From NCBI GenBank assembly GCA_017465475.1, contig JAFTWC010000018.1, positions 26,202-90,201 on the forward strand: a stretch of 64,000 nt of DNA, written 5' to 3'. Position numbers and translations under genes: made by a program. The notes beneath the pieces are model-generated. The model made no database searches. It was not told the origin of the DNA and saw only the letters and a list, made by a program, of their open reading frames with translations. Of the stretch, positions 1 to 64,000 are shown in pieces. Each line of letters begins with the position of its first letter. Position 1 is the stretch's first letter. This DNA comes from Lachnospiraceae bacterium. Lineage in GTDB: Bacteria; Bacillota; Clostridia; Lachnospirales; Lachnospiraceae.

Positions 1-2
1 AG

Positions 3-65
3 TGTGTGGAATATGCGGATATGATAGTGAATGTAATTGTCGAAGGAGGACATTGTGTTGGATAA
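3..65 (+). CDS. C-terminal fragment of an upstream gene (partial)
   Basis: Frame 3 is open from the window edge to a TAA at 63-65 and encodes about 20 residues containing ADMIVNVIVEGG. The stop overlaps the likely start of the next gene (TTG at 58), as expected for translationally coupled genes. The fragment is too short to assign a family. The alternative is that this open frame is chance. Confidence 0.45.
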   Translation, partial: CVEYADMIVNVIVEGGHCVG

Positions 66-720
66 GTTAGTGAAGACAAAAGAATTATACGCTTCCTGGC
101 CGGAGTATTTGGCAGAGTTGTTTGAAAGTTGCGAATATCCGTGGGAAATGCTCCCGAAGATTAAGGAGTATGCGAAAGCACTGATTGAGAAAGGAATTCC
201 GGGCTATACCTTATATGCCGAAGGAGTACTGGTGGGTGAAAATGTAAAGATTTACCCGACGGCTACCATTGAGGGCCCTGCCATCATTGGTTCTGGCACC
301 GAAGTTCGTCCGGGAGCATTTATCCGTGGCAGCGTGATTACCGGAGAAAATTGTGTTATGGGAAATTCTTCGGAGTTTAAAAATTGCGTGCTTTTGGATA
401 AGGTGCAGGCGCCTCATTACAACTACATCGGTGATTCTATTATGGGAAACAAAGCCCACACCGGTGCGGGAACCATTTGTTCCAACTTAAAGTCTGATGG
501 TAAGGCAGTGGTGATTCACGGGGATGTGGACTATGAGACCGGACTTCGTAAAATCGGCGGTATTCTGGCGGATGGTGCAGATGTGGGATGCGGTTCTGTT
601 ATCAATCCGGGCACGGTCATCGGGAAAAACACCTCCGTATATCCGCTTACCGCACTGCGCGGGGTATATCCTGCAGATTGTATTGTAAAGGATACCAAGA
701 CAGTTGTGAAGCGGGTGTAA
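58..720 (+). CDS. Left-handed beta-helix (GlmU C-terminal-like) nucleotidyl/acyl-transferase family protein
   Basis: The product is about 220 residues. A short helical N-terminus is followed by hexapeptide repeats of the left-handed beta-helix type (VLVGENVKIYPTATI, IGSGTEVRPGAFI, VGCGSVINPGTVIG). These resemble the acyltransferase half of GlmU, but the nucleotidyl-transferase (Rossmann) half is absent, so it is not a full GlmU. The likely role is acyl or sugar-nucleotide transfer in amino-sugar metabolism, which fits nagB next door. Start choice: AGGAGG at 44-49 lies 8 nt before TTG 58 and 5 nt before GTG 55. An earlier in-frame TTG at 37 would place the ribosome binding site inside the gene. 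The exact substrate is unknown. Confidence 0.75.
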   Translation: MDKLVKTKELYASWPEYLAELFESCEYPWEMLPKIKEYAKALIEKGIPGYTLYAEGVLVGENVKIYPTATIEGPAIIGSGTEVRPGAFIRGSVITGENCVMGNSSEFKNCVLLDKVQAPHYNYIGDSIMGNKAHTGAGTICSNLKSDGKAVVIHGDVDYETGLRKIGGILADGADVGCGSVINPGTVIGKNTSVYPLTALRGVYPADCIVKDTKTVVKRV

Positions 721-822
721 AACCGATGGAACAAGCCGGTTTGTCAAAAAGTGAAACTGATCGGCGCAGTTTGTGAATCAGAGAATAAAAAGTTAAATAT
801 AAAAGAGAAGGAGACTATCACT

Positions 823-1533
823 ATGAATTTTATCAAGGTAAATAACTATGACGAACTCAGCACCAAGGCGGCAGCACTTATTTGTGCCCAGGTAGTAATG
901 AAACCGAACTGTGTTCTTGGTTTGGCTACCGGTTCTTCCCCGCTGGGGACTTACGAAAAGATTGCAGAGAAGTGTGCCAAGGGCGAGGTGGACTTTTCCA
1001 AGGTTTCTTCCATTAATCTTGACGAGTATGTAGGCCTTGACGGTTCGAATGACCAGAGCTATCGTTATTTCATGAACACCAATTTGTTCGAAAAGATTAA
1101 TATCGATGTTACCAAGACCAATGTACCGAACGGTTGTGCAGCAGACCTTAAGGCAGAGTGCGAGGCTTACGATGCATTAATCGCGCAGTCCGGCGGGATT
1201 GACTTGCAGCTTCTCGGTATCGGCCTTGACGGTCACATCGGTTTTAACGAGCCGGATACTTATTTTGAAAAGGCAACCCATGTGGTAGATCTGGACCCGT
1301 CCACCATCGAGGCAAATGCTCGTTTCTTTGCTTCTGAGGCAGATGTGCCGAGAAAGGCAGTTACCATGGGAATGGGTGGCATCATGAGTGCAAAGAAGGT
1401 ACTTTTGATTGCCAACGGTAAGAATAAGAAGGACATCGTAGAGAAGGCTTTCTTTGGTCCGATTACACCGTCCTGTCCGGCATCCATTTTGCAGTTACAT
1501 CCGGATTTGACTGTGATTTACAGCGAGAACTAA
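823..1533 (+). CDS. nagB: Glucosamine-6-phosphate deaminase
   Basis: Converts glucosamine 6-phosphate to fructose 6-phosphate and ammonia in the cytoplasm, linking amino-sugar use to glycolysis. The product is 236 residues, near the usual 240-265. Visible active-site residues are D67 (in NLDEY), D136 and H138 (LDGHIGFNEP) and E143. They keep the spacing of the E. coli residues D72, D141, H143 and E148. The phosphate-binding LATGSSP loop is at about residues 34-40. The ATG at 823 follows GAGAAGGAG; in-frame codons further upstream lack a ribosome binding site. The gene ends at a bidirectional terminator shared with the convergent transporter. Confidence 0.93.
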   Translation: MNFIKVNNYDELSTKAAALICAQVVMKPNCVLGLATGSSPLGTYEKIAEKCAKGEVDFSKVSSINLDEYVGLDGSNDQSYRYFMNTNLFEKINIDVTKTNVPNGCAADLKAECEAYDALIAQSGGIDLQLLGIGLDGHIGFNEPDTYFEKATHVVDLDPSTIEANARFFASEADVPRKAVTMGMGGIMSAKKVLLIANGKNKKDIVEKAFFGPITPSCPASILQLHPDLTVIYSEN

Positions 1534-1605
1534 TTACGGATTTTATGGATGTATGAGAAGATAGTTTTCGGGAATCGAAAACAGAAAAGCCGGAAAGAAA
1601 TGTAA

Positions 1606-1656
1606 AAAGAGAGGTTGCGCCTTGCGGTTTGATTCCGTAGGGCACAACCTCTTTTA
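1606..1656. terminator. Bidirectional intrinsic terminator between nagB and the OFA transporter
   Basis: A long inverted repeat (AAAAGAGGTTGCGCC ... GGGCACAACCTCTTTT) has a T-run on the plus side and an A-run on the other. It can therefore end both convergent transcripts. Confidence 0.85.
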
Positions 1657-1699
1657 TTGTTATAGTATTGTAATCACAAGCAACGTGAATTACGGAAGA

Positions 1700-2995
1700 T
1701 TACTTCGCTGCTTTCTTCTTATGGTCTACTAAGAAGATGCTGATTAATAATGCAACCACATACAGAGCAAGGGTTAAATACAATACTGCCTGATAACCGT
1801 CCGGGTTGATCATGTTGCCGTGACCGTCATCTACGAAGGAACCGACCTTGTTTACAATGAGGGAAGCAATCTGATTACCGGTTAATCCTGCAAATGCCCA
1901 TGCGGAAAGCACAAGACCATGGATGGCGCTGATGTTGCCCATGCCGTAGTGGTCGGATAATAAGGTCGGTACATTACTGAAACCGCCGCCGTAACCTGCA
2001 TTTACGATAAACAAAAGCACAAGTACAAAAATCAGAAGAATCGTACTGGAACCGCGATCGGTGATACCTTTGGTAAGAACAACAATACCGGTAGCTGCAA
2101 TGGACAAGACAAAAATAATTTTGTAAATGGTATTGCGGTTCTTCATCTTATCAGCCCATGCGGAGAAGCCCAAACGTCCGCCTGCATTAAAGATGGCGGT
2201 AACGGAAGAAAGTACACCAGCCATGCCTGCGAGACCGATACATTTGATAATCATCTTTTCCTGGGAAATCAATGCGAGACCACAGGTGATGTTTAAATAG
2301 AACATTAACCAAATGCCGATGAAAACAAGCGGCTTTTCTTTGATACAGTCAATGGCACGGGCACCCTTTTCCTTGGTGGCCGGCTCATGCCAGCCTGCCG
2401 GCTTCGCCAGAAGAAGATGACCCACAAACATCATAACAAAGTAAATGGCTGCAAGAATCAGGAACATTTTGTAGATGCCGCCCTCACCGAGGGAAGCTAA
2501 CATTGCCTGCATAATCGGGCTTGCGATAGCTTTTGCGGCACCGAAACCTGCTACGGCAAGACCGGTAGCAAGACCCTTGCGGTCACTGAACCAGAGCATT
2601 AATGTTTTTACCGGAGATAAGTAACCGGTACCGAGACCGATACCCATGATGAAACCGTAGCAAACATAAATACCGATTAACGCCAATAGGCTTCCCTTAT
2701 GTGCACCGCCGTACCAAATAAAGAAACCGGTACCGGCCATACCTGCTGCAAAGCAAATGGCAGCCAATAAGGAAGATTTATGTATATCTTTTTCTACAAT
2801 ATTTCCTAAGAAAGCAGCAGAGATTCCGAGGAAGAAAATAGCAAAGCTGAATGCCCACTCGGTTGCGCTTTTGGAAAAGCCGATGTAATCTGCGATTTCC
2901 TGACTGAAAATCGACCAACAGTATACCGTGCCGATACTGCAATGCAAAAGTAATGCAGGGATGGCGGCACGAAGCCATTTGTTTTGGAATTTCAT
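1700..2995 (-). CDS. OFA (oxalate/formate antiporter) family MFS transporter
   Basis: A 431-residue membrane protein with about 12 hydrophobic segments. The N-terminus (LHCSIGTVYCWSIFSQEI) and the conserved loops resemble the OxlT/OFA subfamily of major facilitator transporters. Members exchange small carboxylates, but many Clostridia homologues have no known substrate, so no transport specificity is claimed. ATG at 2995 is preceded by AGGTGG at 8 nt. The longer open frame to 3088 lacks a ribosome binding site. The gene stands alone and converges on nagB. Confidence 0.85.
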   Translation of the reverse strand: MKFQNKWLRAAIPALLLHCSIGTVYCWSIFSQEIADYIGFSKSATEWAFSFAIFFLGISAAFLGNIVEKDIHKSSLLAAICFAAGMAGTGFFIWYGGAHKGSLLALIGIYVCYGFIMGIGLGTGYLSPVKTLMLWFSDRKGLATGLAVAGFGAAKAIASPIMQAMLASLGEGGIYKMFLILAAIYFVMMFVGHLLLAKPAGWHEPATKEKGARAIDCIKEKPLVFIGIWLMFYLNITCGLALISQEKMIIKCIGLAGMAGVLSSVTAIFNAGGRLGFSAWADKMKNRNTIYKIIFVLSIAATGIVVLTKGITDRGSSTILLIFVLVLLFIVNAGYGGGFSNVPTLLSDHYGMGNISAIHGLVLSAWAFAGLTGNQIASLIVNKVGSFVDDGHGNMINPDGYQAVLYLTLALYVVALLISIFLVDHKKKAAK

Positions 2996-3192
2996 ATATA
3001 GTTCCACCTTTCTGTTTCTGTATAAATATAGAAGTTGAATAATTGGTCTGTATGGAATTAACAACCTCCCGACGAAATAGAATAACATGAACAGGAGAAT
3101 TTTGCAAGATGAGATTGAAAAAAATTTAACAAATATTGAACCGGTAGCTTTTTATAAAGAATAAACAGAGGGGTGTATACTGTGGAATTGAG

Positions 3193-3221
3193 TAGACAAA
3201 AGTAGTGTTTTGAAGTATAAT
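3193..3221 (+). promoter_or_regulatory. Sigma-A-type promoter for the CHASE2 cyclase operon
   Basis: TAGACA (3193-3198), a 17-nt spacer, then TATAAT (3216-3221), about 50 nt before the ATG of the cyclase gene. Confidence 0.65.
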
Positions 3222-3270
3222 TACAGTAGGTTTTTTCTATTTGAAAAGAGACATATTGAGGTGTGTACCT

Positions 3271-5082
3271 ATGAAGATACTAAAGAGAATATGCAGTTGT
3301 CTTTTATTCGGAGTATTGGCTTTTACGGGAGTTTTCTCAGGGGTGTTGGATGCTGCGGATAAATCGGCTGAGGATATGTTGTATCATCGTCCGGGGAAAA
3401 TTGACGCGAAAATAAAGATAGTAAAGATTGATGATCGTACTATGAATCGGTTGGGAGAGTTTTCTTCCTGGGACCGGGATATTTACGCGGATTTGGTGGA
3501 AACGTTGTGTGTGTCCGAGGAGATACGACCGGCGGTAATCGGATTCGATGTGTTATTCGGCGATGAAAAGAATGGGGAGACTGATGCACGATTTGCCAGA
3601 GTCTGTGGAGAGCAGGGGAATGTGGTGACCGGTCTCAGCTATGTGTTTACGAAAAAAACGTTTGAGGATCTGCAGGGAAACCTGTACGAGAATAAAATGT
3701 ATGCGGAGGAGAAAGTACTTCCTTACGCGAGCTTACGTGAGGCTACGAGACAAGGTTTTGTAAATGCCTTGATGGATGAGGATGACAGTATTATCCGAAG
3801 TTCTTTTTTGTATTTTACAGAAGAAGACGGAACGAAAGTTCAGAGCTTCAGCAGTGCGGTCTATGCAACCTATATGGAGTTTCTCGGGAAAACGGCGGAA
3901 TATCCGACAGAAAAGAATAAAATGACGTTTCGATATTCCGGAAAACCGGGTGAACATGAAAATGTTTCTTTGGTGGATGTATTAGACGGAACCGTTCCGC
4001 CGGAGGCATTTAACGATTGCATTGTATTGGTAGGGGCATATGCCCAGGGGTTTATGGATGCCTACTTTGTTCCGGTGGACCGTTCTGCTCAGATGTATGG
4101 AGTGGAGATTCATGCCAATGTCATTCAGGCATTATTGGAACAAAAAACATTGACGCAGATTCCTGCAGCAGCGGAAGCAATCGTAACTGCATTGATTGTA
4201 ATTGCGTTGGTGTTGCTTTGCGAACGGCTCAGTGTGGGAAAGGTTGCTGCAGTTTGTGGCATCGTTGTGGTGGTTAAGATGGCAGCGGGCTTTGTGCTGT
4301 TTGGACTGGGGTATTCGGGAAATGTACTGGTACTTCCGGTTACAACAGTTGCGGTAGGAATTTATAGTATTGCATTACAGTATTACCGGGCGCGTAAGGC
4401 TAAACAAAGTATCGAAAAGGCATTTCGAAAGTATGTGGCACCCCAGGTGGTAAAAGAAATTGCGAAAAGCGGAACCTATGAGTTAAAACTTGGGGGAGAA
4501 AACAGAGAAATTGCGGTTCTGTTTGTAGATATCAGAGGGTTCACGTCCTTATCCGAGAAGATTTCTGCGGAACAGGTGGTAGAGATTTTAAATGAGTATC
4601 TTGCGCTGACAACGGAATGTGTGTTTCGGCACGGCGGGACGTTAGATAAGTTTGTGGGAGATGCCACCATGGCGGTGTTTAATGCGCCTTTTGATACGGA
4701 AGATTATGTGTATAAGGCAGTTCTTACTGCGTGGGATATTGTACGGGGAGGAGACCGGATTGAGAAGGAGTTTACGGAACGCTTTGGAATACCGGTAGGA
4801 TTCGGAGTGGGAATTAATTGCGGTCCGGCAGTTGTGGGCAATATCGGTTGTGAGTTCCGGATGGATTATACCGCCATCGGAGATACGGTAAATACGGCGG
4901 CCCGTTTGGAGGCAAATGCACCGAGAGGTACGATTTATATCAGTGAAACGGTGTACCGTCAGGTGAAAGACCGTATTACGGTAGATGAAGTAGGAGAAAT
5001 TCCGTTAAAAGGAAAAGCGAACGGTGTGTATGTGTATTCGGTAACAGGTGTGAACGGAGAGCAGAGTCCGAATAAGGAGTGA
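3271..5082 (+). CDS. CHASE2-domain membrane class III nucleotidyl cyclase (probable adenylate cyclase)
   Basis: A 603-residue sensor cyclase. A signal-anchor helix (residues 5-27) is followed by an extracytoplasmic CHASE2 domain (about 30-290), three membrane helices (about 300-370) and a class III cyclase domain (about 410-590). Metal-binding aspartates are D420 (FVDIRGF) and D464 (KFVGDAT). The purine-specifying pair reads K460/T534, as in bacterial adenylate cyclases such as Anabaena CyaB1. The transition-state residues N541 and R545 are present. It is therefore expected to be active and to make cAMP. ATG 3271 follows GAGGTG; a TTG at 3241 has no ribosome binding site. A cNMP-binding protein is encoded three genes downstream, and the genes are spaced by 4-18 nt. 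Confidence 0.88.
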   Translation: MKILKRICSCLLFGVLAFTGVFSGVLDAADKSAEDMLYHRPGKIDAKIKIVKIDDRTMNRLGEFSSWDRDIYADLVETLCVSEEIRPAVIGFDVLFGDEKNGETDARFARVCGEQGNVVTGLSYVFTKKTFEDLQGNLYENKMYAEEKVLPYASLREATRQGFVNALMDEDDSIIRSSFLYFTEEDGTKVQSFSSAVYATYMEFLGKTAEYPTEKNKMTFRYSGKPGEHENVSLVDVLDGTVPPEAFNDCIVLVGAYAQGFMDAYFVPVDRSAQMYGVEIHANVIQALLEQKTLTQIPAAAEAIVTALIVIALVLLCERLSVGKVAAVCGIVVVVKMAAGFVLFGLGYSGNVLVLPVTTVAVGIYSIALQYYRARKAKQSIEKAFRKYVAPQVVKEIAKSGTYELKLGGENREIAVLFVDIRGFTSLSEKISAEQVVEILNEYLALTTECVFRHGGTLDKFVGDATMAVFNAPFDTEDYVYKAVLTAWDIVRGGDRIEKEFTERFGIPVGFGVGINCGPAVVGNIGCEFRMDYTAIGDTVNTAARLEANAPRGTIYISETVYRQVKDRITVDEVGEIPLKGKANGVYVYSVTGVNGEQSPNKE

Positions 5083-5086
5083 GTGT

Positions 5087-5863
5087 ATGAGACAACTATT
5101 AATCATCCCGGATCGAAACGACTTGGATGAATCCCTGAGGCTGGCTTTTGAATACGGAGTGGGATTGGAATACAATGATTTTTTTGCTCCGGATCTTTTG
5201 GAGGATGAGAGGAAACAGCAGGAAGTTGTGGCAACCTATCAAGGTAAGAGACTGCCGGTGTATTGTACTTTGCACGGTGCATTTTACGATGTGATTCCCT
5301 TCAGTCCGGATATAAGAATTAGAGAGGTTGCGAAACTGCGCATCTGTCAGAGCATGGAAATCGCAAAACAACTGGGTGCAAAGGTGGTAGTGTTTCACAC
5401 AAGCTACAATCCGAGTTTGAATTCGGAAGGCTATGTAAAACAATGGCTTGATACCAATGAGAAGTTTTGGAGTGAAGTTCTTTCAAAATACCCGGAGACA
5501 GCCGTTTACTTGGAAAACACCTTTGAACAGACACCGGATGTGTTGGAGCGGTTGTCAGAGCAACTTTGTAAATTTGAAAACTACGGAGTCTGTCTGGATT
5601 TTGCCCATGCATGTTTGTCAAAAACAGCGCCGGATGAATGGGCGAAACGGCTTGGCAGGTTTGTAAAGCATATTCATATCAATGATAATGACGGCATCAG
5701 TGACTTGCACCAGGCTTGGGGTGACGGGACACTTGACAGAGCGTGTTTTTATCGTTGTTATGAAACGTATTTACAGGATGCTACGGTATTGGTAGAAACA
5801 TCGAAAAAAGAAGATACGATTCGTTCTCTTCGGAAGCTGAAAGAGGAAGGATTTTTAAAATAA
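5087..5863 (+). CDS. Xylose-isomerase-like TIM-barrel protein (sugar phosphate isomerase/epimerase family)
   Basis: 258 residues of the AP-endonuclease-2/xylose isomerase-like TIM-barrel superfamily. Visible metal-site motifs are VYLENTFEQ (Glu), CLDFAHA (Asp/His), HIHINDND (His) and VLVETSK (Glu). The metal site therefore looks intact. Members isomerise or epimerise sugars or cleave DNA; the substrate here is unknown. It starts 4 nt after the cyclase stop behind AAGGAGTGAG, so it is almost certainly co-transcribed with the signalling genes. Why a sugar isomerase sits in this operon is unclear. Confidence 0.8.
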   Translation: MRQLLIIPDRNDLDESLRLAFEYGVGLEYNDFFAPDLLEDERKQQEVVATYQGKRLPVYCTLHGAFYDVIPFSPDIRIREVAKLRICQSMEIAKQLGAKVVVFHTSYNPSLNSEGYVKQWLDTNEKFWSEVLSKYPETAVYLENTFEQTPDVLERLSEQLCKFENYGVCLDFAHACLSKTAPDEWAKRLGRFVKHIHINDNDGISDLHQAWGDGTLDRACFYRCYETYLQDATVLVETSKKEDTIRSLRKLKEEGFLK

Positions 5864-5881
5864 TTATTTCGGGGGCATTGT

Positions 5882-8800
5882 ATGATACAAAAGAAGGCAG
5901 AACGATTCAAAAGAGTATGGGGAGTTCTGATGATGGCATTATTACCGGTACTTATTTGTGCCGGGTGTACGGATGGTGATTTCACGTTTCGAACCATCAG
6001 TGTGGCGGAAGTGTCCGGTACGGTAACTGTTACGAAAGATACTTCTTCTTATAAGGCATATGTGGGAATGGTATTGCAGGAAGGACACGAGATTACCACC
6101 GAAAAGGACAGCTACGCCCGCTTTGTTTTAGATGGGGATAAGTATGCCAAGTTAGAAGAAGAGAGTAAGGTGGTATTTGAAACCGTGGGAGAACTGGGAA
6201 GCGGAAAGACAAGAATTCGTCTGGAACGGGGCTCTGTTACCGGTGAAATTGTGAAGCCGTTAGGAAAGGATGAAGAGTTTGTTATTAATACGCCGAATGC
6301 GGTGCTGGCCATTCGCGGTACCTTTTTCCGCATTGACATCAGAGAAACGGAAAGAGGCGATGTAGTAACGGACGTGATGATCTACAGCGGAGCGGTGGCA
6401 GCACGACGCGTGTTCCCGGATGGCACCATGAGCCGGGAGGAAGTGCTAATCAACGCCGGACGGCAGGCTACCATCTGCATGACAGAGGATGATACCTTCT
6501 ATGTATTGGCGGATGAAAAGGGAGAAGAGGTTTTCATTGATCCGGAGCTTTTTGTGCCGGAAGAGGGAGAAACTCTGGATGTAACCACCCCGATACAGAC
6601 CGAAGAGATTTCGGATGGCGATTTGGTGGATTTATATTTTGCAAGTCAAAACGGACATGAGATGTTCGTACCGATAGAAGAATTGGAACAGAAACTGGAG
6701 GATAGGGAAATCGAGGTAGAAACCTATACTCCGGTGTATACGGTGGTGGAGCAGGTACTTGAACTGTATGGAGCCAAGGAGGGAACAGAAAAGCCGGAAA
6801 TAACCTTACTGCCGACCCCGTCTCCGAGACCGACCGCAACGGCAAAACCGAAGCCGGCAGCGACGGAGACTCCGAAACCAACGGCCACGGCTACACCGAC
6901 GGCAACTGCAACCCCGGAGCCGACAATAAAGCCGGAACCGACGGCAACGCCGATGCCGGAACTGACGGCAACGCCGACACCGAAGCCGACGGCAACAGCG
7001 ACGCCGACAGCAACGGCAAAACCAAAGCCGACAGCAACGCCAAAACCAACGGTAAAGCCGAAGCCGACCGCAACAGCAACGCCAAAGCCAACGGCAACAC
7101 CGAAGCCGACAGCAACCCCGGTACCAACGGCAACGCCGACACCAAAGCCGACAGCAACCCCGGTGCCAACGGCAACGCCGACACCAAAGCCGACCGCAAC
7201 CCCGGTGCCAACGGCAACACCAAAGCCGACAGCAACTCCATGGCCGACCCAACCGATACAGCCGTCTCAGCCGACGCATGAGCATACAGAGCAGTGGGTA
7301 ACGACAGAAGCTACCTGTACCCAGTCAGGTGTAACAAGGGTGACTTGTATGACCTGTGGCGCAGAGCTTTCAAGGGAAGTGATTCCTGCAAAGGGACATG
7401 TTTGGGAAACAGAATATACGACAGATACCCCTGCTACTTGTACAACGGCAGGAAGCCGGTCCATACATTGTGAGAATTGTAATGAGAAGAAAGATGAAAT
7501 AGAGATTCCGGCAGGACATAGCTTTGGAGAGTGGCAGACGACAGTTGAGTCCACGTGTTTTTCGCACGGCGAGGTAGAACGTAGTTGTTCGGTTTGCGGT
7601 GAAACGGAGCATGGTTATAAGGGCATGCTGGAACATGATTACGAAGAGGATTTTACGGTGGATGAGGCGGCCACTTGCAGTGCGGAAGGAAGTAAATCCA
7701 GACACTGTAAAAACTGCGAGGCCACCACGGATGTGACAGCGATTCCGATGATGGACCATACGGAAGATGCAGGCGGAACGGAAGAATGTCATTTGATGTG
7801 TAGTGTATGCGGAACAACATTAGAAGACGGAAGTTTTCACAGTATAACGAGTGAAGTGACGAAGACTGCGAAGTGTGTTGAAGCCGGAGAAACGACCTAT
7901 ACTTGTACCTGTGGTTATAGTTATACGGAGGAGATTGCGGCACTGGGACATTTTAAGGCACTTTTTGATGCATCTGATACTTATTGTGACAGATGTGGCA
8001 CCAGATGGGTAGAAATCGATTCCGTTAATTTCCCGGATGAGATGTTCTGTACTTATGTCAGACAGTTTGATACGGACGGCAGCGGTTATTTGTTAGGAGA
8101 TGAGCTGGCTGCAGTAACTACCATCAATATCGCGGGAACTGACACGCAAGATGGTGGATACAGGGATCTGTCCTTTATCGGTATGTTCCCGGAATTGACC
8201 ACGTTAAATTGTGCGTATAACAGCTCTATTACAAGTATTGATTTAAGCAGTAATACGAAGTTGACACAGCTGGATGTGACCGGTTGTGATGGCTTAACAA
8301 CTTTGAACGTAATGGATTGTGCGGAATTGACGAGTCTTGACGTTAGCGGATGTACGGGATTGACAAGTCTTGGAGCATCGAATTCCGGACTTACAATACT
8401 GACGTTGCCGGCAAGCAATGCGGCTCTTGTGAGTTTAAATGTCTCAAACACACAGATTACACAGTTGGATCTTTCGGGGTGTATTGCTTTGGAATCTATA
8501 ACTGTAGACGGTAGTAAGTTGGATACTTTGAGAATAAATGAGACCAGTACTCCGGCTGTCACATATATCAGTGCAGCGGGCTGTACGGCGCTGCGGACAT
8601 TAAATGTATCGGTAGGATATGATGCATTGGAAACGCTGAATGTCAGCGGTTGTTCCTCGCTTGGATCGTTGCAGCTCTCTTTATGTGCAAACCTTTCAAG
8701 CTTGAATGTAAGCGGTTGTACCGGTATGACCAGTTTGGATATCGGCAGTACAAAGGTTGCAGATATGGGTACCATTGGATTGGATGGCTTAATCAGCCTG

Positions 8801-9103
8801 ACATCCTTCGGTGCAAGTCAGGCAAATCTTGATGATGATGATATGGATGTACTTCAGTCATGTCTGCCGATTACACTGAAGTATTTGACATTAGTATCTA
8901 ATCCGAATATAACGGAAATAACGTTGCACGGATTTACGGAGTTAGTATCACTGCAATTAGCGGATTGTACCGGTTTGACCTCTGTTGATTTGACAGGATG
9001 TAATCCTACCGGAGCATTAACAGTAGTGACCAGTGGTACGAATATAAGACAGACGGATATTGTGGGCTGGCAGGCTCATTGGACATGTATAAAGGAAGAT
9101 TAA
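5882..9103 (+). CDS. FecR-domain surface lipoprotein with Pro/Thr spacer, Cys-repeats and leucine-rich repeats
   Basis: A 1073-residue mosaic. The N-terminal hydrophobic segment ends in Cys29; the lipobox ICAGC is imperfect, so lipidation is likely but not certain. Residues about 35-180 are a FecR-like domain (VAEVSGTVTVTKD, NTPNAVLAIRGT). Residues about 305-460 are a PTATPKPTA-type wall-spanning spacer. About five Cys-rich repeats with ATC..G...C..C and IPA.GH signatures follow (about 465-700). Next comes an EF-hand/dockerin-like loop, DTDGSGYLLGDEL, and then leucine-rich repeats (LTSLDVSGC units) to the end. It is probably a cell-envelope ligand or protein-binding sensor. FecR domains often accompany CHASE2 proteins, supporting a link to the cyclase. 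The ribosome binding site (CGGGGGC) is atypical. Confidence 0.85.
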   Translation: MIQKKAERFKRVWGVLMMALLPVLICAGCTDGDFTFRTISVAEVSGTVTVTKDTSSYKAYVGMVLQEGHEITTEKDSYARFVLDGDKYAKLEEESKVVFETVGELGSGKTRIRLERGSVTGEIVKPLGKDEEFVINTPNAVLAIRGTFFRIDIRETERGDVVTDVMIYSGAVAARRVFPDGTMSREEVLINAGRQATICMTEDDTFYVLADEKGEEVFIDPELFVPEEGETLDVTTPIQTEEISDGDLVDLYFASQNGHEMFVPIEELEQKLEDREIEVETYTPVYTVVEQVLELYGAKEGTEKPEITLLPTPSPRPTATAKPKPAATETPKPTATATPTATATPEPTIKPEPTATPMPELTATPTPKPTATATPTATAKPKPTATPKPTVKPKPTATATPKPTATPKPTATPVPTATPTPKPTATPVPTATPTPKPTATPVPTATPKPTATPWPTQPIQPSQPTHEHTEQWVTTEATCTQSGVTRVTCMTCGAELSREVIPAKGHVWETEYTTDTPATCTTAGSRSIHCENCNEKKDEIEIPAGHSFGEWQTTVESTCFSHGEVERSCSVCGETEHGYKGMLEHDYEEDFTVDEAATCSAEGSKSRHCKNCEATTDVTAIPMMDHTEDAGGTEECHLMCSVCGTTLEDGSFHSITSEVTKTAKCVEAGETTYTCTCGYSYTEEIAALGHFKALFDASDTYCDRCGTRWVEIDSVNFPDEMFCTYVRQFDTDGSGYLLGDELAAVTTINIAGTDTQDGGYRDLSFIGMFPELTTLNCAYNSSITSIDLSSNTKLTQLDVTGCDGLTTLNVMDCAELTSLDVSGCTGLTSLGASNSGLTILTLPASNAALVSLNVSNTQITQLDLSGCIALESITVDGSKLDTLRINETSTPAVTYISAAGCTALRTLNVSVGYDALETLNVSGCSSLGSLQLSLCANLSSLNVSGCTGMTSLDIGSTKVADMGTIGLDGLISLTSFGASQANLDDDDMDVLQSCLPITLKYLTLVSNPNITEITLHGFTELVSLQLADCTGLTSVDLTGCNPTGALTVVTSGTNIRQTDIVGWQAHWTCIKED
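7095..7240 (+). repeat. 42-bp tandem repeat in the Pro/Thr spacer
   Basis: Roughly three near-identical 42-bp units (PTATPTPKPTATPV, 14 residues each), flanked by diverged copies back to about 6810. Such arrays change length by slippage, so the spacer length probably varies between strains. Confidence 0.8.
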
Positions 9104-9115
9104 GGAGGCTGCTTT

Positions 9116-10261
9116 ATGCGGGAAGAAACTATTACACAGCTTAAGAAGCTATCTACGCCGAAGACCTTTGCGAAAAATGAATACATTTGTTACGAAGGAC
9201 AGCCGGGGGAGGAGATGCATATCATCTTAAAAGGCTCGGTAGGTGTGTTTGTGACAGGAGCCATCGGGACATTAAATCAGGTGGCTACCATAAAAAGCGG
9301 AGATTTTTTCGGGGAGATGGCGATTTTTGACAATCTTCCCCGCAGCGCATCCTGTATTGCGTTGGAGGACACGGTTACGGTGGCAGTAAATAAGCAGAAT
9401 CTGCAGGATTTTATTGCATTCTGCCCGGATATGGCAAAGCAGATTTTGGAGAACATGAGCGGTCGTATCCGGAAGCTGGATGAAGAGCTTTACAAAAACA
9501 ATCGCTTTGTAAAGAATCGTCATGTACCGCGGTTTAAGATCCCGGGAGAATGCAGGGGCGGCTATCGGGCGAGAAAGCCGTATACGGACCCGAAATTAAT
9601 GGTGGAATACAAACAGGCCTGTCCGATTTGCGGGAAAGCGGTATCGGTAAAGGATTTGAAGCGTAATACGCTGGAAGTCAGGGAGTTATCCATGGATTGC
9701 CGAGTGCATTATGCGGGAGTAGACCCGTTATGGTTTGAGATTATTTCCTGTCCGTATTGCCATTATACCAACCACTATTTGAAGTTTTTCGGAGTGAATC
9801 AGTTTGAGTTTGAGGAAGTGAAGAAGATTCTTCTGAATGAACATAAGCCGGTGGTGGAAGCACGGTTTGAGAAACGGACAGATACGGATATTTTGGTGAT
9901 GCAGTATTTGCAGGCCATTCACATCAACGAACATATCAATGCAGGCGGAAATGTGCTCATCGGAAATCTGTGGAGAAGTCTGTATTGGCTTGCAAAGGAT
10001 GCCAACGACAGAGACTTTTCGGTGTATTGTGCGAAGATGGCCATTGAAAAGTATCAGGCGGCACTGGAAGAAAACCGCTTTTTTGACGGAGTAGAACGGT
10101 CTTCCACGGCGTTGTCCTTAGTGAATCTGATGGTATTTTGTAATACATGGACGGTGCAGCGGTATGTGAATATCGCCTTAGAGAGTCCGGATGCACGGGT
10201 GACAGAGCATGCGGTGAAGTTAAAGGCACAGATTGAGCGCCGGGAGCAAGAGCAGAAGTAA
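9116..10261 (+). CDS. Cyclic-nucleotide-binding domain fused to DUF2225
   Basis: 381 residues. The N-terminal cNMP-binding domain (about 5-125) has an intact phosphate-binding cassette, with FGE at 65-67 and R76-S-A, the residues that hold the ribose and phosphate of cAMP. There is no helix-turn-helix, so it is not a CRP-type transcription factor. From about residue 165 it continues as DUF2225, with cysteine pairs C169/C172 and C212/C215 suggesting metal binding, and a helical TPR-like tail. It is encoded 12 nt after the FecR gene with AAGGAGG, so it is the last gene of the cyclase operon and the obvious candidate cAMP receptor. The output mechanism is unknown. Confidence 0.85.
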   Translation: MREETITQLKKLSTPKTFAKNEYICYEGQPGEEMHIILKGSVGVFVTGAIGTLNQVATIKSGDFFGEMAIFDNLPRSASCIALEDTVTVAVNKQNLQDFIAFCPDMAKQILENMSGRIRKLDEELYKNNRFVKNRHVPRFKIPGECRGGYRARKPYTDPKLMVEYKQACPICGKAVSVKDLKRNTLEVRELSMDCRVHYAGVDPLWFEIISCPYCHYTNHYLKFFGVNQFEFEEVKKILLNEHKPVVEARFEKRTDTDILVMQYLQAIHINEHINAGGNVLIGNLWRSLYWLAKDANDRDFSVYCAKMAIEKYQAALEENRFFDGVERSSTALSLVNLMVFCNTWTVQRYVNIALESPDARVTEHAVKLKAQIERREQEQK

Positions 10262-10299
10262 CGTATGAATTTACAGTAAGAAATCGGAACATGATATAA

Positions 10300-10341
10300 C
10301 CCGGGGGTTTTGTATTAGCATGCAGAACCCCGGATTTTTTA
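10300..10341 (+). terminator. Intrinsic terminator of the cyclase/FecR operon
   Basis: Stem CCGGGGGTTTTG / CAGAACCCCGG followed by ATTTTTT, 40 nt after the last stop codon. Confidence 0.85.
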
Positions 10342-10359
10342 CGCTATAGGAAGTTGTTG

Positions 10360-10406
10360 CTTGAAGCGACCCGCCGCAGGCGGAGAATCTCGCTTGCGAG
10401 ATTCTT
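10360..10406. repeat. Paired small hairpins (possible dispersed intergenic repeat)
   Basis: CCGCCgcaGGCGG is followed directly by a perfect AGAATCTCGC/GCGAGATTCT hairpin (10384-10405). It is more GC-rich than its surroundings and sits between a terminator and the next gene. It could be a secondary terminator or a REP-like element. Confidence 0.5.
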
Positions 10407-10456
10407 TGTTCTAAGTTTAAACTACATATGATTCTATGGAAAAAGGAGAGATCACT

Positions 10457-11305
10457 TTGAATAGAGAGCAAAAGAACCGAGAAAAGGGAATGAAAGGTCT
10501 TTTCGTAGGCCTTTGTACCAAAGATATCTTATATTACACCGATGACTTACCTAGTCACAATCACAAATCCAAAACCGAAGACTTTGCCACCTACATCGGT
10601 GGTCCGGCAGCCAATGCTGCCATCACGTATGCGGCATTAGGCGGTGATGCGACGCTGGCCACCTGTCTCGGAGACAGTACGGAGAGCCGGGCTATGATAG
10701 AGGAGTTGAACGGTTATGGGGTAAGGGTGCTCAATTATGCCGAGTATGACACTGTACCGAATACGGCGTGTATTGTGGTGTCAAGTGATGGAAAGCGGAC
10801 CATTTTAAGCGGACAACACGGATTTACCGTAAATCGGGAATTTGACTTGGATTCATATGATTTTGCACTTTTTGATTGTAATCAGCAGGAAATTTCTCTG
10901 GATATTTTGAGCGATTTCGGAGCGTTGGAAGGAAAGGCGGTCGTTTTGGATGCGGGAAGCATTAAGCCGAACATTGAAAAGTTCCTGGGGAGAGCTGATA
11001 TTGTGATTGCCTCCGAGGATTTTAAGGATGAGGCAGGGAAGAACGTATTCGAAATGGAATGTAATGCGATGCACAAGGCCATTACCCGAGGAGAACGCCC
11101 GATTTTGTACGGGGGGAAGGAATTTCCGGTAGAGCCTGTGAATGCGGTGGATACCTTAGGCGCAGGAGATATTTTCCACGGAGCATTTTGTTTCGGATAT
11201 TTTGAAAAAGGGTATTCTTGTGAAGAAGCCCTTGTGTTTGCCGGTAAGGTGGCAAGCGAGAGTGTGAAGTATCGTGGCCCGAGAGAGTGGATGAAGCATC
11301 GATAG
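10457..11305 (+). CDS. PfkB-family carbohydrate kinase
   Basis: About 282 residues of the ribokinase/PfkB family, which phosphorylate sugars or nucleosides with ATP. The N-terminal signature YIGGPAANAAITYAALGG and the C-terminal motif DTLGAGDIFHGAF, carrying the catalytic Asp and anion hole, are both intact. The substrate cannot be read from the sequence. Start: AGGAGA lies 8 nt before TTG 10457. ATG 10436 would put the ribosome binding site inside the gene, and ATG 10490 is another option. It has no clear operon partner. Confidence 0.8.
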   Translation: MNREQKNREKGMKGLFVGLCTKDILYYTDDLPSHNHKSKTEDFATYIGGPAANAAITYAALGGDATLATCLGDSTESRAMIEELNGYGVRVLNYAEYDTVPNTACIVVSSDGKRTILSGQHGFTVNREFDLDSYDFALFDCNQQEISLDILSDFGALEGKAVVLDAGSIKPNIEKFLGRADIVIASEDFKDEAGKNVFEMECNAMHKAITRGERPILYGGKEFPVEPVNAVDTLGAGDIFHGAFCFGYFEKGYSCEEALVFAGKVASESVKYRGPREWMKHR

Positions 11306-11448
11306 AGAACAAAATAAAATTTTCAACTTTTTAAAAAAACTTTTTTAAAACTTTTGAAGTAATCTCCTTCTTCTTGTGTGATATTTTGGTTCTTTGATGC
11401 GTTCATTAAGTGAAAAGCTTTTCAAGAGAAGAAAATGAGGTGAATGGT

Positions 11449-11925
11449 TTGGACACAAAAGAATATGAGCGACTGGTAAACTTGTATCTGAACAGCATTT
11501 ACCGCGTGGCATTTAACGGATGTGCTTGTAGCAGCGATGCGGAGGATGTGACACAGAACACGTTCATTAAGCTGTGGGAGCGAAAGGAAGCGTTTCCGGA
11601 TGATGATTATGCCAGAAGGTGGTTAATCCGGGTGGCGGTAAACGAGTGTAAGAGCTTGTGGAGGACGGCATGGAAACGGAAAACGACTTATCTGGAAGAA
11701 GCAGAGAGGGAGCCGGTGTTTTCTGTACCGGAGAAAAGCGACTTGTATTATGCGGTGAGGGAGCTTCCTGTAAACTACCGGCAGATTGTACATTTATATT
11801 ATTTTGAAGAGTATAGTGTAAAGGATATCGCACGGCTTATGAAGCTCTCGGAAACAGCGGTTCAGACGAGACTCCTCAGAGCAAGGCAGAAGCTGAAGGA
11901 AAAGCTAAAGGAGGCATGGAAATGA
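11449..11925 (+). CDS. ECF-type RNA polymerase sigma factor
   Basis: About 158 residues. Region 2 (SSDAEDVTQNTFIKLWE) and region 4 (LPVNYRQIVHLYYFEEYSVKDIA) are recognisable and close together, as in ECF sigma factors with no region 3. It directs RNA polymerase to a small stress or envelope regulon. GAGG at 11437-11440 lies 8 nt before TTG 11449, which I prefer over GTG 11410. The stop overlaps the next gene by 4 nt (ATGA), the usual arrangement for a sigma/anti-sigma pair. Confidence 0.87.
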   Translation: MDTKEYERLVNLYLNSIYRVAFNGCACSSDAEDVTQNTFIKLWERKEAFPDDDYARRWLIRVAVNECKSLWRTAWKRKTTYLEEAEREPVFSVPEKSDLYYAVRELPVNYRQIVHLYYFEEYSVKDIARLMKLSETAVQTRLLRARQKLKEKLKEAWK

Positions 11926-12632
11926 GAGGAGAAGAACAAAACAGAAGCTTTTATAAAGAAACATTTGAAGAACTTCCGGTGCCGGAGAGACTGGTAGAAA
12001 AGGTAGGTAAGATAAGCGAAGGGACAGAAAAGAGGAAAAGGACGGTTGCCGGAGGTGTGATGCGGAAAGTGGCAATGGCTGCGGCTATCCTGGTGGTTCT
12101 TTTTGCGGGAAGCAACGGAATAGCCTATGCTATGACAGGAGAAACCTGGCTGGAAGCAATGATGGTTCGGATTGATATCGAGGGAGAGGAATACGATGTA
12201 GAATTGAGGGAACATCAGCTTAGAAGCGGTGAAACCATCTATATCGGCGATATAGAGACGGAAAACGATGAGGAATATCGTGTTCAAGTGTTCAAACCGG
12301 GACAGGAAGTGAGAACGTGTTTTGAGATGGCGGATGCCGAAATGTGTTTTGAAGAGGACAGAATCTATATTTTGGATGACGGTTTGGAACTTGATATTAC
12401 CGAGGATTTCCGAGATGATGGTCGTGCAAAGGGAACCTATGAAGTAAACGGTATTCTGAAAGGATATAGTCTCTGGGAAAGGGACGGAAAAAAGTGCTGT
12501 TGGATGGAAATTCTTTATGACGGAGAAAAAGAAAATGTATGGCTTAGAGATTGGCTGCCGGAGGGACTTCCGACCGAAAAAACACGGGAGTCTGAAAAGC
12601 AGGAACCGCCGACACCGATATCGGAACGATAA
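11922..12632 (+). CDS. Single-pass membrane protein, probable anti-sigma factor
   Basis: 236 residues: a cytosolic N-terminus of about 45 residues, one membrane helix (about 48-66, VAMAAAILVVLFAG) and an acidic extracytoplasmic domain of about 165 residues. The ATGA overlap with the ECF sigma gene and the topology suggest an anti-sigma factor. The zinc-binding HxxxCxxC motif of ZAS proteins is absent, so it belongs to another class. The start at 11922 is set by AGGAGG with 7 nt spacing; the ATG at 11916 has only 1 nt spacing. Confidence 0.7.
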   Translation: MRGEEQNRSFYKETFEELPVPERLVEKVGKISEGTEKRKRTVAGGVMRKVAMAAAILVVLFAGSNGIAYAMTGETWLEAMMVRIDIEGEEYDVELREHQLRSGETIYIGDIETENDEEYRVQVFKPGQEVRTCFEMADAEMCFEEDRIYILDDGLELDITEDFRDDGRAKGTYEVNGILKGYSLWERDGKKCCWMEILYDGEKENVWLRDWLPEGLPTEKTRESEKQEPPTPISER

Positions 12633-12644
12633 GACGATAAAATG

Positions 12645-12697
12645 AAAATCTTACCATTCGGAAAGGAAACTTATACGTTTTAGATGGTAAGGTTTTA
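12645..12697 (+). terminator. Terminator after the sigma/anti-sigma pair
   Basis: AAAATCTTACCAT / ATGGTAAGGTTTT inverted repeat with one G-U pair and a short T-run, 12 nt after the stop codon. Confidence 0.65.
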
Positions 12698-12825
12698 CCT
12701 GAGTTTTTCAAATGTACCATTAGAATGTATATTTTGCACTTTTCAATGGTAAAAAGAACAGGTGGAGCCTGCCGGGGATGATTTTTCGGGCATGTGGTGC
12801 ATAGTATGAAGGTTGAATAACAGAG

Positions 12826-12866
12826 AGGGCATCCCTTAGTTGAGCTGACTTTGGGATGCCCTTGCT
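12826..12866. terminator. Hairpin at the 3' end of the PFOR transcript
   Basis: AGGGCATCCC / GGGATGCCCT stem about 40 nt past the PFOR stop. T-runs are weak on both sides, so terminator activity is plausible, not certain. Confidence 0.5.
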
Positions 12867-12899
12867 TTGTTGATTAAATTATCCGCATGAGGGAGACTC

Positions 12900-15800
12900 T
12901 TACATCTCTTCCATTGTCTTATACTTCTGATACCGTATACCGGAATCTTCCTTTGCGGCCTTAAATAAGGTTTCCGCATGCTCCGGGAAGGTACGTTTAA
13001 GTGCTGCGTAACGGGTTTCGCCTTCAAGGAATTCTTCGTAGTCTAAGCTCGGCTCCTTGGAATCCACGGTAAGCGGCTTTTCAGCGTTCGGGTTGTAGCG
13101 GTATAAAATCCAGTAACCTGCGTCCACGGCACGCTTCATTTCCTGCTGTACGTTTGCCATGCCGGCCTTAATGCCGTGAGCTGCACACGGAGTGTAAGCA
13201 ATGATGACAGACGGTCCCTTATGTTCCTCTGCTTCCTTTACAGCCTTGATGAGTTGGTTCGGGTCAGCGCCCATGGCAACCTGTGCCACGTATACATTGC
13301 CGTAGGTCTGGAAGATAGCACCTAAGTCTTTCTTTCTACTTCTCTTACCTGCGGAAGCAAACTGTGCTACGGCACCCAGCGGAGTTGCCTTGGAGCTCTG
13401 ACCGCCGGTGTTACTGTAAATCTCGGTATCTACGACAAATACGTTAATATCTTCGCCGCTGGCTACTACGTGATCCAAACCGCCGAAGCCGATATCGTAT
13501 GCCCAACCGTCACCGCCGAACATCCAGAAACATTTCTTCGCTAACTGGTCCTTACGTTCCAAAATCTTCGCTGCGGTTGCAGAATTCATCTTTTCAAGCT
13601 CAGCCACCAAAGCGTCGGTGGTCTGACGGGACTGATCAAAATCATCAAAACTGTCTAACCAGTTCTTTGCGACTTCACTGCCGGTTTCTGCGGCATATGC
13701 TTCTACCAAAGCCTTTTGTGCCTGACGCTGCTGCTTCACGGATAAGAACATACCCATAGCAAGCTCTGCGTTGTTCTCAAATAAGCTGTTGGTCCAAGCC
13801 GGTCCGAAACCGCGCTTGTTGGTAGTGTACGGAATGCCAGGCATCGGGGAGCCCCAAGCCTGGGAACAACCGGTTGCGTTTGCCCAGTATACACGGTCGC
13901 CGAAGAGCTGGGTCAGAAGCTTTGCGTACGGAGTTTCGCCACAACCTGCGCAGGCAGCGGAGAACTCGATAAGCGGCTGACGGAACTGGCTTCCCTTAAT
14001 GGTGTAAGGGGAGAAGAGATCGCCCTTATCGGAAACGGAAAGTCCATAGTTCCACAAAATATTCTTTTCTTCATTTAATTCAACCGGCTCCATGGTAATT
14101 GCTTTTTCCTTGGCCGGACAGCAAGCTACACAGCTGCCGCATCCGGTACAATCGTAAGCAGAAATCTGCATGGAGAAATGTAGTCCCTTTGCCGCCGGAC
14201 CGTTGGCCGGTGCTGTCACAAAGCCTTCCGGAGCGTTTGCCTTTTCTTCATCGTTCAATAAGTACGGGCGGATAACCGCGTGCGGACATACGAGAGCACA
14301 CTTGTTACACTGGATACATTTCTGTGCATCCCAAACCGGAACCTGAAGAGCAATACCGCGCTTTTCGTAAGCGGTAAGGCCAAGGTCGATACGGCCGTCT
14401 TCATAGCCCTTAAATGCGCTGACCGGAAGGTCGTCGCCCTTTTGCTTGTTAATCGGCTCTAAAATGCCGGTTACGACAGAAGGAACATCCAGTGCAGCGG
14501 CTGCTTCGGATACTTCCTCTGCATCCTTCCAGGAAGCCGGAACTTCTACTTTTACAATCTTTGTTGCGCCTGCGTCGATGGCAGCTACGTTACGGGCTAC
14601 CACATCGTCACCCTTCGCAAAATAGGTCTTCTTGGTAGCGGCCTTAATCATATCCAGTGCTTCCGTGGTCGGAATAACTTCCATGAGAGCAAAGAAGGAA
14701 GCCTGAAGGACCGTATTGGTGTGACTGCCGAGGCCTAACTCCTGGGCAATCTTATTTGCATCAATAACATAGAAGTTGATGTTCTTTTCAGCAATCTGAC
14801 GACGTACCTTTGCCGGGATATGAGCGGTCAACTCTTCTCCGGTCCAGCTGCAGTTAAGAAGGAAGGTGCCGCCTTCTACAATCTCATCTACAATGTCGTA
14901 CTGGGTAATGTAGCTTTGGTTGTGGCATGCTACGAAATCGGCGCTCTTTACATAGTAGGAGCTGGTAATCGGTTCGTCGGAGAAACGCAGGTGGGACTTG
15001 GTTACACCAAAGGATTTTTTTGCATCATATTCAAAATAAGCTTGTGCGAACTTATCGGTATTATCGTTAATAATACGAACGGTATTGTGGTTTGCACCTA
15101 CGGTACCGTCACCGCCCAGCCCCCAGAACTTACAACGGATGACACCGGCCTTTGCATCAGAGAACGGCTTAACCGGTAAGGAGAGATGGGTGACATCATC
15201 GTTGATACCAATGGTGAAGTTGGTTTTCGGAACGGCAGAAGAAAGATTTTCAAATACTGCTAAAATCTGTGCCGGATCCGTATCTTTGGAACTTAAACCA
15301 TAACGGCCGCCGATAACCTTAATATTTCTGTCGGAACTCATAAGTACGCTGCATACGTCCTCGAATAACGGCTCGCCTGCGCTGCCCATTGCCTTACAAC
15401 GGTCAAGCACTGCAATGCGCTTTACACTTTCCGGAAGAGCTTTTAAGAAATACTCTGCAGAGAACGGACGGTATAAGTGTACTTGTAAGAAACCTACCTT
15501 CTTGCCTTCTGCGCGAAGAGCATCCACGGCATCCCGGATAACGCCACTGGCAGAACCCATAGCAATGACAACGTCTGTTGCATCCGGATCACCGTAGTAA
15601 TTAAATACATGGTACTCGCGGCCGGTAATCTTTGTGATTTCACCGAGATACTTTTCTACGATGTCTGGAAGGGCATTATAGAATGTGTTGTGAGCTTCTC
15701 GTACCTGGAAGTATACGTCACCGTTTTGTACGGTGTTACGTAAGGTCGGGTGTTCCGGATTTAAGGAACCGTCACGGAACTCTTTTAAAGCATCCTGATT

Positions 15801-16385
15801 GATAAGAGAACCCACCGCATCCATATCAGGAAGCTCGATTTTATTAATCTCATGGGAGGTACGGAAACCGTCGAAGAAATGCATGAACGGAATCCGGCCT
15901 TCGATGGCGGATAAATGTGCCACAGGAGCAAGGTCGGCTACTTCCTGTACGCTGCCGGAAGACAACATGGCAAATCCGGTTTGGCGACATGCCATAACGT
16001 CGGAGTGGTCGCCGAAAATACTCATGGCATGGGTACCTACGGTACGGGATGCCACATGAAGTACGGCCGGAAGACGCTCACCGGCAATACGGTAGAGAAC
16101 CGGTACCATCAGCATAAGTCCCTGAGAGGACGTATATGTAGTTGCTAAAGAACCGGTCTGCAATGCACCGTGTACGGCGGTGATTGCACCTGCCTCGGAC
16201 TGCATCTCGGTTAAGGTGACGGTCTGGCCGAAGACATTTTTACGTCCCTTTGCGGACCAGGCGTCGGTGAGACCCGCCATCGGAGAAGACGGGGTAATCG
16301 GATAAATTGCGGCTATCTCAGTAAAGGGATAGGCCATATGTGCGGCGGCTTCATTGCCGTCCATGGTAACAAAATTTTTCGCCAT
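12900..16385 (-). CDS. nifJ: Pyruvate:ferredoxin (flavodoxin) oxidoreductase, single-chain
   Basis: A 1161-residue one-piece PFOR that oxidatively decarboxylates pyruvate to acetyl-CoA and reduces ferredoxin. It is the main pyruvate route in anaerobic Clostridia. Visible features: an N-terminal domain (IAAIYPITPSSPMAG, TSSQGLMLM), a ferredoxin-like domain with two 4Fe-4S motifs (CIQCNKCALVCP and CTGCGSCVACCP), the proximal-cluster/TPP region CAGCGETPY, and the TPP motif GGDGWAYDIGFGG ... NTGGQSSK. All expected motifs are present. ATG 16385 follows TGAGGT. Only 61 nt and no visible promoter separate it from the upstream ligase gene, so it may be expressed from the T-box promoter. Confidence 0.95.
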   Translation of the reverse strand: MAKNFVTMDGNEAAAHMAYPFTEIAAIYPITPSSPMAGLTDAWSAKGRKNVFGQTVTLTEMQSEAGAITAVHGALQTGSLATTYTSSQGLMLMVPVLYRIAGERLPAVLHVASRTVGTHAMSIFGDHSDVMACRQTGFAMLSSGSVQEVADLAPVAHLSAIEGRIPFMHFFDGFRTSHEINKIELPDMDAVGSLINQDALKEFRDGSLNPEHPTLRNTVQNGDVYFQVREAHNTFYNALPDIVEKYLGEITKITGREYHVFNYYGDPDATDVVIAMGSASGVIRDAVDALRAEGKKVGFLQVHLYRPFSAEYFLKALPESVKRIAVLDRCKAMGSAGEPLFEDVCSVLMSSDRNIKVIGGRYGLSSKDTDPAQILAVFENLSSAVPKTNFTIGINDDVTHLSLPVKPFSDAKAGVIRCKFWGLGGDGTVGANHNTVRIINDNTDKFAQAYFEYDAKKSFGVTKSHLRFSDEPITSSYYVKSADFVACHNQSYITQYDIVDEIVEGGTFLLNCSWTGEELTAHIPAKVRRQIAEKNINFYVIDANKIAQELGLGSHTNTVLQASFFALMEVIPTTEALDMIKAATKKTYFAKGDDVVARNVAAIDAGATKIVKVEVPASWKDAEEVSEAAAALDVPSVVTGILEPINKQKGDDLPVSAFKGYEDGRIDLGLTAYEKRGIALQVPVWDAQKCIQCNKCALVCPHAVIRPYLLNDEEKANAPEGFVTAPANGPAAKGLHFSMQISAYDCTGCGSCVACCPAKEKAITMEPVELNEEKNILWNYGLSVSDKGDLFSPYTIKGSQFRQPLIEFSAACAGCGETPYAKLLTQLFGDRVYWANATGCSQAWGSPMPGIPYTTNKRGFGPAWTNSLFENNAELAMGMFLSVKQQRQAQKALVEAYAAETGSEVAKNWLDSFDDFDQSRQTTDALVAELEKMNSATAAKILERKDQLAKKCFWMFGGDGWAYDIGFGGLDHVVASGEDINVFVVDTEIYSNTGGQSSKATPLGAVAQFASAGKRSRKKDLGAIFQTYGNVYVAQVAMGADPNQLIKAVKEAEEHKGPSVIIAYTPCAAHGIKAGMANVQQEMKRAVDAGYWILYRYNPNAEKPLTVDSKEPSLDYEEFLEGETRYAALKRTFPEHAETLFKAAKEDSGIRYQKYKTMEEM

Positions 16386-16421
16386 GATAAATACCTCATT
16401 TATTTGATGTAATCGTTTTTC

Positions 16422-16443
16422 GAAGTGCCGGAAAACCGGCTTC
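16422..16443 (-). other. Intercistronic hairpin between ligase and PFOR genes
   Basis: GCCGG-TTTT-CCGGC with flanking GAA/TTC pairs, 4 nt after the ligase stop. No U-run follows on the minus strand, so this looks like an RNA-stability or processing element and not a terminator. Confidence 0.5.
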
Positions 16444-16446
16444 TTC

Positions 16447-18963
16447 TTACTTGTTGCTTTTTGCGGTATCAATACCTGCAGCACCTACTAAACCGAGACG
16501 CTCTGCAGCTTCCTCACGCATTTTATATTTTAACACTTTTCCCGCTGCATTCATAGGGAAAGATTTCACAAATTCAATATATTTCGGAACCTTATGACGG
16601 GCCATGCTTGCGGTGATATAGTCGTGCATTTCTGTTTCCGTCATGGTCTTGCCTTCCTTTAAAATGATGCAAGCCATGGCTTCCTCACCGTATTTTTTAT
16701 CCGGAACACCGATGACCTGTACGTCCTGTACAAACGGATGGGTGTAAATGAATTCCTCGATTTCCTTCGGATAAATATTTTCGCCGCCGCGGATAATCAT
16801 ATCCTTGAGACGTCCGGTAATGCGATAGTTGCCGTTCTTATCACGGCAGGCAAGGTCTCCGGAGTGGAGCCAGCCCTCTGCATCTACAGTACCGCGGGTG
16901 GCTTCCGGCATCTTGTAGTAGCCCTTCATGGTGTTGTAACCGCGGGAACAGAATTCGCCGTTTTCGCCGTCCTTTACTTCTTCACCGGTTTCCGGATCGA
17001 TAATCTTACATTCAATGTGCGGGAAGTTGTAACCTACGGTGTCGCAACGTAAGTCTAACGAATCGGTCCATGCGGACATGGTACTGCCCGGAGAAGACTC
17101 GGTCTGTCCGTATACGCTGACTATACCGGTCATGTTCATTTCCTTCGGATCTGCCGCACGACGCATCAGCTCCGGCGGACAGCCTGCGCCTGCCATAATA
17201 CCGGTACGCATGTGGGAGAAGTCAGTCTTTCTGTAATCCTCATGGTTGAACATGGCGATAAACATGGTCGGTACACCGTTAAAACAGGTGATACGTTCCT
17301 GGTTGATGCAGGCCAGAGAGGATTTTGCAGAGAAGTACGGCATCGGGCATACGGTAGCACCGTGGGTCAGGGATGCGGTCATGGAAAGTACCATGCCGAA
17401 ACAGTGGAACATCGGTACCTGAATCATCATACGGTCCGCAGTGGACAGTCCCATGCGGTCACCGATACACTTACCGTTATTTACTACATTGTAGTGGGTT
17501 AACATAACGCCCTTCGGGAATCCGGTGGTTCCGGAGGTGTACTGCATGTTACAAACATCTTCCGGTTTTACCTTCGCTGCCATACGATTCAGTTCTTCTT
17601 GCGGAACTAAGTTGCCCCGTTCCATTGCCTCTTCGAAGGTCAGGCAACCCGGCTGCTTAAAACCTACGGTAATGACGTTACGAAGGAACGGCAAACGCTT
17701 ACAGTGTAACGGTTCTCCCGGCTTTGTTGTTGCAATTTCCGGGCAAATTTCATTGATAATTTCTTTATAGTTGGAATCCAGGCAGGATTCTACCATAACT
17801 AAAGTATGAGTATCGGACTGACGGAACAAATAGTCTGCCTCGTGTCTCTTATATGCGGTATTTACCGTAACCAAAACAGCACCGATTTTTGTGGTTGCCC
17901 AGAAGGTAATAAACCATGCAGGAACGTTGGTGGCCCAGATGGATACTTTGCTTCCGGCTTTTACACCCATGGAAATAAGGGCTTTAGCGAACTGATCCAC
18001 ATCCTCACGGAACTGTTCATAAGTACGGACATAATCCAAAGTGGTGTACTTAAAGGCGTACTGGTCCGGGAATTCTTCCACCATACGGTCCAGTACCTGG
18101 GAGAAGGTCAGGTTGATTAACTCATCCTTCTTCCATACATATTGACCGGTGCCGTCATGGTTTGGATACAATGCTTTTTTCTTGCCACGGGTCTTTTCGA
18201 AACGGCTCATGTAGTTCACAAAGTGAGTAAAGATTACTTCGTAATCCGGTAAATCCTCCATCCATTCGGTCTTCCATTCCAAAGAGAGGAAGCCGTCGTA
18301 GTCGATGGAAGAGAGGGCACGCATAATGTCTGCAACCGGCATGGTGCCTTCACCGATTAAGTTATAGGTTTCTTTATCGTCAGAGTCACGCAAATGTACA
18401 TGTTTTACATAGGCACCGAGATTTTTTATGGTAGTGTCCGCACTTTCTTCACAGTCACGGTACGGATGCTGTACATCCCATAGAGCAGCCAACTGGTCGC
18501 AGGCAAAGTCATCCATCATGGCACGAAGTCGTGCAGTATCGGCAAAGATGCCGCTGGTCTTAATCAAGATGGTAACTTCTGCAGCTTCCGCTTCTGCTAA
18601 CAGCTCACTTAAACGAGCCCGAACAAGATCCTCGTTATCCTGCAGAGCTACTACGGATACATACGGAACCTCAGCCTGCTTTGCAAGTTGGATCAGTTGC
18701 TGAACCAAAGCAACCGAGCTGTTGTCTTCCGAGGATAAATCACAGGAAGTGTCAAAACAAGGAATAGAGAGTTTCTTTTCTCTCATCTGTCGTACGGTAG
18801 TGGCAACATTATATTTATGGAACGGGCCGCTTTTTTCCGTTAATGGAGCAACGTACGGCAAATTGTAAATTTCTATTCCCTCAAAGCGCATATCTACGCC
18901 GGCGGCAAGCCATTCTTCCCAAGTCAGATGGGACCAACCTCTGGTAGAAAACGAAAGTTTCAT
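16447..18963 (-). CDS. Fusion: TIM-barrel isomerase-like domain + acyl-CoA synthetase
   Basis: 838 residues. Residues 1 to about 265 are a xylose-isomerase-like TIM barrel (WDVQHPYRD with D163/H166, KHVHLRD with H188/H190, SLEWK with E229). The usual first metal Glu appears to be K135, so the barrel may be impaired. Residues about 285-838 are a complete ANL-family acyl-CoA ligase: YTSGTTGFPKG (P-loop), YGQTESSPG, WLHSGDL, GRLKDMIIRGGENIYP and the catalytic Lys motif NAAGK near the C-terminus. It should activate a carboxylate to its CoA ester through an acyl-adenylate. Its start lies 3 nt after the LeuA-like stop, with AGGAGG inside that gene, so the two are translationally coupled. The reading frame is continuous across the junction, so this is a true fusion in this sequence. 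Confidence 0.88.
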   Translation of the reverse strand: MKLSFSTRGWSHLTWEEWLAAGVDMRFEGIEIYNLPYVAPLTEKSGPFHKYNVATTVRQMREKKLSIPCFDTSCDLSSEDNSSVALVQQLIQLAKQAEVPYVSVVALQDNEDLVRARLSELLAEAEAAEVTILIKTSGIFADTARLRAMMDDFACDQLAALWDVQHPYRDCEESADTTIKNLGAYVKHVHLRDSDDKETYNLIGEGTMPVADIMRALSSIDYDGFLSLEWKTEWMEDLPDYEVIFTHFVNYMSRFEKTRGKKKALYPNHDGTGQYVWKKDELINLTFSQVLDRMVEEFPDQYAFKYTTLDYVRTYEQFREDVDQFAKALISMGVKAGSKVSIWATNVPAWFITFWATTKIGAVLVTVNTAYKRHEADYLFRQSDTHTLVMVESCLDSNYKEIINEICPEIATTKPGEPLHCKRLPFLRNVITVGFKQPGCLTFEEAMERGNLVPQEELNRMAAKVKPEDVCNMQYTSGTTGFPKGVMLTHYNVVNNGKCIGDRMGLSTADRMMIQVPMFHCFGMVLSMTASLTHGATVCPMPYFSAKSSLACINQERITCFNGVPTMFIAMFNHEDYRKTDFSHMRTGIMAGAGCPPELMRRAADPKEMNMTGIVSVYGQTESSPGSTMSAWTDSLDLRCDTVGYNFPHIECKIIDPETGEEVKDGENGEFCSRGYNTMKGYYKMPEATRGTVDAEGWLHSGDLACRDKNGNYRITGRLKDMIIRGGENIYPKEIEEFIYTHPFVQDVQVIGVPDKKYGEEAMACIILKEGKTMTETEMHDYITASMARHKVPKYIEFVKSFPMNAAGKVLKYKMREEAAERLGLVGAAGIDTAKSNK

Positions 18964-18966
18964 AGA

Positions 18967-20373
18967 TTAAGCCTCCTCGTAAACGATTTTGTTGATGGCA
19001 CTGATATAGGCCTGAATACTGGAACCGATAATATCGGTGGAAGTTCCTCTTCCGGAATAAAGTTTTCCGTTTGAGCGAAGCTTAATTACGGTTTCGCCCA
19101 TAGCTTCGCGGCCTTCTGTTACGGCACGTACCTGGAAGTCATCCAGTTCGTAGTGACACCCTAAAATATTTTCTAAAGCTAAGAAAGCGGCATCTACCGG
19201 ACCGTCACCCAATGCAACACCCTCTAAGGCTTGACCGTTCTTTTCTAACTTCATCTGAGCCATGGAGGAAGCGGTGTTGCTGGCGGTAATGTGATAACTG
19301 GTTAATACATAGGTGGCCGGCACCTGCATAGCGGCAGAAGCGACGATGGTATCCAGTTCCTTAGAGGAAATCATATCTTTGCGGGCTGCAATTTTTTGAA
19401 ATGCTTCCCATACCTTTGCACTGTCTTCTTCGCTTAAGTCATAACCTAATTTTTCTACTGCCTTTAATACCGTGGTCATATTGTCCTGTGCAGTAAGATT
19501 CATTTCTTCCACATCATCCTGTACACCGTTGTCAAACGGAGAATTCTTACTGCGAGTGGTTTCACAAATCCATGCAATCTGCTTTACGATGCGGTTTATT
19601 TCCACAGTGCGAACGGAACATGTAACGCCGAAGGATTCACCCTTAGTGGAAAGCAAACGTGCAATGTTCGGCAAGGAAATTTGATTAGCACAATATGCGG
19701 AGGTTTTAAGCTCACGAACACCATGCTTAATGGCTGCGATGGCACAGGCATCGGCCATGGCCAGCTCGTTGGAACAGGAAAGACCAAGAACTACATCCTG
19801 AAGCTCCGGAACATTTTTGTTTAAAGCATCAAAGAACTCAGCAAATTCTTCCGGAAGCATGGCACCGGTGGCGTCACATACGGTAACGGTTTTGGCACCT
19901 GCTGCAATAGCGGTTTTAATTGCCTGATATAAAAATGCCTCATCGCTTCTGGTAGCATCGTCTGCAATAAACTCTACATCGGTGGTTTTTTCACAACAAG
20001 CGGTGATGACTTCTTCAATGGTCTTTAACATGGCATCCGGTTTTTTGTGGAACAAGTATTCCATCTGTACCGGACTGACGGAAGCGAACACCTGCAAACG
20101 AGGGCTTTTGGCTTCCTTTACGGCATTCCAGGTAGCTTCTACACTTTCCTTATTTAAAGAAACCGGTACGGCTACAATGCTGTTCTGTACGGTAGAGGCG
20201 ATGGACTTAATGCGCAAGGCATCCACCTTCGGCTGGGAGATCCCCTCCAGCTCAATTACGTTTACATTTAGTTTATCTAATAGTTTCGGTAGTTCGATTT
20301 TTTCTTTAAAGGAGAGGGAGAATTCTTTCCCGGTCTGTTTTAATGTTGTGTCGCTGATTCTGATTTGGTTCAT
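18967..20373 (-). CDS. LeuA-like protein lacking catalytic metal motifs, with leucine-binding C-terminal domain
   Basis: 468 residues, co-linear with 2-isopropylmalate/homocitrate synthases. The N-terminus is ISDTTL (D8-T-T), but the RDGEQ that follows in the family is KQTGKE. The HxHN metal motif is S199-C-S-N, and the GxGERxGN segment is SAYCANQISLPN. The metal-binding Asp and both His are therefore gone. The C-terminal regulatory domain (about 350-468) is well kept: FQVRAVTEGREAMGET and GRGTSTDIIGSS match the allosteric leucine-binding domain of LeuA. It is either a new enzyme activity or a leucine-sensing pseudoenzyme. It is the first gene behind the T-box leader, with AGGAGG before ATG 20373. 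Confidence 0.82.
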   Translation of the reverse strand: MNQIRISDTTLKQTGKEFSLSFKEKIELPKLLDKLNVNVIELEGISQPKVDALRIKSIASTVQNSIVAVPVSLNKESVEATWNAVKEAKSPRLQVFASVSPVQMEYLFHKKPDAMLKTIEEVITACCEKTTDVEFIADDATRSDEAFLYQAIKTAIAAGAKTVTVCDATGAMLPEEFAEFFDALNKNVPELQDVVLGLSCSNELAMADACAIAAIKHGVRELKTSAYCANQISLPNIARLLSTKGESFGVTCSVRTVEINRIVKQIAWICETTRSKNSPFDNGVQDDVEEMNLTAQDNMTTVLKAVEKLGYDLSEEDSAKVWEAFQKIAARKDMISSKELDTIVASAAMQVPATYVLTSYHITASNTASSMAQMKLEKNGQALEGVALGDGPVDAAFLALENILGCHYELDDFQVRAVTEGREAMGETVIKLRSNGKLYSGRGTSTDIIGSSIQAYISAINKIVYEEA

Positions 20374-20399
20374 GATAATCCTCCTTGTTTTTTGATTTT

Positions 20400-20703
20400 T
20401 CTTTAAAAAAAGAAAAGTCCCTGAAGCATTTGCGCTTCAAGGACGAATAAACGATTCGCGGTACCACCTTGCTTACAGTTGTCTCACGACAAACTGTCTC
20501 TCTCGGACTCCAATAAGTCCAAAGCCGATAACGAGGCTGACCGTACTCCACTACACAAATAAAAATCCTTCGCAGAGTCGACTCGGGAGTGAGATTGCTA
20601 ACTTTTATCCGTACCGGTTCACACCAACCACCGGCTCTCTGAAACCCTCAAAAAAGAAGCATAATTCCGTCACAGTCGTTATTTCTAATTCGAAATTGGA
20701 TTC
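20400..20703 (-). ncRNA. T-box riboswitch leader, probably leucine-specific (CUC)
   Basis: On the minus strand the leader has a Stem I-like AGAGAGCCGGTGGTTGGTG segment and a candidate specifier CUC followed by A (CUC at 20591-20593). The T-box core AAGGTGGTACCGCG is at 20457-20470, and a terminator GTCCTTGAAGC/GCTTCAGGGAC with a U-run is at 20405-20444. The core carries UGGU, whose last base pairs with discriminator A73, which tRNA-Leu has. Uncharged tRNA-Leu should favour read-through into the LeuA-like operon. The T-box identity is very secure. The leucine reading is less so, since AUC overlaps the same site but is not followed by A. Confidence 0.9.
20405..20444 (-). terminator. T-box-controlled terminator
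   Basis: An 11-bp stem followed on the minus strand by TTTTCTTTTTTT. It is mutually exclusive with pairing of the T-box core at 20457-20470. Confidence 0.88.
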
Positions 20704-20732
20704 ATTATATCACGTTGGTGCGATGAAGTCAA
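20704..20732 (-). promoter_or_regulatory. Near-consensus promoter for the T-box operon
   Basis: On the minus strand: TTGACT, a 17-nt spacer, TATAAT. It lies just upstream of the T-box leader. Confidence 0.85.
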
Positions 20733-20797
20733 CAGTAAAATAAAAAAGTTTTGAGGAACATCTAATAAAATATAATAAATTATGTACTGTCGCACTA

Positions 20798-20826
20798 TTT
20801 ACATTCGTTCGTAAAGGTGATATACT
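20798..20826 (+). promoter_or_regulatory. Promoter for the sugar transferase gene
   Basis: TTTACA, a 17-nt spacer, TATACT, divergent from the T-box promoter. Transcription would begin about 40 nt before the start codon. Confidence 0.7.
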
Positions 20827-20871
20827 TATGTTAGATAACTATACTTAAAAACGGACGAGGAGGCGATTGAC

Positions 20872-22254
20872 TTGAATAAGTTTAATCGGGGAGTAAGTAC
20901 GAATTTACTACATATGGTCTGCGATTGTTGCTTTATGATAATTGCTTTTTTGATAGCATCTTTAATAGCAGGCCTGACACCTTATCGGTCTTTGGAATTG
21001 TACGGCCCGCTTTGTGCTTTGTTTATGTTGATATTTGTTATGGTGAATAAAGATGCACGAACTTACAATATTACCACATTCTTTTATGTGGACCGGACAA
21101 TATATACAATTACAAAGTCCTTTTTGATTGCATTGGTGCCGGTGGCTATTATTATTGTAGATTACGTGTCAAGAAATTCTTTTGATTTGAAGTTTTACGG
21201 TTCCTATGTGATTGCATCCTATGTACTGGTGATTGTAGGGGCATTTGTAGTGCGTTATTTGGCAAAACATTGGAAGTTTAATGCACCGCGTATTCTTTTG
21301 GTAGGAGATATTGACCGGTTTGATACATTTAAGAAGTTTCTGTTTAAAAGCAATACTTCCGTCAAATTAATCGGTTACGTCAGCATGGAAGAAACCAACG
21401 ATGAACGTTATCTGGGAAATATTAAGGATTTGGAAAAATTGTTACAGGAAAATGCCATAAGTCAGGTTTATATTATGCATCGTAAGACGGACCTCGTGGA
21501 TATTCAGGAATACATGGATATCTGCCTGGATATGGGCGTTTCTGTTAAAATTATCGTAAAGTTGTTTCAGGCCCATGGTGCACAACGCTATGTCAGCAGT
21601 GTAGGGACCTATCCGGTGGTGACGTATCACAGAGTGTGTTTGGACGACACGTCAAGGGCTATGAAACGGATTATTGATATCATCGGAAGTTTGGTCGGAA
21701 TCATTTTGTCGTCGCCGATTATGCTTATTACTGCCATTGCAATTAAATTGGACTCTAAAGGACCGGTTATTTTTAAGCAAAAACGTGCCGGTATCAACGG
21801 AAGTACCTTTAATATGTACAAGTTCCGCAGCATGTGTGTGGATGCAGAAGAACTGAAGGCAAAATTACAGGAACAAAATGAAGTGAAAGACGGCATGATG
21901 TTTAAGATGAAGGATGATCCCCGTATTACAAAGGTGGGAAAGTTCATCCGTAAGACCAGTATAGATGAGCTGCCTCAGTTTTTTAACGTGTTGTTCGGTA
22001 GTATGAGTCTTGTAGGGACAAGACCTCCCACACTGGATGAGGTGGAGAAGTATAAAAGAACCCATTGGCGCAGAATGAGTATTAAGCCGGGTATTACAGG
22101 GATGTGGCAGGTAAGCGGAAGAAGCCAGATTACGGACTTTGAAGAGATTGTGGAGTTAGATACCATTTATATTGATAAATGGAGCATTTGGCTTGACTTT
22201 AAGATTATGTTGAAAACGGTATTGTCTTTGATACAGCGTAAGGGCGCATATTAA
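20872..22254 (+). CDS. Polyprenyl glycosyl-phosphotransferase (exopolysaccharide priming enzyme)
   Basis: 460 residues of the WcaJ/PssY type. About four N-terminal membrane helices and a nucleotide-sugar-like linker domain precede a C-terminal sugar-transferase domain. Its motifs are SKGPVIFKQKRAG, MYKFRSM, IRKTSIDELPQFFNV and MSLVGTRPP, followed by KPGITGMWQVSGR. It transfers a sugar-1-phosphate to undecaprenyl phosphate at the inner face of the membrane, starting a glycan. TTG start behind GAGGAGG. A second, diverged copy lies at 45671. The genes that follow are regulatory and pilus-like with no glycosyltransferases, so the glycan it starts is not defined here. Confidence 0.88.
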   Translation: MNKFNRGVSTNLLHMVCDCCFMIIAFLIASLIAGLTPYRSLELYGPLCALFMLIFVMVNKDARTYNITTFFYVDRTIYTITKSFLIALVPVAIIIVDYVSRNSFDLKFYGSYVIASYVLVIVGAFVVRYLAKHWKFNAPRILLVGDIDRFDTFKKFLFKSNTSVKLIGYVSMEETNDERYLGNIKDLEKLLQENAISQVYIMHRKTDLVDIQEYMDICLDMGVSVKIIVKLFQAHGAQRYVSSVGTYPVVTYHRVCLDDTSRAMKRIIDIIGSLVGIILSSPIMLITAIAIKLDSKGPVIFKQKRAGINGSTFNMYKFRSMCVDAEELKAKLQEQNEVKDGMMFKMKDDPRITKVGKFIRKTSIDELPQFFNVLFGSMSLVGTRPPTLDEVEKYKRTHWRRMSIKPGITGMWQVSGRSQITDFEEIVELDTIYIDKWSIWLDFKIMLKTVLSLIQRKGAY

Positions 22255-22302
22255 TAGAAGAAAACAATAGAGCGTATGCGATTGTAATGGAGGAGAGGTT
22301 AC

Positions 22303-23505
22303 ATGGAGAAGAAACAGGTCGTTTCTGTTCGGGTGTTTCAGTCCATGGAATTGGAATGGGACGGACACAGCATAAAAAATGAAGGGAATCGTTCGCAAAA
22401 GTTGTGGTTAATTTTGGCGTATATTATTCTTTCCGGACAAAACGGAGCAACACAGGACGGTATTTTGTCAACCTTCTGGGAAGGTTCGGAAACGGGACCG
22501 GGTGTATTAAAAACAGCGTTGCATCGTATCAGAACGATGTTGGCGGAAAGCTTTGGAGAAACCTTTGCAAAAGAGTTTATTTGTTGTCAGAAGAAGACCT
22601 ATACGATAAATGAGTCGTACACGGTTGTTTGTGACGCGGAAGAGTTTGAAAATTATGTCCGATTGGCCAGACAGACCAAAAATACGGATGAACAGCTTAA
22701 TCTGTATAAGAAAGCATTTGAATTGTATCGGGGAGAATTTTTAAGTGTATTCTCCGATACGTCATGGGTGACACCGCTTCATGTGTATTATCGGAATTTG
22801 TATTTGGAAGTGATTTGTTCTATTCTCGAGATTTGTGAGAAGAAGCAGGAGTATGAAGAGGTCATTGAGCTGTTGCAACGTGCCGGTAAGATAGTAAAGT
22901 ATGAGGAATCCCTGTATGTGTACCTGATGCGCTATCTGATGCGGATGGAAAAGTACTCGGATGTTATGAATGTATACCGGCAGTTAAGTGAAATGTTAGA
23001 AGAACGTTTGGATGCGAAACCGTCCGAGGAAGCAAAATCACTGTATTACGAAGCTATGTATGCGTCCAGCACCAGATTGGCGAACATGGAAGAAGTGATT
23101 TCTTTGGTAGAACGGCAGGATGCTGACAGAGAAGCAATGTATTGTGAACTGGACTTTTTTAAAGAATTGTATCATGCGTATTGCAACGGTCTTTCGCGTA
23201 ATCAACAAAGAATTTGTCTGGCAATGATTGATATTACGGATATTCAGGATCGGTTGCTTTCGAAGCGCAGTCTTGCCTGTTGTGTGGCAAATTTAAAAGA
23301 AGTTCTGTGTAAGAATCTAAGAGCGGGAGATATTATTTCCATGTGCTCTCCGTGTCAGTTTGTGTTGCTTTTGCCGAATGCGTTGGAGGCAGATGTGAAA
23401 AGGGTGATGGAGCGCGTGAAAAAAGTCTATTTTAAAAAGTATGTACATTCGCCGGCGAAGTTGACCTGTTATGTAAAATCGGTAGCAGCCGGTGAAAAAC
23501 GGTAG
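22303..23505 (+). CDS. SARP-like regulator: winged helix + BTAD + degenerate GGDEF
   Basis: 400 residues. Residues about 5-100 resemble the OmpR-type winged helix of SARP regulators. Residues about 110-260 form a helical BTAD repeat region (FELYRGEFL, YVYLMRYLMRMEKYSDVMNVYRQL, ERLDAKPSEEAKSLY). Residues about 275-395 have the outline of a GGDEF domain (GDIISMCSPCQFVLLLPNA, where an active enzyme would have RYGGDEF). The active-site motif is lost, so it cannot make c-di-GMP but could bind a nucleotide or act in dimerisation. It probably controls the neighbouring surface or pilus genes. It sits 48 nt after the transferase and 24 nt before the transglutaminase gene. Confidence 0.75.
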   Translation: MEKKQVVSVRVFQSMELEWDGHSIKNEGNRSQKLWLILAYIILSGQNGATQDGILSTFWEGSETGPGVLKTALHRIRTMLAESFGETFAKEFICCQKKTYTINESYTVVCDAEEFENYVRLARQTKNTDEQLNLYKKAFELYRGEFLSVFSDTSWVTPLHVYYRNLYLEVICSILEICEKKQEYEEVIELLQRAGKIVKYEESLYVYLMRYLMRMEKYSDVMNVYRQLSEMLEERLDAKPSEEAKSLYYEAMYASSTRLANMEEVISLVERQDADREAMYCELDFFKELYHAYCNGLSRNQQRICLAMIDITDIQDRLLSKRSLACCVANLKEVLCKNLRAGDIISMCSPCQFVLLLPNALEADVKRVMERVKKVYFKKYVHSPAKLTCYVKSVAAGEKR

Positions 23506-23529
23506 GCACTGGCGAAAGGAGGAGTCCTG

Positions 23530-24438
23530 ATGAAGAAATTTACGAAAGTGGCAATCGGAGTAGTTGCAGCTTGTACGCTGCTGTTGTCCGGGTACGGGTT
23601 GCTTTGTGTGACCGGAGCAGGCGAAAGCAAAGCGGTGGTTTACGTGCCGGAAGCCTCGGGTGAACTTGTAAAGAAAAACGATTCCATGATAATCGATTAT
23701 TCCAATGCCACAAAGGGGTATGTCATGGTACGATATTTACAGGAAACCGAAAGTAAGTTAAAGGCGCAGGTAAAAGGACCGGAGGGAACTACATATACCT
23801 ATACACTGACTCCGAAAAAATGGGCGGCATTTCCGCTTTCGGAAGGAAACGGAAAATATAAGATTTCCGTATTCCGGAATGTGTCCGGGAATTCTTATGC
23901 TACCGTTGGGTCCAAAAGTATTGATGTGGAATTGGAAGATGAGTTACTTCCGTTTTTGACGGCTAATCAGTATGTTGACTATACAGAAGATACCAAGTGT
24001 GTCGTGCAGGCCGAGAAAACCTGTAAAGGTTTGGAGGGCGAACTGGCGAAGGTAGATGCTATTTATAAGTGGACTATGAAGAAGTTCAGTTACAGTACCA
24101 TGAAAGCAAAAAAAGTAGAAAGCGGTTATGTACCGGATTTGGATGCGGTATATAAATCCCGTAAGGCCATTTGCTTTGACTATGCATCTACCATGGTAGC
24201 CATGCTTCGCAGCCAGGGAGTGCCGACAAAGTTAGTGATCGGATACAGCGGTTCCGTGTATCATGCATGGATTAGTGTATATATAGAAGAAAGCGGTTGG
24301 GTAACCGGTATTGTATACTTTGACGGAGAAAACTGGAGTCTTATGGACCCGACATTTGCGGATACGGCGAAGTCGGAAGAAGAGTTTAAAGAGTATATCG
24401 GAGATGCAACAAATTATACACAGAAGTATGTTTACTAA
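23530..24438 (+). CDS. Exported transglutaminase-like (papain-fold) protein
   Basis: 302 residues with an N-terminal signal or anchor segment (residues about 5-27). The C-terminal transglutaminase-like core has the expected triad: Cys in KAICFDYAS, His in YHAWISV and Asp in LMDPTF. A beta-rich domain (about 45-140) precedes it. Such proteins cleave or crosslink peptides or cell-wall material outside the membrane. Its position before the pilus-like genes suggests a role at the cell surface. AGGAGG precedes the ATG. The substrate is unknown. Confidence 0.8.
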   Translation: MKKFTKVAIGVVAACTLLLSGYGLLCVTGAGESKAVVYVPEASGELVKKNDSMIIDYSNATKGYVMVRYLQETESKLKAQVKGPEGTTYTYTLTPKKWAAFPLSEGNGKYKISVFRNVSGNSYATVGSKSIDVELEDELLPFLTANQYVDYTEDTKCVVQAEKTCKGLEGELAKVDAIYKWTMKKFSYSTMKAKKVESGYVPDLDAVYKSRKAICFDYASTMVAMLRSQGVPTKLVIGYSGSVYHAWISVYIEESGWVTGIVYFDGENWSLMDPTFADTAKSEEEFKEYIGDATNYTQKYVY

Positions 24439-24464
24439 TGAATTTCGGGCGGAGAAAGGCAGAT

Positions 24465-25511
24465 ATGAAGAGAATTACGTTTTCAAATGAATATATATCA
24501 GTGTTTTGTCTGCAGATTGCGTTGCTGTTGCATGCGGGAATTCATTTGGCAGACGGAGTACACCTTTTAGCGGAGGATGAAAAGGATGCCGTGACCGGTG
24601 AAGTGTTATGTTCCATGGCAGAATTTTTGGACGAAGGAAAGGCGTTATCCGAGGCAATGAAAAGTGTTGGGGTATTTCCTGCCTATGTAGTGCATATGAC
24701 GGAAACCGGAGAGAGTACAGGACGCTTGGAACAGGCGTTTCGCAGTATGGCGGAGTATTATGAAGGACGAAAGCAATTGCAGGACCGAATGAAAAGCGCG
24801 CTGTTGTATCCGTTGGTTTTGTTGGTGTTGATGTTGGCTGTAATAGGAATTTTATTGGTAAAGGTTTTGCCGGTATTTCAAAAGGTATATGAGCAACTGG
24901 GAGGTTCAATGGAGGGACTTGCCGGTGGATTATTGGTTGCCGGGTACGGATTGGAACGGGTTGTACCGATTATCGGTGTCGTGGTGGTAGTAGTGGTATT
25001 GTTGGCTGTTATCATCTATTTACACAGCGGGTTGCGTGCGGGATGTTTGACGCTGTTGAAGAAGATGACGGCAGGGTGGCGTTTATCGAAGGAAATTAAT
25101 GTATCCGGGTTTGCGGCAGCACTTTCCATGGGGATGGCCAGTGGTCTGCAGACGGAGGAGGCTCTTATGTTGGCGGCGTCGTTCCACAATGATGTGCCGA
25201 AAACGAAGGAAAGATTCCAGCGTTGCAGCGAGGCGGTAGAAAGCGGTATGACGTTACCGGAGGCGTTACGGGAAACGGAGTTGTTGGAGCCGATGTATTG
25301 CAGAATGCTGTCTCTCGGTGAAAAAAGCGGTACTGCAGATACGGTGATGGGAGAAATAGCCCGTCGTCTGGAGGATAGAGCCCGGAATTCCATTGAGAGT
25401 CTGGTAAGTAAAGTAGAACCCACGATTGTGATTGGAGCATCGTTGATTGTAGGTATGATTTTGTTGGCGGTTATGTTGCCGTTAATGAATATCATGTCCT
25501 CCATCGGATAG
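24465..25511 (+). CDS. Type II secretion/type IV pilus inner-membrane platform protein (GspF/PilC family)
   Basis: About 348 residues with two repeated T2SSF domains. The first (LLHAGIHLADGV ... MTETGESTGRLEQAF) and the second (SGLQTEEALMLAAS ... LSLGEKSGTADTVM) are separated and followed by membrane helices. In pilus systems this platform couples the ATPase to pilin assembly. Start: ATG 24465 has GGAGAAAGG upstream. ATG 24438 overlaps the previous stop by 1 nt and is the alternative. It opens a tightly packed run of five more genes ending in the PilT-like ATPase. Confidence 0.87.
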   Translation: MKRITFSNEYISVFCLQIALLLHAGIHLADGVHLLAEDEKDAVTGEVLCSMAEFLDEGKALSEAMKSVGVFPAYVVHMTETGESTGRLEQAFRSMAEYYEGRKQLQDRMKSALLYPLVLLVLMLAVIGILLVKVLPVFQKVYEQLGGSMEGLAGGLLVAGYGLERVVPIIGVVVVVVVLLAVIIYLHSGLRAGCLTLLKKMTAGWRLSKEINVSGFAAALSMGMASGLQTEEALMLAASFHNDVPKTKERFQRCSEAVESGMTLPEALRETELLEPMYCRMLSLGEKSGTADTVMGEIARRLEDRARNSIESLVSKVEPTIVIGASLIVGMILLAVMLPLMNIMSSIG

Positions 25512-25519
25512 GAGACAAG

Positions 25520-25846
25520 ATGAGAAGAAAACGCGGAAACGGTTTATGGGAAGCGTTGAAGCTTTTGTTGGCTCCGGTGCTGGTGATTGCTGTATTGTAT
25601 TGCGTTTTAACCGCTATCGGCGGAGTGGAGCAGGGACAGCAACAGGAAAATGAAAAGCGTTTACAGGATGCCATAAAAAAGGCGGTAGTAACATGTTATA
25701 CCATCGAAGGTGTGTATCCGGCTACATTGGAGTATGTGGAAGAACACTATGGTCTTGTGGTGGATCGGGACAGATATGACGTATTCTACGAGATATTTGC
25801 AGACAATATTATGCCGGATATTACGGTAATACCGAAGAGGAAGTAA
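25520..25846 (+). CDS. Small pilus-cluster protein with one N-terminal membrane helix
   Basis: 108 residues: a basic N-terminus, a hydrophobic segment (about 13-35) and a small extracytoplasmic domain. There is no prepilin GFTLIE-type motif. It resembles a short pseudopilin or assembly accessory in layout only. It lies 8 nt after the platform gene and belongs to the same operon. The family is not recognised. Confidence 0.65.
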   Translation: MRRKRGNGLWEALKLLLAPVLVIAVLYCVLTAIGGVEQGQQQENEKRLQDAIKKAVVTCYTIEGVYPATLEYVEEHYGLVVDRDRYDVFYEIFADNIMPDITVIPKRK

Positions 25847-25856
25847 GGGGAACCGG

Positions 25857-26372
25857 ATGAATAGTAAAACAAGAAAGCATGAAATAGACAATGTATTTGT
25901 ACTATTATTATTTACCTTGTTCGCAGGGTGTGTTTTGATGGTGTTGTTGTTGGGTGCTTCTTCCTACGAGAAAGTGGTAGAGCGGGATGCAAAAGCGTAT
26001 AATGCAAGGACCGGTGTGCGATATATTGCAGCAAAATTGCGGCATGGTGATGAGTCTGCTTGTGTGCAGGCTGGTTCTTTTACGGATAAAAATAATAGGA
26101 ATGCAGATGAAATTCCAACTCTGTATCTCGGAATGAGAGCAGAGGGGGAATTTTATTATACAAAAATATATTACTATGACGGCTATATCAGAGAGCTTTT
26201 GTGCATGGAAGAAGATGAGCTGGACCCTGAGGACGGACAGGAAGTTTTGCAGGCGACTTCCTTTTCTTTGGAACAGGAAGGAAATTTACTGAAAGTGTCG
26301 GTAGGAGACGAAAATGGTGAGAAACATACCGTTTCCCTGGCAATTCGCAGTGAAGGGGAGGTGGAACCGTGA
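25857..26372 (+). CDS. DUF4860-type pilus-cluster protein
   Basis: 171 residues with a membrane helix at about 13-33 (VFVLLLFTLFAGCVLMVLLLGA) and an extracytoplasmic domain containing GVRYIAAKLRHGD. This matches my memory of DUF4860, a Lachnospiraceae family found with PilT/GspF genes. Its size and layout suggest a minor-pilin-like component. The ATG of the next gene overlaps its stop. Confidence 0.68.
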   Translation: MNSKTRKHEIDNVFVLLLFTLFAGCVLMVLLLGASSYEKVVERDAKAYNARTGVRYIAAKLRHGDESACVQAGSFTDKNNRNADEIPTLYLGMRAEGEFYYTKIYYYDGYIRELLCMEEDELDPEDGQEVLQATSFSLEQEGNLLKVSVGDENGEKHTVSLAIRSEGEVEP

Positions 26373-26800
26373 AACATGAGAGAAGTAAGTCACCGTTGGT
26401 TTTAATGGAGCAGGCGATTATGATTCTTGTATTCTCGGTTGCTGCCACACTTTGTATACAAGCGTTTGTCGGAGCAGACAGGACTTCAAGGGAGATGTAC
26501 CGAAGAGACCGGGCTGCAGATTGTTGCCAAACAATGGCGGAAACGTTGAAAGCAATGAAAGGGGATTACATCGTGACGGCAGAACTGCTGGACGGTGAAT
26601 TCAGAGATGACAGATTGATTGTTTCCTATGATAAGGATTGGCAAATCACGGAGTTTGCAACGGCGGAGTATATTCTTTGTGTGGAAGAAGTGACGGAAGG
26701 AGAGTATGTGACGACGGCAAAGGTTTCCGTAAAAGAAAAAAATGAGGGGAAGGAAATCTTTTCATTGCCGGTGAGCTGGCAGGAGGTGGCACATGAATAA
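26369..26800 (+). CDS. Pseudopilin-like protein
   Basis: 143 residues. The segment SPLVLMEQAIMILVFSVAA resembles a type IV prepilin N-terminus with Glu at the fifth position of the hydrophobic stretch. The residue before the would-be cleavage site is Pro, not Gly, so normal prepilin processing is doubtful. An extracytoplasmic domain of about 110 residues follows. It overlaps both neighbouring genes, so it is part of the pilus-like operon. Confidence 0.65.
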   Translation: MKHERSKSPLVLMEQAIMILVFSVAATLCIQAFVGADRTSREMYRRDRAADCCQTMAETLKAMKGDYIVTAELLDGEFRDDRLIVSYDKDWQITEFATAEYILCVEEVTEGEYVTTAKVSVKEKNEGKEIFSLPVSWQEVAHE

Positions 26801-27197
26801 AGAGAAAAAACGATTGCCTCTTACCGGAGGAAGCTCTCTCCTTGTGATTTTTTCTGTCCTATGCCTGACGGTTTTTGCTATGCTGTCTCTTAGTACCGTA
26901 AAGGCTGATTTGCGAATTGCAGATGCTTCCGTGCAGGCGGTGGAAGAATATTACGCGGCTGATTTCGAAGCGGAACGGATTCTGGGATTATTGAGAGCAG
27001 GGCAAATACCGGAAGGTGTGAAACAAGAGGGCAGCCTGTATGCGTATTTGTGCCCGGTGTCCGAAACACAAGCACTGAGTGTGGTTGTACGTGTAAATAA
27101 GGAAGAATATCAGATACAACAATGGAAGGTTGTGACAACGACCGAATGGAGTCCGCAGGAGTACTTGGATCTTTGGATTCCGGAAAGTGAGGAATAA
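26793..27197 (+). CDS. PilX-like minor pilus component
   Basis: 134 residues. The N-terminal GGSSLLVIFSVLCLTVFAMLSLS followed by a helical AVEEYYAADFEAERIL segment matches the layout of PilX-type minor pilins (Gly-Ser-hydrophobic start, long N-terminal helix). The Glu at position 5 is missing, as in some minor pilins. It overlaps the previous gene by 8 nt. It is probably an extracytoplasmic pilus accessory. Confidence 0.62.
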   Translation: MNKEKKRLPLTGGSSLLVIFSVLCLTVFAMLSLSTVKADLRIADASVQAVEEYYAADFEAERILGLLRAGQIPEGVKQEGSLYAYLCPVSETQALSVVVRVNKEEYQIQQWKVVTTTEWSPQEYLDLWIPESEE

Positions 27198-27198
27198 A

Positions 27199-28254
27199 AT
27201 GGCATTTATTATACCCTATTTGGAACGCGCTGTAACGGAAGGCGCATCAGATATTTTCATTGTAGCGGGCGGTTTTATCAGTTGTAAGAAAAATGGTCAT
27301 CTTATGGCAATGAGTAATGAGAAGCTGACTCCGGATATGTCCCAGGAACTGATTACGGGACTGTATTGCGTAGCAAATAGAAAAAGGGAGTTGTATGACC
27401 GGATTGGGGATGATGATTTCTCCTTTGCCATAGACGGTCTTGCAAGATTTCGTGTGAATGCATATCGCCAGAGAGGTTCCCTGGCTGCGGTAATTCGAGT
27501 GGTTTCCTTTGAAATACCGTCGGCTGCAGAAATGAATATTCCGGAAGAAGTGATGCGGATTGCGGAACAGCAGCACGGAATGGTATTGTTTTCGGGTACG
27601 GCCGGCAGCGGTAAATCCACGACACAGGCCTGCATTATTGACCGCATGAACCATACGAGAGACGGGCATATTATTACGTTGGAGGACCCCATTGAATATC
27701 TTCACAGAAACAGAAACTGCCTTATCAGTCAGAGGGAGATTGCCATTGACACGGATAATTATTTGTCTGCATTAAGAGCGTGCCTTCGTCAGGCTCCGGA
27801 CGTAATTCAACTGGGGGAAATGCGTGATTTTGAAACGATTTGTACTGCGGTAACGGCGGCGGAAACGGGACATTTATTGCTGGCAACTTTGCATACAAAG
27901 GGAGCAGTAAATACGATTGACCGAATTATTGATACCTTCCCGGCGGACCAGCAAAGCCAAATCAGAATTCAATTATCCATGGTATTAAATACGGTAGTAT
28001 CACAGCAACTGGTGCCGGATGTGGATGGTGGTATGGTTCCGGCCTTTGAAGTGATGAATATGAACAGCGCTATTCGAAATATGATCCGTGACAGCAAGAA
28101 CTATCAGATAGATAATGTAATTCAAACCTCTGCGGCAGATGGAATGATTTCCATGGACCAGTCACTGTTACGTTTGTACCAGGAGGGAAGAATTACGGCA
28201 GAGACGGCGGTAGAGTATGCTACAAATCCGGAGCAGGTAAGGCGCAAATTGTAA
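27199..28254 (+). CDS. pilT: PilT-like type IV pilus ATPase
   Basis: 351 residues of the secretion/retraction ATPase family. The Walker A motif GTAGSGKST is at 133-141, the Asp-box region ITLEDPIEYLH and Walker B-type IQLGEMRDFET follow, and the His box is HLLLATLHT. The N-terminal domain matches PilT rather than PilB, and no metal-binding tetracysteine region is present. PilT normally powers pilus retraction. Here it is the only ATPase in the cluster, so it may drive both directions or work with a PilB encoded elsewhere. ATG 27199 follows GTGAGG. Confidence 0.88.
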   Translation: MAFIIPYLERAVTEGASDIFIVAGGFISCKKNGHLMAMSNEKLTPDMSQELITGLYCVANRKRELYDRIGDDDFSFAIDGLARFRVNAYRQRGSLAAVIRVVSFEIPSAAEMNIPEEVMRIAEQQHGMVLFSGTAGSGKSTTQACIIDRMNHTRDGHIITLEDPIEYLHRNRNCLISQREIAIDTDNYLSALRACLRQAPDVIQLGEMRDFETICTAVTAAETGHLLLATLHTKGAVNTIDRIIDTFPADQQSQIRIQLSMVLNTVVSQQLVPDVDGGMVPAFEVMNMNSAIRNMIRDSKNYQIDNVIQTSAADGMISMDQSLLRLYQEGRITAETAVEYATNPEQVRRKL

Positions 28255-28324
28255 GAAAGATAATTTTTTTTACAAAATTGAAGGTTTTCTCAAAAATGTA
28301 ACCCGAAATGTAACTTTTGGGTCA

Positions 28325-28330
28325 TATACT
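28325..28330 (+). promoter_or_regulatory. Candidate -10 element and direct repeats upstream of the coiled-coil gene
   Basis: TATACT at 28325-28330 has no clear -35. Two copies of AAATGTAAC (28294-28302 and 28306-28314, 12-nt period) lie where an activator would bind. Confidence 0.4.
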
Positions 28331-28398
28331 AAAAGCATAAACTGATTAGTATGTACCCGTGAACAAGTGATTGAAGTTATAGTTCGGAGGAAAATAAG

Positions 28399-31300
28399 AT
28401 GAGAAGAAAAAACAACGTAGTAGGAAAAGTGGTTGCAAGCGCATTGGCAATGGCAATGGTAGTGGGTAATTTTGCTGTGGCTACTCCGGCAAGTGCGTAT
28501 GCAAGTGAAAAGAAGTTATCTGACGGTGTTCAGGAATATTTGGATGATTTATACGGTTCCTTAGCGGATGTCGAAGAGGCGCTGAATGACACGGCCGTAG
28601 AGTTGGTAGATGCCCAGGGTAAGGTAAATACCGTAAACGGTGCAATCGGTGGTGCAAATGAAACCGTAAATGCGGCAAACGGTGCAACCGATGCAGCACA
28701 GACCGGTGTAAATGATGCAAAAGATGCTGTTGCAGATGCAAAGGAAGATTTGGATGTTGCAGCAGGAGCAGTAGAGGAAGCAAAAAATAAGGCAGAGGAA
28801 GCACGGACCGCTGCAAAGGAAGCAAATGATGCAGTGGCAGATGCAAATAACGCTGTTTCTGATGCAGAAGACGCTATTGCAGAAGCAAATGATGCTGTAA
28901 ACAAAGCGGATGATGCGATTCAGGGAGCAAATGATGCACTTGATGAGGCAAAGGCAGATGCGGCAAATGCAAGTGAAGCAGTAGAAGCTGCGAAGGCAGC
29001 AGCGGAGGCGGCTAAGACTGCTGCAGGAAATGCAAAGAATACCGCAGATGTGGCAAAAGAAGCAGCAGAAGCATATGAGAATGTGACGACCAAGGCACAG
29101 ACTGATGCTGAAGCTGCAGAAGGTGTTGCAACAGAAGTAAGAAATGATGCTGAAGAAAAGAAAGCAGGTATCGCGGATTCTGCTAACGTAGGTGTGGCAG
29201 ATGCAAAGAATGCGGCAGAAGGCGCAGCAAACGATGCTACCTCTTTAAAGGATGGAGCTGCAGGAAATGCACAGAAAGCAGCAGATGGCTTAAATAAAGC
29301 AAACGGAACAACTTCCAGTAAAGAAGCAATGCAGGGTGCAACTGCAGCGCAGGAAGCAGCAGATGCAGCCGATGTACAGGCAAAGGAAGCTGAGGCACAG
29401 GCAAAGGCGGCAGAAGAGGCATATAAGGCAGCATTAAAGGCTTATATGGATGCTCTGGCAAAGGTAGAAGAAGAGGAAAAGAAGGCACAAGAGGCAATCG
29501 CAGCAGAGGAAGCAAAGGCAACCGAAGCAGTAAACGGTATGGCGGGGAAAGATGCAGAGTATCAGAATGCACAGGAGATTGCTAATGATGCAAAGAACCA
29601 GGCTGATCAGGCAAAAGCAGCGGTAGAAAATGCAAACGGTGTTGTTGATGCAGCAAACGAAAAGGTTGATGCAGCAAATAACAAGGCAGATGCAGCAGCA
29701 GAGCAGGCAGCTGTGGCAAATGGCAAGGCAGATGTTGCTGATCAGACTATGACAGATGCGAATACTGCAGTAGAAGAAGTAAACAGTAAGGTTGCAGAAG
29801 CAAATGAAGCAGTGAACAGTGCAAAGGCTGCAGCTGATGAAGCAAAGAAGCAGGCAGGCGATGTAAATAATGAAATTACCGGTTCCTTGAATGAGCAGGT
29901 AATTGCAGCAAATAAGAATGCAAAGGATGCATTAGAGGGCGCAAACGATGCACAGACAGCAGTTAATGGATTGACCGATGATATCAAAAATGCTAACGAT
30001 GCAATTGGGGCAACTGAGAAAGCGTTAGATGTTGCAAAAGAGGAAAGAGCAAAAGAAGATGCATTGTGGAATCAGATGAAGGATCAGTTGGAGGCAGCAC
30101 AGAAAGCAATGGATAATGCTGCAGACAAAGTAAGTGATGCCAGCACCGCTGTTACAAACGCTGATGATGCATTAAATAGCAAGGTAAATGAACTCGGTGG
30201 TCAGGAATATGTAGATGCGATTATGGATATTGAAAAGTCTGATGCCGCAAAGGATCAGCTTATTGAGACGGTAATCGGTCATCAGGCAAATGCAGAAGAG
30301 TTGGTATGGGACGGAACGCACTATGTATCCGGAGATCGTTACTTTAAGGTAGAAGACGGTAACGAGAAGGCATTTAATGTATATGAATATGCTTATACGG
30401 ATGTGGAAGCAGTTACTTATAAAAATGTAGAAGAAGCAGAAAAAGCAGCTGCAGAACTTCATGACGGAGCAGTAAAGGAAGAAATCGGAAATGTATTCGG
30501 TGATGCAACCTTATCCTGGGTTGGAGTAAAGTTTGCAGAGTGGTTTGATGACTATGACTATGTAACTATGGTTGACGGTAAAGAAGTAGCACTTACAAAG
30601 GGTTTGACTTGTCTTTACTATGTAGTATATAACGGACCGTGGCCGACCATGGTGCCGGTGTATTATGATATTATTGCAAAGGGTGTTACAGGTTACAGCG
30701 TAACAGGTAAGGAACTGACTCAGGTAGGAGAAGATGCAGTAGCAACTTACGAGACAGTTTCTGATAAGATTGACCCGCTGAAGGATGAGTTACAACGTGC
30801 GAACACCGCGTTGGAAACAGCACAGGATGAAGCAACAATCGTAGAAAATGACATGGCTGCATTAACCCGTATTTATGGTGAGAACGGTCATATCATGAAC
30901 GGAAGAATGAAACAGGTTGGCGAAATAATCGCAATGTTACAGTCTACCGTAGATGGTTTAGAGGTAAATGATGTAGCAGATGTAGATGTTACTGCGGCAG
31001 AGCAGGCAGTAGCAGATGCACAGGCAGTAGCAGATGCATTGAAGGATTTGACTGATGTAGCAGGTAAGGTATTAGAAGATGCAAATGCAAATGTTGCAGC
31101 AGCTGATATTGCCGAGGTTGCCAGTGCAACGGGAAGCGATGCAAAAGCAAATCGTACGGAGAATGAATTAGATGCATATGCCGAAAAGGCAAGCAAGGCA
31201 GCGGCAGAAACTGTAGAGGCAGCAGAGCAGGCAGTAGAGGATGCAAAGGCTGCAGTAGAAGCTGCACAGGCAGCAGAAAATGCACAGGCAGCAGCAGAGC

Positions 31301-32352
31301 GTGCAAAAGCAGCAGCAGAAAGTGCACTTAACAATTTCGGTGACCTTAAGAATGGTGAAACCAGTGAAAATGTTTTAAAGGCAGCAAAGGATTTGCTTGA
31401 TGCAGCACTTAAGGCAATGGAAACTGCACAGAAGGCAGCAGAAGATGCGAAGGCACAGGCTGAGCAGGCTGTAGCGGATTACAATGCATCTTTAGAAAGA
31501 GTAAGTGAGTTACAGAAAGAAGAAGAAGAGGCATATCGTGAGTATTTAGAGTGGCTTGAGTATTTGGAATCTCAGCGTGAGATCATCGAAGATGAAGAAG
31601 TTCCGTTAGCAGATTTCAATGGTTCCGACGGAAGAAGACTTGAGGAAGTAGGCGATAAGCTTTATGTTTATGATGCAGAAGATCAGCTGGTAAAGAATGA
31701 GTTTTCTGTATTCGAAGATGAAAATGGTAAGATTTATATGGTATTTTCCGATGAGAACGGTGTGGTTGTAAAGGAAACCTTCATCGTAGAAAATGAGGAC
31801 GGAGAGTACGAACTTGTAGCAGCTTGGGATATGAACGACGACAGAGAGATTGACTTTGAAGAAGTGTTCGTATATTGGGCAGGTGAGGACGGTTTCTTAC
31901 TTCATGATAACAACGAAGAGATTCTTGATTTCGTATACTGTGCGGATGAAGAGTGTGTGATTATGAAGAGAGTAGAGAAGGAAGCTTCCGACGGAAAAGT
32001 TCTTAGAGTAATCGATGAGAAGATGTATGTATATAATGCAGAAGACGAGTTGGTAAAGAATGAGTTTTCCGTATTTGAAGATGATAAGGATGAACTTTAC
32101 ATGACCTTTTCCGATGAAGACGGAGTTGTGGTAAGAGAAATCTTTATTGTGGAAAATGCAGACGGAACCTACACCTTGGTTAGTGCAGAAGATATGAACG
32201 CAGATGAAGATGTTGATTTTGACGGCGCACTTGTGTATTTGGCATGCAGAGACGGCTTCCTGCTTCGTGACGATGAAAAAGAGATTCTTGATTGCATTTA
32301 TTACGCAGATGAAGAATATGTAATCAAGGAAAGAGAAGAATACGAAGAGTAA
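28399..32352 (+). CDS. Large secreted Ala-rich heptad coiled-coil protein with EF-hand-like C-terminal repeats
   Basis: 1317 residues. A signal peptide (about 1-33, ending PASAYA) is followed by a very long Ala-rich heptad region of units such as DAVADAN/NAVSDAE/DAIAEAN, with Val/Ile/Leu at a and Ala at d and g. This implies a rod-like coiled coil of several hundred residues. A globular region (about 590-780) interrupts it, and a second rod covers about 850-1055. The C-terminus has two about 110-residue repeats (KLYVYDAEDQLVKNEFSVF and KMYVYNAEDELVKNEFSVF). The first carries a full EF-hand loop DMNDDREIDFEE; the second lacks the last Glu. No LPXTG motif or membrane anchor is seen. It lies just downstream of the pilus-like operon and has its own terminator. 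Confidence 0.85.
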   Translation: MRRKNNVVGKVVASALAMAMVVGNFAVATPASAYASEKKLSDGVQEYLDDLYGSLADVEEALNDTAVELVDAQGKVNTVNGAIGGANETVNAANGATDAAQTGVNDAKDAVADAKEDLDVAAGAVEEAKNKAEEARTAAKEANDAVADANNAVSDAEDAIAEANDAVNKADDAIQGANDALDEAKADAANASEAVEAAKAAAEAAKTAAGNAKNTADVAKEAAEAYENVTTKAQTDAEAAEGVATEVRNDAEEKKAGIADSANVGVADAKNAAEGAANDATSLKDGAAGNAQKAADGLNKANGTTSSKEAMQGATAAQEAADAADVQAKEAEAQAKAAEEAYKAALKAYMDALAKVEEEEKKAQEAIAAEEAKATEAVNGMAGKDAEYQNAQEIANDAKNQADQAKAAVENANGVVDAANEKVDAANNKADAAAEQAAVANGKADVADQTMTDANTAVEEVNSKVAEANEAVNSAKAAADEAKKQAGDVNNEITGSLNEQVIAANKNAKDALEGANDAQTAVNGLTDDIKNANDAIGATEKALDVAKEERAKEDALWNQMKDQLEAAQKAMDNAADKVSDASTAVTNADDALNSKVNELGGQEYVDAIMDIEKSDAAKDQLIETVIGHQANAEELVWDGTHYVSGDRYFKVEDGNEKAFNVYEYAYTDVEAVTYKNVEEAEKAAAELHDGAVKEEIGNVFGDATLSWVGVKFAEWFDDYDYVTMVDGKEVALTKGLTCLYYVVYNGPWPTMVPVYYDIIAKGVTGYSVTGKELTQVGEDAVATYETVSDKIDPLKDELQRANTALETAQDEATIVENDMAALTRIYGENGHIMNGRMKQVGEIIAMLQSTVDGLEVNDVADVDVTAAEQAVADAQAVADALKDLTDVAGKVLEDANANVAAADIAEVASATGSDAKANRTENELDAYAEKASKAAAETVEAAEQAVEDAKAAVEAAQAAENAQAAAERAKAAAESALNNFGDLKNGETSENVLKAAKDLLDAALKAMETAQKAAEDAKAQAEQAVADYNASLERVSELQKEEEEAYREYLEWLEYLESQREIIEDEEVPLADFNGSDGRRLEEVGDKLYVYDAEDQLVKNEFSVFEDENGKIYMVFSDENGVVVKETFIVENEDGEYELVAAWDMNDDREIDFEEVFVYWAGEDGFLLHDNNEEILDFVYCADEECVIMKRVEKEASDGKVLRVIDEKMYVYNAEDELVKNEFSVFEDDKDELYMTFSDEDGVVVREIFIVENADGTYTLVSAEDMNADEDVDFDGALVYLACRDGFLLRDDEKEILDCIYYADEEYVIKEREEYEE

Positions 32353-32387
32353 AACAAGTAAATGAGTGGTGGTATATCAGAATAAAT

Positions 32388-32437
32388 ACAAGGGACTCCG
32401 GTAGTGATAAAAGCTATCGGGGTCCTTTGATTTATTA
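32388..32437 (+). terminator. Terminator of the coiled-coil protein gene
   Basis: AGGGACTCCGGTAG / CTATCGGGGTCCTT stem followed by a T-rich stretch. Confidence 0.75.
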
Positions 32438-32545
32438 TAAAGACAAAAAGTCTGAATAAACCACATAAATTATGTACAAAATACGGCTGCGAACCAGTAA
32501 ATGTGAAAATAATCAAAATAAATAATAAAGTAATACAAATTCGAG

Positions 32546-32574
32546 TTGTTTTTAATGAAAATATCTATTATAAT
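32546..32574 (+). promoter_or_regulatory. Promoter for the chemoreceptor/mannosidase operon
   Basis: TTGTTT, a 17-nt spacer, TATAAT, with the ATG 35 nt further on. Confidence 0.7.
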
Positions 32575-32608
32575 TAAGATAACATCAGTAACAAAGGAGT
32601 GAATTGCT

Positions 32609-34654
32609 ATGAAGCATAAGGAAGTACAGGCACCGAAACAAAAAAGGGCTGAGAAGGGTCGTATTCAGATGGAGATTCTGAAGCAAATCGGTAAAATTGT
32701 TATCAGTTTCTTAATTGTTTTGGCAATTGTGGTGGGAATTATGTTGACCAACATTGTAAATGATGCGAATCAGACAGAGATTCAGCTTCGTTCTGAAGTG
32801 GCATCCTGGGAGGTGTCGGACTATTTTCAGCCGTATCTCGGTATGGTGGAAAATATGGCGATGAATCCGCAAGCACAACAGGTGCTGACGGATACTGTGG
32901 AAGGAAAGAATATCAGAAGACAGAAAGATTTTGCTACCACGGAGAAGTATTTATATAATTTGGCAAAGGGTGACGATAACCCTGTAGATGCCGCATGGTT
33001 AGTAGATTTGGATTCCAAGTCTCTTATGATGTCCAACGGACACACGGAAAGCGGTACCTTTGATGCAACGTCATATGAATGGTATTCCTGCGTAGAGGTA
33101 GGGGATACGGTGTATTCGGAGCCGTATGTGTCTTTCACAACGCAGGTGCCGGTTATCAGTCTTGCCTGTCCGGTATATTCTGATGATGATACGCCGGTGC
33201 TTCTCGGTATTGCCGGTGTGGATGTAAAGTTATCGAAAGTGGCAGAGGTAATGAAACATCATACCATCGGAAAGAATGGCTTTTCTATTTTACTTTCCGG
33301 GACGGGAGTAGTGGCATATGCACCGACGGAATCTATTGTTTTAACTAATATGGCTGATTTGGATGTGAATCCGGAAGCAGTGGAGGCTGTGAAGTCACAA
33401 ACTGTTCAGTCTATGAAAGTAAAATTTGGCGGCAGCAGCGAGTTCGGTCATTTTGCCAAGGTGGGTACCAGCGGATATATGGTGCTCAGTGTAATGCCGG
33501 TAGGTGAATTTTACCAGTCTACAATTCTTTGTCTTGTTATGCTTGTTGTACTGAATATTGCTGCATGTGTTATTATCTATTTCGGTATTCGAAAGACGGC
33601 ACAAAAGATTACAAAGCCGGTGGAAGAATTAAAGGATATTGCACAAAAGCTGGCAGAAGGTAATCTTGATGTAGAGCTTTCCGTGACTGCCAATAATGAG
33701 ATTGGTGAGCTGGCATATTATATCGGAAAAACCGTAGAACGATTAAAAGAGTATATTGTTTATATCGATGAAGTGGCAGCGGTATTGGCAAATGTGGCAG
33801 ATGGTGATTTACGCATTGAATTGAAGAATGAGTATGTGGGTGAGTTTGCAAAGTTAAAGGATGCATTACTGAACATTTCTGCAAGCTTGACACAGGTGTT
33901 AAGCGGAATTAATGAAAGTGCCGGTCAGGTATTGAACGGTTCCGATGAATTGGCAAATGTATCCCAGGCATTGGCGGAAGGTGCAACCATGCAGACCATG
34001 GCGGTAGAGTCTCTTTTGACTACTACAAATAAGATTGCGGATGAAGTAGAGGAAAGCCGTGTAAAGGCCGAGGAGTCCGAGGTTGAAACCAATCGTGTAA
34101 CAAAGATGATGGAAGACAATCAGGAATTGATGAATCAAATGACTGCGGCAATGGAGAAAATCCGGTCTACATCCCAGGAGGTTGTAGGTATTATTCAGGC
34201 TATTGAGCAGATTGCAGATCAGACAAATCTTTTGGCACTGAATGCATCCATAGAGGCAGCAAGAGCAGGTGAGGCAGGAAGAGGTTTTGCGGTTGTTGCG
34301 GATGAAATCGGAAAGCTGGCAGATGAAAGCTCTAAGGCAGCCAATACGACTCGTGACTTGATTCAGGTGTCCTTAAATGAAATCGAAAAGGGTAATGAAG
34401 TTGCGGATACGGTTAAGAATTCCCTGTTAGAGGCTGTAAAAGCATTTGCACAGGTAAATCAGATGATTACCCAAACTGCGGAAATGGCAGTAGATCAGGC
34501 AGAGGATATGAAGCAGGTTCGTAAGGGCGTCGAGGACATTACACAAGGTATTTCCGAGAACTCTGCCATTGCGGAGGAAGCTTCCGCTACCTCTCAGGAG
34601 TTGGCAACACAGGCTTCGAACCTTAACGATTTAATCGGAAATTTCAAGTATTAA
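32609..34654 (+). CDS. Methyl-accepting chemotaxis protein (double-Cache type)
   Basis: 681 residues: TM1 (about 30-50), a periplasmic-type dCache ligand domain (about 55-295, with [20 protein letters not shown]), TM2 (about 300-322), HAMP (about 323-378) and a cytoplasmic signalling domain. The conserved hairpin reads [20 protein letters not shown]. It should control CheA and so swimming or another output. dCache domains usually bind amino acids, carboxylates or sugars; the ligand is not readable. The next gene, a beta-mannosidase, starts 15 nt downstream, so the receptor may report on mannosides. No che genes lie in the window. Confidence 0.92.
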
Positions 34655-34669
34655 GCAAGGAGATTACTT

Positions 34670-37156
34670 ATGGTGATTCGGGAATTAAATAAGAACTGGA
34701 CCATGAGAGACAGAAGCTGGGATGATTTTATCCCGGCTTCTGTGCCTGGTGACCTTTATACGGATTTGTTGAACAGTAAGAGAATGGAGGACCCTTATTA
34801 CAGAGACAATGAGTTGGCAGCATTGAAATTGTCGGAGAAAGAATATGAATATACGACAGTGTTTCTTGCGGACCGTGACGAAGTAGAGAAGGAACGGATA
34901 CTGCTCCGTTTCGAGGGAATTGATACGCTGGCGGATGTTTACCTGAATGATAAGCAAATCGGGTTTGCAAATAATATGCACCGGGTATGGGAATATGATG
35001 TGAAGTCCGTGTTAAAAGAAGGCGAAAACATACTAAAGGTAGTGTTTCATTCACCGACGAAGTATATCAGGGAAAAGTATAAACAAAGACGTCTTGACGG
35101 AACATCAGATGCTATGAGAGGATTTCCGTATTTGCGTAAGGCTCATTGCATGTTCGGATGGGACTGGGGTCCGAGGTTGCCCGGTGTAGGACTTTGGAGA
35201 CCGGTATATCTCATTGCCTATGATACGGTACGAATTGACAGTACTTATTTGAAACAAAAGCATACAAACGGCATTGTGGAACTGACCACAGAAGTGACAC
35301 TGGAAACTGCGGAAGGAAATTCTTTTACCTACGGAGAAAAGTCTGCATTGTTGTTAAAGGCAGAGCCGGTGATAAAGGAATTATCCGTAAAGGTAGAAGT
35401 ACTTGATCCGGAGGGAAATGTTGTGGCGGAAGGTAACGGGGTCACGCCGATTTGTATTCAAAATCCGAAACTATGGTGGCCGGCCGGCTTTGGAGAACAG
35501 CCTCTTTATACGGTGAAAGTGACAGTTTCTTTTAACGGTAAGGACTTAGATACGTGGGAACGCAGAATCGGTCTTCGTACCATGTCTGTGACTACGGAAA
35601 AAGACGAATACGGAGAACGGTTTGCTCATGTAGTAAACGGTGTGGAAGTCTTTGCCATGGGCGGAGATTATATTCCGGAGGATAATTTACTGGCCCGGAC
35701 AAATCCGGAGAGAACGAGACAACTGCTTACGGATGCGAAGCTGGCAAATTTCAACAGCATTCGTGTTTGGGGCGGCGGATATTATCCGGAGGATTGGTTT
35801 TATGATACCTGTGATGAACTGGGACTTATCGTATGGCAGGATTTTATGTTTGCCTGCGCAGTGTATGATTTGACGGAAGAGTTTGAAGAAAATATTATTG
35901 CGGAATTTAAAGACAACATTAAGCGGTTACGGCATCATGCTTCCTTGGGATTGTGGTGCGGCAACAACGAGATGGAGCTTTTTGTGAAGCAGGGCGAATG
36001 GGTGAATTCACCGAAAGAACAGAGCGATTATGTAAAAATGTATGAGTATATTTTGCCGAAAGTATTAAAGGAGTATGACCCGGAAGCGTTTTATTGGCCG
36101 GCAAGTCCGTCCAGCGGAGGCTGTTTTGATGAGCCGAATGATGAGACCAGAGGGGATGTACACTATTGGGAGGTTTGGCACGGAAATAAGCCGATTACCG
36201 AGTACCGGAAGTTCTATTTCAGATATCTTTCGGAATTCGGATTCCAGTCTTTTCCGGCGGTTAAAACCATTGAGACCTTTACGCTTCCGGAGGATCGGAA
36301 TATATACTCTTATGTAATGGAAAAGCATCAGAGAAATGCGGCGGCAAACGGAAAAATCTCCAATTACATGTCTCAGACATATTTGTATCCGTCCTCTTTT
36401 GATACGGTAGTTTATGCGTCACAGCTGTTGCAGGCTCAAGCAATTCGTTATGGCGTAGAGCATTTCAGAAGATGGCGGGGACGCTGTATGGGTACTGTTA
36501 TTTGGCAATTAAATGATTGTTGGCCGGTGGCGAGCTGGTCTTCAATCGACTATTACGGAAGATGGAAGGCGTTGCATTATTATGCCAAACGTTTCTTTGC
36601 TCCGGTACTGCTTTCCTGCGAGGAAGAAGGAATTCTTACACAGGACACCAATCCGAATGCGGAGCCGTATGAAGTGATAAAATCGGCTAAATTTAATATT
36701 AGCAATGAAACCATGCAAGAGAAAACATTGACTGTAAAATGGCAGCTGCGAGATGCAAAGGGATGCGTAAAAGAAAGCTGCGAAGAAACCGTTTCTGTCC
36801 CTGCATTAGGTGTGGTATGGCTCACTAAAACGGAATTGCCGCAGGCAGAGTTGTATGAGGATCATGTATTTTATTCTTTGTGGGAAGATAATGAGATGAT
36901 AAGCAGCAGCAGCGTGCTCTTTTGCCAACCGAAATATTACCGGTTTGAGAATCCGGAACTTTCGGTGCGGGTAGAAGGCGACGAGGTAATTGTGGTTGCT
37001 AAGAACTATGCCAAAGATGTAGAGATTTTAAACGAAACGGAAGATATTCTTTTGGAGGATAATTACTTTGATATGGAACCGGGGGAACGGAGGGTGAAAA
37101 TTCTGCGCGGAGATGCGAAAGACATTCGTGTGCGCAGTACCTATGATATCCGGTAG
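34670..37156 (+). CDS. Beta-mannosidase, glycoside hydrolase family 2
   Basis: 828 residues with the GH2 layout of sugar-binding, immunoglobulin-like and TIM-barrel domains. The catalytic acid/base is E434 (CGNNEME) and the nucleophile is E522 (YLSEFGFQ), matching the beta-mannosidase subgroup. WDWGPRLPGVG in the N-terminal domain is also typical. There is no signal peptide, so it acts in the cytoplasm on imported mannosides, releasing mannose. It shares an operon with the chemoreceptor upstream and the isomerase downstream. Confidence 0.92.
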   Translation: MVIRELNKNWTMRDRSWDDFIPASVPGDLYTDLLNSKRMEDPYYRDNELAALKLSEKEYEYTTVFLADRDEVEKERILLRFEGIDTLADVYLNDKQIGFANNMHRVWEYDVKSVLKEGENILKVVFHSPTKYIREKYKQRRLDGTSDAMRGFPYLRKAHCMFGWDWGPRLPGVGLWRPVYLIAYDTVRIDSTYLKQKHTNGIVELTTEVTLETAEGNSFTYGEKSALLLKAEPVIKELSVKVEVLDPEGNVVAEGNGVTPICIQNPKLWWPAGFGEQPLYTVKVTVSFNGKDLDTWERRIGLRTMSVTTEKDEYGERFAHVVNGVEVFAMGGDYIPEDNLLARTNPERTRQLLTDAKLANFNSIRVWGGGYYPEDWFYDTCDELGLIVWQDFMFACAVYDLTEEFEENIIAEFKDNIKRLRHHASLGLWCGNNEMELFVKQGEWVNSPKEQSDYVKMYEYILPKVLKEYDPEAFYWPASPSSGGCFDEPNDETRGDVHYWEVWHGNKPITEYRKFYFRYLSEFGFQSFPAVKTIETFTLPEDRNIYSYVMEKHQRNAAANGKISNYMSQTYLYPSSFDTVVYASQLLQAQAIRYGVEHFRRWRGRCMGTVIWQLNDCWPVASWSSIDYYGRWKALHYYAKRFFAPVLLSCEEEGILTQDTNPNAEPYEVIKSAKFNISNETMQEKTLTVKWQLRDAKGCVKESCEETVSVPALGVVWLTKTELPQAELYEDHVFYSLWEDNEMISSSSVLFCQPKYYRFENPELSVRVEGDEVIVVAKNYAKDVEILNETEDILLEDNYFDMEPGERRVKILRGDAKDIRVRSTYDIR

Positions 37157-37170
37157 AACGGGAGGCACCA

Positions 37171-38412
37171 ATGGGCGAAACAGTAAGAAAATATCAAATT
37201 GATACGGCAGAAAATAAGGAGTTCATGAAAGAACTGCGAGAAAATTTATTTTCTTTTGGACACGGTTTTCCGTCTCCGGGTGGTGGTTCCTATTACTTGG
37301 GAGATGACGGAACACCGTGGAAGGAACGGAACCGGGAAACCTGGATCACCTGTCGTATGGCACATGTATACAGCATGGGTACGATGTTGGGACACGTGGG
37401 AAGTGAGGCATTGGTTGATGCTGCATTAAAAGGACTGAACGGGGAACTGAAAGATGCGGAACACGGCGGATGGTATGCCGGTTTGACAGCGGAAGGTGCC
37501 GTGGTGCCGAATAAGCAGTGTTATGCCCATGCGTTTGTGATATTAGCGGCATCCTCTGCCGTACTAGCCAATCGACCGGGAGCAGAGGGATTATTAAAGG
37601 AAGCTCTTGTTATATACGATGAGAAGTTTTGGCAGGAAGAGGAAGGTCTTTCTGTTGATACCTGGGATACTTCGTTTCAAAAGCTGGATACCTATCGTGG
37701 GTTAAATGCCAATATGCATACGGTGGAGGCTTTTTTGGCTGCGGCGGATGTGTTGGGAGAAGAGAAGTACCGGGTACGGGCCGGAAGGATTATTGACCGG
37801 GTGTTGCTGTGGGCGAAAGAGAATGAGTGGAGAATTCCGGAGCATTTTACGGAAACTTGGAAACCGGATTTGGAATGTAACAAAGAAGTACCGGATGATC
37901 CGTTTAAACCCTATGGTGCTACACCGGGGCATGGGATTGAATGGGCAAGATTGATTACCCAGTGGACAATGGCCTTTTGTAAGACAGAGGAAGAAAAGAA
38001 GAAGTATGTGGAGGCTGCCGAAAGTTTATACGGACGTGCGGTATCGGATGCGTGGAACGCAGATGGTGCCCGGGGCCTGGTATATACAACCGATTGGGAA
38101 GGAACCCCTGTAGTACATGACCGGATGCACTGGACACTGGCAGAAGCAATTAATACTTCTGCAGTGCTGTATCGTGTCACGGGAAAAGACCGATACGCAA
38201 AGGATTATGCGGAGTTTATGCAATATCTGGACGAAATCGTTGCCGATCATGACAATGGTTCCTGGTATCATCAGTTAGACAGAAATAACCGGGTAATCGG
38301 TACGGTGTGGCCCGGAAAATCCGACCTCTATCATGCGGTGCAGGCAACGTTGATTCCGTATTTGCCGGTGGATGTATCCGTAGCGCCTGCGGTGAAAAAA
38401 GAGAATAGATAA
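37171..38412 (+). CDS. AGE/YihS-family aldose-ketose isomerase (probable mannose isomerase)
   Basis: 413 residues with an alpha6/alpha6-barrel layout of the N-acylglucosamine 2-epimerase superfamily. Conserved segments include RETWITCRMAHVYS near the N-terminus, NKQCYAHAFVILAASS, GLNANMHTVEAFLAAADV, GHGIEWARL and KSDLYHAVQATLIP, with the expected His residues. The pattern is nearer to YihS/mannose isomerases than to GlcNAc epimerases. With the beta-mannosidase 14 nt upstream, the simplest role is mannose to fructose. Sulfoquinovose isomerase or cellobiose epimerase activity are alternatives. Confidence 0.82.
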   Translation: MGETVRKYQIDTAENKEFMKELRENLFSFGHGFPSPGGGSYYLGDDGTPWKERNRETWITCRMAHVYSMGTMLGHVGSEALVDAALKGLNGELKDAEHGGWYAGLTAEGAVVPNKQCYAHAFVILAASSAVLANRPGAEGLLKEALVIYDEKFWQEEEGLSVDTWDTSFQKLDTYRGLNANMHTVEAFLAAADVLGEEKYRVRAGRIIDRVLLWAKENEWRIPEHFTETWKPDLECNKEVPDDPFKPYGATPGHGIEWARLITQWTMAFCKTEEEKKKYVEAAESLYGRAVSDAWNADGARGLVYTTDWEGTPVVHDRMHWTLAEAINTSAVLYRVTGKDRYAKDYAEFMQYLDEIVADHDNGSWYHQLDRNNRVIGTVWPGKSDLYHAVQATLIPYLPVDVSVAPAVKKENR

Positions 38413-38428
38413 GAGAAAGCAGGAAAGA

Positions 38429-38467
38429 GAAAGGAACAGCAGGGATGTGCTGTTCCTTCTTTTTTTC
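38429..38467 (+). terminator. Terminator of the mannoside operon
   Basis: Perfect AAGGAACAGC / GCTGTTCCTT stem followed by CTTTTTTTC. Confidence 0.9.
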
Positions 38468-38537
38468 GGTCGTGGCGGAATACTTCGTAAGAATGTGGCA
38501 AAAATAGAAAATAGGTCTCGAAAAAGAGGAGAAGATG

Positions 38538-38546
38538 TGATATAAT
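38538..38546 (+). promoter_or_regulatory. Extended -10 promoter for the cdaA operon
   Basis: TGATATAAT (a TGn-extended -10) lies 64 nt before the first start codon. No good -35 is visible. Confidence 0.5.
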
Positions 38547-38609
38547 CATATAAATAAGATAAGATGGGGGAAGTGTTGTTTTTAATTGGCGGAGTTGAGG
38601 GAGGATAGT

Positions 38610-39056
38610 ATGTTAAATAATCGAAAGGTCAGACTGATGACCAGACTTGCAATGTATGAGCAGACGGAAGGAAAAGAAGACGTCCGGCTCAGTAAGTATT
38701 TTCAAACGGATTATGTCAGAGTAAATGTATTAAAAACAGTTGTGTCGATTACATTCGGATATCTGCTTATTTTATTACTTTTGGTAGTATATCATTCAGA
38801 GTACTTAATTAGAGAGGCGGTTACGCTGGACTACCGGGGAATGATTTTACGGTATGTGGGACTTTATGTGATTATCCTGACAGTGTATTGTGCGCTTGCC
38901 ATGATCGGGTATATGATAAAATATCGAAAGTCACGAAAAAAGTTGGCAAAGTATTTTAGAATGCTTCGCAGGTTGCGGAGTATGTACCGGGAAGAAGACG
39001 GTGAGTTGACGGATTTGGAGGAGGAAAATGTAAGTTATGATAGTGACAATACTTGA
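38610..39056 (+). CDS. Small two-helix membrane protein upstream of cdaA
   Basis: 148 residues. Cytosolic N-terminus, two membrane helices (about 45-62 and 82-106), a basic stretch (KYRKSRKKLAKYFRMLRRLRS) and an acidic tail. The family is not recognised. ATG 38610 follows GGGAGGATAGT. The next gene starts inside its 3' end (20-nt overlap), so it is in the cdaA operon. Confidence 0.7.
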   Translation: MLNNRKVRLMTRLAMYEQTEGKEDVRLSKYFQTDYVRVNVLKTVVSITFGYLLILLLLVVYHSEYLIREAVTLDYRGMILRYVGLYVIILTVYCALAMIGYMIKYRKSRKKLAKYFRMLRRLRSMYREEDGELTDLEEENVSYDSDNT

Positions 39057-40068
39057 AATCAGGGCACAGATATTGCGTTTTATACAGAAGTTTCAGTTGG
39101 TTGTGGAACCGGTGGTAAAGTTTATTATAGCGTTTGCGGTATTTCGTTGTATTAACAACGCTATCGGTCACCAGGAACAATTGATGAGTTTACCTGCAGA
39201 GCTGTTGCTTTCGTTGTTGGGAACTTTTACACCGGCAATTATACTGACTTTGTTGGCGGCAGTGGTTTCATTGGTGCATGTTTATGTGGCGTCCCCTCTT
39301 TTAGCAATCCTGGTTGCGGTGTTGATGGTGATTTTGTATTGTTTTATCGCCAGATTTTCCGGAAAGTACGGATATGTAGTGTTGGCAATTCCGATTTTAT
39401 TTTTGCTTAAAATTCCGTATGTGGTTCCGATGATTTTAGGTCTGGTGGCCACACCGATGACTGTAATCCCTGTGGCATGCGGTGTTATTGTTTACCGGAT
39501 GTTTGAGGTAATCGGCAGTGCGGCACTGGTAGAAGGAGCTACGGCAATCGAAGACATTTTGTTATTGTACATTGATGTGATTGACCGCTTACTGGCGGAT
39601 AAACTGATGATTGTTAATATCGGTGTGTTTTTCGTTATGATTCTTGTGATGTATTTGATGCGCAAACTGAGCATAGAATATGTATTTGAGATATCGATTG
39701 CGGTTGGTGCGATTGTTTGTATTCTCGGTTTTTTAATTACAGATGTTATTTTGCATACGCAGATTAATATTACTTCCATGGTGTTCGGTACCGTTGGCTC
39801 TATGCTGATTGCACTGGTATTTCAGTTTTTCCGGCTTGCGCTTGATTATTCGGCGGTAGAGCGGGTTCAGTTTGAAGATGATGATTATTATTATTACGTG
39901 AAAGCAGTACCGAAGATTCATTTGACGGTGCCGGAGCGCAGTGTAAAGAAAATCAGTACGAACAAGGGCACGGAGCCGGAGGAACAAAAAGCGGAAAGAT
40001 TGGCATTTTTGCAAAGCGGGCTTTACTCTGAAACGGAGGAGCAAGAGGAAGAAGACGGGGAATTATAG
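39037..40068 (+). CDS. Polytopic membrane protein upstream of cdaA
   Basis: 343 residues with about eight hydrophobic segments between residues 25 and 270, then a charged, acidic cytosolic tail. No transporter or enzyme signature is visible. It overlaps the previous gene and precedes cdaA by 60 nt, so it may tune c-di-AMP synthesis or share its stimulus (turgor or envelope state). This is context inference only. Confidence 0.7.
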   Translation: MIVTILEIRAQILRFIQKFQLVVEPVVKFIIAFAVFRCINNAIGHQEQLMSLPAELLLSLLGTFTPAIILTLLAAVVSLVHVYVASPLLAILVAVLMVILYCFIARFSGKYGYVVLAIPILFLLKIPYVVPMILGLVATPMTVIPVACGVIVYRMFEVIGSAALVEGATAIEDILLLYIDVIDRLLADKLMIVNIGVFFVMILVMYLMRKLSIEYVFEISIAVGAIVCILGFLITDVILHTQINITSMVFGTVGSMLIALVFQFFRLALDYSAVERVQFEDDDYYYYVKAVPKIHLTVPERSVKKISTNKGTEPEEQKAERLAFLQSGLYSETEEQEEEDGEL

Positions 40069-40128
40069 AAGCAACGACTACGAAGGTAACCGTAAAACGG
40101 TAAAATAAGATACAAGGGGCGGATAGGT

Positions 40129-41055
40129 ATGGAGAGCCTAAAAGATTTTTTTTCGAACATAGCAACTAAAATGCGAATTCCGGCAATCGGAGTGATTGAT
40201 GTGCTGGAAATCATTATTATTGCGTTCATTATTTACAATGTCATGAAATGGGTCAGGTCCACACAGGCATGGATGCCGATGAAGGGCCTGATGATTCTGC
40301 TTTTGTTTTGGGTGGTAGCATCCATATTTAAGATGAACGTTATATTATGGATTTTAAATAACACTATCGGTGTGGGAATTACGGCGATTATTATTGTATT
40401 TCAACCGGAAATCAGACGGGCGTTGGAACAGTTGGGACAACAGAGTTTTGCGTCGTCGCTGCGATTGTTTGGAGAGGATAAGGAAGAACGTTTTTCTGAT
40501 AAAACGGTAGAAGCACTGGTAAAATCAGTGGATGATCTGGCGAAAGAGAAGGTAGGAGCTCTGATTGTAATTGAAAGGGAAGTTTCTCTTAAGGAGTATG
40601 AAGAAACAGGAATTGCGATTGACGCCACAGTATCGAAACAGCTGTTGCTTAATATTTTTGTGAAGAACACACCATTACACGACGGAGCAATTGTTCTCCG
40701 GGGAGACAGAGTGGCTGCGGCGACCTGTTATTTGCCGGTTTCTAAAAATATGGGAATCAGTAAGGCTTTGGGAACCAGACATCGTGCGGCTTTGGGTGTC
40801 AGTGAAGTGACGGACAGTTTGACCATAATTGTGTCGGAAGAAACGGGACATGTCTCGCTGGCTCTTAACGGCGGATTAATCAGGGATATTAAGCCGGATT
40901 ACCTTCGTATGAAACTGGTAGAAATTCAGAAGGAAACCATAAAGCCTGTCACGGAGAAGAAGTCATTGAAAAAGAATTTTCAGGACAAAAAAGGATCGGG
41001 GACAGATGTATTGAAAGGGAAGTCCTTACGTAAGAAGGGGGGAGCACAGAAATGA
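40129..41055 (+). CDS. cdaA: Diadenylate cyclase CdaA (c-di-AMP synthase)
   Basis: 308 residues: three N-terminal membrane helices (about 20-95), then the DisA_N cyclase domain. The catalytic motifs DGA (185-187) and RHR (217-219) are intact. It makes c-di-AMP from two ATP, an essential messenger for potassium, turgor and wall balance in Firmicutes. Its stop overlaps the cdaR start by 4 nt, the classic cdaA-cdaR arrangement. A basic C-terminal tail of about 40 residues follows the domain. Confidence 0.95.
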   Translation: MESLKDFFSNIATKMRIPAIGVIDVLEIIIIAFIIYNVMKWVRSTQAWMPMKGLMILLLFWVVASIFKMNVILWILNNTIGVGITAIIIVFQPEIRRALEQLGQQSFASSLRLFGEDKEERFSDKTVEALVKSVDDLAKEKVGALIVIEREVSLKEYEETGIAIDATVSKQLLLNIFVKNTPLHDGAIVLRGDRVAAATCYLPVSKNMGISKALGTRHRAALGVSEVTDSLTIIVSEETGHVSLALNGGLIRDIKPDYLRMKLVEIQKETIKPVTEKKSLKKNFQDKKGSGTDVLKGKSLRKKGGAQK

Positions 41056-42290
41056 AAGAGAAGTTGACGAATAATTTCTGGATGAAACTCCTGTCGGTGG
41101 GAATTGCCATTGTTTTTTGGTTTATAATTATAACATCCGAAGATCCGGTAGAAAGTAAAGAGTTTAAAGATATTCCGGTGCAGGTATTAAATGAAGAGCT
41201 TGTGCTGGAAAGGGAAAAGGTATTAGAGATTTTGTCCGGAGATACGGTAGATGTGGTGCTTGAGGGAAGGCGCTCCGAGCTGGAGAGACTGACAGAGAAA
41301 GATATTGTGGCCAATGCGGATTTGTCTGAGGTATCCTTTATGAATACGGTAATGATTCGCGCTGAAGTTCCGGATTATCCGGGGATTACGGTATTAAATA
41401 ACGGCGAAAATCAGATGAAACTCTTGTTTGATGACTATGTAACGGAGCGGTTTAGTTTTCGTGTTGAGACCATCGGAGAACCTATGGCGGGATATTATGT
41501 GGGGGATGCACTCCCAAGTCCGAATATTATTCAGATATCCGGTGCAAAAACGGTATTAGATAAGATTAAAGAAGTGGTATTGGAAGTGGATGTCAGCGGC
41601 CGAAGCGTTGATTTTGCTACAACAGCATTGCCGAAGGTATATGATATGAACGGAGATGAAATTGCAGCATCCAAATTAACTTTGCAGGAAGAGGCGAATA
41701 CCGTGGCGGTAAATGTGCCGATTTTGACATCGAAGTTGTTACGGGTGCGTGTGAATACTGTGGGGGAGCCGGCGGAAGGATATGAAATATTGCCGGAAAA
41801 TATTGCATTTCAGCCGGAAATGGTGCGAGTGGCCGGTACGAAGGAAGAGCTGAATGAGTTGGGGTATTATCTTACCTTAGAGGTGGATGTGTCCGAATTA
41901 GCAGGAACTCTTGAAAAGAATTTTCAAGTCAGCTCGCTGTTGGATAAAAATCTGGAGAGCCTGCGTGTTGTAGACGGTCAGACAGTGGCGGTAGAAGTTA
42001 AAGTGACACCGTACGTAAGGAAGGAATTGGAGGTCCCGATTTCAAAAATCGAACTTCGGAATCTTGGAGAAGAGTATGAGGCAAAGGTGTTGCCGACATT
42101 GGATGTGAAGGTAAGTATAAGCTGTAAAAAAGCAAGAGAATCACTAATAACAGTAGAAAACTTAAAGCCTTATGTGGATCTTGCCGGATTTACAGAAGGT
42201 ACATATATGGTGCCGTTGCAGTTTGATCTTCCGTCTAAGGTTTTATGGGAGGAAGAAATGGGGCTGGATGTGGTGATATCAAAAAAATAG
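41052..42290 (+). CDS. cdaR: YbbR-domain CdaA regulator CdaR
   Basis: 412 residues: one N-terminal membrane helix (about 10-27) and four tandem YbbR-like beta domains outside the membrane (recurring GEPMAGYYVGD / GEPAEGYEILPEN segments). It binds and modulates CdaA at the membrane. The glmM gene that often follows cdaR in Firmicutes is absent. A polysaccharide ABC exporter follows instead. Confidence 0.9.
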   Translation: MKEKLTNNFWMKLLSVGIAIVFWFIIITSEDPVESKEFKDIPVQVLNEELVLEREKVLEILSGDTVDVVLEGRRSELERLTEKDIVANADLSEVSFMNTVMIRAEVPDYPGITVLNNGENQMKLLFDDYVTERFSFRVETIGEPMAGYYVGDALPSPNIIQISGAKTVLDKIKEVVLEVDVSGRSVDFATTALPKVYDMNGDEIAASKLTLQEEANTVAVNVPILTSKLLRVRVNTVGEPAEGYEILPENIAFQPEMVRVAGTKEELNELGYYLTLEVDVSELAGTLEKNFQVSSLLDKNLESLRVVDGQTVAVEVKVTPYVRKELEVPISKIELRNLGEEYEAKVLPTLDVKVSISCKKARESLITVENLKPYVDLAGFTEGTYMVPLQFDLPSKVLWEEEMGLDVVISKK

Positions 42291-42329
42291 GCATCCGGGG
42301 AATGAGAATAGTCAGGAGAAAGAACAGGA

Positions 42330-43103
42330 ATGACGGTTTTAAGCAATTTTCAAAAATATCGTAATTTACTTGCGGAATTGGTAAAAAAAGATATCAAATT
42401 AAAATATCGCAATTCGTATCTCGGCGTGATTTGGACCATGTTAGAACCTTTACTTACCATGGTGGTTCTGACGCTGGTATTTTCAAAACTTTTGGGAAAA
42501 GGAACAAAGGATTTTCCTGTTTATATTTTGACGGGACGTTTGTTATATTCTTTTTTTTCCAATGGTACAAAGGCGGCGTTAAAGTCAGTGCGAGCCAATG
42601 CAAGTATGATAAAAAAAGTGTATGTGCCGAAGTATATGTATCCTTTTGCTACAGTGTTGTCAAATTATGTAATCTTTTTAATTTCACTTATCGTGCTTGC
42701 GATTGTGGCGCTGGCAAGAGGTGTATATCCTACAGTGCAGTTGATGTGGATTGTTGTTCCTTTACTACAGATTTTGCTGTTAACGGCAGGTGCAGGACTT
42801 ATTTTGTCCACGATGGCAGTGTTTTTTCGGGATATTGAGTACTTGTGGGGAGTCATGTTGATGTTGGTGATGTATGCCTGTGCCATATTCTATCAAGTGC
42901 AGGATGTAATCAGTGAGAAAAATGCATGGATATTTAAGTTAAATCCTTTGTACGCCATTATTGTTAATTTTCGAAATGCTGTATTCGGACAGCCCATGGA
43001 TTTCCAGGCAATGTGGTATGCCACGGGCTTTGGGGTAATAGCCGTGTTGTTCGGTGTGTTTGTATTTTATAAAAAGCAGGATAAGTTTATTTTATATCTG
43101 TAA
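42330..43103 (+). CDS. Polysaccharide/teichoic acid ABC exporter permease (TagG/Wzm type)
   Basis: 257 residues with six membrane helices of the ABC-2 type. The N-terminus (LKYRNSYLGVIWTMLEPLL) and central KKVYVPKYMYPFATVLSNYV are typical of TagG/Wzm permeases. It moves undecaprenyl-linked glycans across the membrane with the ATPase encoded 17 nt downstream. The two priming transferases in this window are possible suppliers of its substrate. Confidence 0.9.
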   Translation: MTVLSNFQKYRNLLAELVKKDIKLKYRNSYLGVIWTMLEPLLTMVVLTLVFSKLLGKGTKDFPVYILTGRLLYSFFSNGTKAALKSVRANASMIKKVYVPKYMYPFATVLSNYVIFLISLIVLAIVALARGVYPTVQLMWIVVPLLQILLLTAGAGLILSTMAVFFRDIEYLWGVMLMLVMYACAIFYQVQDVISEKNAWIFKLNPLYAIIVNFRNAVFGQPMDFQAMWYATGFGVIAVLFGVFVFYKKQDKFILYL

Positions 43104-43120
43104 ATGCGGAGAGATAAAAG

Positions 43121-43864
43121 ATGGAAGATAATAATGTGATTTCGGTTCGGGATTTGGGTGTGAAATTTCACCTGAGTGAACAGAAAGTGGATAATTTAAA
43201 GGAATATGTCATCCGTATTTTAAAGAGACAGATGAGATATAAAGAGTTTTGGGCATTGCGGGAGGTATCCTTTTCTGTAAAGAAAGGAGAACGCATTGCC
43301 ATTCTTGGACTAAACGGTGCGGGCAAAAGTACACTGTTAAAAGTAATTGCAGGGGTATTGAAAGCTACGGAAGGGACGGTTTCCAAATCGGGAGTTTTGG
43401 TTCCTTTGTTGGAATTGGGAGCCGGGTTTGATCCGCAATATACGGGAGCTGAAAATATATATTTATATGGTGCCATGTTAGGGTATTCCAAAGCATTTTT
43501 AAAAGAAAAGTATGAGGAGATAGTTGCTTTTTCCGAATTGGGTGATTTTATTCATGTTCCGGTTAAAAATTATTCTTCCGGTATGCGTGCACGACTTGGT
43601 TTTTCCATTGCAACGCTAGTGGAACCGGATATTCTGATTTTGGACGAAGTGCTTTCTGTAGGCGATGTAAAGTTTCGTAAAAAGAGTGAAAAACGTATAA
43701 AGGAGATGTTTAAGAAAGGGACAACGGTGTTGTTTGTTTCTCATAATCTGACACAGGTAAAGACATTGTGTACCAGAGCAATCTGGCTGGAAGGCGGTCA
43801 CGTGGTAGCAGACGGTCCGGTAGAAGAAGTGGCAGAACAGTTCGAACAAAAGGTAACAAAGTAA
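43121..43864 (+). CDS. Polysaccharide/teichoic acid ABC exporter ATPase (TagH/Wzt type)
   Basis: 247 residues: Walker A LNGAGKST, Q-loop region, signature YSSGMRARLGFS and Walker B DILILDEVLSVGD, the last being typical of TagH/Wzt. There is no C-terminal carbohydrate-binding extension, so the exporter is probably not selective for a capped non-reducing end. The transcript ends at a strong terminator. Confidence 0.92.
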   Translation: MEDNNVISVRDLGVKFHLSEQKVDNLKEYVIRILKRQMRYKEFWALREVSFSVKKGERIAILGLNGAGKSTLLKVIAGVLKATEGTVSKSGVLVPLLELGAGFDPQYTGAENIYLYGAMLGYSKAFLKEKYEEIVAFSELGDFIHVPVKNYSSGMRARLGFSIATLVEPDILILDEVLSVGDVKFRKKSEKRIKEMFKKGTTVLFVSHNLTQVKTLCTRAIWLEGGHVVADGPVEEVAEQFEQKVTK

Positions 43865-43881
43865 AAGAGTAAGAAAGAAAA

Positions 43882-43936
43882 AGGCCCGGCTGCATAGAAT
43901 GAGGGAAAAATCTATGCAACCGGGCTTCTTTATTCT
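43882..43936 (+). terminator. Terminator after the ABC exporter genes
   Basis: GCCCGG-c-TGCATAGA / TCTATGCA-a-CCGGGC stem followed by TTCTTTATT. It also faces the 3' end of htrA. Confidence 0.88.
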
Positions 43937-43988
43937 TATAAGGAATCGTCAAGTCGTTATCTGACGTCGAGGAGTGAGCGGTTTGTTT

Positions 43989-45503
43989 TTAACGAGGGTT
44001 GCCCTGCGGCTGTACCTCTGGTTCCGATGGTAGTTCCTCGGAAGAGAGTGACTCCGGATTCTGTTGGAGCGTAGCGGAAAGTTTGTATTCCACAAAAGCA
44101 CCGTCAATAATACGCTGTAATGTGATTTCGATTTCCGTACCGTAGCGATGAGAAGTAACTTCATTGACCAGCTGATTGGAGGTGGTAACTTCTTTTCCGT
44201 TTACGTGAGTAATAATATCACCTACATAAATGCCGGCCTTTTTAGCAGCACTGTCTTCACTGACTGCAGAAACAAAGACACCTTCCGGCCAATGATAGCT
44301 CTGGGTAACAGCTTCATTCAGTACGGTTACGGTGATGCCTAAATATCCCTTTTCATCATCCGTTAGGATTTCACGTGCCATAAGATCATCCAATATCGGC
44401 GTTGCTTTGGAAATCGGAATGGCAAAGCAGATGCCTTCGATTTCGGTACTGGTCAGTTTTGCGTTATTGATGCCGATCACTTCACCTTTGGTGTTTAACA
44501 GTGCACCGCCGCTGTTTCCGGAGTTGATGGCAGCATTGGTTTGTAATAAAATCATGTCGTTACCTTCAATGGTAATCTCACGATCTTTGGCACTGAGGTA
44601 TCCTACCGTAACGGAAGGACCGTAGCCTAAGGCGTTACCGATGGCAATGACCATCTGGCCGATTTTAGCACTGTCGGAATCACCTAAAACTGCAATGTCG
44701 ATGCTGTCTAATGTTTCCTGGGTCAAACCGGAAAGCGGAAGAGCCAAAATAGCAAGGTCTGCATCGGCATCGGTTCCTTTTACGGTAACATCATGAGCCG
44801 TACCATCTGCAAGAATGACCTTTACAGAGGTAGTGTTCTCCACAACATGATGATTGGTGGCAATGAGTAGGTCTTCTTCGTTGGAACCTACAATAATGCC
44901 GGAACCACCGCCTTCTTTTTCATTATAAATCGGTCGACCGAAGAAATAGGATGTTTCGAGAATTACGGTTTGGATGGAAACCATGGAAGGCATGGTCTGT
45001 TCCACCACTGCAGCAACGGTTTCTGTGGCGTCCGTATCCCCTACTTCGCTGATTTCTGTGGAAGCAATGGTAATGTTTTGCTTTTGGGAAACGGAATCGC
45101 TTTTGTCTGCTTCGTTTTCAAGGAGAGGGGCTTTTTCCGGGAAAAAGGAGGAAAAAGCGTATTTTACACCATAAAAGGCAGAACCGGCAACGATGCCGAA
45201 ACATGCGGCAAGTCCGATGCATGCCACCAGTTTTTTCAGAAAGCCGGATTTTTTCTTCTTTTTTTTCGGCGGTTCATCGGAAACTGTAGTGATTCCAGCA
45301 GATTCCGGTTCATTAACGGGCGGAATGTCCGTGGTCGGAGCATTCGGAAGCTGAGAATCATTGGCCTGAACAGGAGCCTCTTGAGCCTCGGAAGTCTGAG
45401 ACGGGGAAACCGATGGTTCTGCAGAAACATGTTCCTCTGCCCAAAAATGATAGGAATCTTCCGAAGGGGTTACAGTATTTGTATTGTTATGATTTGTGTC
45501 CAT
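43989..45503 (-). CDS. HtrA/DegP-type membrane-anchored serine protease with PDZ domain
   Basis: 504 residues: a cytosolic acidic Pro-rich N-terminus (about 1-85), a basic stretch KKKKKK, a membrane helix (about 92-115), a trypsin-like domain and one PDZ domain (about 390-480). The triad is visible: His in ATNHHVVE, Asp in ADLAILAL, Ser in NSGNSGGAL. It degrades or refolds misfolded envelope proteins. ATG 45503 follows GAGGT. The gene is divergent from the second priming transferase. Confidence 0.92.
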   Translation of the reverse strand: MDTNHNNTNTVTPSEDSYHFWAEEHVSAEPSVSPSQTSEAQEAPVQANDSQLPNAPTTDIPPVNEPESAGITTVSDEPPKKKKKKSGFLKKLVACIGLAACFGIVAGSAFYGVKYAFSSFFPEKAPLLENEADKSDSVSQKQNITIASTEISEVGDTDATETVAAVVEQTMPSMVSIQTVILETSYFFGRPIYNEKEGGGSGIIVGSNEEDLLIATNHHVVENTTSVKVILADGTAHDVTVKGTDADADLAILALPLSGLTQETLDSIDIAVLGDSDSAKIGQMVIAIGNALGYGPSVTVGYLSAKDREITIEGNDMILLQTNAAINSGNSGGALLNTKGEVIGINNAKLTSTEIEGICFAIPISKATPILDDLMAREILTDDEKGYLGITVTVLNEAVTQSYHWPEGVFVSAVSEDSAAKKAGIYVGDIITHVNGKEVTTSNQLVNEVTSHRYGTEIEITLQRIIDGAFVEYKLSATLQQNPESLSSEELPSEPEVQPQGNPR

Positions 45504-45605
45504 CTAAGTACCTCCCTATGTGTTTGACATGGCTATAGTCTAGCATGGGTTTGTGTAGGCTTTGTGACGAATTGGTTAAGAAATGCTGTATTTCAAAAAT
45601 TTTTG

Positions 45606-45634
45606 TTGAGCTTTTTGAAAGAATCATGTAAGAT
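45606..45634 (+). promoter_or_regulatory. Promoter for the second sugar transferase
   Basis: TTGAGC, a 17-nt spacer, TAAGAT, about 35 nt before the ATG. Confidence 0.6.
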
Positions 45635-45670
45635 AACATATGTGGGGGAGAAAGAAAATAGGAGAATTGT

Positions 45671-47068
45671 ATGATTAAAGATAATCAAACAGCGTTTAAT
45701 CGACTGCACATTGTAGCAGACGGGTTTTTTGTTTTGCTCTCGTACGGTCTGGCATATCTGCTTCGATTTGTATGGCTGAATATAGAGAAGGCAGGTAATT
45801 ATACGGTAGAGGCATATGCCCGCTTTTTATTTGCGGTGCTCCCTGTTTATTTGGTGATTTATTGGTTTTGCGGATTATATGCGCCGAAACGGGGACGGGG
45901 AATGCAATGGGAACTTTGGCTGGTACTGAAGGCGAATATAATCAGCGGTGCCGGTTTTATTGTGTTATTGTTCTTATTTAAAATGGATATCTCCCGAGCA
46001 TTCCTTGCTATTTTTTACGGTACGAACGTGGTGCTGGAAAGTTTATTCCGCTTTATGGTGCGGAAGCTGTTGGAGCATTTTCGAAGAAAAGGTAAAAATT
46101 TAAAGCATGTGTTAATTGTGGGCTATAGTAGGGCTGCAGAAGCTTATGTGGACAGGATTTTAGCCAATCCGCAATGGGGGTACTATATTCACGGAATCTT
46201 AGACGACACGATGGTAGTGGGGACCCGGTATAAAAAAGTATCGGTATTGGGAACCATGGGAGAGTTGTCTACCTTTTTAAAAGAGCATGATTATGATGAG
46301 ATTGCCATTACGCTTGCTATCGAAGAGTATGAAAAACTTGAAAAACTGGTGACGGAGTGCGAGTATTCCGGAGTGCATACAAAGTTTATTCCGGATTATA
46401 ATCATATTGTACCGACGGTGCCGTATATTGAAGATTTGGAAGGACTTCCTGTTATAAATATCCGAAAAGTGCCGTTAAGTAATATGGTGAATCGTGCTGT
46501 AAAACGGACAGTGGATATTGTGGGAGCTTTTTTTGCATTGTTGCTTTTTTCTGTGCCTATGCTGATTGTTGCCATTTTAATTAAGCTGACATCAAAAGGA
46601 CCGGTGATTTTTTCCCAGGTGAGGGTCGGGCTTCATAACAAGGAATTTAAAATGTACAAGTTTCGTTCCATGGTGGTACAGGAGGCTTCCAAGGAAGCAA
46701 GTGCCTGGACGACAAAAAATGATGCCAGAGTAACAGGAATCGGAAAGATTATCAGAAAGACTAGTGTGGATGAGCTTCCGCAGCTGATTAATGTATTAAA
46801 AGGTGATATGAGTTTGGTAGGTCCGAGACCGGAACGACCGAAGTTTGTGGAAAAATTTAAAGAAGAAGTGCCGCGGTATATGATTAAACATCAGGTACGG
46901 CCGGGAATTACCGGTTGGGCGCAGGTTAACGGATATCGGGGAGATACCTCTATCCGAAAAAGAATTGAACATGATGTACATTATATTGAAAATTGGACGC
47001 TGGGCTTGGATATCAAGATATTATTTTTAACTATATTTAAAGGCTTTATAAACAAAAATGCGTATTAA
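45671..47068 (+). CDS. Undecaprenyl-phosphate glucose/galactose phosphotransferase (WcaJ type)
   Basis: 465 residues, full-length WcaJ layout: four N-terminal membrane helices, a Rossmann-like cytosolic domain (HVLIVGYSRAAEAYVDRI) and the C-terminal transferase core (SKGPVIFSQVRVG, MYKFRSM, IRKTSVDELPQLINV, GPRPERP, RPGITGWAQVNGYRGDT). It starts a surface polysaccharide on the lipid carrier. It is the second priming enzyme in the window. The copy at 20872 differs in the GTRPP versus GPRPERP region, so the two may use different sugars. Confidence 0.92.
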   Translation: MIKDNQTAFNRLHIVADGFFVLLSYGLAYLLRFVWLNIEKAGNYTVEAYARFLFAVLPVYLVIYWFCGLYAPKRGRGMQWELWLVLKANIISGAGFIVLLFLFKMDISRAFLAIFYGTNVVLESLFRFMVRKLLEHFRRKGKNLKHVLIVGYSRAAEAYVDRILANPQWGYYIHGILDDTMVVGTRYKKVSVLGTMGELSTFLKEHDYDEIAITLAIEEYEKLEKLVTECEYSGVHTKFIPDYNHIVPTVPYIEDLEGLPVINIRKVPLSNMVNRAVKRTVDIVGAFFALLLFSVPMLIVAILIKLTSKGPVIFSQVRVGLHNKEFKMYKFRSMVVQEASKEASAWTTKNDARVTGIGKIIRKTSVDELPQLINVLKGDMSLVGPRPERPKFVEKFKEEVPRYMIKHQVRPGITGWAQVNGYRGDTSIRKRIEHDVHYIENWTLGLDIKILFLTIFKGFINKNAY

Positions 47069-47086
47069 AAGATAGGAAGGTGCAGT

Positions 47087-48487
47087 ATGGAGGACGAAAC
47101 AAAGATAGTGGAAGAAAACGTGACAGAACCGGGTTCCGGGAAAGAAACGGAAAAGAAAGAAAATCAATACGAAAAGTATTGTCAGATGTGCCGCAGACCG
47201 GAAAGCGTGGCAGGAAAGATGATACAGATGCCGAATGAGTTCTGCATTTGTAACGATTGTTTACAAAAGACCTTTGATTCCATTAACGGGAATCAGTTTC
47301 CGTATATGGAAATGTTGACCTTGGACCCGTCCATGTTCCGAATGGGCGGAGAGTTCATGAAGATGCCGAAGGTAAAGAAAAAGCCAAAGCCGGCAGAGAA
47401 GGAAAAGGAAGCCGGAGAAGATGTGCCGGCACTTGACTTAAAGAACTTAAAAGCTCCGCACAAGATTAAAGCAGAGTTGGATGAGTATGTGATTGGTCAG
47501 GACCATGCAAAAAAGGTGATTTCCGTAGCAGTATACAATCATTATAAGCGTGTGGCGGATAAGAGTAATACCATTGAACTTGAAAAGTCCAATATGCTGA
47601 TGTTGGGACCGACAGGGTGCGGGAAAACTTACCTGGTAAAAACGTTGGCAAGATTGTTGAATGTACCGCTGGCCATCACGGATGCAACTACGCTTACGGA
47701 AGCGGGGTATATCGGTGATGACGTGGAAAGTGTATTATCGAAGCTGTTGGCGGCTGCGGATAATGATGTGGAACGGGCGGAACACGGAATTATTTTTATC
47801 GATGAAATTGATAAGATTGCGAAAAAGCGCAATACCAACAGCAGAGATGTCAGTGGCGAGTCGGTACAGCAAGGGTTGTTAAAACTGTTGGAAGGCAGTG
47901 AGGTGGAAGTGCCGGTAGGTGCTACCAATAAAAATGCCATGGTGCCGATGACCACCATTAATACGAAAGATATTCTGTTTATTTGCGGCGGTGCATTCCC
48001 TGAACTGGAGAAGGTCATCAAAAAGCGCCTGAATAAGACGGCAATGATCGGGTTTGGTTCCGAGTTAAAAGATAAATATGATGATGATGCGATGTTACTT
48101 TCTAAGGTGACGGTGGAAGATTTGCGGGAATACGGAATGATTCCGGAGTTTTTGGGAAGACTTCCTGTGATTTTCTCGTTACAGGGACTTGGAAAGGAAC
48201 AACTGATTCAGGTGTTAAAGGAACCGAAAAATGCCATTTTAAAGCAGTATGAGCATTTATTGTCCTTGGATGAAGTGAAACTGATATTCGATGAGGATGC
48301 ATTGGAAGCCATAGCGGAGCGTGCTCTTGCAAAGGATACGGGAGCTCGTGCGCTGCGTGCAATTTTAGAGGAAATTATGTTAGACATTATGTATGAGATT
48401 CCGAAGGATGATTCCATCGGGAAGGTTACGATTACCGGAGATTATGTACGCGGTTGCGGTGGTCCGGTCATTGAAATGCGAGGGTAA
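47087..48487 (+). CDS. clpX: ClpX-family AAA+ unfoldase (paralogue)
   Basis: 466 residues. An N-terminal zinc finger (C32/C35 and C55/C58) follows about 25 extra acidic residues. A Lys/Pro-rich linker leads to a AAA+ domain with Walker A GPTGCGKT, Walker B IIFIDEIDKIAKK, pore-1 loop GYIGDDVES (usually GYVGEDVEN) and the IGF loop (MIGFGSE) that docks on ClpP. It should feed substrates to ClpP. It is not next to tig/clpP/lon as canonical clpX usually is, and the extended N-terminus and altered pore loop suggest a second, specialised ClpX. Confidence 0.85.
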   Translation: MEDETKIVEENVTEPGSGKETEKKENQYEKYCQMCRRPESVAGKMIQMPNEFCICNDCLQKTFDSINGNQFPYMEMLTLDPSMFRMGGEFMKMPKVKKKPKPAEKEKEAGEDVPALDLKNLKAPHKIKAELDEYVIGQDHAKKVISVAVYNHYKRVADKSNTIELEKSNMLMLGPTGCGKTYLVKTLARLLNVPLAITDATTLTEAGYIGDDVESVLSKLLAAADNDVERAEHGIIFIDEIDKIAKKRNTNSRDVSGESVQQGLLKLLEGSEVEVPVGATNKNAMVPMTTINTKDILFICGGAFPELEKVIKKRLNKTAMIGFGSELKDKYDDDAMLLSKVTVEDLREYGMIPEFLGRLPVIFSLQGLGKEQLIQVLKEPKNAILKQYEHLLSLDEVKLIFDEDALEAIAERALAKDTGARALRAILEEIMLDIMYEIPKDDSIGKVTITGDYVRGCGGPVIEMRG

Positions 48488-48529
48488 CGTACAGCAATCA
48501 CAGATGTTGGTATGAAGTACCAAAAAAAG

Positions 48530-48586
48530 GAAATACTCCTCATAAAGAGGTCTGCCTTGCGGCAAGACGGAGAGGAGTATTTTTTA
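48530..48586 (+). terminator. Terminator whose 3' arm carries the next gene's ribosome binding site
   Basis: AATACTCCTC / GAGGAGTATT stem (48532-48541 and 48572-48581) with an inner hairpin and a run of six T. The GAGGAG in the right arm is the ribosome binding site of the YwmB-like gene, whose ATG (48586) directly follows the T-run. Confidence 0.8.
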
Positions 48587-49344
48587 TGCGTAAAGTTTGG
48601 AAAGAAAACAAAAAGAGGACAGCAATTATTTCCGGGATGGCAGCGGTGTTATTGGTGGCTGCATTATTCCGATTGGCAACCGAACGGGTTTTTTTGGCAC
48701 AAGCCAGCATGGAGGGAGCATTTTCTTTACTGGCACCGGATGAACGAAAAGGAACGGTGACCCTGACGGGACGTTATTTGCCGCCGCCTTACGGTTTTTC
48801 GAAGGAAAAATTGGTACATTATTTTGGTGAACAAATCGGACTTGTTGTGGAGGGAAAACTGCGGGAAGTATGTTATGAAGGACGGCATGAGTTCATCTAT
48901 GAGAAGGCAGCGGCAGAGGCGGACACGCTTGTAAAAATAGTGTATTTAACGGAAGAAGAGGAATATTATCTTTGTGCTGAGGTGACTTTGACCGGAAGTA
49001 ATGCGGATGGAATTACCGGATTTCAGCAGACCGTAAAAGCGGCGGCAGAGAAACTGCAACTGGAGGAGATTACCACTACATTGGAGCTGTGCGGAACATA
49101 TAATGGGGAGATTCCCTTGGGAGAAAAGGACAGACTGACGGATTGTTTGCTTCAGGAACTCTACGCGCAACCGGTATATGAGAACCGGGAAAATGCAAAC
49201 TACACGGTGTATGCATATACCGGTGCGGTAGAAGAGTATATTGTGGTGGAGAAAAAGAAAATCAATGTACAGATAGCGGTGTATTACGATGAAGAAGAGG
49301 ATTGTACGGAACTGGTATTAGCTTCCCCTATCGGATTGCGGTAG
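48586..49344 (+). CDS. YwmB-like (TATA-binding-fold) exported protein
   Basis: 252 residues: a basic N-terminus, a membrane or signal segment (about 13-30) and an extracytoplasmic domain whose layout resembles the YwmB/PF08680 family of Firmicutes, possibly tied to sporulation or envelope. The ATG follows GGAGAGGAGTATTTTTT, which is also the end of a terminator hairpin, so its translation may depend on the hairpin being open. It overlaps the convergent hypothetical gene by 17 nt. The family call is from memory and moderate. Confidence 0.65.
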   Translation: MRKVWKENKKRTAIISGMAAVLLVAALFRLATERVFLAQASMEGAFSLLAPDERKGTVTLTGRYLPPPYGFSKEKLVHYFGEQIGLVVEGKLREVCYEGRHEFIYEKAAAEADTLVKIVYLTEEEEYYLCAEVTLTGSNADGITGFQQTVKAAAEKLQLEEITTTLELCGTYNGEIPLGEKDRLTDCLLQELYAQPVYENRENANYTVYAYTGAVEEYIVVEKKKINVQIAVYYDEEEDCTELVLASPIGLR

Positions 49345-49765
49345 TAATACGTTTTCTGTAAAGTAGTTCGGAAAGCACGGTATCCGTAAGCAGTTCTAAC
49401 CAAAGAATCGTACAACCGGACCGGAGAAATTGTTCCGTAAGTTCTCTGTTTTCTTTTAATAAACGATCCCGCGTCAAACGGAGAGATAAATAATCGGGAT
49501 ACGCATCATAAAGAAAGCTATTATTCGGATACGAATCTAAAAAGGTTTCCGCGGTGAAATAAAGTTGTTTCAATAACATAGGATGGCGATGCATCAGATA
49601 GGCGGCATCGCCTCTTTTTTGATGCGGAGACGGGGCCTGTGACCGATTATCCGACATTTTCTTTGATGTAGTACCGTGTGTAAGTCTATTTGCAGAATCT
49701 TGAGTCGGATAAAAACGTTGTTTCGGTTCCTCGAAAGAATCGCTATGGGTTATTCTTTGTGACAT
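49328..49765 (-). CDS. Hypothetical protein (145 residues)
   Basis: A polar, low-complexity N-terminal half is followed by a helical C-terminal half (MLLKQLYFTAETFLDSYP, DYLSLRLTRDRLLKENREL). No signal peptide, membrane helix or known motif. It fills an otherwise empty 550-nt stretch on the minus strand, and AAGGCAGG precedes the ATG with long spacing. The coding potential looks real in the C-terminal half; I am less sure of the start. Confidence 0.5.
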   Translation of the reverse strand: MSQRITHSDSFEEPKQRFYPTQDSANRLTHGTTSKKMSDNRSQAPSPHQKRGDAAYLMHRHPMLLKQLYFTAETFLDSYPNNSFLYDAYPDYLSLRLTRDRLLKENRELTEQFLRSGCTILWLELLTDTVLSELLYRKRITTAIR

Positions 49766-49835
49766 AGGAGAACCTGCCTTTTAATTTGTGTTGTTTTAAT
49801 ATATGGTCAAGGGGAGAAAAAGGTGCACCGCAGTC

Positions 49836-49863
49836 TTGAAATTCAAACAAAATATGCTATACT
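49836..49863 (+). promoter_or_regulatory. Promoter for the methyltransferase gene
   Basis: TTGAAA, a 16-nt spacer, TATACT, about 35 nt before the ATG. Confidence 0.6.
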
Positions 49864-49898
49864 AAAAAGTGGATAAGTGTTGAAAGAAGGGCTTTGAG

Positions 49899-51071
49899 AT
49901 GGAACGGACGGTAGTTGAAGCAATTACAAAGAGTGTAGAAGAAGGATTGCAGCGTTTAGTGTTAAGTAATGCACCGAAAACGGCGGAACTTTCTAAAGTA
50001 AAGGTATACCCGATTTTACTGGGGGGGAAGAGGCAATACCAGATTGAAGAATATCGGGGCACCCAGGTGTTTCATACGAATTGTTCGGATGACGAGGTGG
50101 GAGACCGTGTTATTGCTTTACTGGAGGATGGTTGTTTTCGACAAGCCGAAGCATTGTCTGTTTTTTTTCAACGAACGATTTTAATTAGTAAAAAAGGTAC
50201 TGCTACCGTAAAAAGCAAAAAAAGGACGGATAGCGCTCCTGTAGCGGTAAGAGAACATAACCGGAAGAAACAGTATTTGTTGGAAGAGGGAACGCCGGTT
50301 CCGTTTTTGGTGGATTTGGGTGTTATGACAAAAGAGGGAACGGTTGTGAAAGCAAAATATGATAAGTTTCGTCAAATCAATCGTTTCTTGGAATTTGTGG
50401 AGGATATCCTTCCGGCACTTCCGAAACAGCGGGAAATTACGATTTTGGATTTCGGATGCGGGAAATCCTATTTGACTTTCGCACTGTATCATTACCTTTG
50501 TACCGTAAAAGGATATGACATTCGTATTGTGGGTCTGGATTTAAAGAAAGATGTAATTGCACATTGTAACCGGTTGGCTGATATGTACGGATATGACAAG
50601 CTGACGTTTTTATGCGGTGATATTGCGGAGTATACAGGAATGACTGCGGTGGATATGGTGGTGACGTTACATGCGTGTGATACGGCCACAGATTATGCGT
50701 TGTACAAAGCGATTCGCTGGGGAGCCGGCGTGGTACTTTCCGTGCCGTGTTGCCAGCATGAATGGAATCGTCAGATGGAGTGTGAACCTCTTGCACCGTT
50801 TTTGCGGTACGGCCTTGTAAAGGAGCGCATGTCCGCGTTGATGACGGACGCGTTTCGTGCCAATGTGATGGAAGCTTGCGGATACAAGACACAATTGTTA
50901 GAGTTTATTGATATGGAACATACGCCGAAGAACATTTTGTTGCGAGCAGTAAAGAAAGAGCCTGTGACAGGAGAAGAGTTTGCGGAACGGGTGGAGCAGG
51001 ATGTGAAAGAGATTCTTTCCTATTGCCATACCGAACCGACGCTCTATCGGCTTTTAACGGAGAAAAAATAG
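49899..51071 (+). CDS. Class I SAM-dependent methyltransferase (Methyltransf_32-like)
   Basis: 390 residues. An N-terminal domain (about 1-160) precedes a Rossmann methyltransferase core: motif I ILDFGCGKSYLTFAL, VGLDLKK (acidic end of strand 2), and VTLHACDTATDYAL with VLSVPCCQHEWN. The LHACDTATD and PCCQHE motifs mark the Methyltransf_32 group, likely acting on RNA or a small molecule. The substrate is unknown. The next gene starts 2 nt after the stop. Confidence 0.8.
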   Translation: MERTVVEAITKSVEEGLQRLVLSNAPKTAELSKVKVYPILLGGKRQYQIEEYRGTQVFHTNCSDDEVGDRVIALLEDGCFRQAEALSVFFQRTILISKKGTATVKSKKRTDSAPVAVREHNRKKQYLLEEGTPVPFLVDLGVMTKEGTVVKAKYDKFRQINRFLEFVEDILPALPKQREITILDFGCGKSYLTFALYHYLCTVKGYDIRIVGLDLKKDVIAHCNRLADMYGYDKLTFLCGDIAEYTGMTAVDMVVTLHACDTATDYALYKAIRWGAGVVLSVPCCQHEWNRQMECEPLAPFLRYGLVKERMSALMTDAFRANVMEACGYKTQLLEFIDMEHTPKNILLRAVKKEPVTGEEFAERVEQDVKEILSYCHTEPTLYRLLTEKK

Positions 51072-51072
51072 G

Positions 51073-53601
51073 ATGAAAAGAGTTTATCAAATTGTATACT
51101 TGCTGGTGGTGTTTTGCGGGGCGGTACTGTTTTTCGGCAGCCGTGTGGGCGAAACTATATTTGAAGGACAAGTGGAGACAGTGCCGGTAGGCACATCCTC
51201 TTTTCCTACGGTATCTGTTTTGACTTGCGGAGAGGAAGTAAATTGTTTAAACGGATACAGCTCCAATCTGGATACGATTTTAAACCGCGAAGATATGATT
51301 CCGGTGGGATCTGACGGGGTTTTTGAATTAAAGATAAAGGAATATGAAACAGATGTCCGCCGTTTAAAATATGAGGTATTGGATGTATCCAGTGAAGCGG
51401 AAGTAGACGCAGGTACGATAAATGCGTTTGAAAAAAAAGACGGATGCAAAATTGTCCGCATTAAGTTAAAAGCGGAATTAAAAGAAGGGGCAGAATATGC
51501 GGTAAAAACAACGTTAATCGGGAACACCGGAAAGCGTATGTATTATTATTTCCGTATGAAGCAGTATGATACGCCGAAGTTAACCGAGAAGCTTGCGTTT
51601 ATCCGGATGTTCGGGGAAAAGACCCGTAGCGCGATCTCCGCGGAGAATGAGGAGATTATTCCGTATTTGGAAACAAAACCGGGAGCGTCCGCAAATAGTT
51701 TTCATTATGTGGATATTCACGATAGTTATAAAACTGTGGCATGGGGAGATTTGACGCCGGTCCTTGTGACAGAACCGGTGATTTCCGTGACGGAGTTTTA
51801 CGAGGAGATTATGACAGCAGTGGTGCGCTATTGTGCTGCTGTGGATGCAGGTTACGGAGAAGAAGTATACTATGTGGAAGAATTTTTCCGTATCCGGTAC
51901 TTGGGAGATGTGGTACATCTGTTAAATTATGAGCGACACACAGAGGCCATATTTGATGTAAAAAAAGCCAGTTTATCTCAAAGCGAATTAAAAATCGGAG
52001 TGGCAAATGCGGAGCAGGTGGACTTGTATCCGAATACAGATAACAGTGCGGTGGCCTTTGTACGAAACGGAGCCCTTTATTGCTACAATCTTCCGGAAAA
52101 TACCATTGCAACTGTGTTCCCTTCCGCCTATGAGTCCTATGACCGCATGTGCGGGCAGAAGGAGGCTTATGATATCCGCGTGCTTAAGATGGACGAAAAC
52201 GGCGATATGACATTTCTTGTTAACGGTTATATGAACCGGGGAGTGTACGAAGGAAGAGTCGGTTTGTTTGTCTACCGTTATTATAAAGAAGCGCAGCGAT
52301 TGGAAGAACTGATTTACGTTCCGGTCAATACAACCTATCAGATTTTAAAAGAACAGCTGGGTCGATTTGCCTACCTGAACGAATATGATGTGTTTTATTT
52401 TATGGTGAACCGGGGAATTTATGCGTATAATCTTATTACGGAGGAGTTACGTACTCTCGCAACAGATGTGAGGGACGGAGATTATGTGTATTCGGTTCAG
52501 GAACGTTTTATGGCGTATCAGGAGTATGGAAAGACAGAGAGTGTTAAACTGTTATATCCGGAAACCGGAAAGACGGTGGAGGTGCTCCCGGGGGAGGGAG
52601 AATATATTAAACTGTTGGGACAGTCAGAAGAAAATTTGATTTACGGTTACGGACGAAATGGCGATTTGCAGGAAAACAGCGACGGAAGTATTACCTATGC
52701 CATGTATAAAGTACAAATCAAAAACGCGTTGGGGCAGTCGTTGAAAGTGTACTCCAAGGACGGATATTATGTAACGGATGTGTATGCGGAAGACAATGTG
52801 ATTCGTATGGAACGTCTTTCCCGAAGTGAGTCCGGTGCGTATGAGCCGGCAGAAAGTGATTATATTTTAAACCAGGATAAGACGAAGAATGATAAAATAG
52901 CGCTGACCAAACGAGTGACGGACCGACTGTTGACCGAGTATTATATTTCCTTTCCGTACGGCTTCGTAATGGAGGAGCTTCCGAAAGAAAATGAGGCGCT
53001 TTATACCGTGACGGAAGAGGATACAACGCTTCGCGTAAGTGAGATGGAATCGGGGGAAGAAGCATATTATACGTATTATTGCGGAAAAATCAACGGAATC
53101 TACGAAACTGCGGGAGAAGCGGTTGCAGAGGCAGATAAAAAAGTTGGTACGGTTATAAACGAGAGAGGAAAAATCGTTTGGGAAAGAGGCGCAAAGGCAA
53201 CCTCGGCAACGGTGACACAAATAACCGGTGTGAAGACAGAAGAAGGAAAAGGAAGTGTTCAGGCTGCCATACAGATGATGTTGGCTTCCAAGGGCGTTAC
53301 TGCAATTCCGACTTCGGAAGAGATGAATCAGCCGGTGCAGCAGGTGATTGGTCGTTATACCAATGCGGATGTGTTGGTGTTAACCGGAGCGACCCTGGAC
53401 GAAGTGTTGTATTATGTGTGGAAGGGACAGCCGGTATTTGCCATGAAGGATGCAGACAGTGCAGTGGTAATTACAGGATACGACTCTGACGAAATCACAT
53501 ATTATGACCCGGAACGGGGACGTAAATTGTCTTTGGAAATAGAAGATGCAGAGGAGATGTTTGCGGAAGGCGGACGACTCTATATCGGATTTTTATACTA
53601 A
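51073..53601 (+). CDS. Exported multi-domain protein with inactive C39-peptidase-like C-terminus
   Basis: 842 residues: an N-terminal signal-anchor (about 5-22), a long extracytoplasmic beta-rich region of unrecognised type (about 40-700), and a C-terminal domain shaped like C39/YvpB papain-fold peptidases. In that domain the Cys segment (usually CGPAS) reads GKGSVQAAIQMML at about residue 727. The His segment (usually GHAVVITGYD) reads ADSAVVITGYD, although YYDPERGRK is kept. Both catalytic residues are missing, so it is probably a binding domain. It is co-transcribed with the methyltransferase. Confidence 0.7.
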   Translation: MKRVYQIVYLLVVFCGAVLFFGSRVGETIFEGQVETVPVGTSSFPTVSVLTCGEEVNCLNGYSSNLDTILNREDMIPVGSDGVFELKIKEYETDVRRLKYEVLDVSSEAEVDAGTINAFEKKDGCKIVRIKLKAELKEGAEYAVKTTLIGNTGKRMYYYFRMKQYDTPKLTEKLAFIRMFGEKTRSAISAENEEIIPYLETKPGASANSFHYVDIHDSYKTVAWGDLTPVLVTEPVISVTEFYEEIMTAVVRYCAAVDAGYGEEVYYVEEFFRIRYLGDVVHLLNYERHTEAIFDVKKASLSQSELKIGVANAEQVDLYPNTDNSAVAFVRNGALYCYNLPENTIATVFPSAYESYDRMCGQKEAYDIRVLKMDENGDMTFLVNGYMNRGVYEGRVGLFVYRYYKEAQRLEELIYVPVNTTYQILKEQLGRFAYLNEYDVFYFMVNRGIYAYNLITEELRTLATDVRDGDYVYSVQERFMAYQEYGKTESVKLLYPETGKTVEVLPGEGEYIKLLGQSEENLIYGYGRNGDLQENSDGSITYAMYKVQIKNALGQSLKVYSKDGYYVTDVYAEDNVIRMERLSRSESGAYEPAESDYILNQDKTKNDKIALTKRVTDRLLTEYYISFPYGFVMEELPKENEALYTVTEEDTTLRVSEMESGEEAYYTYYCGKINGIYETAGEAVAEADKKVGTVINERGKIVWERGAKATSATVTQITGVKTEEGKGSVQAAIQMMLASKGVTAIPTSEEMNQPVQQVIGRYTNADVLVLTGATLDEVLYYVWKGQPVFAMKDADSAVVITGYDSDEITYYDPERGRKLSLEIEDAEEMFAEGGRLYIGFLY

Positions 53602-53636
53602 ATAATAGCGCGGGATGTGCGCGGAAAGAGGGAACA

Positions 53637-54653
53637 ATGAAGGTAATATCGGCAGTAATACCATGTTATAATTCGGAAAGTTATATGGAAAAAGCAATTA
53701 ATACATTGCTTTCCGGCGGCGAGGATATGGAGATTCTTGTAGTGGATGACGGATCTGTTGACAGGACGCTTGAAATTGCAAAGGAATATGAGGCGAAATA
53801 CCCGGGGATTGTTCGCGCAATCCATAAAGAGAACGGAGGTCATGGGGATGCGGTTATGACCGGTCTTTCTCATGCGGAAGGATTGTATTTTAAAGTGGTA
53901 GACAGCGACGACTGGGTAAAAGAAAATGCACTGGCAGAGATTTTGAAAAAACTGAGAGAACTGTTAAAACAGGGAAACGCACCGGATATGTTGGTGGCAA
54001 ACTATGTATACGAAAAAGTGGGAGAAGAGAAGAAGAAGGTAATCCAGTATCGTAGTGCGCTTCCGCAGAATCAGGTATTCACCTGGGCAGATACCGGGCA
54101 TTTTCATCAGGGACAGTATATTTTAATGCATTCTGTGATTTATCGTACGGATTTGTTGAGAGAATGTGGATTGAGTCTTCCGAAGCATACCTTTTATGTG
54201 GATAACATTTTTGTTTACCAACCGTTGCCGTCGGTAAAGACCATGTATTACATGGATTTGAATTTGTACCGTTATTTTATCGGAAGAGATGATCAGTCGG
54301 TGACGGAAGCCAATATGATAAAGCGTATTGATCAGCAGCTCAGAGTGACGAAGCAGATGATTGAGTCCCATGATATTTGGAAGATAAAAGAGAAAAAGTT
54401 GCGTAATTACATGATAAAGTATTTGTGTATTATGATGACGATTTCCTCCATTTATCTGTTAAAAAGCGGAACAGAGGAAAATCTTGCAAAGAAACAGGAA
54501 CTGTGGGAATATTTAAAAGCCTACGATAAAAAGCTGTACCGCAAAATCAGCATGACCATATTGGGAAAGTCATCAAAGGCCGATAGTAAAGCGGGACAAA
54601 GCTTTTTTAAAGCAGGCTATGAGTTGGCGCGTAAGATTTTTAAATTCAATTAA
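53637..54653 (+). CDS. Family 2 glycosyltransferase
   Basis: 338 residues with a GT-A fold: SAVIPCYNSESYMEKAI at the N-terminus, ILVVDDGSVD, and the metal-binding DSDDW at about residue 90. HKENGGHGDAV is typical of bacterial GT2 enzymes building cell-surface glycans. No membrane helices. It ends tail-to-tail with the PAP2 gene (4-nt overlap). Confidence 0.88.
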   Translation: MKVISAVIPCYNSESYMEKAINTLLSGGEDMEILVVDDGSVDRTLEIAKEYEAKYPGIVRAIHKENGGHGDAVMTGLSHAEGLYFKVVDSDDWVKENALAEILKKLRELLKQGNAPDMLVANYVYEKVGEEKKKVIQYRSALPQNQVFTWADTGHFHQGQYILMHSVIYRTDLLRECGLSLPKHTFYVDNIFVYQPLPSVKTMYYMDLNLYRYFIGRDDQSVTEANMIKRIDQQLRVTKQMIESHDIWKIKEKKLRNYMIKYLCIMMTISSIYLLKSGTEENLAKKQELWEYLKAYDKKLYRKISMTILGKSSKADSKAGQSFFKAGYELARKIFKFN

Positions 54654-55312
54654 TCGGAAACCGGGGCTATGCGACGGAATTCTTCTTTGAGGAACCGTCC
54701 GTAGAACACCGGAACCGTAATGAGAAAAAGAACCGATGCCCAAAAAACATCAATAACCGAGTGCTGTTTTAAAAATACGGTAGACATGCAAATCAGTATC
54801 GTTAAGATTAAAGTGCCGGCCTTTATGAGCTTTTTCCCTTTCAAGTGCGCGGAAGTGAAAAGTGCAAAACAGACAGCCAGTGAATTATAGACATGGATAC
54901 TCGGGCAGACGTTGGTTGAAGTGTCTGCCTTATGTAACCCCGCCACTAAATCAAGAAACAGGTTATCCCGCCCGAGAGAGGATAAATCCGGGCGAAGAGC
55001 CAGACCGTTGGGAAACAGGGTGGACACCAGTAAAAATACGGTCATGCCGGAAATTAATACGCCGCAGAGACGGTAAAATTCTGCTTTGTCCCGGAAAATA
55101 AAGAAAAGTACGGAAATGGCAATAAACGGAAACCAAAGCAGATATGGAATGATAAACTGCTCTACAAACGGAATATGATCATCCATAGGAGATTCTATAA
55201 TATGATAATCGTCGACAACGTGTTCTTCCAATAACAAAAACCAAAGCAGGTAAATCGGAAGATATGCTAAAATAAGCCACGCATGACGGTATTTTTTAAG
55301 AAATGTTTTCAT
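54650..55312 (-). CDS. PAP2-family membrane phosphatase
   Basis: 220 residues, about six membrane helices. The PAP2 motifs are CPSIHVYNSL and STVFLKQHSVIDVF, holding the catalytic His pair. The KXXXXXXRP motif is less clear. It dephosphorylates lipid phosphates such as undecaprenyl pyrophosphate or phosphatidic acid at the membrane. It is a single gene on the minus strand. Confidence 0.82.
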   Translation of the reverse strand: MKTFLKKYRHAWLILAYLPIYLLWFLLLEEHVVDDYHIIESPMDDHIPFVEQFIIPYLLWFPFIAISVLFFIFRDKAEFYRLCGVLISGMTVFLLVSTLFPNGLALRPDLSSLGRDNLFLDLVAGLHKADTSTNVCPSIHVYNSLAVCFALFTSAHLKGKKLIKAGTLILTILICMSTVFLKQHSVIDVFWASVLFLITVPVFYGRFLKEEFRRIAPVSD

Positions 55313-55455
55313 AACTACACTCCTTTTCGTGAAAATTAAACATCATAACGATTATAAAGAAATATCGCTATGTATTTTACCATACATTCTTTTTTGAAAC
55401 AAGCGGAGGGAGAAGAATTTTCGAAATTATTAATAATTGTATGACGGAGGCAACG

Positions 55456-56628
55456 ATGGGAAGAAGAGTATTTTTGATTGTGCTTGACAGTGTGGGAATC
55501 GGTGCAATGCCGGATGCGGAATTTTACGGCGATGAAGGAAGTAATACGTTGGTATCAGCGTCAAAAAGCGGGGGCTTTTTTATGCCGAATATGGAACGTC
55601 TCGGACTGTTTGATATAGAGGGCGTGAAGGCTTTGAAAAAAGGAAACGGAAAGCCGGAAGGAGCCTTCGGGCGGTTACGGGAAGCCTCCAAAGGAAAAGA
55701 TACCACCATCGGACACTGGGAGATTGCGGGTGTGATTTCGGAACGACCTTTACCGACCTTCCCGGAAGGTTTTCCGCAGGAATTATTAGATGCGTTTTGT
55801 GAACGAACCGGGAGAAAAGTACTTTGCAACAAACCGTACTCCGGAACGGAAGTAATTAAGGATTACGGCAAGGAACACATGGAGACCGGCGCATTGATTG
55901 TATATACTTCCGCCGACAGTGTGTTTCAGATTGCGGCTCACGAAGATGTGGTGCCTCTTTCCGAATTGTACCGATACTGTGAGATTGCAAGAGAGCTTTG
56001 CGCGGGAGCATACGGTGTTGGGCGAGTGATTGCCAGACCTTTTGCGGGAGAATACCCGTTTGTAAGAACTGCGGGACGGCATGACTATTCGCTGGTACCG
56101 CCGAAAAAAACCATGTTAAATATTCTTTCGGAGAAAGGATACGATGTGATTGGTGTTGGAAAGATTAACGATATTTTTGCCGGAAGCGGTATCACGGAAT
56201 TTGTCAGAACTTCCGGTAATGAAGAGGGAATTGAACAGATGCTTGCATACGGAGACAAGGACTTTAACGGCCTCTGTTTTGTGAATCTGGTGGATTTTGA
56301 TATGAAGTACGGCCATCGGAATGATGTAGCAGGGTATGGGGAGGCACTTTCTTATTTTGATAAAAAACTTCCGGAGATGCTTCCTAAATTGAAAGGTGAC
56401 GATTTACTTTTGATCACGGCGGATCACGGATGCGATCCGGCGACACCGTCGACGGACCATTCCAGGGAATATGTGCCTCTTGTGGTAACCGGACCGAAAA
56501 TAAGGCCGGGAACGGATTTGGGAACCCGAAACTGTTTTGCGGACACGGGAGCTGCCGTACTGGATTTCTTCGGGATTTCGGGCGGAATCGAAGGCATTTC
56601 TTATCTGAAAGAGATTATCGGAAAGTAA
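55456..56628 (+). CDS. deoB: Phosphopentomutase
   Basis: 390 residues, alkaline-phosphatase-superfamily fold. The N-terminus FLIVLDSVGIGAMPDA, the mid-protein KGKDTTIGHWE with the phospho-acceptor Thr, and the C-terminal ITADHGCDPATPSTDHSREYVPL metal site are all intact. It interconverts ribose/deoxyribose 1- and 5-phosphates in nucleoside salvage. ATG 55456 follows GGAGG with 5 nt spacing. ATG 55441 would put the ribosome binding site inside the gene. Confidence 0.95.
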   Translation: MGRRVFLIVLDSVGIGAMPDAEFYGDEGSNTLVSASKSGGFFMPNMERLGLFDIEGVKALKKGNGKPEGAFGRLREASKGKDTTIGHWEIAGVISERPLPTFPEGFPQELLDAFCERTGRKVLCNKPYSGTEVIKDYGKEHMETGALIVYTSADSVFQIAAHEDVVPLSELYRYCEIARELCAGAYGVGRVIARPFAGEYPFVRTAGRHDYSLVPPKKTMLNILSEKGYDVIGVGKINDIFAGSGITEFVRTSGNEEGIEQMLAYGDKDFNGLCFVNLVDFDMKYGHRNDVAGYGEALSYFDKKLPEMLPKLKGDDLLLITADHGCDPATPSTDHSREYVPLVVTGPKIRPGTDLGTRNCFADTGAAVLDFFGISGGIEGISYLKEIIGK

Positions 56629-56699
56629 GGAAGAATTATCCCTTGCCACAGGGCGGGGAATACGATACAATAAAGAAAACAAAGAAAGGAGACAGTGCT

Positions 56700-57518
56700 G
56701 TGAGGAAAAAACGATTTGCCGGAACGTATGCAAAGGCGATGGTAGTTGCCTGTCTTCTTTTTGCAATGATACAGAGTGGCTGTGCAAAAACGGTGGTACA
56801 ACCGGGAGATGTGAGTAGTCCGAATCCGAAGCCTACACTTGGTGATGCCCTGCTGACAGAGGCTGTAACCGTGACGTTGTCCCCAACACCTACACAGGAG
56901 GTGCAGAAAGGACCGGAGAATACGCCGGGGCCAACGGTGCCTTCAAGGCCCACCGGACAACCGGAGATTTCGTTGGCGCCGACACAGGAGGCAGTACCAA
57001 CAAGTGAACCGGTCATAACAGTGACACCTACGGTAAAACCTACGCCTACCGAAGCGCTGAAAGAAGAAGTGCCTGTAACACAGGAACCGTTACCTACCGG
57101 TGTGCCGGATTTTACGGCACTGCTTCAAAACGGCTGGCAGAGGACGGAAGACTTTTTCGGTGAAAGAGAGATATTCTTTCCGGGGCGGTTTAACTGTACC
57201 GAACTGTTGACTGATGAGGGAAGATATGAGTATCGCTATACGACGCCCGAGAATGACGAAGCGGTGTTTTGTATTATCGGGGAAAATGATATGACGGTGC
57301 AACCGTTTTTGGACGGACTGGAGCAGGACAGGTCGGATTGCAGAATTACGACAGAAGGAGAGGAAGACTACTCGTATATGTATACGGACGGAGTTCTTGT
57401 TGTAAAAGGAAGAGTTTATGCTTGCGCTAAGGGAGAGAATATGGCGCAGATGCGGATAGAGTTAAGGTATCCTGCAGAACTGATGCAGACGGAAGGATAT
57501 GAGTTTTATTTAAAATAA
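56700..57518 (+). CDS. Probable lipoprotein with Pro/Thr spacer
   Basis: 272 residues. GTG start behind AAAGGAG. A hydrophobic segment ends in SGCAK, a lipobox-like site although the -3 position is Gln. A low-complexity region rich in Pro, Thr, Val and Glu (about 30-135) leads to a C-terminal domain (about 140-272) of unrecognised fold. The spacer resembles that of the FecR lipoprotein, as if spanning the wall. The function is unknown. Confidence 0.7.
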   Translation: MRKKRFAGTYAKAMVVACLLFAMIQSGCAKTVVQPGDVSSPNPKPTLGDALLTEAVTVTLSPTPTQEVQKGPENTPGPTVPSRPTGQPEISLAPTQEAVPTSEPVITVTPTVKPTPTEALKEEVPVTQEPLPTGVPDFTALLQNGWQRTEDFFGEREIFFPGRFNCTELLTDEGRYEYRYTTPENDEAVFCIIGENDMTVQPFLDGLEQDRSDCRITTEGEEDYSYMYTDGVLVVKGRVYACAKGENMAQMRIELRYPAELMQTEGYEFYLK

Positions 57519-57549
57519 AAAGCGAACGGAAATAACGAAGGAGGACTAT

Positions 57550-58398
57550 ATGCAGGAAAAACTTGAGCAGATTATGCGGCAGATTTTTATGATGTTATCC
57601 AATTGTGAAGAAAGCGCATATTCATCGGAAGACTTGATTGTACCGAAAAAACGTCTTTTTCAGTTGATGGATGAATTGAATTATACGGTTTATGAGTTGA
57701 TGGAGCAGTATGAGGGTACTGTGGCGGCAAGGGAACGGGGACTGGCAGAACATGAGCGGAGAATGGCACAGGTGAAAGAAGAAGCCAAGGAACGTGCAGA
57801 GGATACCTATGCAGCATCCTTATTGTACGCCAGAGAAATGTTTATGGATATGAGAAAAAACGCAGAGCAGCTTTGCCAGAATCTGCGTAGAGATTATAAC
57901 GAGGCATTACGTAACTACGAGGAAGGTCTTCACTTTTTGCAGGAAAATGAGGAAAGTACGGTGGAACAGTTAACTGTTATGATGGAGTCCAAGAAGTACC
58001 TTCGTTTGATTGAGCAGCAGAACAAAGAAATGGAAAAGGAACAAACGCTGACGGAAGAAGAGAAGAAGCGTCGGGAAGAATTGCGGGCAGAGCAAGCAGA
58101 GCTTGCGGCGGCGGAGGCAACATCGGAATTGAATCAAAAATTGTCTGCACCGATTGTAGTTCAGGTAAATGAACAGCCAAAGGTACCGGAAGGATTCGGA
58201 AAGAAGCAAAGTAAAAAGAAAAAGTATACACCGAGTCAGGCGTTGGAAGAAACGATGGTGGAAGGAGAAGGAGTAGTGTCTCCGAATTTGCCGGATGCAG
58301 ATACGCTTGATGAGGAGTACTTCGAGTGGAAGCAGGAACAGGAAGGTACGGATAAGCAGGCAAAGAAAGGCGGAAAGAAGTTCTTTGGAAAGCGATAA
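57550..58398 (+). CDS. Cytosolic coiled-coil protein
   Basis: 282 residues: a helical, charged core (about 20-190) with long Glu/Lys/Arg/Gln stretches predicted to form coiled coil, then a flexible basic and acidic tail ending in KKFFGKR. No membrane segment or enzyme motif. The layout is DivIVA/GpsB-like only in a general way, so it may be a scaffold or cell-cycle accessory. AAGGAGG precedes the ATG. Confidence 0.7.
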   Translation: MQEKLEQIMRQIFMMLSNCEESAYSSEDLIVPKKRLFQLMDELNYTVYELMEQYEGTVAARERGLAEHERRMAQVKEEAKERAEDTYAASLLYAREMFMDMRKNAEQLCQNLRRDYNEALRNYEEGLHFLQENEESTVEQLTVMMESKKYLRLIEQQNKEMEKEQTLTEEEKKRREELRAEQAELAAAEATSELNQKLSAPIVVQVNEQPKVPEGFGKKQSKKKKYTPSQALEETMVEGEGVVSPNLPDADTLDEEYFEWKQEQEGTDKQAKKGGKKFFGKR

Positions 58399-58451
58399 AC
58401 AGCGTGTTTTGAAGTACTTAAAAATTTTTTTTAAAAAAATTCAAATTGTTG

Positions 58452-58483
58452 TTGACAATTCGAATAAAAGGTGTTAGTATAAT
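58452..58483 (+). promoter_or_regulatory. Promoter of the tRNA-Leu pair
   Basis: Perfect TTGACA, a 17-nt spacer, TAGTAT; an overlapping TATAAT lies 3 nt further. The first tRNA starts about 11-14 nt later. Confidence 0.8.
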
Positions 58484-58493
58484 AGGGCAGTTC

Positions 58494-58577
58494 GCAGTTG
58501 TGGCGGAATTGGCATACGCGCATGATTCAGGTTCATGTCCACGTACGTGGGTAGGGGTTCAAGTCCCCTCAACTGCA
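58494..58577 (+). tRNA. tRNA-Leu (CAG anticodon)
   Basis: 84 nt with a 7-bp acceptor stem (GCAGTTG/CAACTGC), discriminator A and no encoded CCA. The anticodon stem CATGA/TCATG holds loop TTCAGGT with anticodon CAG (codon CUG). The long variable arm confirms a class II tRNA. Confidence 0.93.
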
Positions 58578-58617
58578 TCGTACCGTATGCGAACACAGCG
58601 AGGTGCGCAATCTATAT

Positions 58618-58700
58618 GCGGAAATGCTGGAATTGGCAGACAGGCATGACTAAGGATCATGTGGTCCCCGACCTTGAGGGTTCAAGTCCCTTTTTCCGCA
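58618..58700 (+). tRNA. tRNA-Leu (AAG anticodon)
   Basis: 83 nt, acceptor GCGGAAA/TTTCCGC, discriminator A and no encoded CCA. The anticodon stem CATGA/TCATG holds loop CTAAGGA with anticodon AAG (codon CUU, also CUC if A34 is deaminated to inosine). Class II with a long variable arm. 40 nt after the first tRNA and in the same transcript. Confidence 0.92.
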
Positions 58701-58708
58701 TTAACTAC

Positions 58709-58753
58709 AAGGTCCTGAGAATCTTGAGATTCTCAGGACCTTTCTTTTTTTTC
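58709..58753 (+). terminator. Terminator of the tRNA operon
   Basis: Perfect 15-bp stem AAGGTCCTGAGAATC / GATTCTCAGGACCTT with loop TTGA and a long T-run. Confidence 0.95.
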
Positions 58754-58789
58754 GGAGTGATAAAACCGGACTTATTTGTTTGAAATAAA

Positions 58790-58818
58790 TGGACAAATAA
58801 GGAAAAAGGGAGTATACT
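58790..58818 (+). promoter_or_regulatory. Promoter for the Hpt/diguanylate cyclase operon
   Basis: TGGACA, a 17-nt spacer, TATACT, 26 nt before the ATG. Confidence 0.65.
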
Positions 58819-58844
58819 GAATTTAAAATGCGGGGAGGGTTCCC

Positions 58845-59201
58845 ATGGAAGAAAGTTTATTTGAACGTATGCGTCCTTTTTTGGGGGATTTACAAAAATT
58901 ATATGACCGTATGGCAGGGCAGATGGAGTTGTGGGAAGAGTGTGTCAGTCTTTTCCCGGGGAAAGAGATTTTGGAAGAAGGCGACCGGGCAGTACGGGAA
59001 GCGGATTATACACAGTTATATGCAACGGTACACCGGCTAAAAGGAAATTTGGCTAACTTTGGTTTTGATGGTGCAGCGGAGTCTGCTATGGCAGTACTTG
59101 CGGCAATCAAAGCGGAGGAGTATGACCGGGCAGAACGGTTATACGAGGGCTTGAAAGAAACCTATATACAAATAACGGAAAGGTTAGGAGAAGCGGGATG
59201 A
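58845..59201 (+). CDS. Histidine-containing phosphotransfer (Hpt) protein
   Basis: 118 residues, all-helical. H63 in ATVHRLKGNLANFGF is the phospho-acceptor His of Hpt domains, with the following Lys-Gly conserved. It relays phosphate between a hybrid kinase and a response regulator, neither of which is in the window. It overlaps the next gene by 4 nt (ATGA), so it likely acts on that sensor-cyclase or its pathway. Confidence 0.87.
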   Translation: MEESLFERMRPFLGDLQKLYDRMAGQMELWEECVSLFPGKEILEEGDRAVREADYTQLYATVHRLKGNLANFGFDGAAESAMAVLAAIKAEEYDRAERLYEGLKETYIQITERLGEAG

Positions 59202-61099
59202 AGCGAAGAAAAATCGGGGTTTTAATCGGAACGGTAACACAGAATTTTTCCAGCAGAGTTTGTAAGACCATAAGCGCAAAGGCGGATGAATACGGATATG
59301 ATGTATATTTTTTCACAACATTTAATTCCTATGGAGATAATTTGTTGTACGGAGAAGGGGAGCAACAAATCTTTTCGTTACCGGACTATTCTTTGTTAGA
59401 CGGAATTATTATTGCGTTGGATACACTAAATATTCCGGATGGTGCGGAGCAGTTGATTGCCCGTTTGCGAAGTGTGGAGTGCCCGGTGGTTTCGTTGAGA
59501 ACACGGATTGACGGATTTTATAATGTTCTGGTGGACGAATCCAGCTCCATGGAACGCATGATACGGCACTTTGTTGAAGTTCATGAGTTTAAGGACATTT
59601 GTTTCCTGACAGGAAGAATGGAACTTGAGGATGCCCGTTTACGTTATGCGTGCTATAAGCGTATCATGGATGAGTATGGGATTGAAGTGACAGATTCCAT
59701 GGTGTATTACGGGGACTATTGGACGTCGAAGGTAAAGGCGGCGGTGAATCATTTTCTGGGAACTCGTATGGGAAGGCTCCCGCAAGTCATTATATGTGCT
59801 AACGATTACATGGCGTTGGAAGTATGTAAGGAGTTGGAGGAACGGGGAATCCGCGTGCCGGAGGATGTGTGTGTATCCGGCTATGATGATTTGATTGAAG
59901 CGCAGCATTGTGAACCGCCGCTTACAACGGTTTCTGTGAATTTCGAGGAGATGGCGGCAAAGGCAATGGATATCATTGACGAAATTGATCAGGGTCAGCA
60001 TCCGGAGAAAGAACAATATATTTCCATACAAGAGAAATATCGTGGCAGTTGCGGATGTAAACGCCATAAGGTCAAGAATAAATGGTACAGTTTGACAAGA
60101 CAGCTGGAAGAGCGGAAGGAAATCAATTTACAGACCATATTTATGAATGCGGATTTAGAAGGTATTACGGATGAAAAAGAACTCCTGAATATGGTGCATA
60201 AGTATAACTATCGTAATAATGCAAAGAAAATGTGGATCTGTTTGTGCGATGACAGTGAAGAAATGTCGCTGGAAGAGCGTAATTTGGGAATTACCCGTAC
60301 CGAATATACCAATACGATGATTTTACGTGCGGTGAAAAGTTCGAGTCACGCGTTGCATTTGTTAAGCAAACGTTTTGAACGGAGCGAACTGATTCCGGAG
60401 GACGAGCGAAGAGAATATGAAACCGGAAGCTTTTATTTTGTTCCGCTTCATTATAAGAACTCTACGCTGGGATATGTGGCGGCATTGTATGACAATTATG
60501 ACCATTACGGGGATTTTATGCAGCCGTGGGCGATGAATTTTGCGGTTGCATTGGAGAATTATTTTCTCCATGAACGCTTAAATGCCATGAAAGACATTAA
60601 GCGTATGTATAAAGAAGATCCTTTGACAGGCATTGCCAACAGACGTGGTTTTGAAGAGTTGGCACGGAAAGTTTATCGGGATGCCAATTATCAGAGAAAG
60701 CGCGTTGCGGTGCTTTGTATTGATATGGACAACCTAAAGACGGTAAATGACGTTTATGGACATTCTGCCGGAGATGATGCACTTTGCCGGATTGCAAGAG
60801 CACTTGTTGCGGTGGCAAACGGAAGAGAGAGTATCGCTTATGCCAGAACCGGCGGAGATGAGTTCGCATTGGTTACAATGCTTGAGAAAGCCAATGAAGG
60901 TGCGGAACTTTGTACGAAGCTTCGGGAAGAATTGCAGAAGATTAATGATAGCAGCGGACAGCCTTATGAGGCGGAAGTAAGCTGCGGTGTTTACGAGGTA
61001 AAGGATACATCTAAGGTACCTTTGGCGAAGGCGTTGGAAATGAGCGATGAACGGATGTATGAGGAAAAACGTCAGCGAAAAGCAATGAGAAGAGAGTAA
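59198..61099 (+). CDS. LacI-type periplasmic-binding-fold sensor + GGDEF diguanylate cyclase
   Basis: 633 residues. Residues about 5-280 match the ligand-binding fold of LacI/GalR repressors (GVLIGTVTQNFSSRV, ICANDYMALEVCKEL, VCVSGYDDL), but there is no helix-turn-helix in front. A linker region (about 300-460) follows, then a GGDEF domain with DPLTGIANRRGFE and the intact active site GGDEF at 552-556. It should make c-di-GMP in response to a cytosolic small molecule. No signal peptide or membrane helix. An inhibitory RxxD site is not evident. The transcript ends at a strong terminator. Confidence 0.88.
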   Translation: MKRRKIGVLIGTVTQNFSSRVCKTISAKADEYGYDVYFFTTFNSYGDNLLYGEGEQQIFSLPDYSLLDGIIIALDTLNIPDGAEQLIARLRSVECPVVSLRTRIDGFYNVLVDESSSMERMIRHFVEVHEFKDICFLTGRMELEDARLRYACYKRIMDEYGIEVTDSMVYYGDYWTSKVKAAVNHFLGTRMGRLPQVIICANDYMALEVCKELEERGIRVPEDVCVSGYDDLIEAQHCEPPLTTVSVNFEEMAAKAMDIIDEIDQGQHPEKEQYISIQEKYRGSCGCKRHKVKNKWYSLTRQLEERKEINLQTIFMNADLEGITDEKELLNMVHKYNYRNNAKKMWICLCDDSEEMSLEERNLGITRTEYTNTMILRAVKSSSHALHLLSKRFERSELIPEDERREYETGSFYFVPLHYKNSTLGYVAALYDNYDHYGDFMQPWAMNFAVALENYFLHERLNAMKDIKRMYKEDPLTGIANRRGFEELARKVYRDANYQRKRVAVLCIDMDNLKTVNDVYGHSAGDDALCRIARALVAVANGRESIAYARTGGDEFALVTMLEKANEGAELCTKLREELQKINDSSGQPYEAEVSCGVYEVKDTSKVPLAKALEMSDERMYEEKRQRKAMRRE

Positions 61100-61108
61100 A
61101 TAAAAATA

Positions 61109-61156
61109 AGACGGCAATGCGTACGATGATACGGTAGGCATTGCCGTTTTTTTGTT
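61109..61156. terminator. Terminator between the diguanylate cyclase and SDR genes
   Basis: ACGGCAATGC / GCATTGCCGT stem with a T7 run on the plus side. The minus side faces the convergent SDR gene. Confidence 0.88.
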
Positions 61157-61166
61157 ATGAATTGAA

Positions 61167-61928
61167 TTACAGAAAGCCTCCGTCAAACCGGATGACTTGT
61201 CCGGTAAGGTAGGCCGGCATACGAGATAAGAGGAGAAGTGCATCAGCTACTTCGTTTGGAGTTGCAAACCGGTTGGCCGGAATGGCTTCGGTAAGTTCTG
61301 CCCGTTCCTCTTCGGAAAAACATCGGTTCATGTCAGTATCGATGACTCCGCAAGCCAGTGCGTTGACTGCGATTCTGCTGGGAGCCAGTTCTTTTGCCAA
61401 GGCCTCCGTGAGGGCGTTTAATCCACCTTTTGCAGCAGAGTAGGCCGCTTCGCAGGAAGCTCCGGCACAGCCCCAAACAGAAGAAACGTTTAAAATTACA
61501 CCACATGGGGCTGTGGATGGAATGTCACATCGATCCCGGTTTTTGAGAAGATACGGGATAGCGGCGCGACTGCAATAAAAGGCAGAGGACAGGTTGGAAG
61601 ACAGAACCTGATTCCAAAGCGTGTCATCGGTATCCGTGACCATTTTTATGAGAGAAATGCCGGCGTTGTTGATTACTGTGTCAAGATGCCCGAACCGTTC
61701 CGCAGTTTGTGCCACAAGGGAGGAACAAAAAGCAGAATTCTGTAAATCACCCTGCAATAAAAGATGGGGGGCACCGATGGAAGTAAGCTCCTTGGCAAGT
61801 GTATCGAGAAGATCGGCGCGACTGTGACAACATCCGGCTACGGCAAACCCGGCCTTTGCAAAAGTAAGAGCGCAGGCGCGGCCGATTCCCCGGGAGATTC
61901 CTGTAATTAAAACAACTGGTTGGGACAT
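61167..61928 (-). CDS. Short-chain dehydrogenase/reductase (FabG-like)
   Basis: 253 residues, Rossmann fold: TGISRGIGRA (cofactor loop, NADP-type), NNAGIS, the active-site Ser (SSVWG) and the YSAAKGG Tyr-Lys pair. It resembles 3-oxoacyl-ACP reductases, but it stands alone on the minus strand with no fab genes, so the substrate is uncertain. CGGAGG precedes ATG 61928. Confidence 0.88.
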   Translation of the reverse strand: MSQPVVLITGISRGIGRACALTFAKAGFAVAGCCHSRADLLDTLAKELTSIGAPHLLLQGDLQNSAFCSSLVAQTAERFGHLDTVINNAGISLIKMVTDTDDTLWNQVLSSNLSSAFYCSRAAIPYLLKNRDRCDIPSTAPCGVILNVSSVWGCAGASCEAAYSAAKGGLNALTEALAKELAPSRIAVNALACGVIDTDMNRCFSEEERAELTEAIPANRFATPNEVADALLLLSRMPAYLTGQVIRFDGGFL

Positions 61929-62069
61929 GGTTTCCTCCGTTTCCGACAGGCAAAAAAAGCTGTACGTTTTTTTATAAAAATAAAGTTTTAGTAAATACTA
62001 AGAGTGGTAATTTTTCGGATATTGTATCATATCAAAAAAGAAAAGGCAAGAAAAGGGACGTGCTTTTCA

Positions 62070-62098
62070 TTGCATACGGGAGGAAAGTTTGTTATACT
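62070..62098 (+). promoter_or_regulatory. Promoter for the secreted protein pair
   Basis: TTGCAT, a 17-nt spacer, TATACT, 28 nt before the GTG start. This also argues against the longer open frame from 62004. Confidence 0.65.
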
Positions 62099-62126
62099 GA
62101 AAGCGGGAACGGAAGGAGGAGAAAAA

Positions 62127-62882
62127 GTGAAAAAAGGCAGTTTTGCGATAAAGCTTTTTTTATATGCGTCTTTGGTCAGTTTGTTGTGGCTGGGCGGTTA
62201 TGTGGTGCTTTCCGGACTATTTTCGTCGCAGGACTACATGACGGAGCAACCGGCTGCGGAGGTGACACCGGAAGTAAACGTTCCGATACCTGCGGCGATG
62301 CAATGGTCTGTGGTGGCAGTGATAAACGCGGAAAAGGATGTTACGAGTTTTTTGCTGCGATATGCGGATTTTGTGGCAGATACCATGGTGTTTTTGGAGG
62401 TGCCGGTGAATACAAAAGCAGAATTGGCTGCCGGTGGCTACGAAGTGTTAAGTGTGTATAATCCGGAACTACCGGAATTGTTTATGATTTCGGACATGTG
62501 CCATATTTTTTCGGAAGAAACCTGGTGTATGGCAGCGGAAGAAGTAGGGTTGGCTTTGTTGGGAGTTCGCCCGAAAGAGTGCTATGTTATGGAAGAGGAG
62601 ATTTACGGGCAGCTTACAACGGAAGAGGCAGGACAGGTTCGTTTTTCGGAAACACTGCCTGTAAAAGAGGCAATCACTTTGGCGACAAAACACGCGGTAA
62701 CGAAGGATACTCTTTCACAGGAACTGGTTTATTTGGAAAGCTATCGGGATTTGGATATGATACAGTATGCCGTGTTGCCGGGACAATCGTTGGCGGAGGA
62801 GTATAAAACGGAGCCGCAAAAGATACAGCAATTGGTACAAAATCTTCAGGCAGGGATTTTTTTGACAGAAGATACGGAATAG
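62127..62882 (+). CDS. Membrane-anchored or secreted protein of unknown function
   Basis: 251 residues. GTG 62127 follows AAGGAGG at 7 nt. A basic N-terminus and hydrophobic segment (about 10-28) precede an extracytoplasmic domain with two Cys. No family is recognised. It shares a promoter with the next gene, 13 nt downstream. Confidence 0.7.
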   Translation: MKKGSFAIKLFLYASLVSLLWLGGYVVLSGLFSSQDYMTEQPAAEVTPEVNVPIPAAMQWSVVAVINAEKDVTSFLLRYADFVADTMVFLEVPVNTKAELAAGGYEVLSVYNPELPELFMISDMCHIFSEETWCMAAEEVGLALLGVRPKECYVMEEEIYGQLTTEEAGQVRFSETLPVKEAITLATKHAVTKDTLSQELVYLESYRDLDMIQYAVLPGQSLAEEYKTEPQKIQQLVQNLQAGIFLTEDTE

Positions 62883-62895
62883 AAGGAGAAGAAAA

Positions 62896-63312
62896 ATGAA
62901 GAAAAAAATGAAATGGTGGTATGTGCCGGTATGCGTGTTGCTGGTGGGGACAGGTTTTATTTCGGGACATTATGCGGGAGCGGCTTCAGGGACGCCCGGA
63001 AGCGAAGGAGATCCGTTGGTTACATTGGGGTATCTGGAAAAAAGACTGGAGGGGCAAAATAACAACGGTCGAAAGGTGAAGTTAGAAAAGGGTCAGGTGT
63101 TGGCGGGCAGTCCGGGGACAAATCTGATTTTGTTGGGAGGTTCCGTGACTGCGGAAGGAAGCGGCCTTGTTGATGTGACAGAGGGGAATGTTGCAAAAGA
63201 AGATACTTCTTTGTTTCCGTATCATAGTTATATTGTGACGGAAGAGGGAAACGGGTGCGCTGCACTTTCCGGATGTACGGTATTTGTATGCGGAAATTAC
63301 AAGATAAAATAG
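62896..63312 (+). CDS. Small secreted protein with DPLVTLGYLEKRL motif
   Basis: 138 residues with a signal peptide (about 1-30, ending near AGAASG). The segment GDPLVTLGYLEKRL just after it is a motif I recognise from many Clostridia exported proteins of unknown role. A small beta-rich domain follows, including AGSPGTNLILLGGSV. GGAG precedes the ATG. Confidence 0.7.
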   Translation: MKKKMKWWYVPVCVLLVGTGFISGHYAGAASGTPGSEGDPLVTLGYLEKRLEGQNNNGRKVKLEKGQVLAGSPGTNLILLGGSVTAEGSGLVDVTEGNVAKEDTSLFPYHSYIVTEEGNGCAALSGCTVFVCGNYKIK

Positions 63313-63555
63313 AAAAAACAGAAAATTCCGATACGTAGAACAGAAATGCAATGCAATAGTAAAATGAAAAGAAAAAGTGCAAGTCAAAATATGGCGAAAC
63401 AGAGAAAAATAGGCCCAAAGTCACTGTGCAAATTAAACAAAAATCAGGGGAAGATTTTGGTGATTTGAGATATGGTAATTTGTTTGGGAATAGTGTATGA
63501 TAGTAATGTGCTTTTGTGAAAGGGTGCAGAATTCATAATTAGGAGGAAACATATA

Positions 63556-64000
63556 ATGGCAAGTTTATCGTTGAAGAACATCAACAAGACTTATTCCAAC
63601 GGCTTTGTAGCTGTTAAGGATTTCAATCTTGAGATTGAAGATAAGGAATTCATCATCTTCGTAGGTCCGTCCGGATGTGGTAAGTCCACCACATTACGTA
63701 TGATCGCAGGTCTCGAAGAAATTACCGGAGGCGAACTTTACATCGGCAACAAGCTGATGAACGACGTTGAGCCGAAGGATAGAGATATCGCAATGGTATT
63801 CCAGAACTAAGCATTGGATCCGCATATGTCCGTATATGACAATATGGCATTCGGTTTGAAGTTAAGAAAGACTCCGAAGGAGGAGATTAAGAGACTCGTT
63901 AACGAGGCTGCAAGAATCCTTGATATTGAGCATTTGTTAGACCGTAAGCCGAAGGCTCTTTCCGGTGGTCAGAGACAGCGAGTAGCAATGGGTCGTGCAA
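63556..64000 (+). pseudogene. MsmK/UgpC-type sugar ABC transporter ATPase with in-frame stop (partial)
   Basis: The open frame from ATG 63556 (after AGGAGG) encodes the start of a carbohydrate-importer ATPase with Walker [11 protein letters not shown] and Q-loop VFQN, then hits TAA at 63808-63810. The same frame continues without a shift to the window edge and encodes [16 protein letters not shown] and the signature [14 protein letters not shown]. The family motif reads QNYALYPHM; here the first Tyr codon is TAA and the second is GAT (Asp). Everything else looks fully functional. This is either a recent nonsense mutation or a base-call/assembly error. If intact, it energises several sugar importers. 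Confidence 0.85.

Follow-up and report, generated by a model that had tools for sequence, protein, structure and literature searches.

Reports that rumen bacteria make leucine from isovalerate date back to the 1960s, and later reports added isobutyrate as a source of valine and 2-methylbutyrate as a source of isoleucine (PMC7356843). In a Prevotella study, the reverse reaction leading from branched acids to branched-chain amino acids is called not yet proven (PMC7709123). 2-Oxoacid:ferredoxin oxidoreductases acting on branched acids are described in the degrading direction, namely porA of Clostridium sporogenes (PMC11271093) and nifJ of Akkermansia (PMC12867394). The acyl-CoA ligase MbcS of Staphylococcus aureus takes 2-methylbutyrate and isobutyrate, and isovalerate poorly (PMC10026030). 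In ordinary 2-isopropylmalate synthase (IPMS; LeuA), the regulatory domain relays the leucine signal to the barrel; in the Mycobacterium tuberculosis enzyme, linker subdomain I holds H379 and Y410, and G531, G533 and A565 belong to the leucine site (PMC2704214). The gene set described here fits each step of the rumen conversion of isovalerate to leucine (ligase, reductive 2-oxoacid:ferredoxin oxidoreductase and aminotransferase) and many of its host MAGs (metagenome-assembled genomes) are, by title, from the ruminant gut, but the conversion is known as an activity. In the titles and abstracts searched, with subscription journals largely outside the search, no description of this gene set or of its LeuA-derived member was found, and a literature search for LeuA pseudoenzymes found no paper containing all of its terms.

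The window, i.e., the whole stretch of 64,000 nt from a Lachnospiraceae contig that was analyzed, encodes a relative of LeuA which we named LeuX (Table 1). Pfam analysis revealed an HMGL-like barrel (113.3 bits) and a LeuA_dimer domain (106.5 bits) in its open frame. The NCBIfam equivalog models for LeuA matched it far below their cutoffs, with 308.8 bits against 532 for the best of them, NF002086, and 275.2 bits against 598.7 for TIGR00973. LeuX has the domain order of clostridial LeuA of the TIGR00973/PRK00915 type and its regulatory domain with the GDG motif, but differs from it in having neither the metal ligands nor GxGERxG, in its shortened subdomain I and in its scores below the equivalog cutoffs.

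Table 1. Features of the LeuX locus and other features located in the window
Feature	Position	Strand	Details
T-box leader (RF00230)	20436..20682	-	Rfam, 107.9 bits; gathering score 93
T-box specifier codon CUC (leucine)	20591..20593	-	Upstream of LeuX
LeuX, LeuA-derived protein	18967..20373	-	468 aa; HMGL-like barrel, aa 4-225; LeuA regulatory domain, aa 335-463
KQTGKE replacing RDGEQ, metal Asp gone	20323..20340	-	aa 12-17; from alignment
S199-C-S-N202 replacing HxH[ND], both metal His gone	19768..19779	-	From alignment
GDGPVDA, leucine-site motif of the regulatory domain	19189..19209	-	aa 389-395; G389, D390 and G391 in 91/91 family rows reaching the motif; P392 varies
AP_endonuc_2 TIM barrel fused to AMP-binding acyl-CoA ligase	16447..18963	-	TIM barrel, aa 27-234; ligase, aa 292-809; proposed isovalerate-CoA ligase
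Single-chain pyruvate-type:ferredoxin oxidoreductase (PFOR)	12900..16385	-	ORF open to 16484; start taken at MAKNFVTMDG
Tandem tRNA genes	58494..58577 and 58618..58700		Rfam

Alignment with LeuA of E. coli K-12 confirmed the loss of the IPMS metal site and of the GERxGN segment, both of which the first-pass annotation had read from the window alone. DTTLRDGEQ of the E. coli enzyme is replaced by DTTLKQTGKE, two residues shorter, and HTHDD by S199-C-S-N-E, while GIGERAGN is absent. Also absent, and missed in that annotation, is the AFAHSSGIHQDG..YEI stretch of linker subdomain I, which is mostly gone in LeuX and is shortened in every LeuX row of the alignment with E. coli LeuA. The losses extend to the family, for which matches above 330 bits were aligned and four exact duplicates removed, leaving 93 rows that include both halves of one frameshifted gene (L033) and one gene cut by a contig end (L004). 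The metal Asp is found at position 13 in 0/93 rows (Glu in 7/93), His is present at position 199 in a single row (L011) and at position 201 in none, and GxGERxG occurs in 0/93. Of the replacement motifs, KQ is largely conserved (K12 in 78/93 rows, Q13 in 77/93), and the S-C-x-N/D site only in part (S199 in 57, C200 in 78, N202 in 57 and D202 in 34 of the 93 rows, N or D together in 91). With gaps counted, residue 166 is not Cys in 12 rows and residue 200 is not Cys in 15. The C-terminal domain, by contrast with the metal site, was kept, as had been claimed: in addition to the GDG of its leucine-site motif, A424 is present in 91/91 rows reaching the site. Matched by reading the motif rather than by aligning the M. 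tuberculosis sequence, G389, G391 and A424 are the likely counterparts of G531, G533 and A565. In summary, LeuX is a LeuA relative that has no IPMS metal site and keeps the LeuA regulatory domain, and it is a predicted pseudoenzyme.

A scan of genome contigs yielded 143 relatives, the best 80 of which were retained. By their titles, all of these 80 are MAGs, mainly of Lachnospiraceae, Oscillospiraceae or Clostridia, and many are from ruminant colon, caecum or rectum. Within the GTDB family of the window, matches at 1e-10 were obtained in 23/299 genomes, with split genes as well as ordinary LeuA among them, and 15 rows, the window's own among them, exceeded 330 bits. In a phylum-wide sample, 12/398 genomes passed 1e-70: the window genome and G351 have LeuX, as judged by motif or identity, nine others have a LeuA with D[TS]TLRDGEQ motifs, and one gene with an internal stop (L145) was left unclassified.

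A maximum-likelihood tree was built from 44 rows classed by motif (28 LeuX from the 93, 13 LeuA and 3 CimA). All 28 LeuX rows fell into a single clade (100/100), whose stem is long at 1.63 changes per column; this clade grouped with five clostridial LeuA (100/98), while the three CimA rows formed a clade of their own. The drawn root is the midpoint and the deeper forks are weak; with CimA taken as outgroup, LeuX falls inside LeuA. A comparison with LeuA, CimA and NifV, which the first-pass annotation had proposed, thus placed LeuX with LeuA; descent as a CimA relative was rejected by the tree, and as a NifV relative by score (74.5 bits against 462.9 for the nifV model).

LeuX shows dN/dS values of 0.038 to 0.054 against three orthologues that are 92 to 93% identical to it (L031, L032 and L107), and of 0.04 to 0.07 for the barrel against the same three; a value of 0.09 was obtained against L040, where silent sites are close to saturation, and four further pairs were saturated. 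Judged by these sequence comparisons, LeuX is a conserved clade near clostridial LeuA that is under purifying selection, and in line with this the earlier view that the gene is not decaying holds. L040 lies on the same contig as L041; the two near-terminal copies at opposite ends are in inverted orientation and have an identical LeuX, probably an assembly duplication. In the MAG with the split gene, the frameshift is at L033:10801-10805, a sequencing error or a real loss. The mean pairwise identity of LeuX is 0.55 in the barrel and 0.73 in the regulatory domain (800 random pairs), whereas that of 13 true LeuA is 0.60 and 0.43, respectively (all pairs; the two sets were sampled differently, and the LeuA rows were drawn from several searches). 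LeuA above its model cutoff was found in just 2/150 genomes of the window's family at 1e-120, too few for a control. The inverted conservation suggests that the protein is kept above all for its regulatory domain.

Leucine T-boxes switch genes on when tRNA-Leu is uncharged. Judged by its leader, the window LeuX gene is under leucine-type T-box control, which agrees with the first reading. Among 20 short loci scanned with Rfam, the window gene included, 13 reached the gathering score upstream of LeuX; two (L053 and L009) scored 91.4 and 81.2 bits, below it, and at an E value of 0.01 no T-box was found in L005, L006, L010, L015 and L016, the upstream side of L010 being short. A pattern search detected a T-box core within 700 nt of LeuX in 86/96 matches (duplicates and both L033 halves included), two of them with three mismatches, of which L014 was strong in Rfam (116.9 bits). 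With a codon-neutral pattern applied to 95 loci, the specifier was read in 74 (including the window gene and three duplicate loci), and all were leucine codons (CTG in 40, CTC in 28, CTT in 6). The same kind of pattern yields Ile and Val codons for other genes, so the reading is not biased toward leucine. The other 21 loci comprise 10 without a T-box by pattern (including L033, as an artefact of its split frame), 3 without AGAGAG and 8 with an unreadable specifier. L072, L077 and L101 have no T-box by pattern upstream of LeuX.

The gene directly downstream encodes a TIM barrel fused to an acyl-CoA ligase, and its ATG lies 3 nt past the LeuX stop codon in the window. Such a fusion is the next gene in 92/92 LeuX loci with a visible downstream side (L004, L013 and L059 end before that gene and are outside the 92), and LeuX of G351 likewise adjoins a ligase that agrees with these in kind and length. 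Its start was located in 84 of these loci; in 83 it is at most 30 nt from the LeuX stop, and in 62 the genes overlap at -4. The ligase retains its motif lysines (K484 in 75/75 and K809 in 74/75 aligned fusions). In the NCBIfam search, the best model for the window's fusion was PRK12583. Three genomes of 99 to 100% completeness (G039, G134 and G189) have the ligase fusion with no LeuX match at 1e-5, suggesting that LeuX is accessory to the ligase; in G134 the fusion begins at a contig end, and in G039 a T-box-like leader reading CTC precedes it. At residue 135 of the fusion's TIM barrel, which we take to be the position where related isomerases bear the metal Glu, Lys is present in 61/75 fusions, Glu in 13/75 and Ser in 1/75; the fusions from the three genomes with no LeuX match all carry Glu there. 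As a guess, this barrel may be the contact surface for LeuX.

For 42 of the 80 loci, at least 9 kb upstream and at least 6 kb downstream of LeuX are available, and genes in these wide loci were scored by their similarity to the proteins of locus L057. An oxidoreductase was found near the LeuX-ligase pair in 41/42: 27 loci have VorB (2-ketoisovalerate:ferredoxin oxidoreductase, VOR), 14 have PFOR directly downstream of the ligase, none has both, and the one with neither (L078) is in a record that stops just past its second ligase. In L057, genes divergent from LeuX encode two ligases with an N-terminal helix-turn-helix (HTH) and cupin part (L057:4360-9306, with counterparts at the same place in related loci), a weakly P-loop-like NTPase (L057:3685-4356), VorB (544 bits; cutoff, 399) and a branched-chain aminotransferase (504 bits; cutoff, 307). 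All 27 VorB loci contain at least one HTH-ligase and a similar NTPase gene, 24 contain two ligases and 17 the aminotransferase; among the 14 PFOR loci, no HTH-ligase and three aminotransferases were detected. In L130, a single run of genes encodes the aminotransferase (484.7 bits; cutoff, 307), LeuX, the ligase fusion, a protein assigned as P-loop by the start of its sequence, VorB (471.5 bits; cutoff, 399), a beta subunit of an oxidoreductase that stays below its cutoff with 107 bits, and a 182-residue protein without a match; no T-box was found at this locus. Since VorB and PFOR replace each other, it is suggested that the window PFOR performs the VOR step. By sequence it is a canonical PFOR, and we propose that it carboxylates isovaleryl-CoA to 2-ketoisocaproate.

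The best NCBIfam model for the two HTH-cupin-ligases of L057 was MbcS, with 425.6 and 419.3 bits against a cutoff of 850. They thus differ from MbcS in score and in the added N-terminal part, and the leucine-branch ligase differs from it in having another best model and in its fusion to a TIM barrel. Most of the MbcS-like ligases of the 27 VorB loci have an Ile or Val T-box. Upstream of such ligases in related loci, 65 T-boxes were found. The specifier of the proximal ligase was ATC (Ile) in all 44 that were read; that of the distal ligase was GTC or GTA (Val) in the six read by script, and among the 15 that the script left unread, all distal, it was GTC by eye in 14 and undecided in L063. That MbcS uses isovalerate poorly agrees with the leucine branch having a ligase family of its own. 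A second sensor, of an amino acid or an acid, may reside in the HTH-cupin part.

The gene ilvC (TIGR00465) was searched in 50 host genomes. It is present in 15/17 genomes of the PFOR type but in 2/33 of the VOR type, being absent from the other 2 and 31, respectively; all 14 control genomes were positive (Fisher P of 7e-9 with kinship ignored; the genomes are MAGs with completeness not given). Therefore, most VOR-type hosts seem to have the three-ligase cluster as a substitute for the standard route. One of the two VOR-type genomes keeping ilvC is that of L072. The window genome, which is of the PFOR type, carries a leuA-leuC-leuD-leuB run on a different contig (L160, C52:40000-52000); each of the four genes is above a family cutoff, and the run has a T-box-like leader reading CUC. 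It is thus not dependent on an isovalerate route, and a role of LeuX as the housekeeping LeuA was rejected. Its genuine LeuA matches the PRK03739 subfamily model, the yeast-like kind. Homologues of the Ile/Val ligases in this genome are 29% matches only; for one of them, on C33, with a VorB-like fragment close by at the contig end, no T-box was found, and no VorB above the cutoff was detected in the genome (88.8% complete).

The first-pass annotation had left two options, a leucine-sensing pseudoenzyme or a LeuA relative with new chemistry. It had missed the fixed ligase neighbor, the linkage to oxidoreductases and the ligases with Ile and Val T-boxes, which together point to a route from branched-chain acids to leucine and favor the sensor over new chemistry. 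A pathway that reductively carboxylates isovalerate, 2-methylbutyrate and isobutyrate, giving leucine, isoleucine and valine, is well supported by the genomics. The loss of the IPMS site, the conservation, the leucine T-boxes and the neighboring genes are read directly from sequence; we infer how LeuX works, which acid the ligase takes, that LeuX and the ligase form a complex, and that leucine binds and in which sense it acts. According to our preferred reading, to which we give a probability of roughly 0.55, LeuX would be a pseudoenzyme of leucine-type LeuA descent working as a regulatory subunit, responsive to leucine, of the acyl-CoA ligase that the following gene encodes, in an operon making leucine from isovalerate. 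Uncharged tRNA-Leu would turn the operon on via the T-box. The ligase would convert isovalerate to isovaleryl-CoA using ATP, the oxidoreductase, working reductively, would add CO2 to give 2-ketoisocaproate, and a branched-chain aminotransferase would complete leucine. LeuX would bind the ligase fusion and render it leucine sensitive; at high leucine levels, leucine would occupy the regulatory domain of LeuX, and ligase activity would fall, inhibition being assumed because of the LeuA precedent. The catabolic direction, from leucine to isovalerate, is disfavored because a leucine T-box turns the genes on at uncharged tRNA-Leu. In HisZ-HisG and like pairs, a catalytically dead paralogue is the regulatory subunit. 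LeuX would likewise be a dead enzyme kept for an end-product response, but it would regulate an unrelated enzyme.

Several observations speak against this reading. K12, Q13, C166, C200 and N/D202 are kept in most members, beyond the needs of an inert scaffold; furthermore, the oxidoreductase of the window looks like a canonical PFOR by sequence, some loci have no T-box, the TIM barrel of the fusion mostly carries Lys at the usual metal Glu position and the window genome has the usual leu genes. The residues retained at the old active-site end, together with the low dN/dS of the barrel, could indicate that LeuX is a working enzyme with a new, metal-free chemistry in the same pathway, e.g., thioester transfer or hydrolysis via C166 and C200. 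However, conservation is lower in the barrel than in the regulatory domain, opposite to true LeuA, each of the two cysteines is missing in a share of the rows, the proposed pathway lacks no step and three genomes have the ligase fusion without LeuX, so we regard such an activity as doubtful. The -4 overlap in 62/84 located cases suggests a stoichiometric complex and would also suit a LeuX that the ligase strictly requires as a structural or an activating subunit, or one that forms a channel linking the ligase to the oxidoreductase, with leucine binding secondary or activating. An invariant GDG at the leucine site is hard to square with a mere scaffold and the fusions in G039, G134 and G189 have no LeuX match, yet we consider this slightly less doubtful than new chemistry, while still unlikely.

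It is also conceivable that LeuX controls the genuine LeuA through mixed dimers, since LeuA_dimer (PF08502) is the dimerization domain of LeuA and the window genome encodes a genuine LeuA. This LeuA, however, is of the yeast-like kind and aligns with LeuX over just 120 residues at 27% identity; moreover, the usual route is probably absent from the 31/33 VOR-type genomes in which ilvC, the gene searched, is missing, and LeuX is linked to the ligase, all of which makes mixed dimers improbable. That LeuX is a decaying leuA duplicate, for which the lost catalytic residues and the frameshift in one MAG copy could be cited, has hardly any probability left in view of the low dN/dS against the three close orthologues and of one clade with a fixed partner across many records.

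For gut Clostridia, the preferred reading of LeuX as a regulatory subunit belongs to a broader proposal, which we hold at about even odds: a three-branch system would make leucine, isoleucine and valine from the branched volatile acids of neighbors instead of by the standard route, with a separate T-box for each branch, and a dead LeuA from the displaced pathway would act as the allosteric leucine sensor of an unrelated adenylating enzyme. If true, the loci provide candidate genes for all three activating steps and for their control, and the presence of the cluster together with the absence of ilvC would be a marker of bacterial dependence on cross-fed branched acids. LeuX would then be a clear case in which end-product allostery was moved from the first enzyme of one pathway to the unrelated first enzyme of another.
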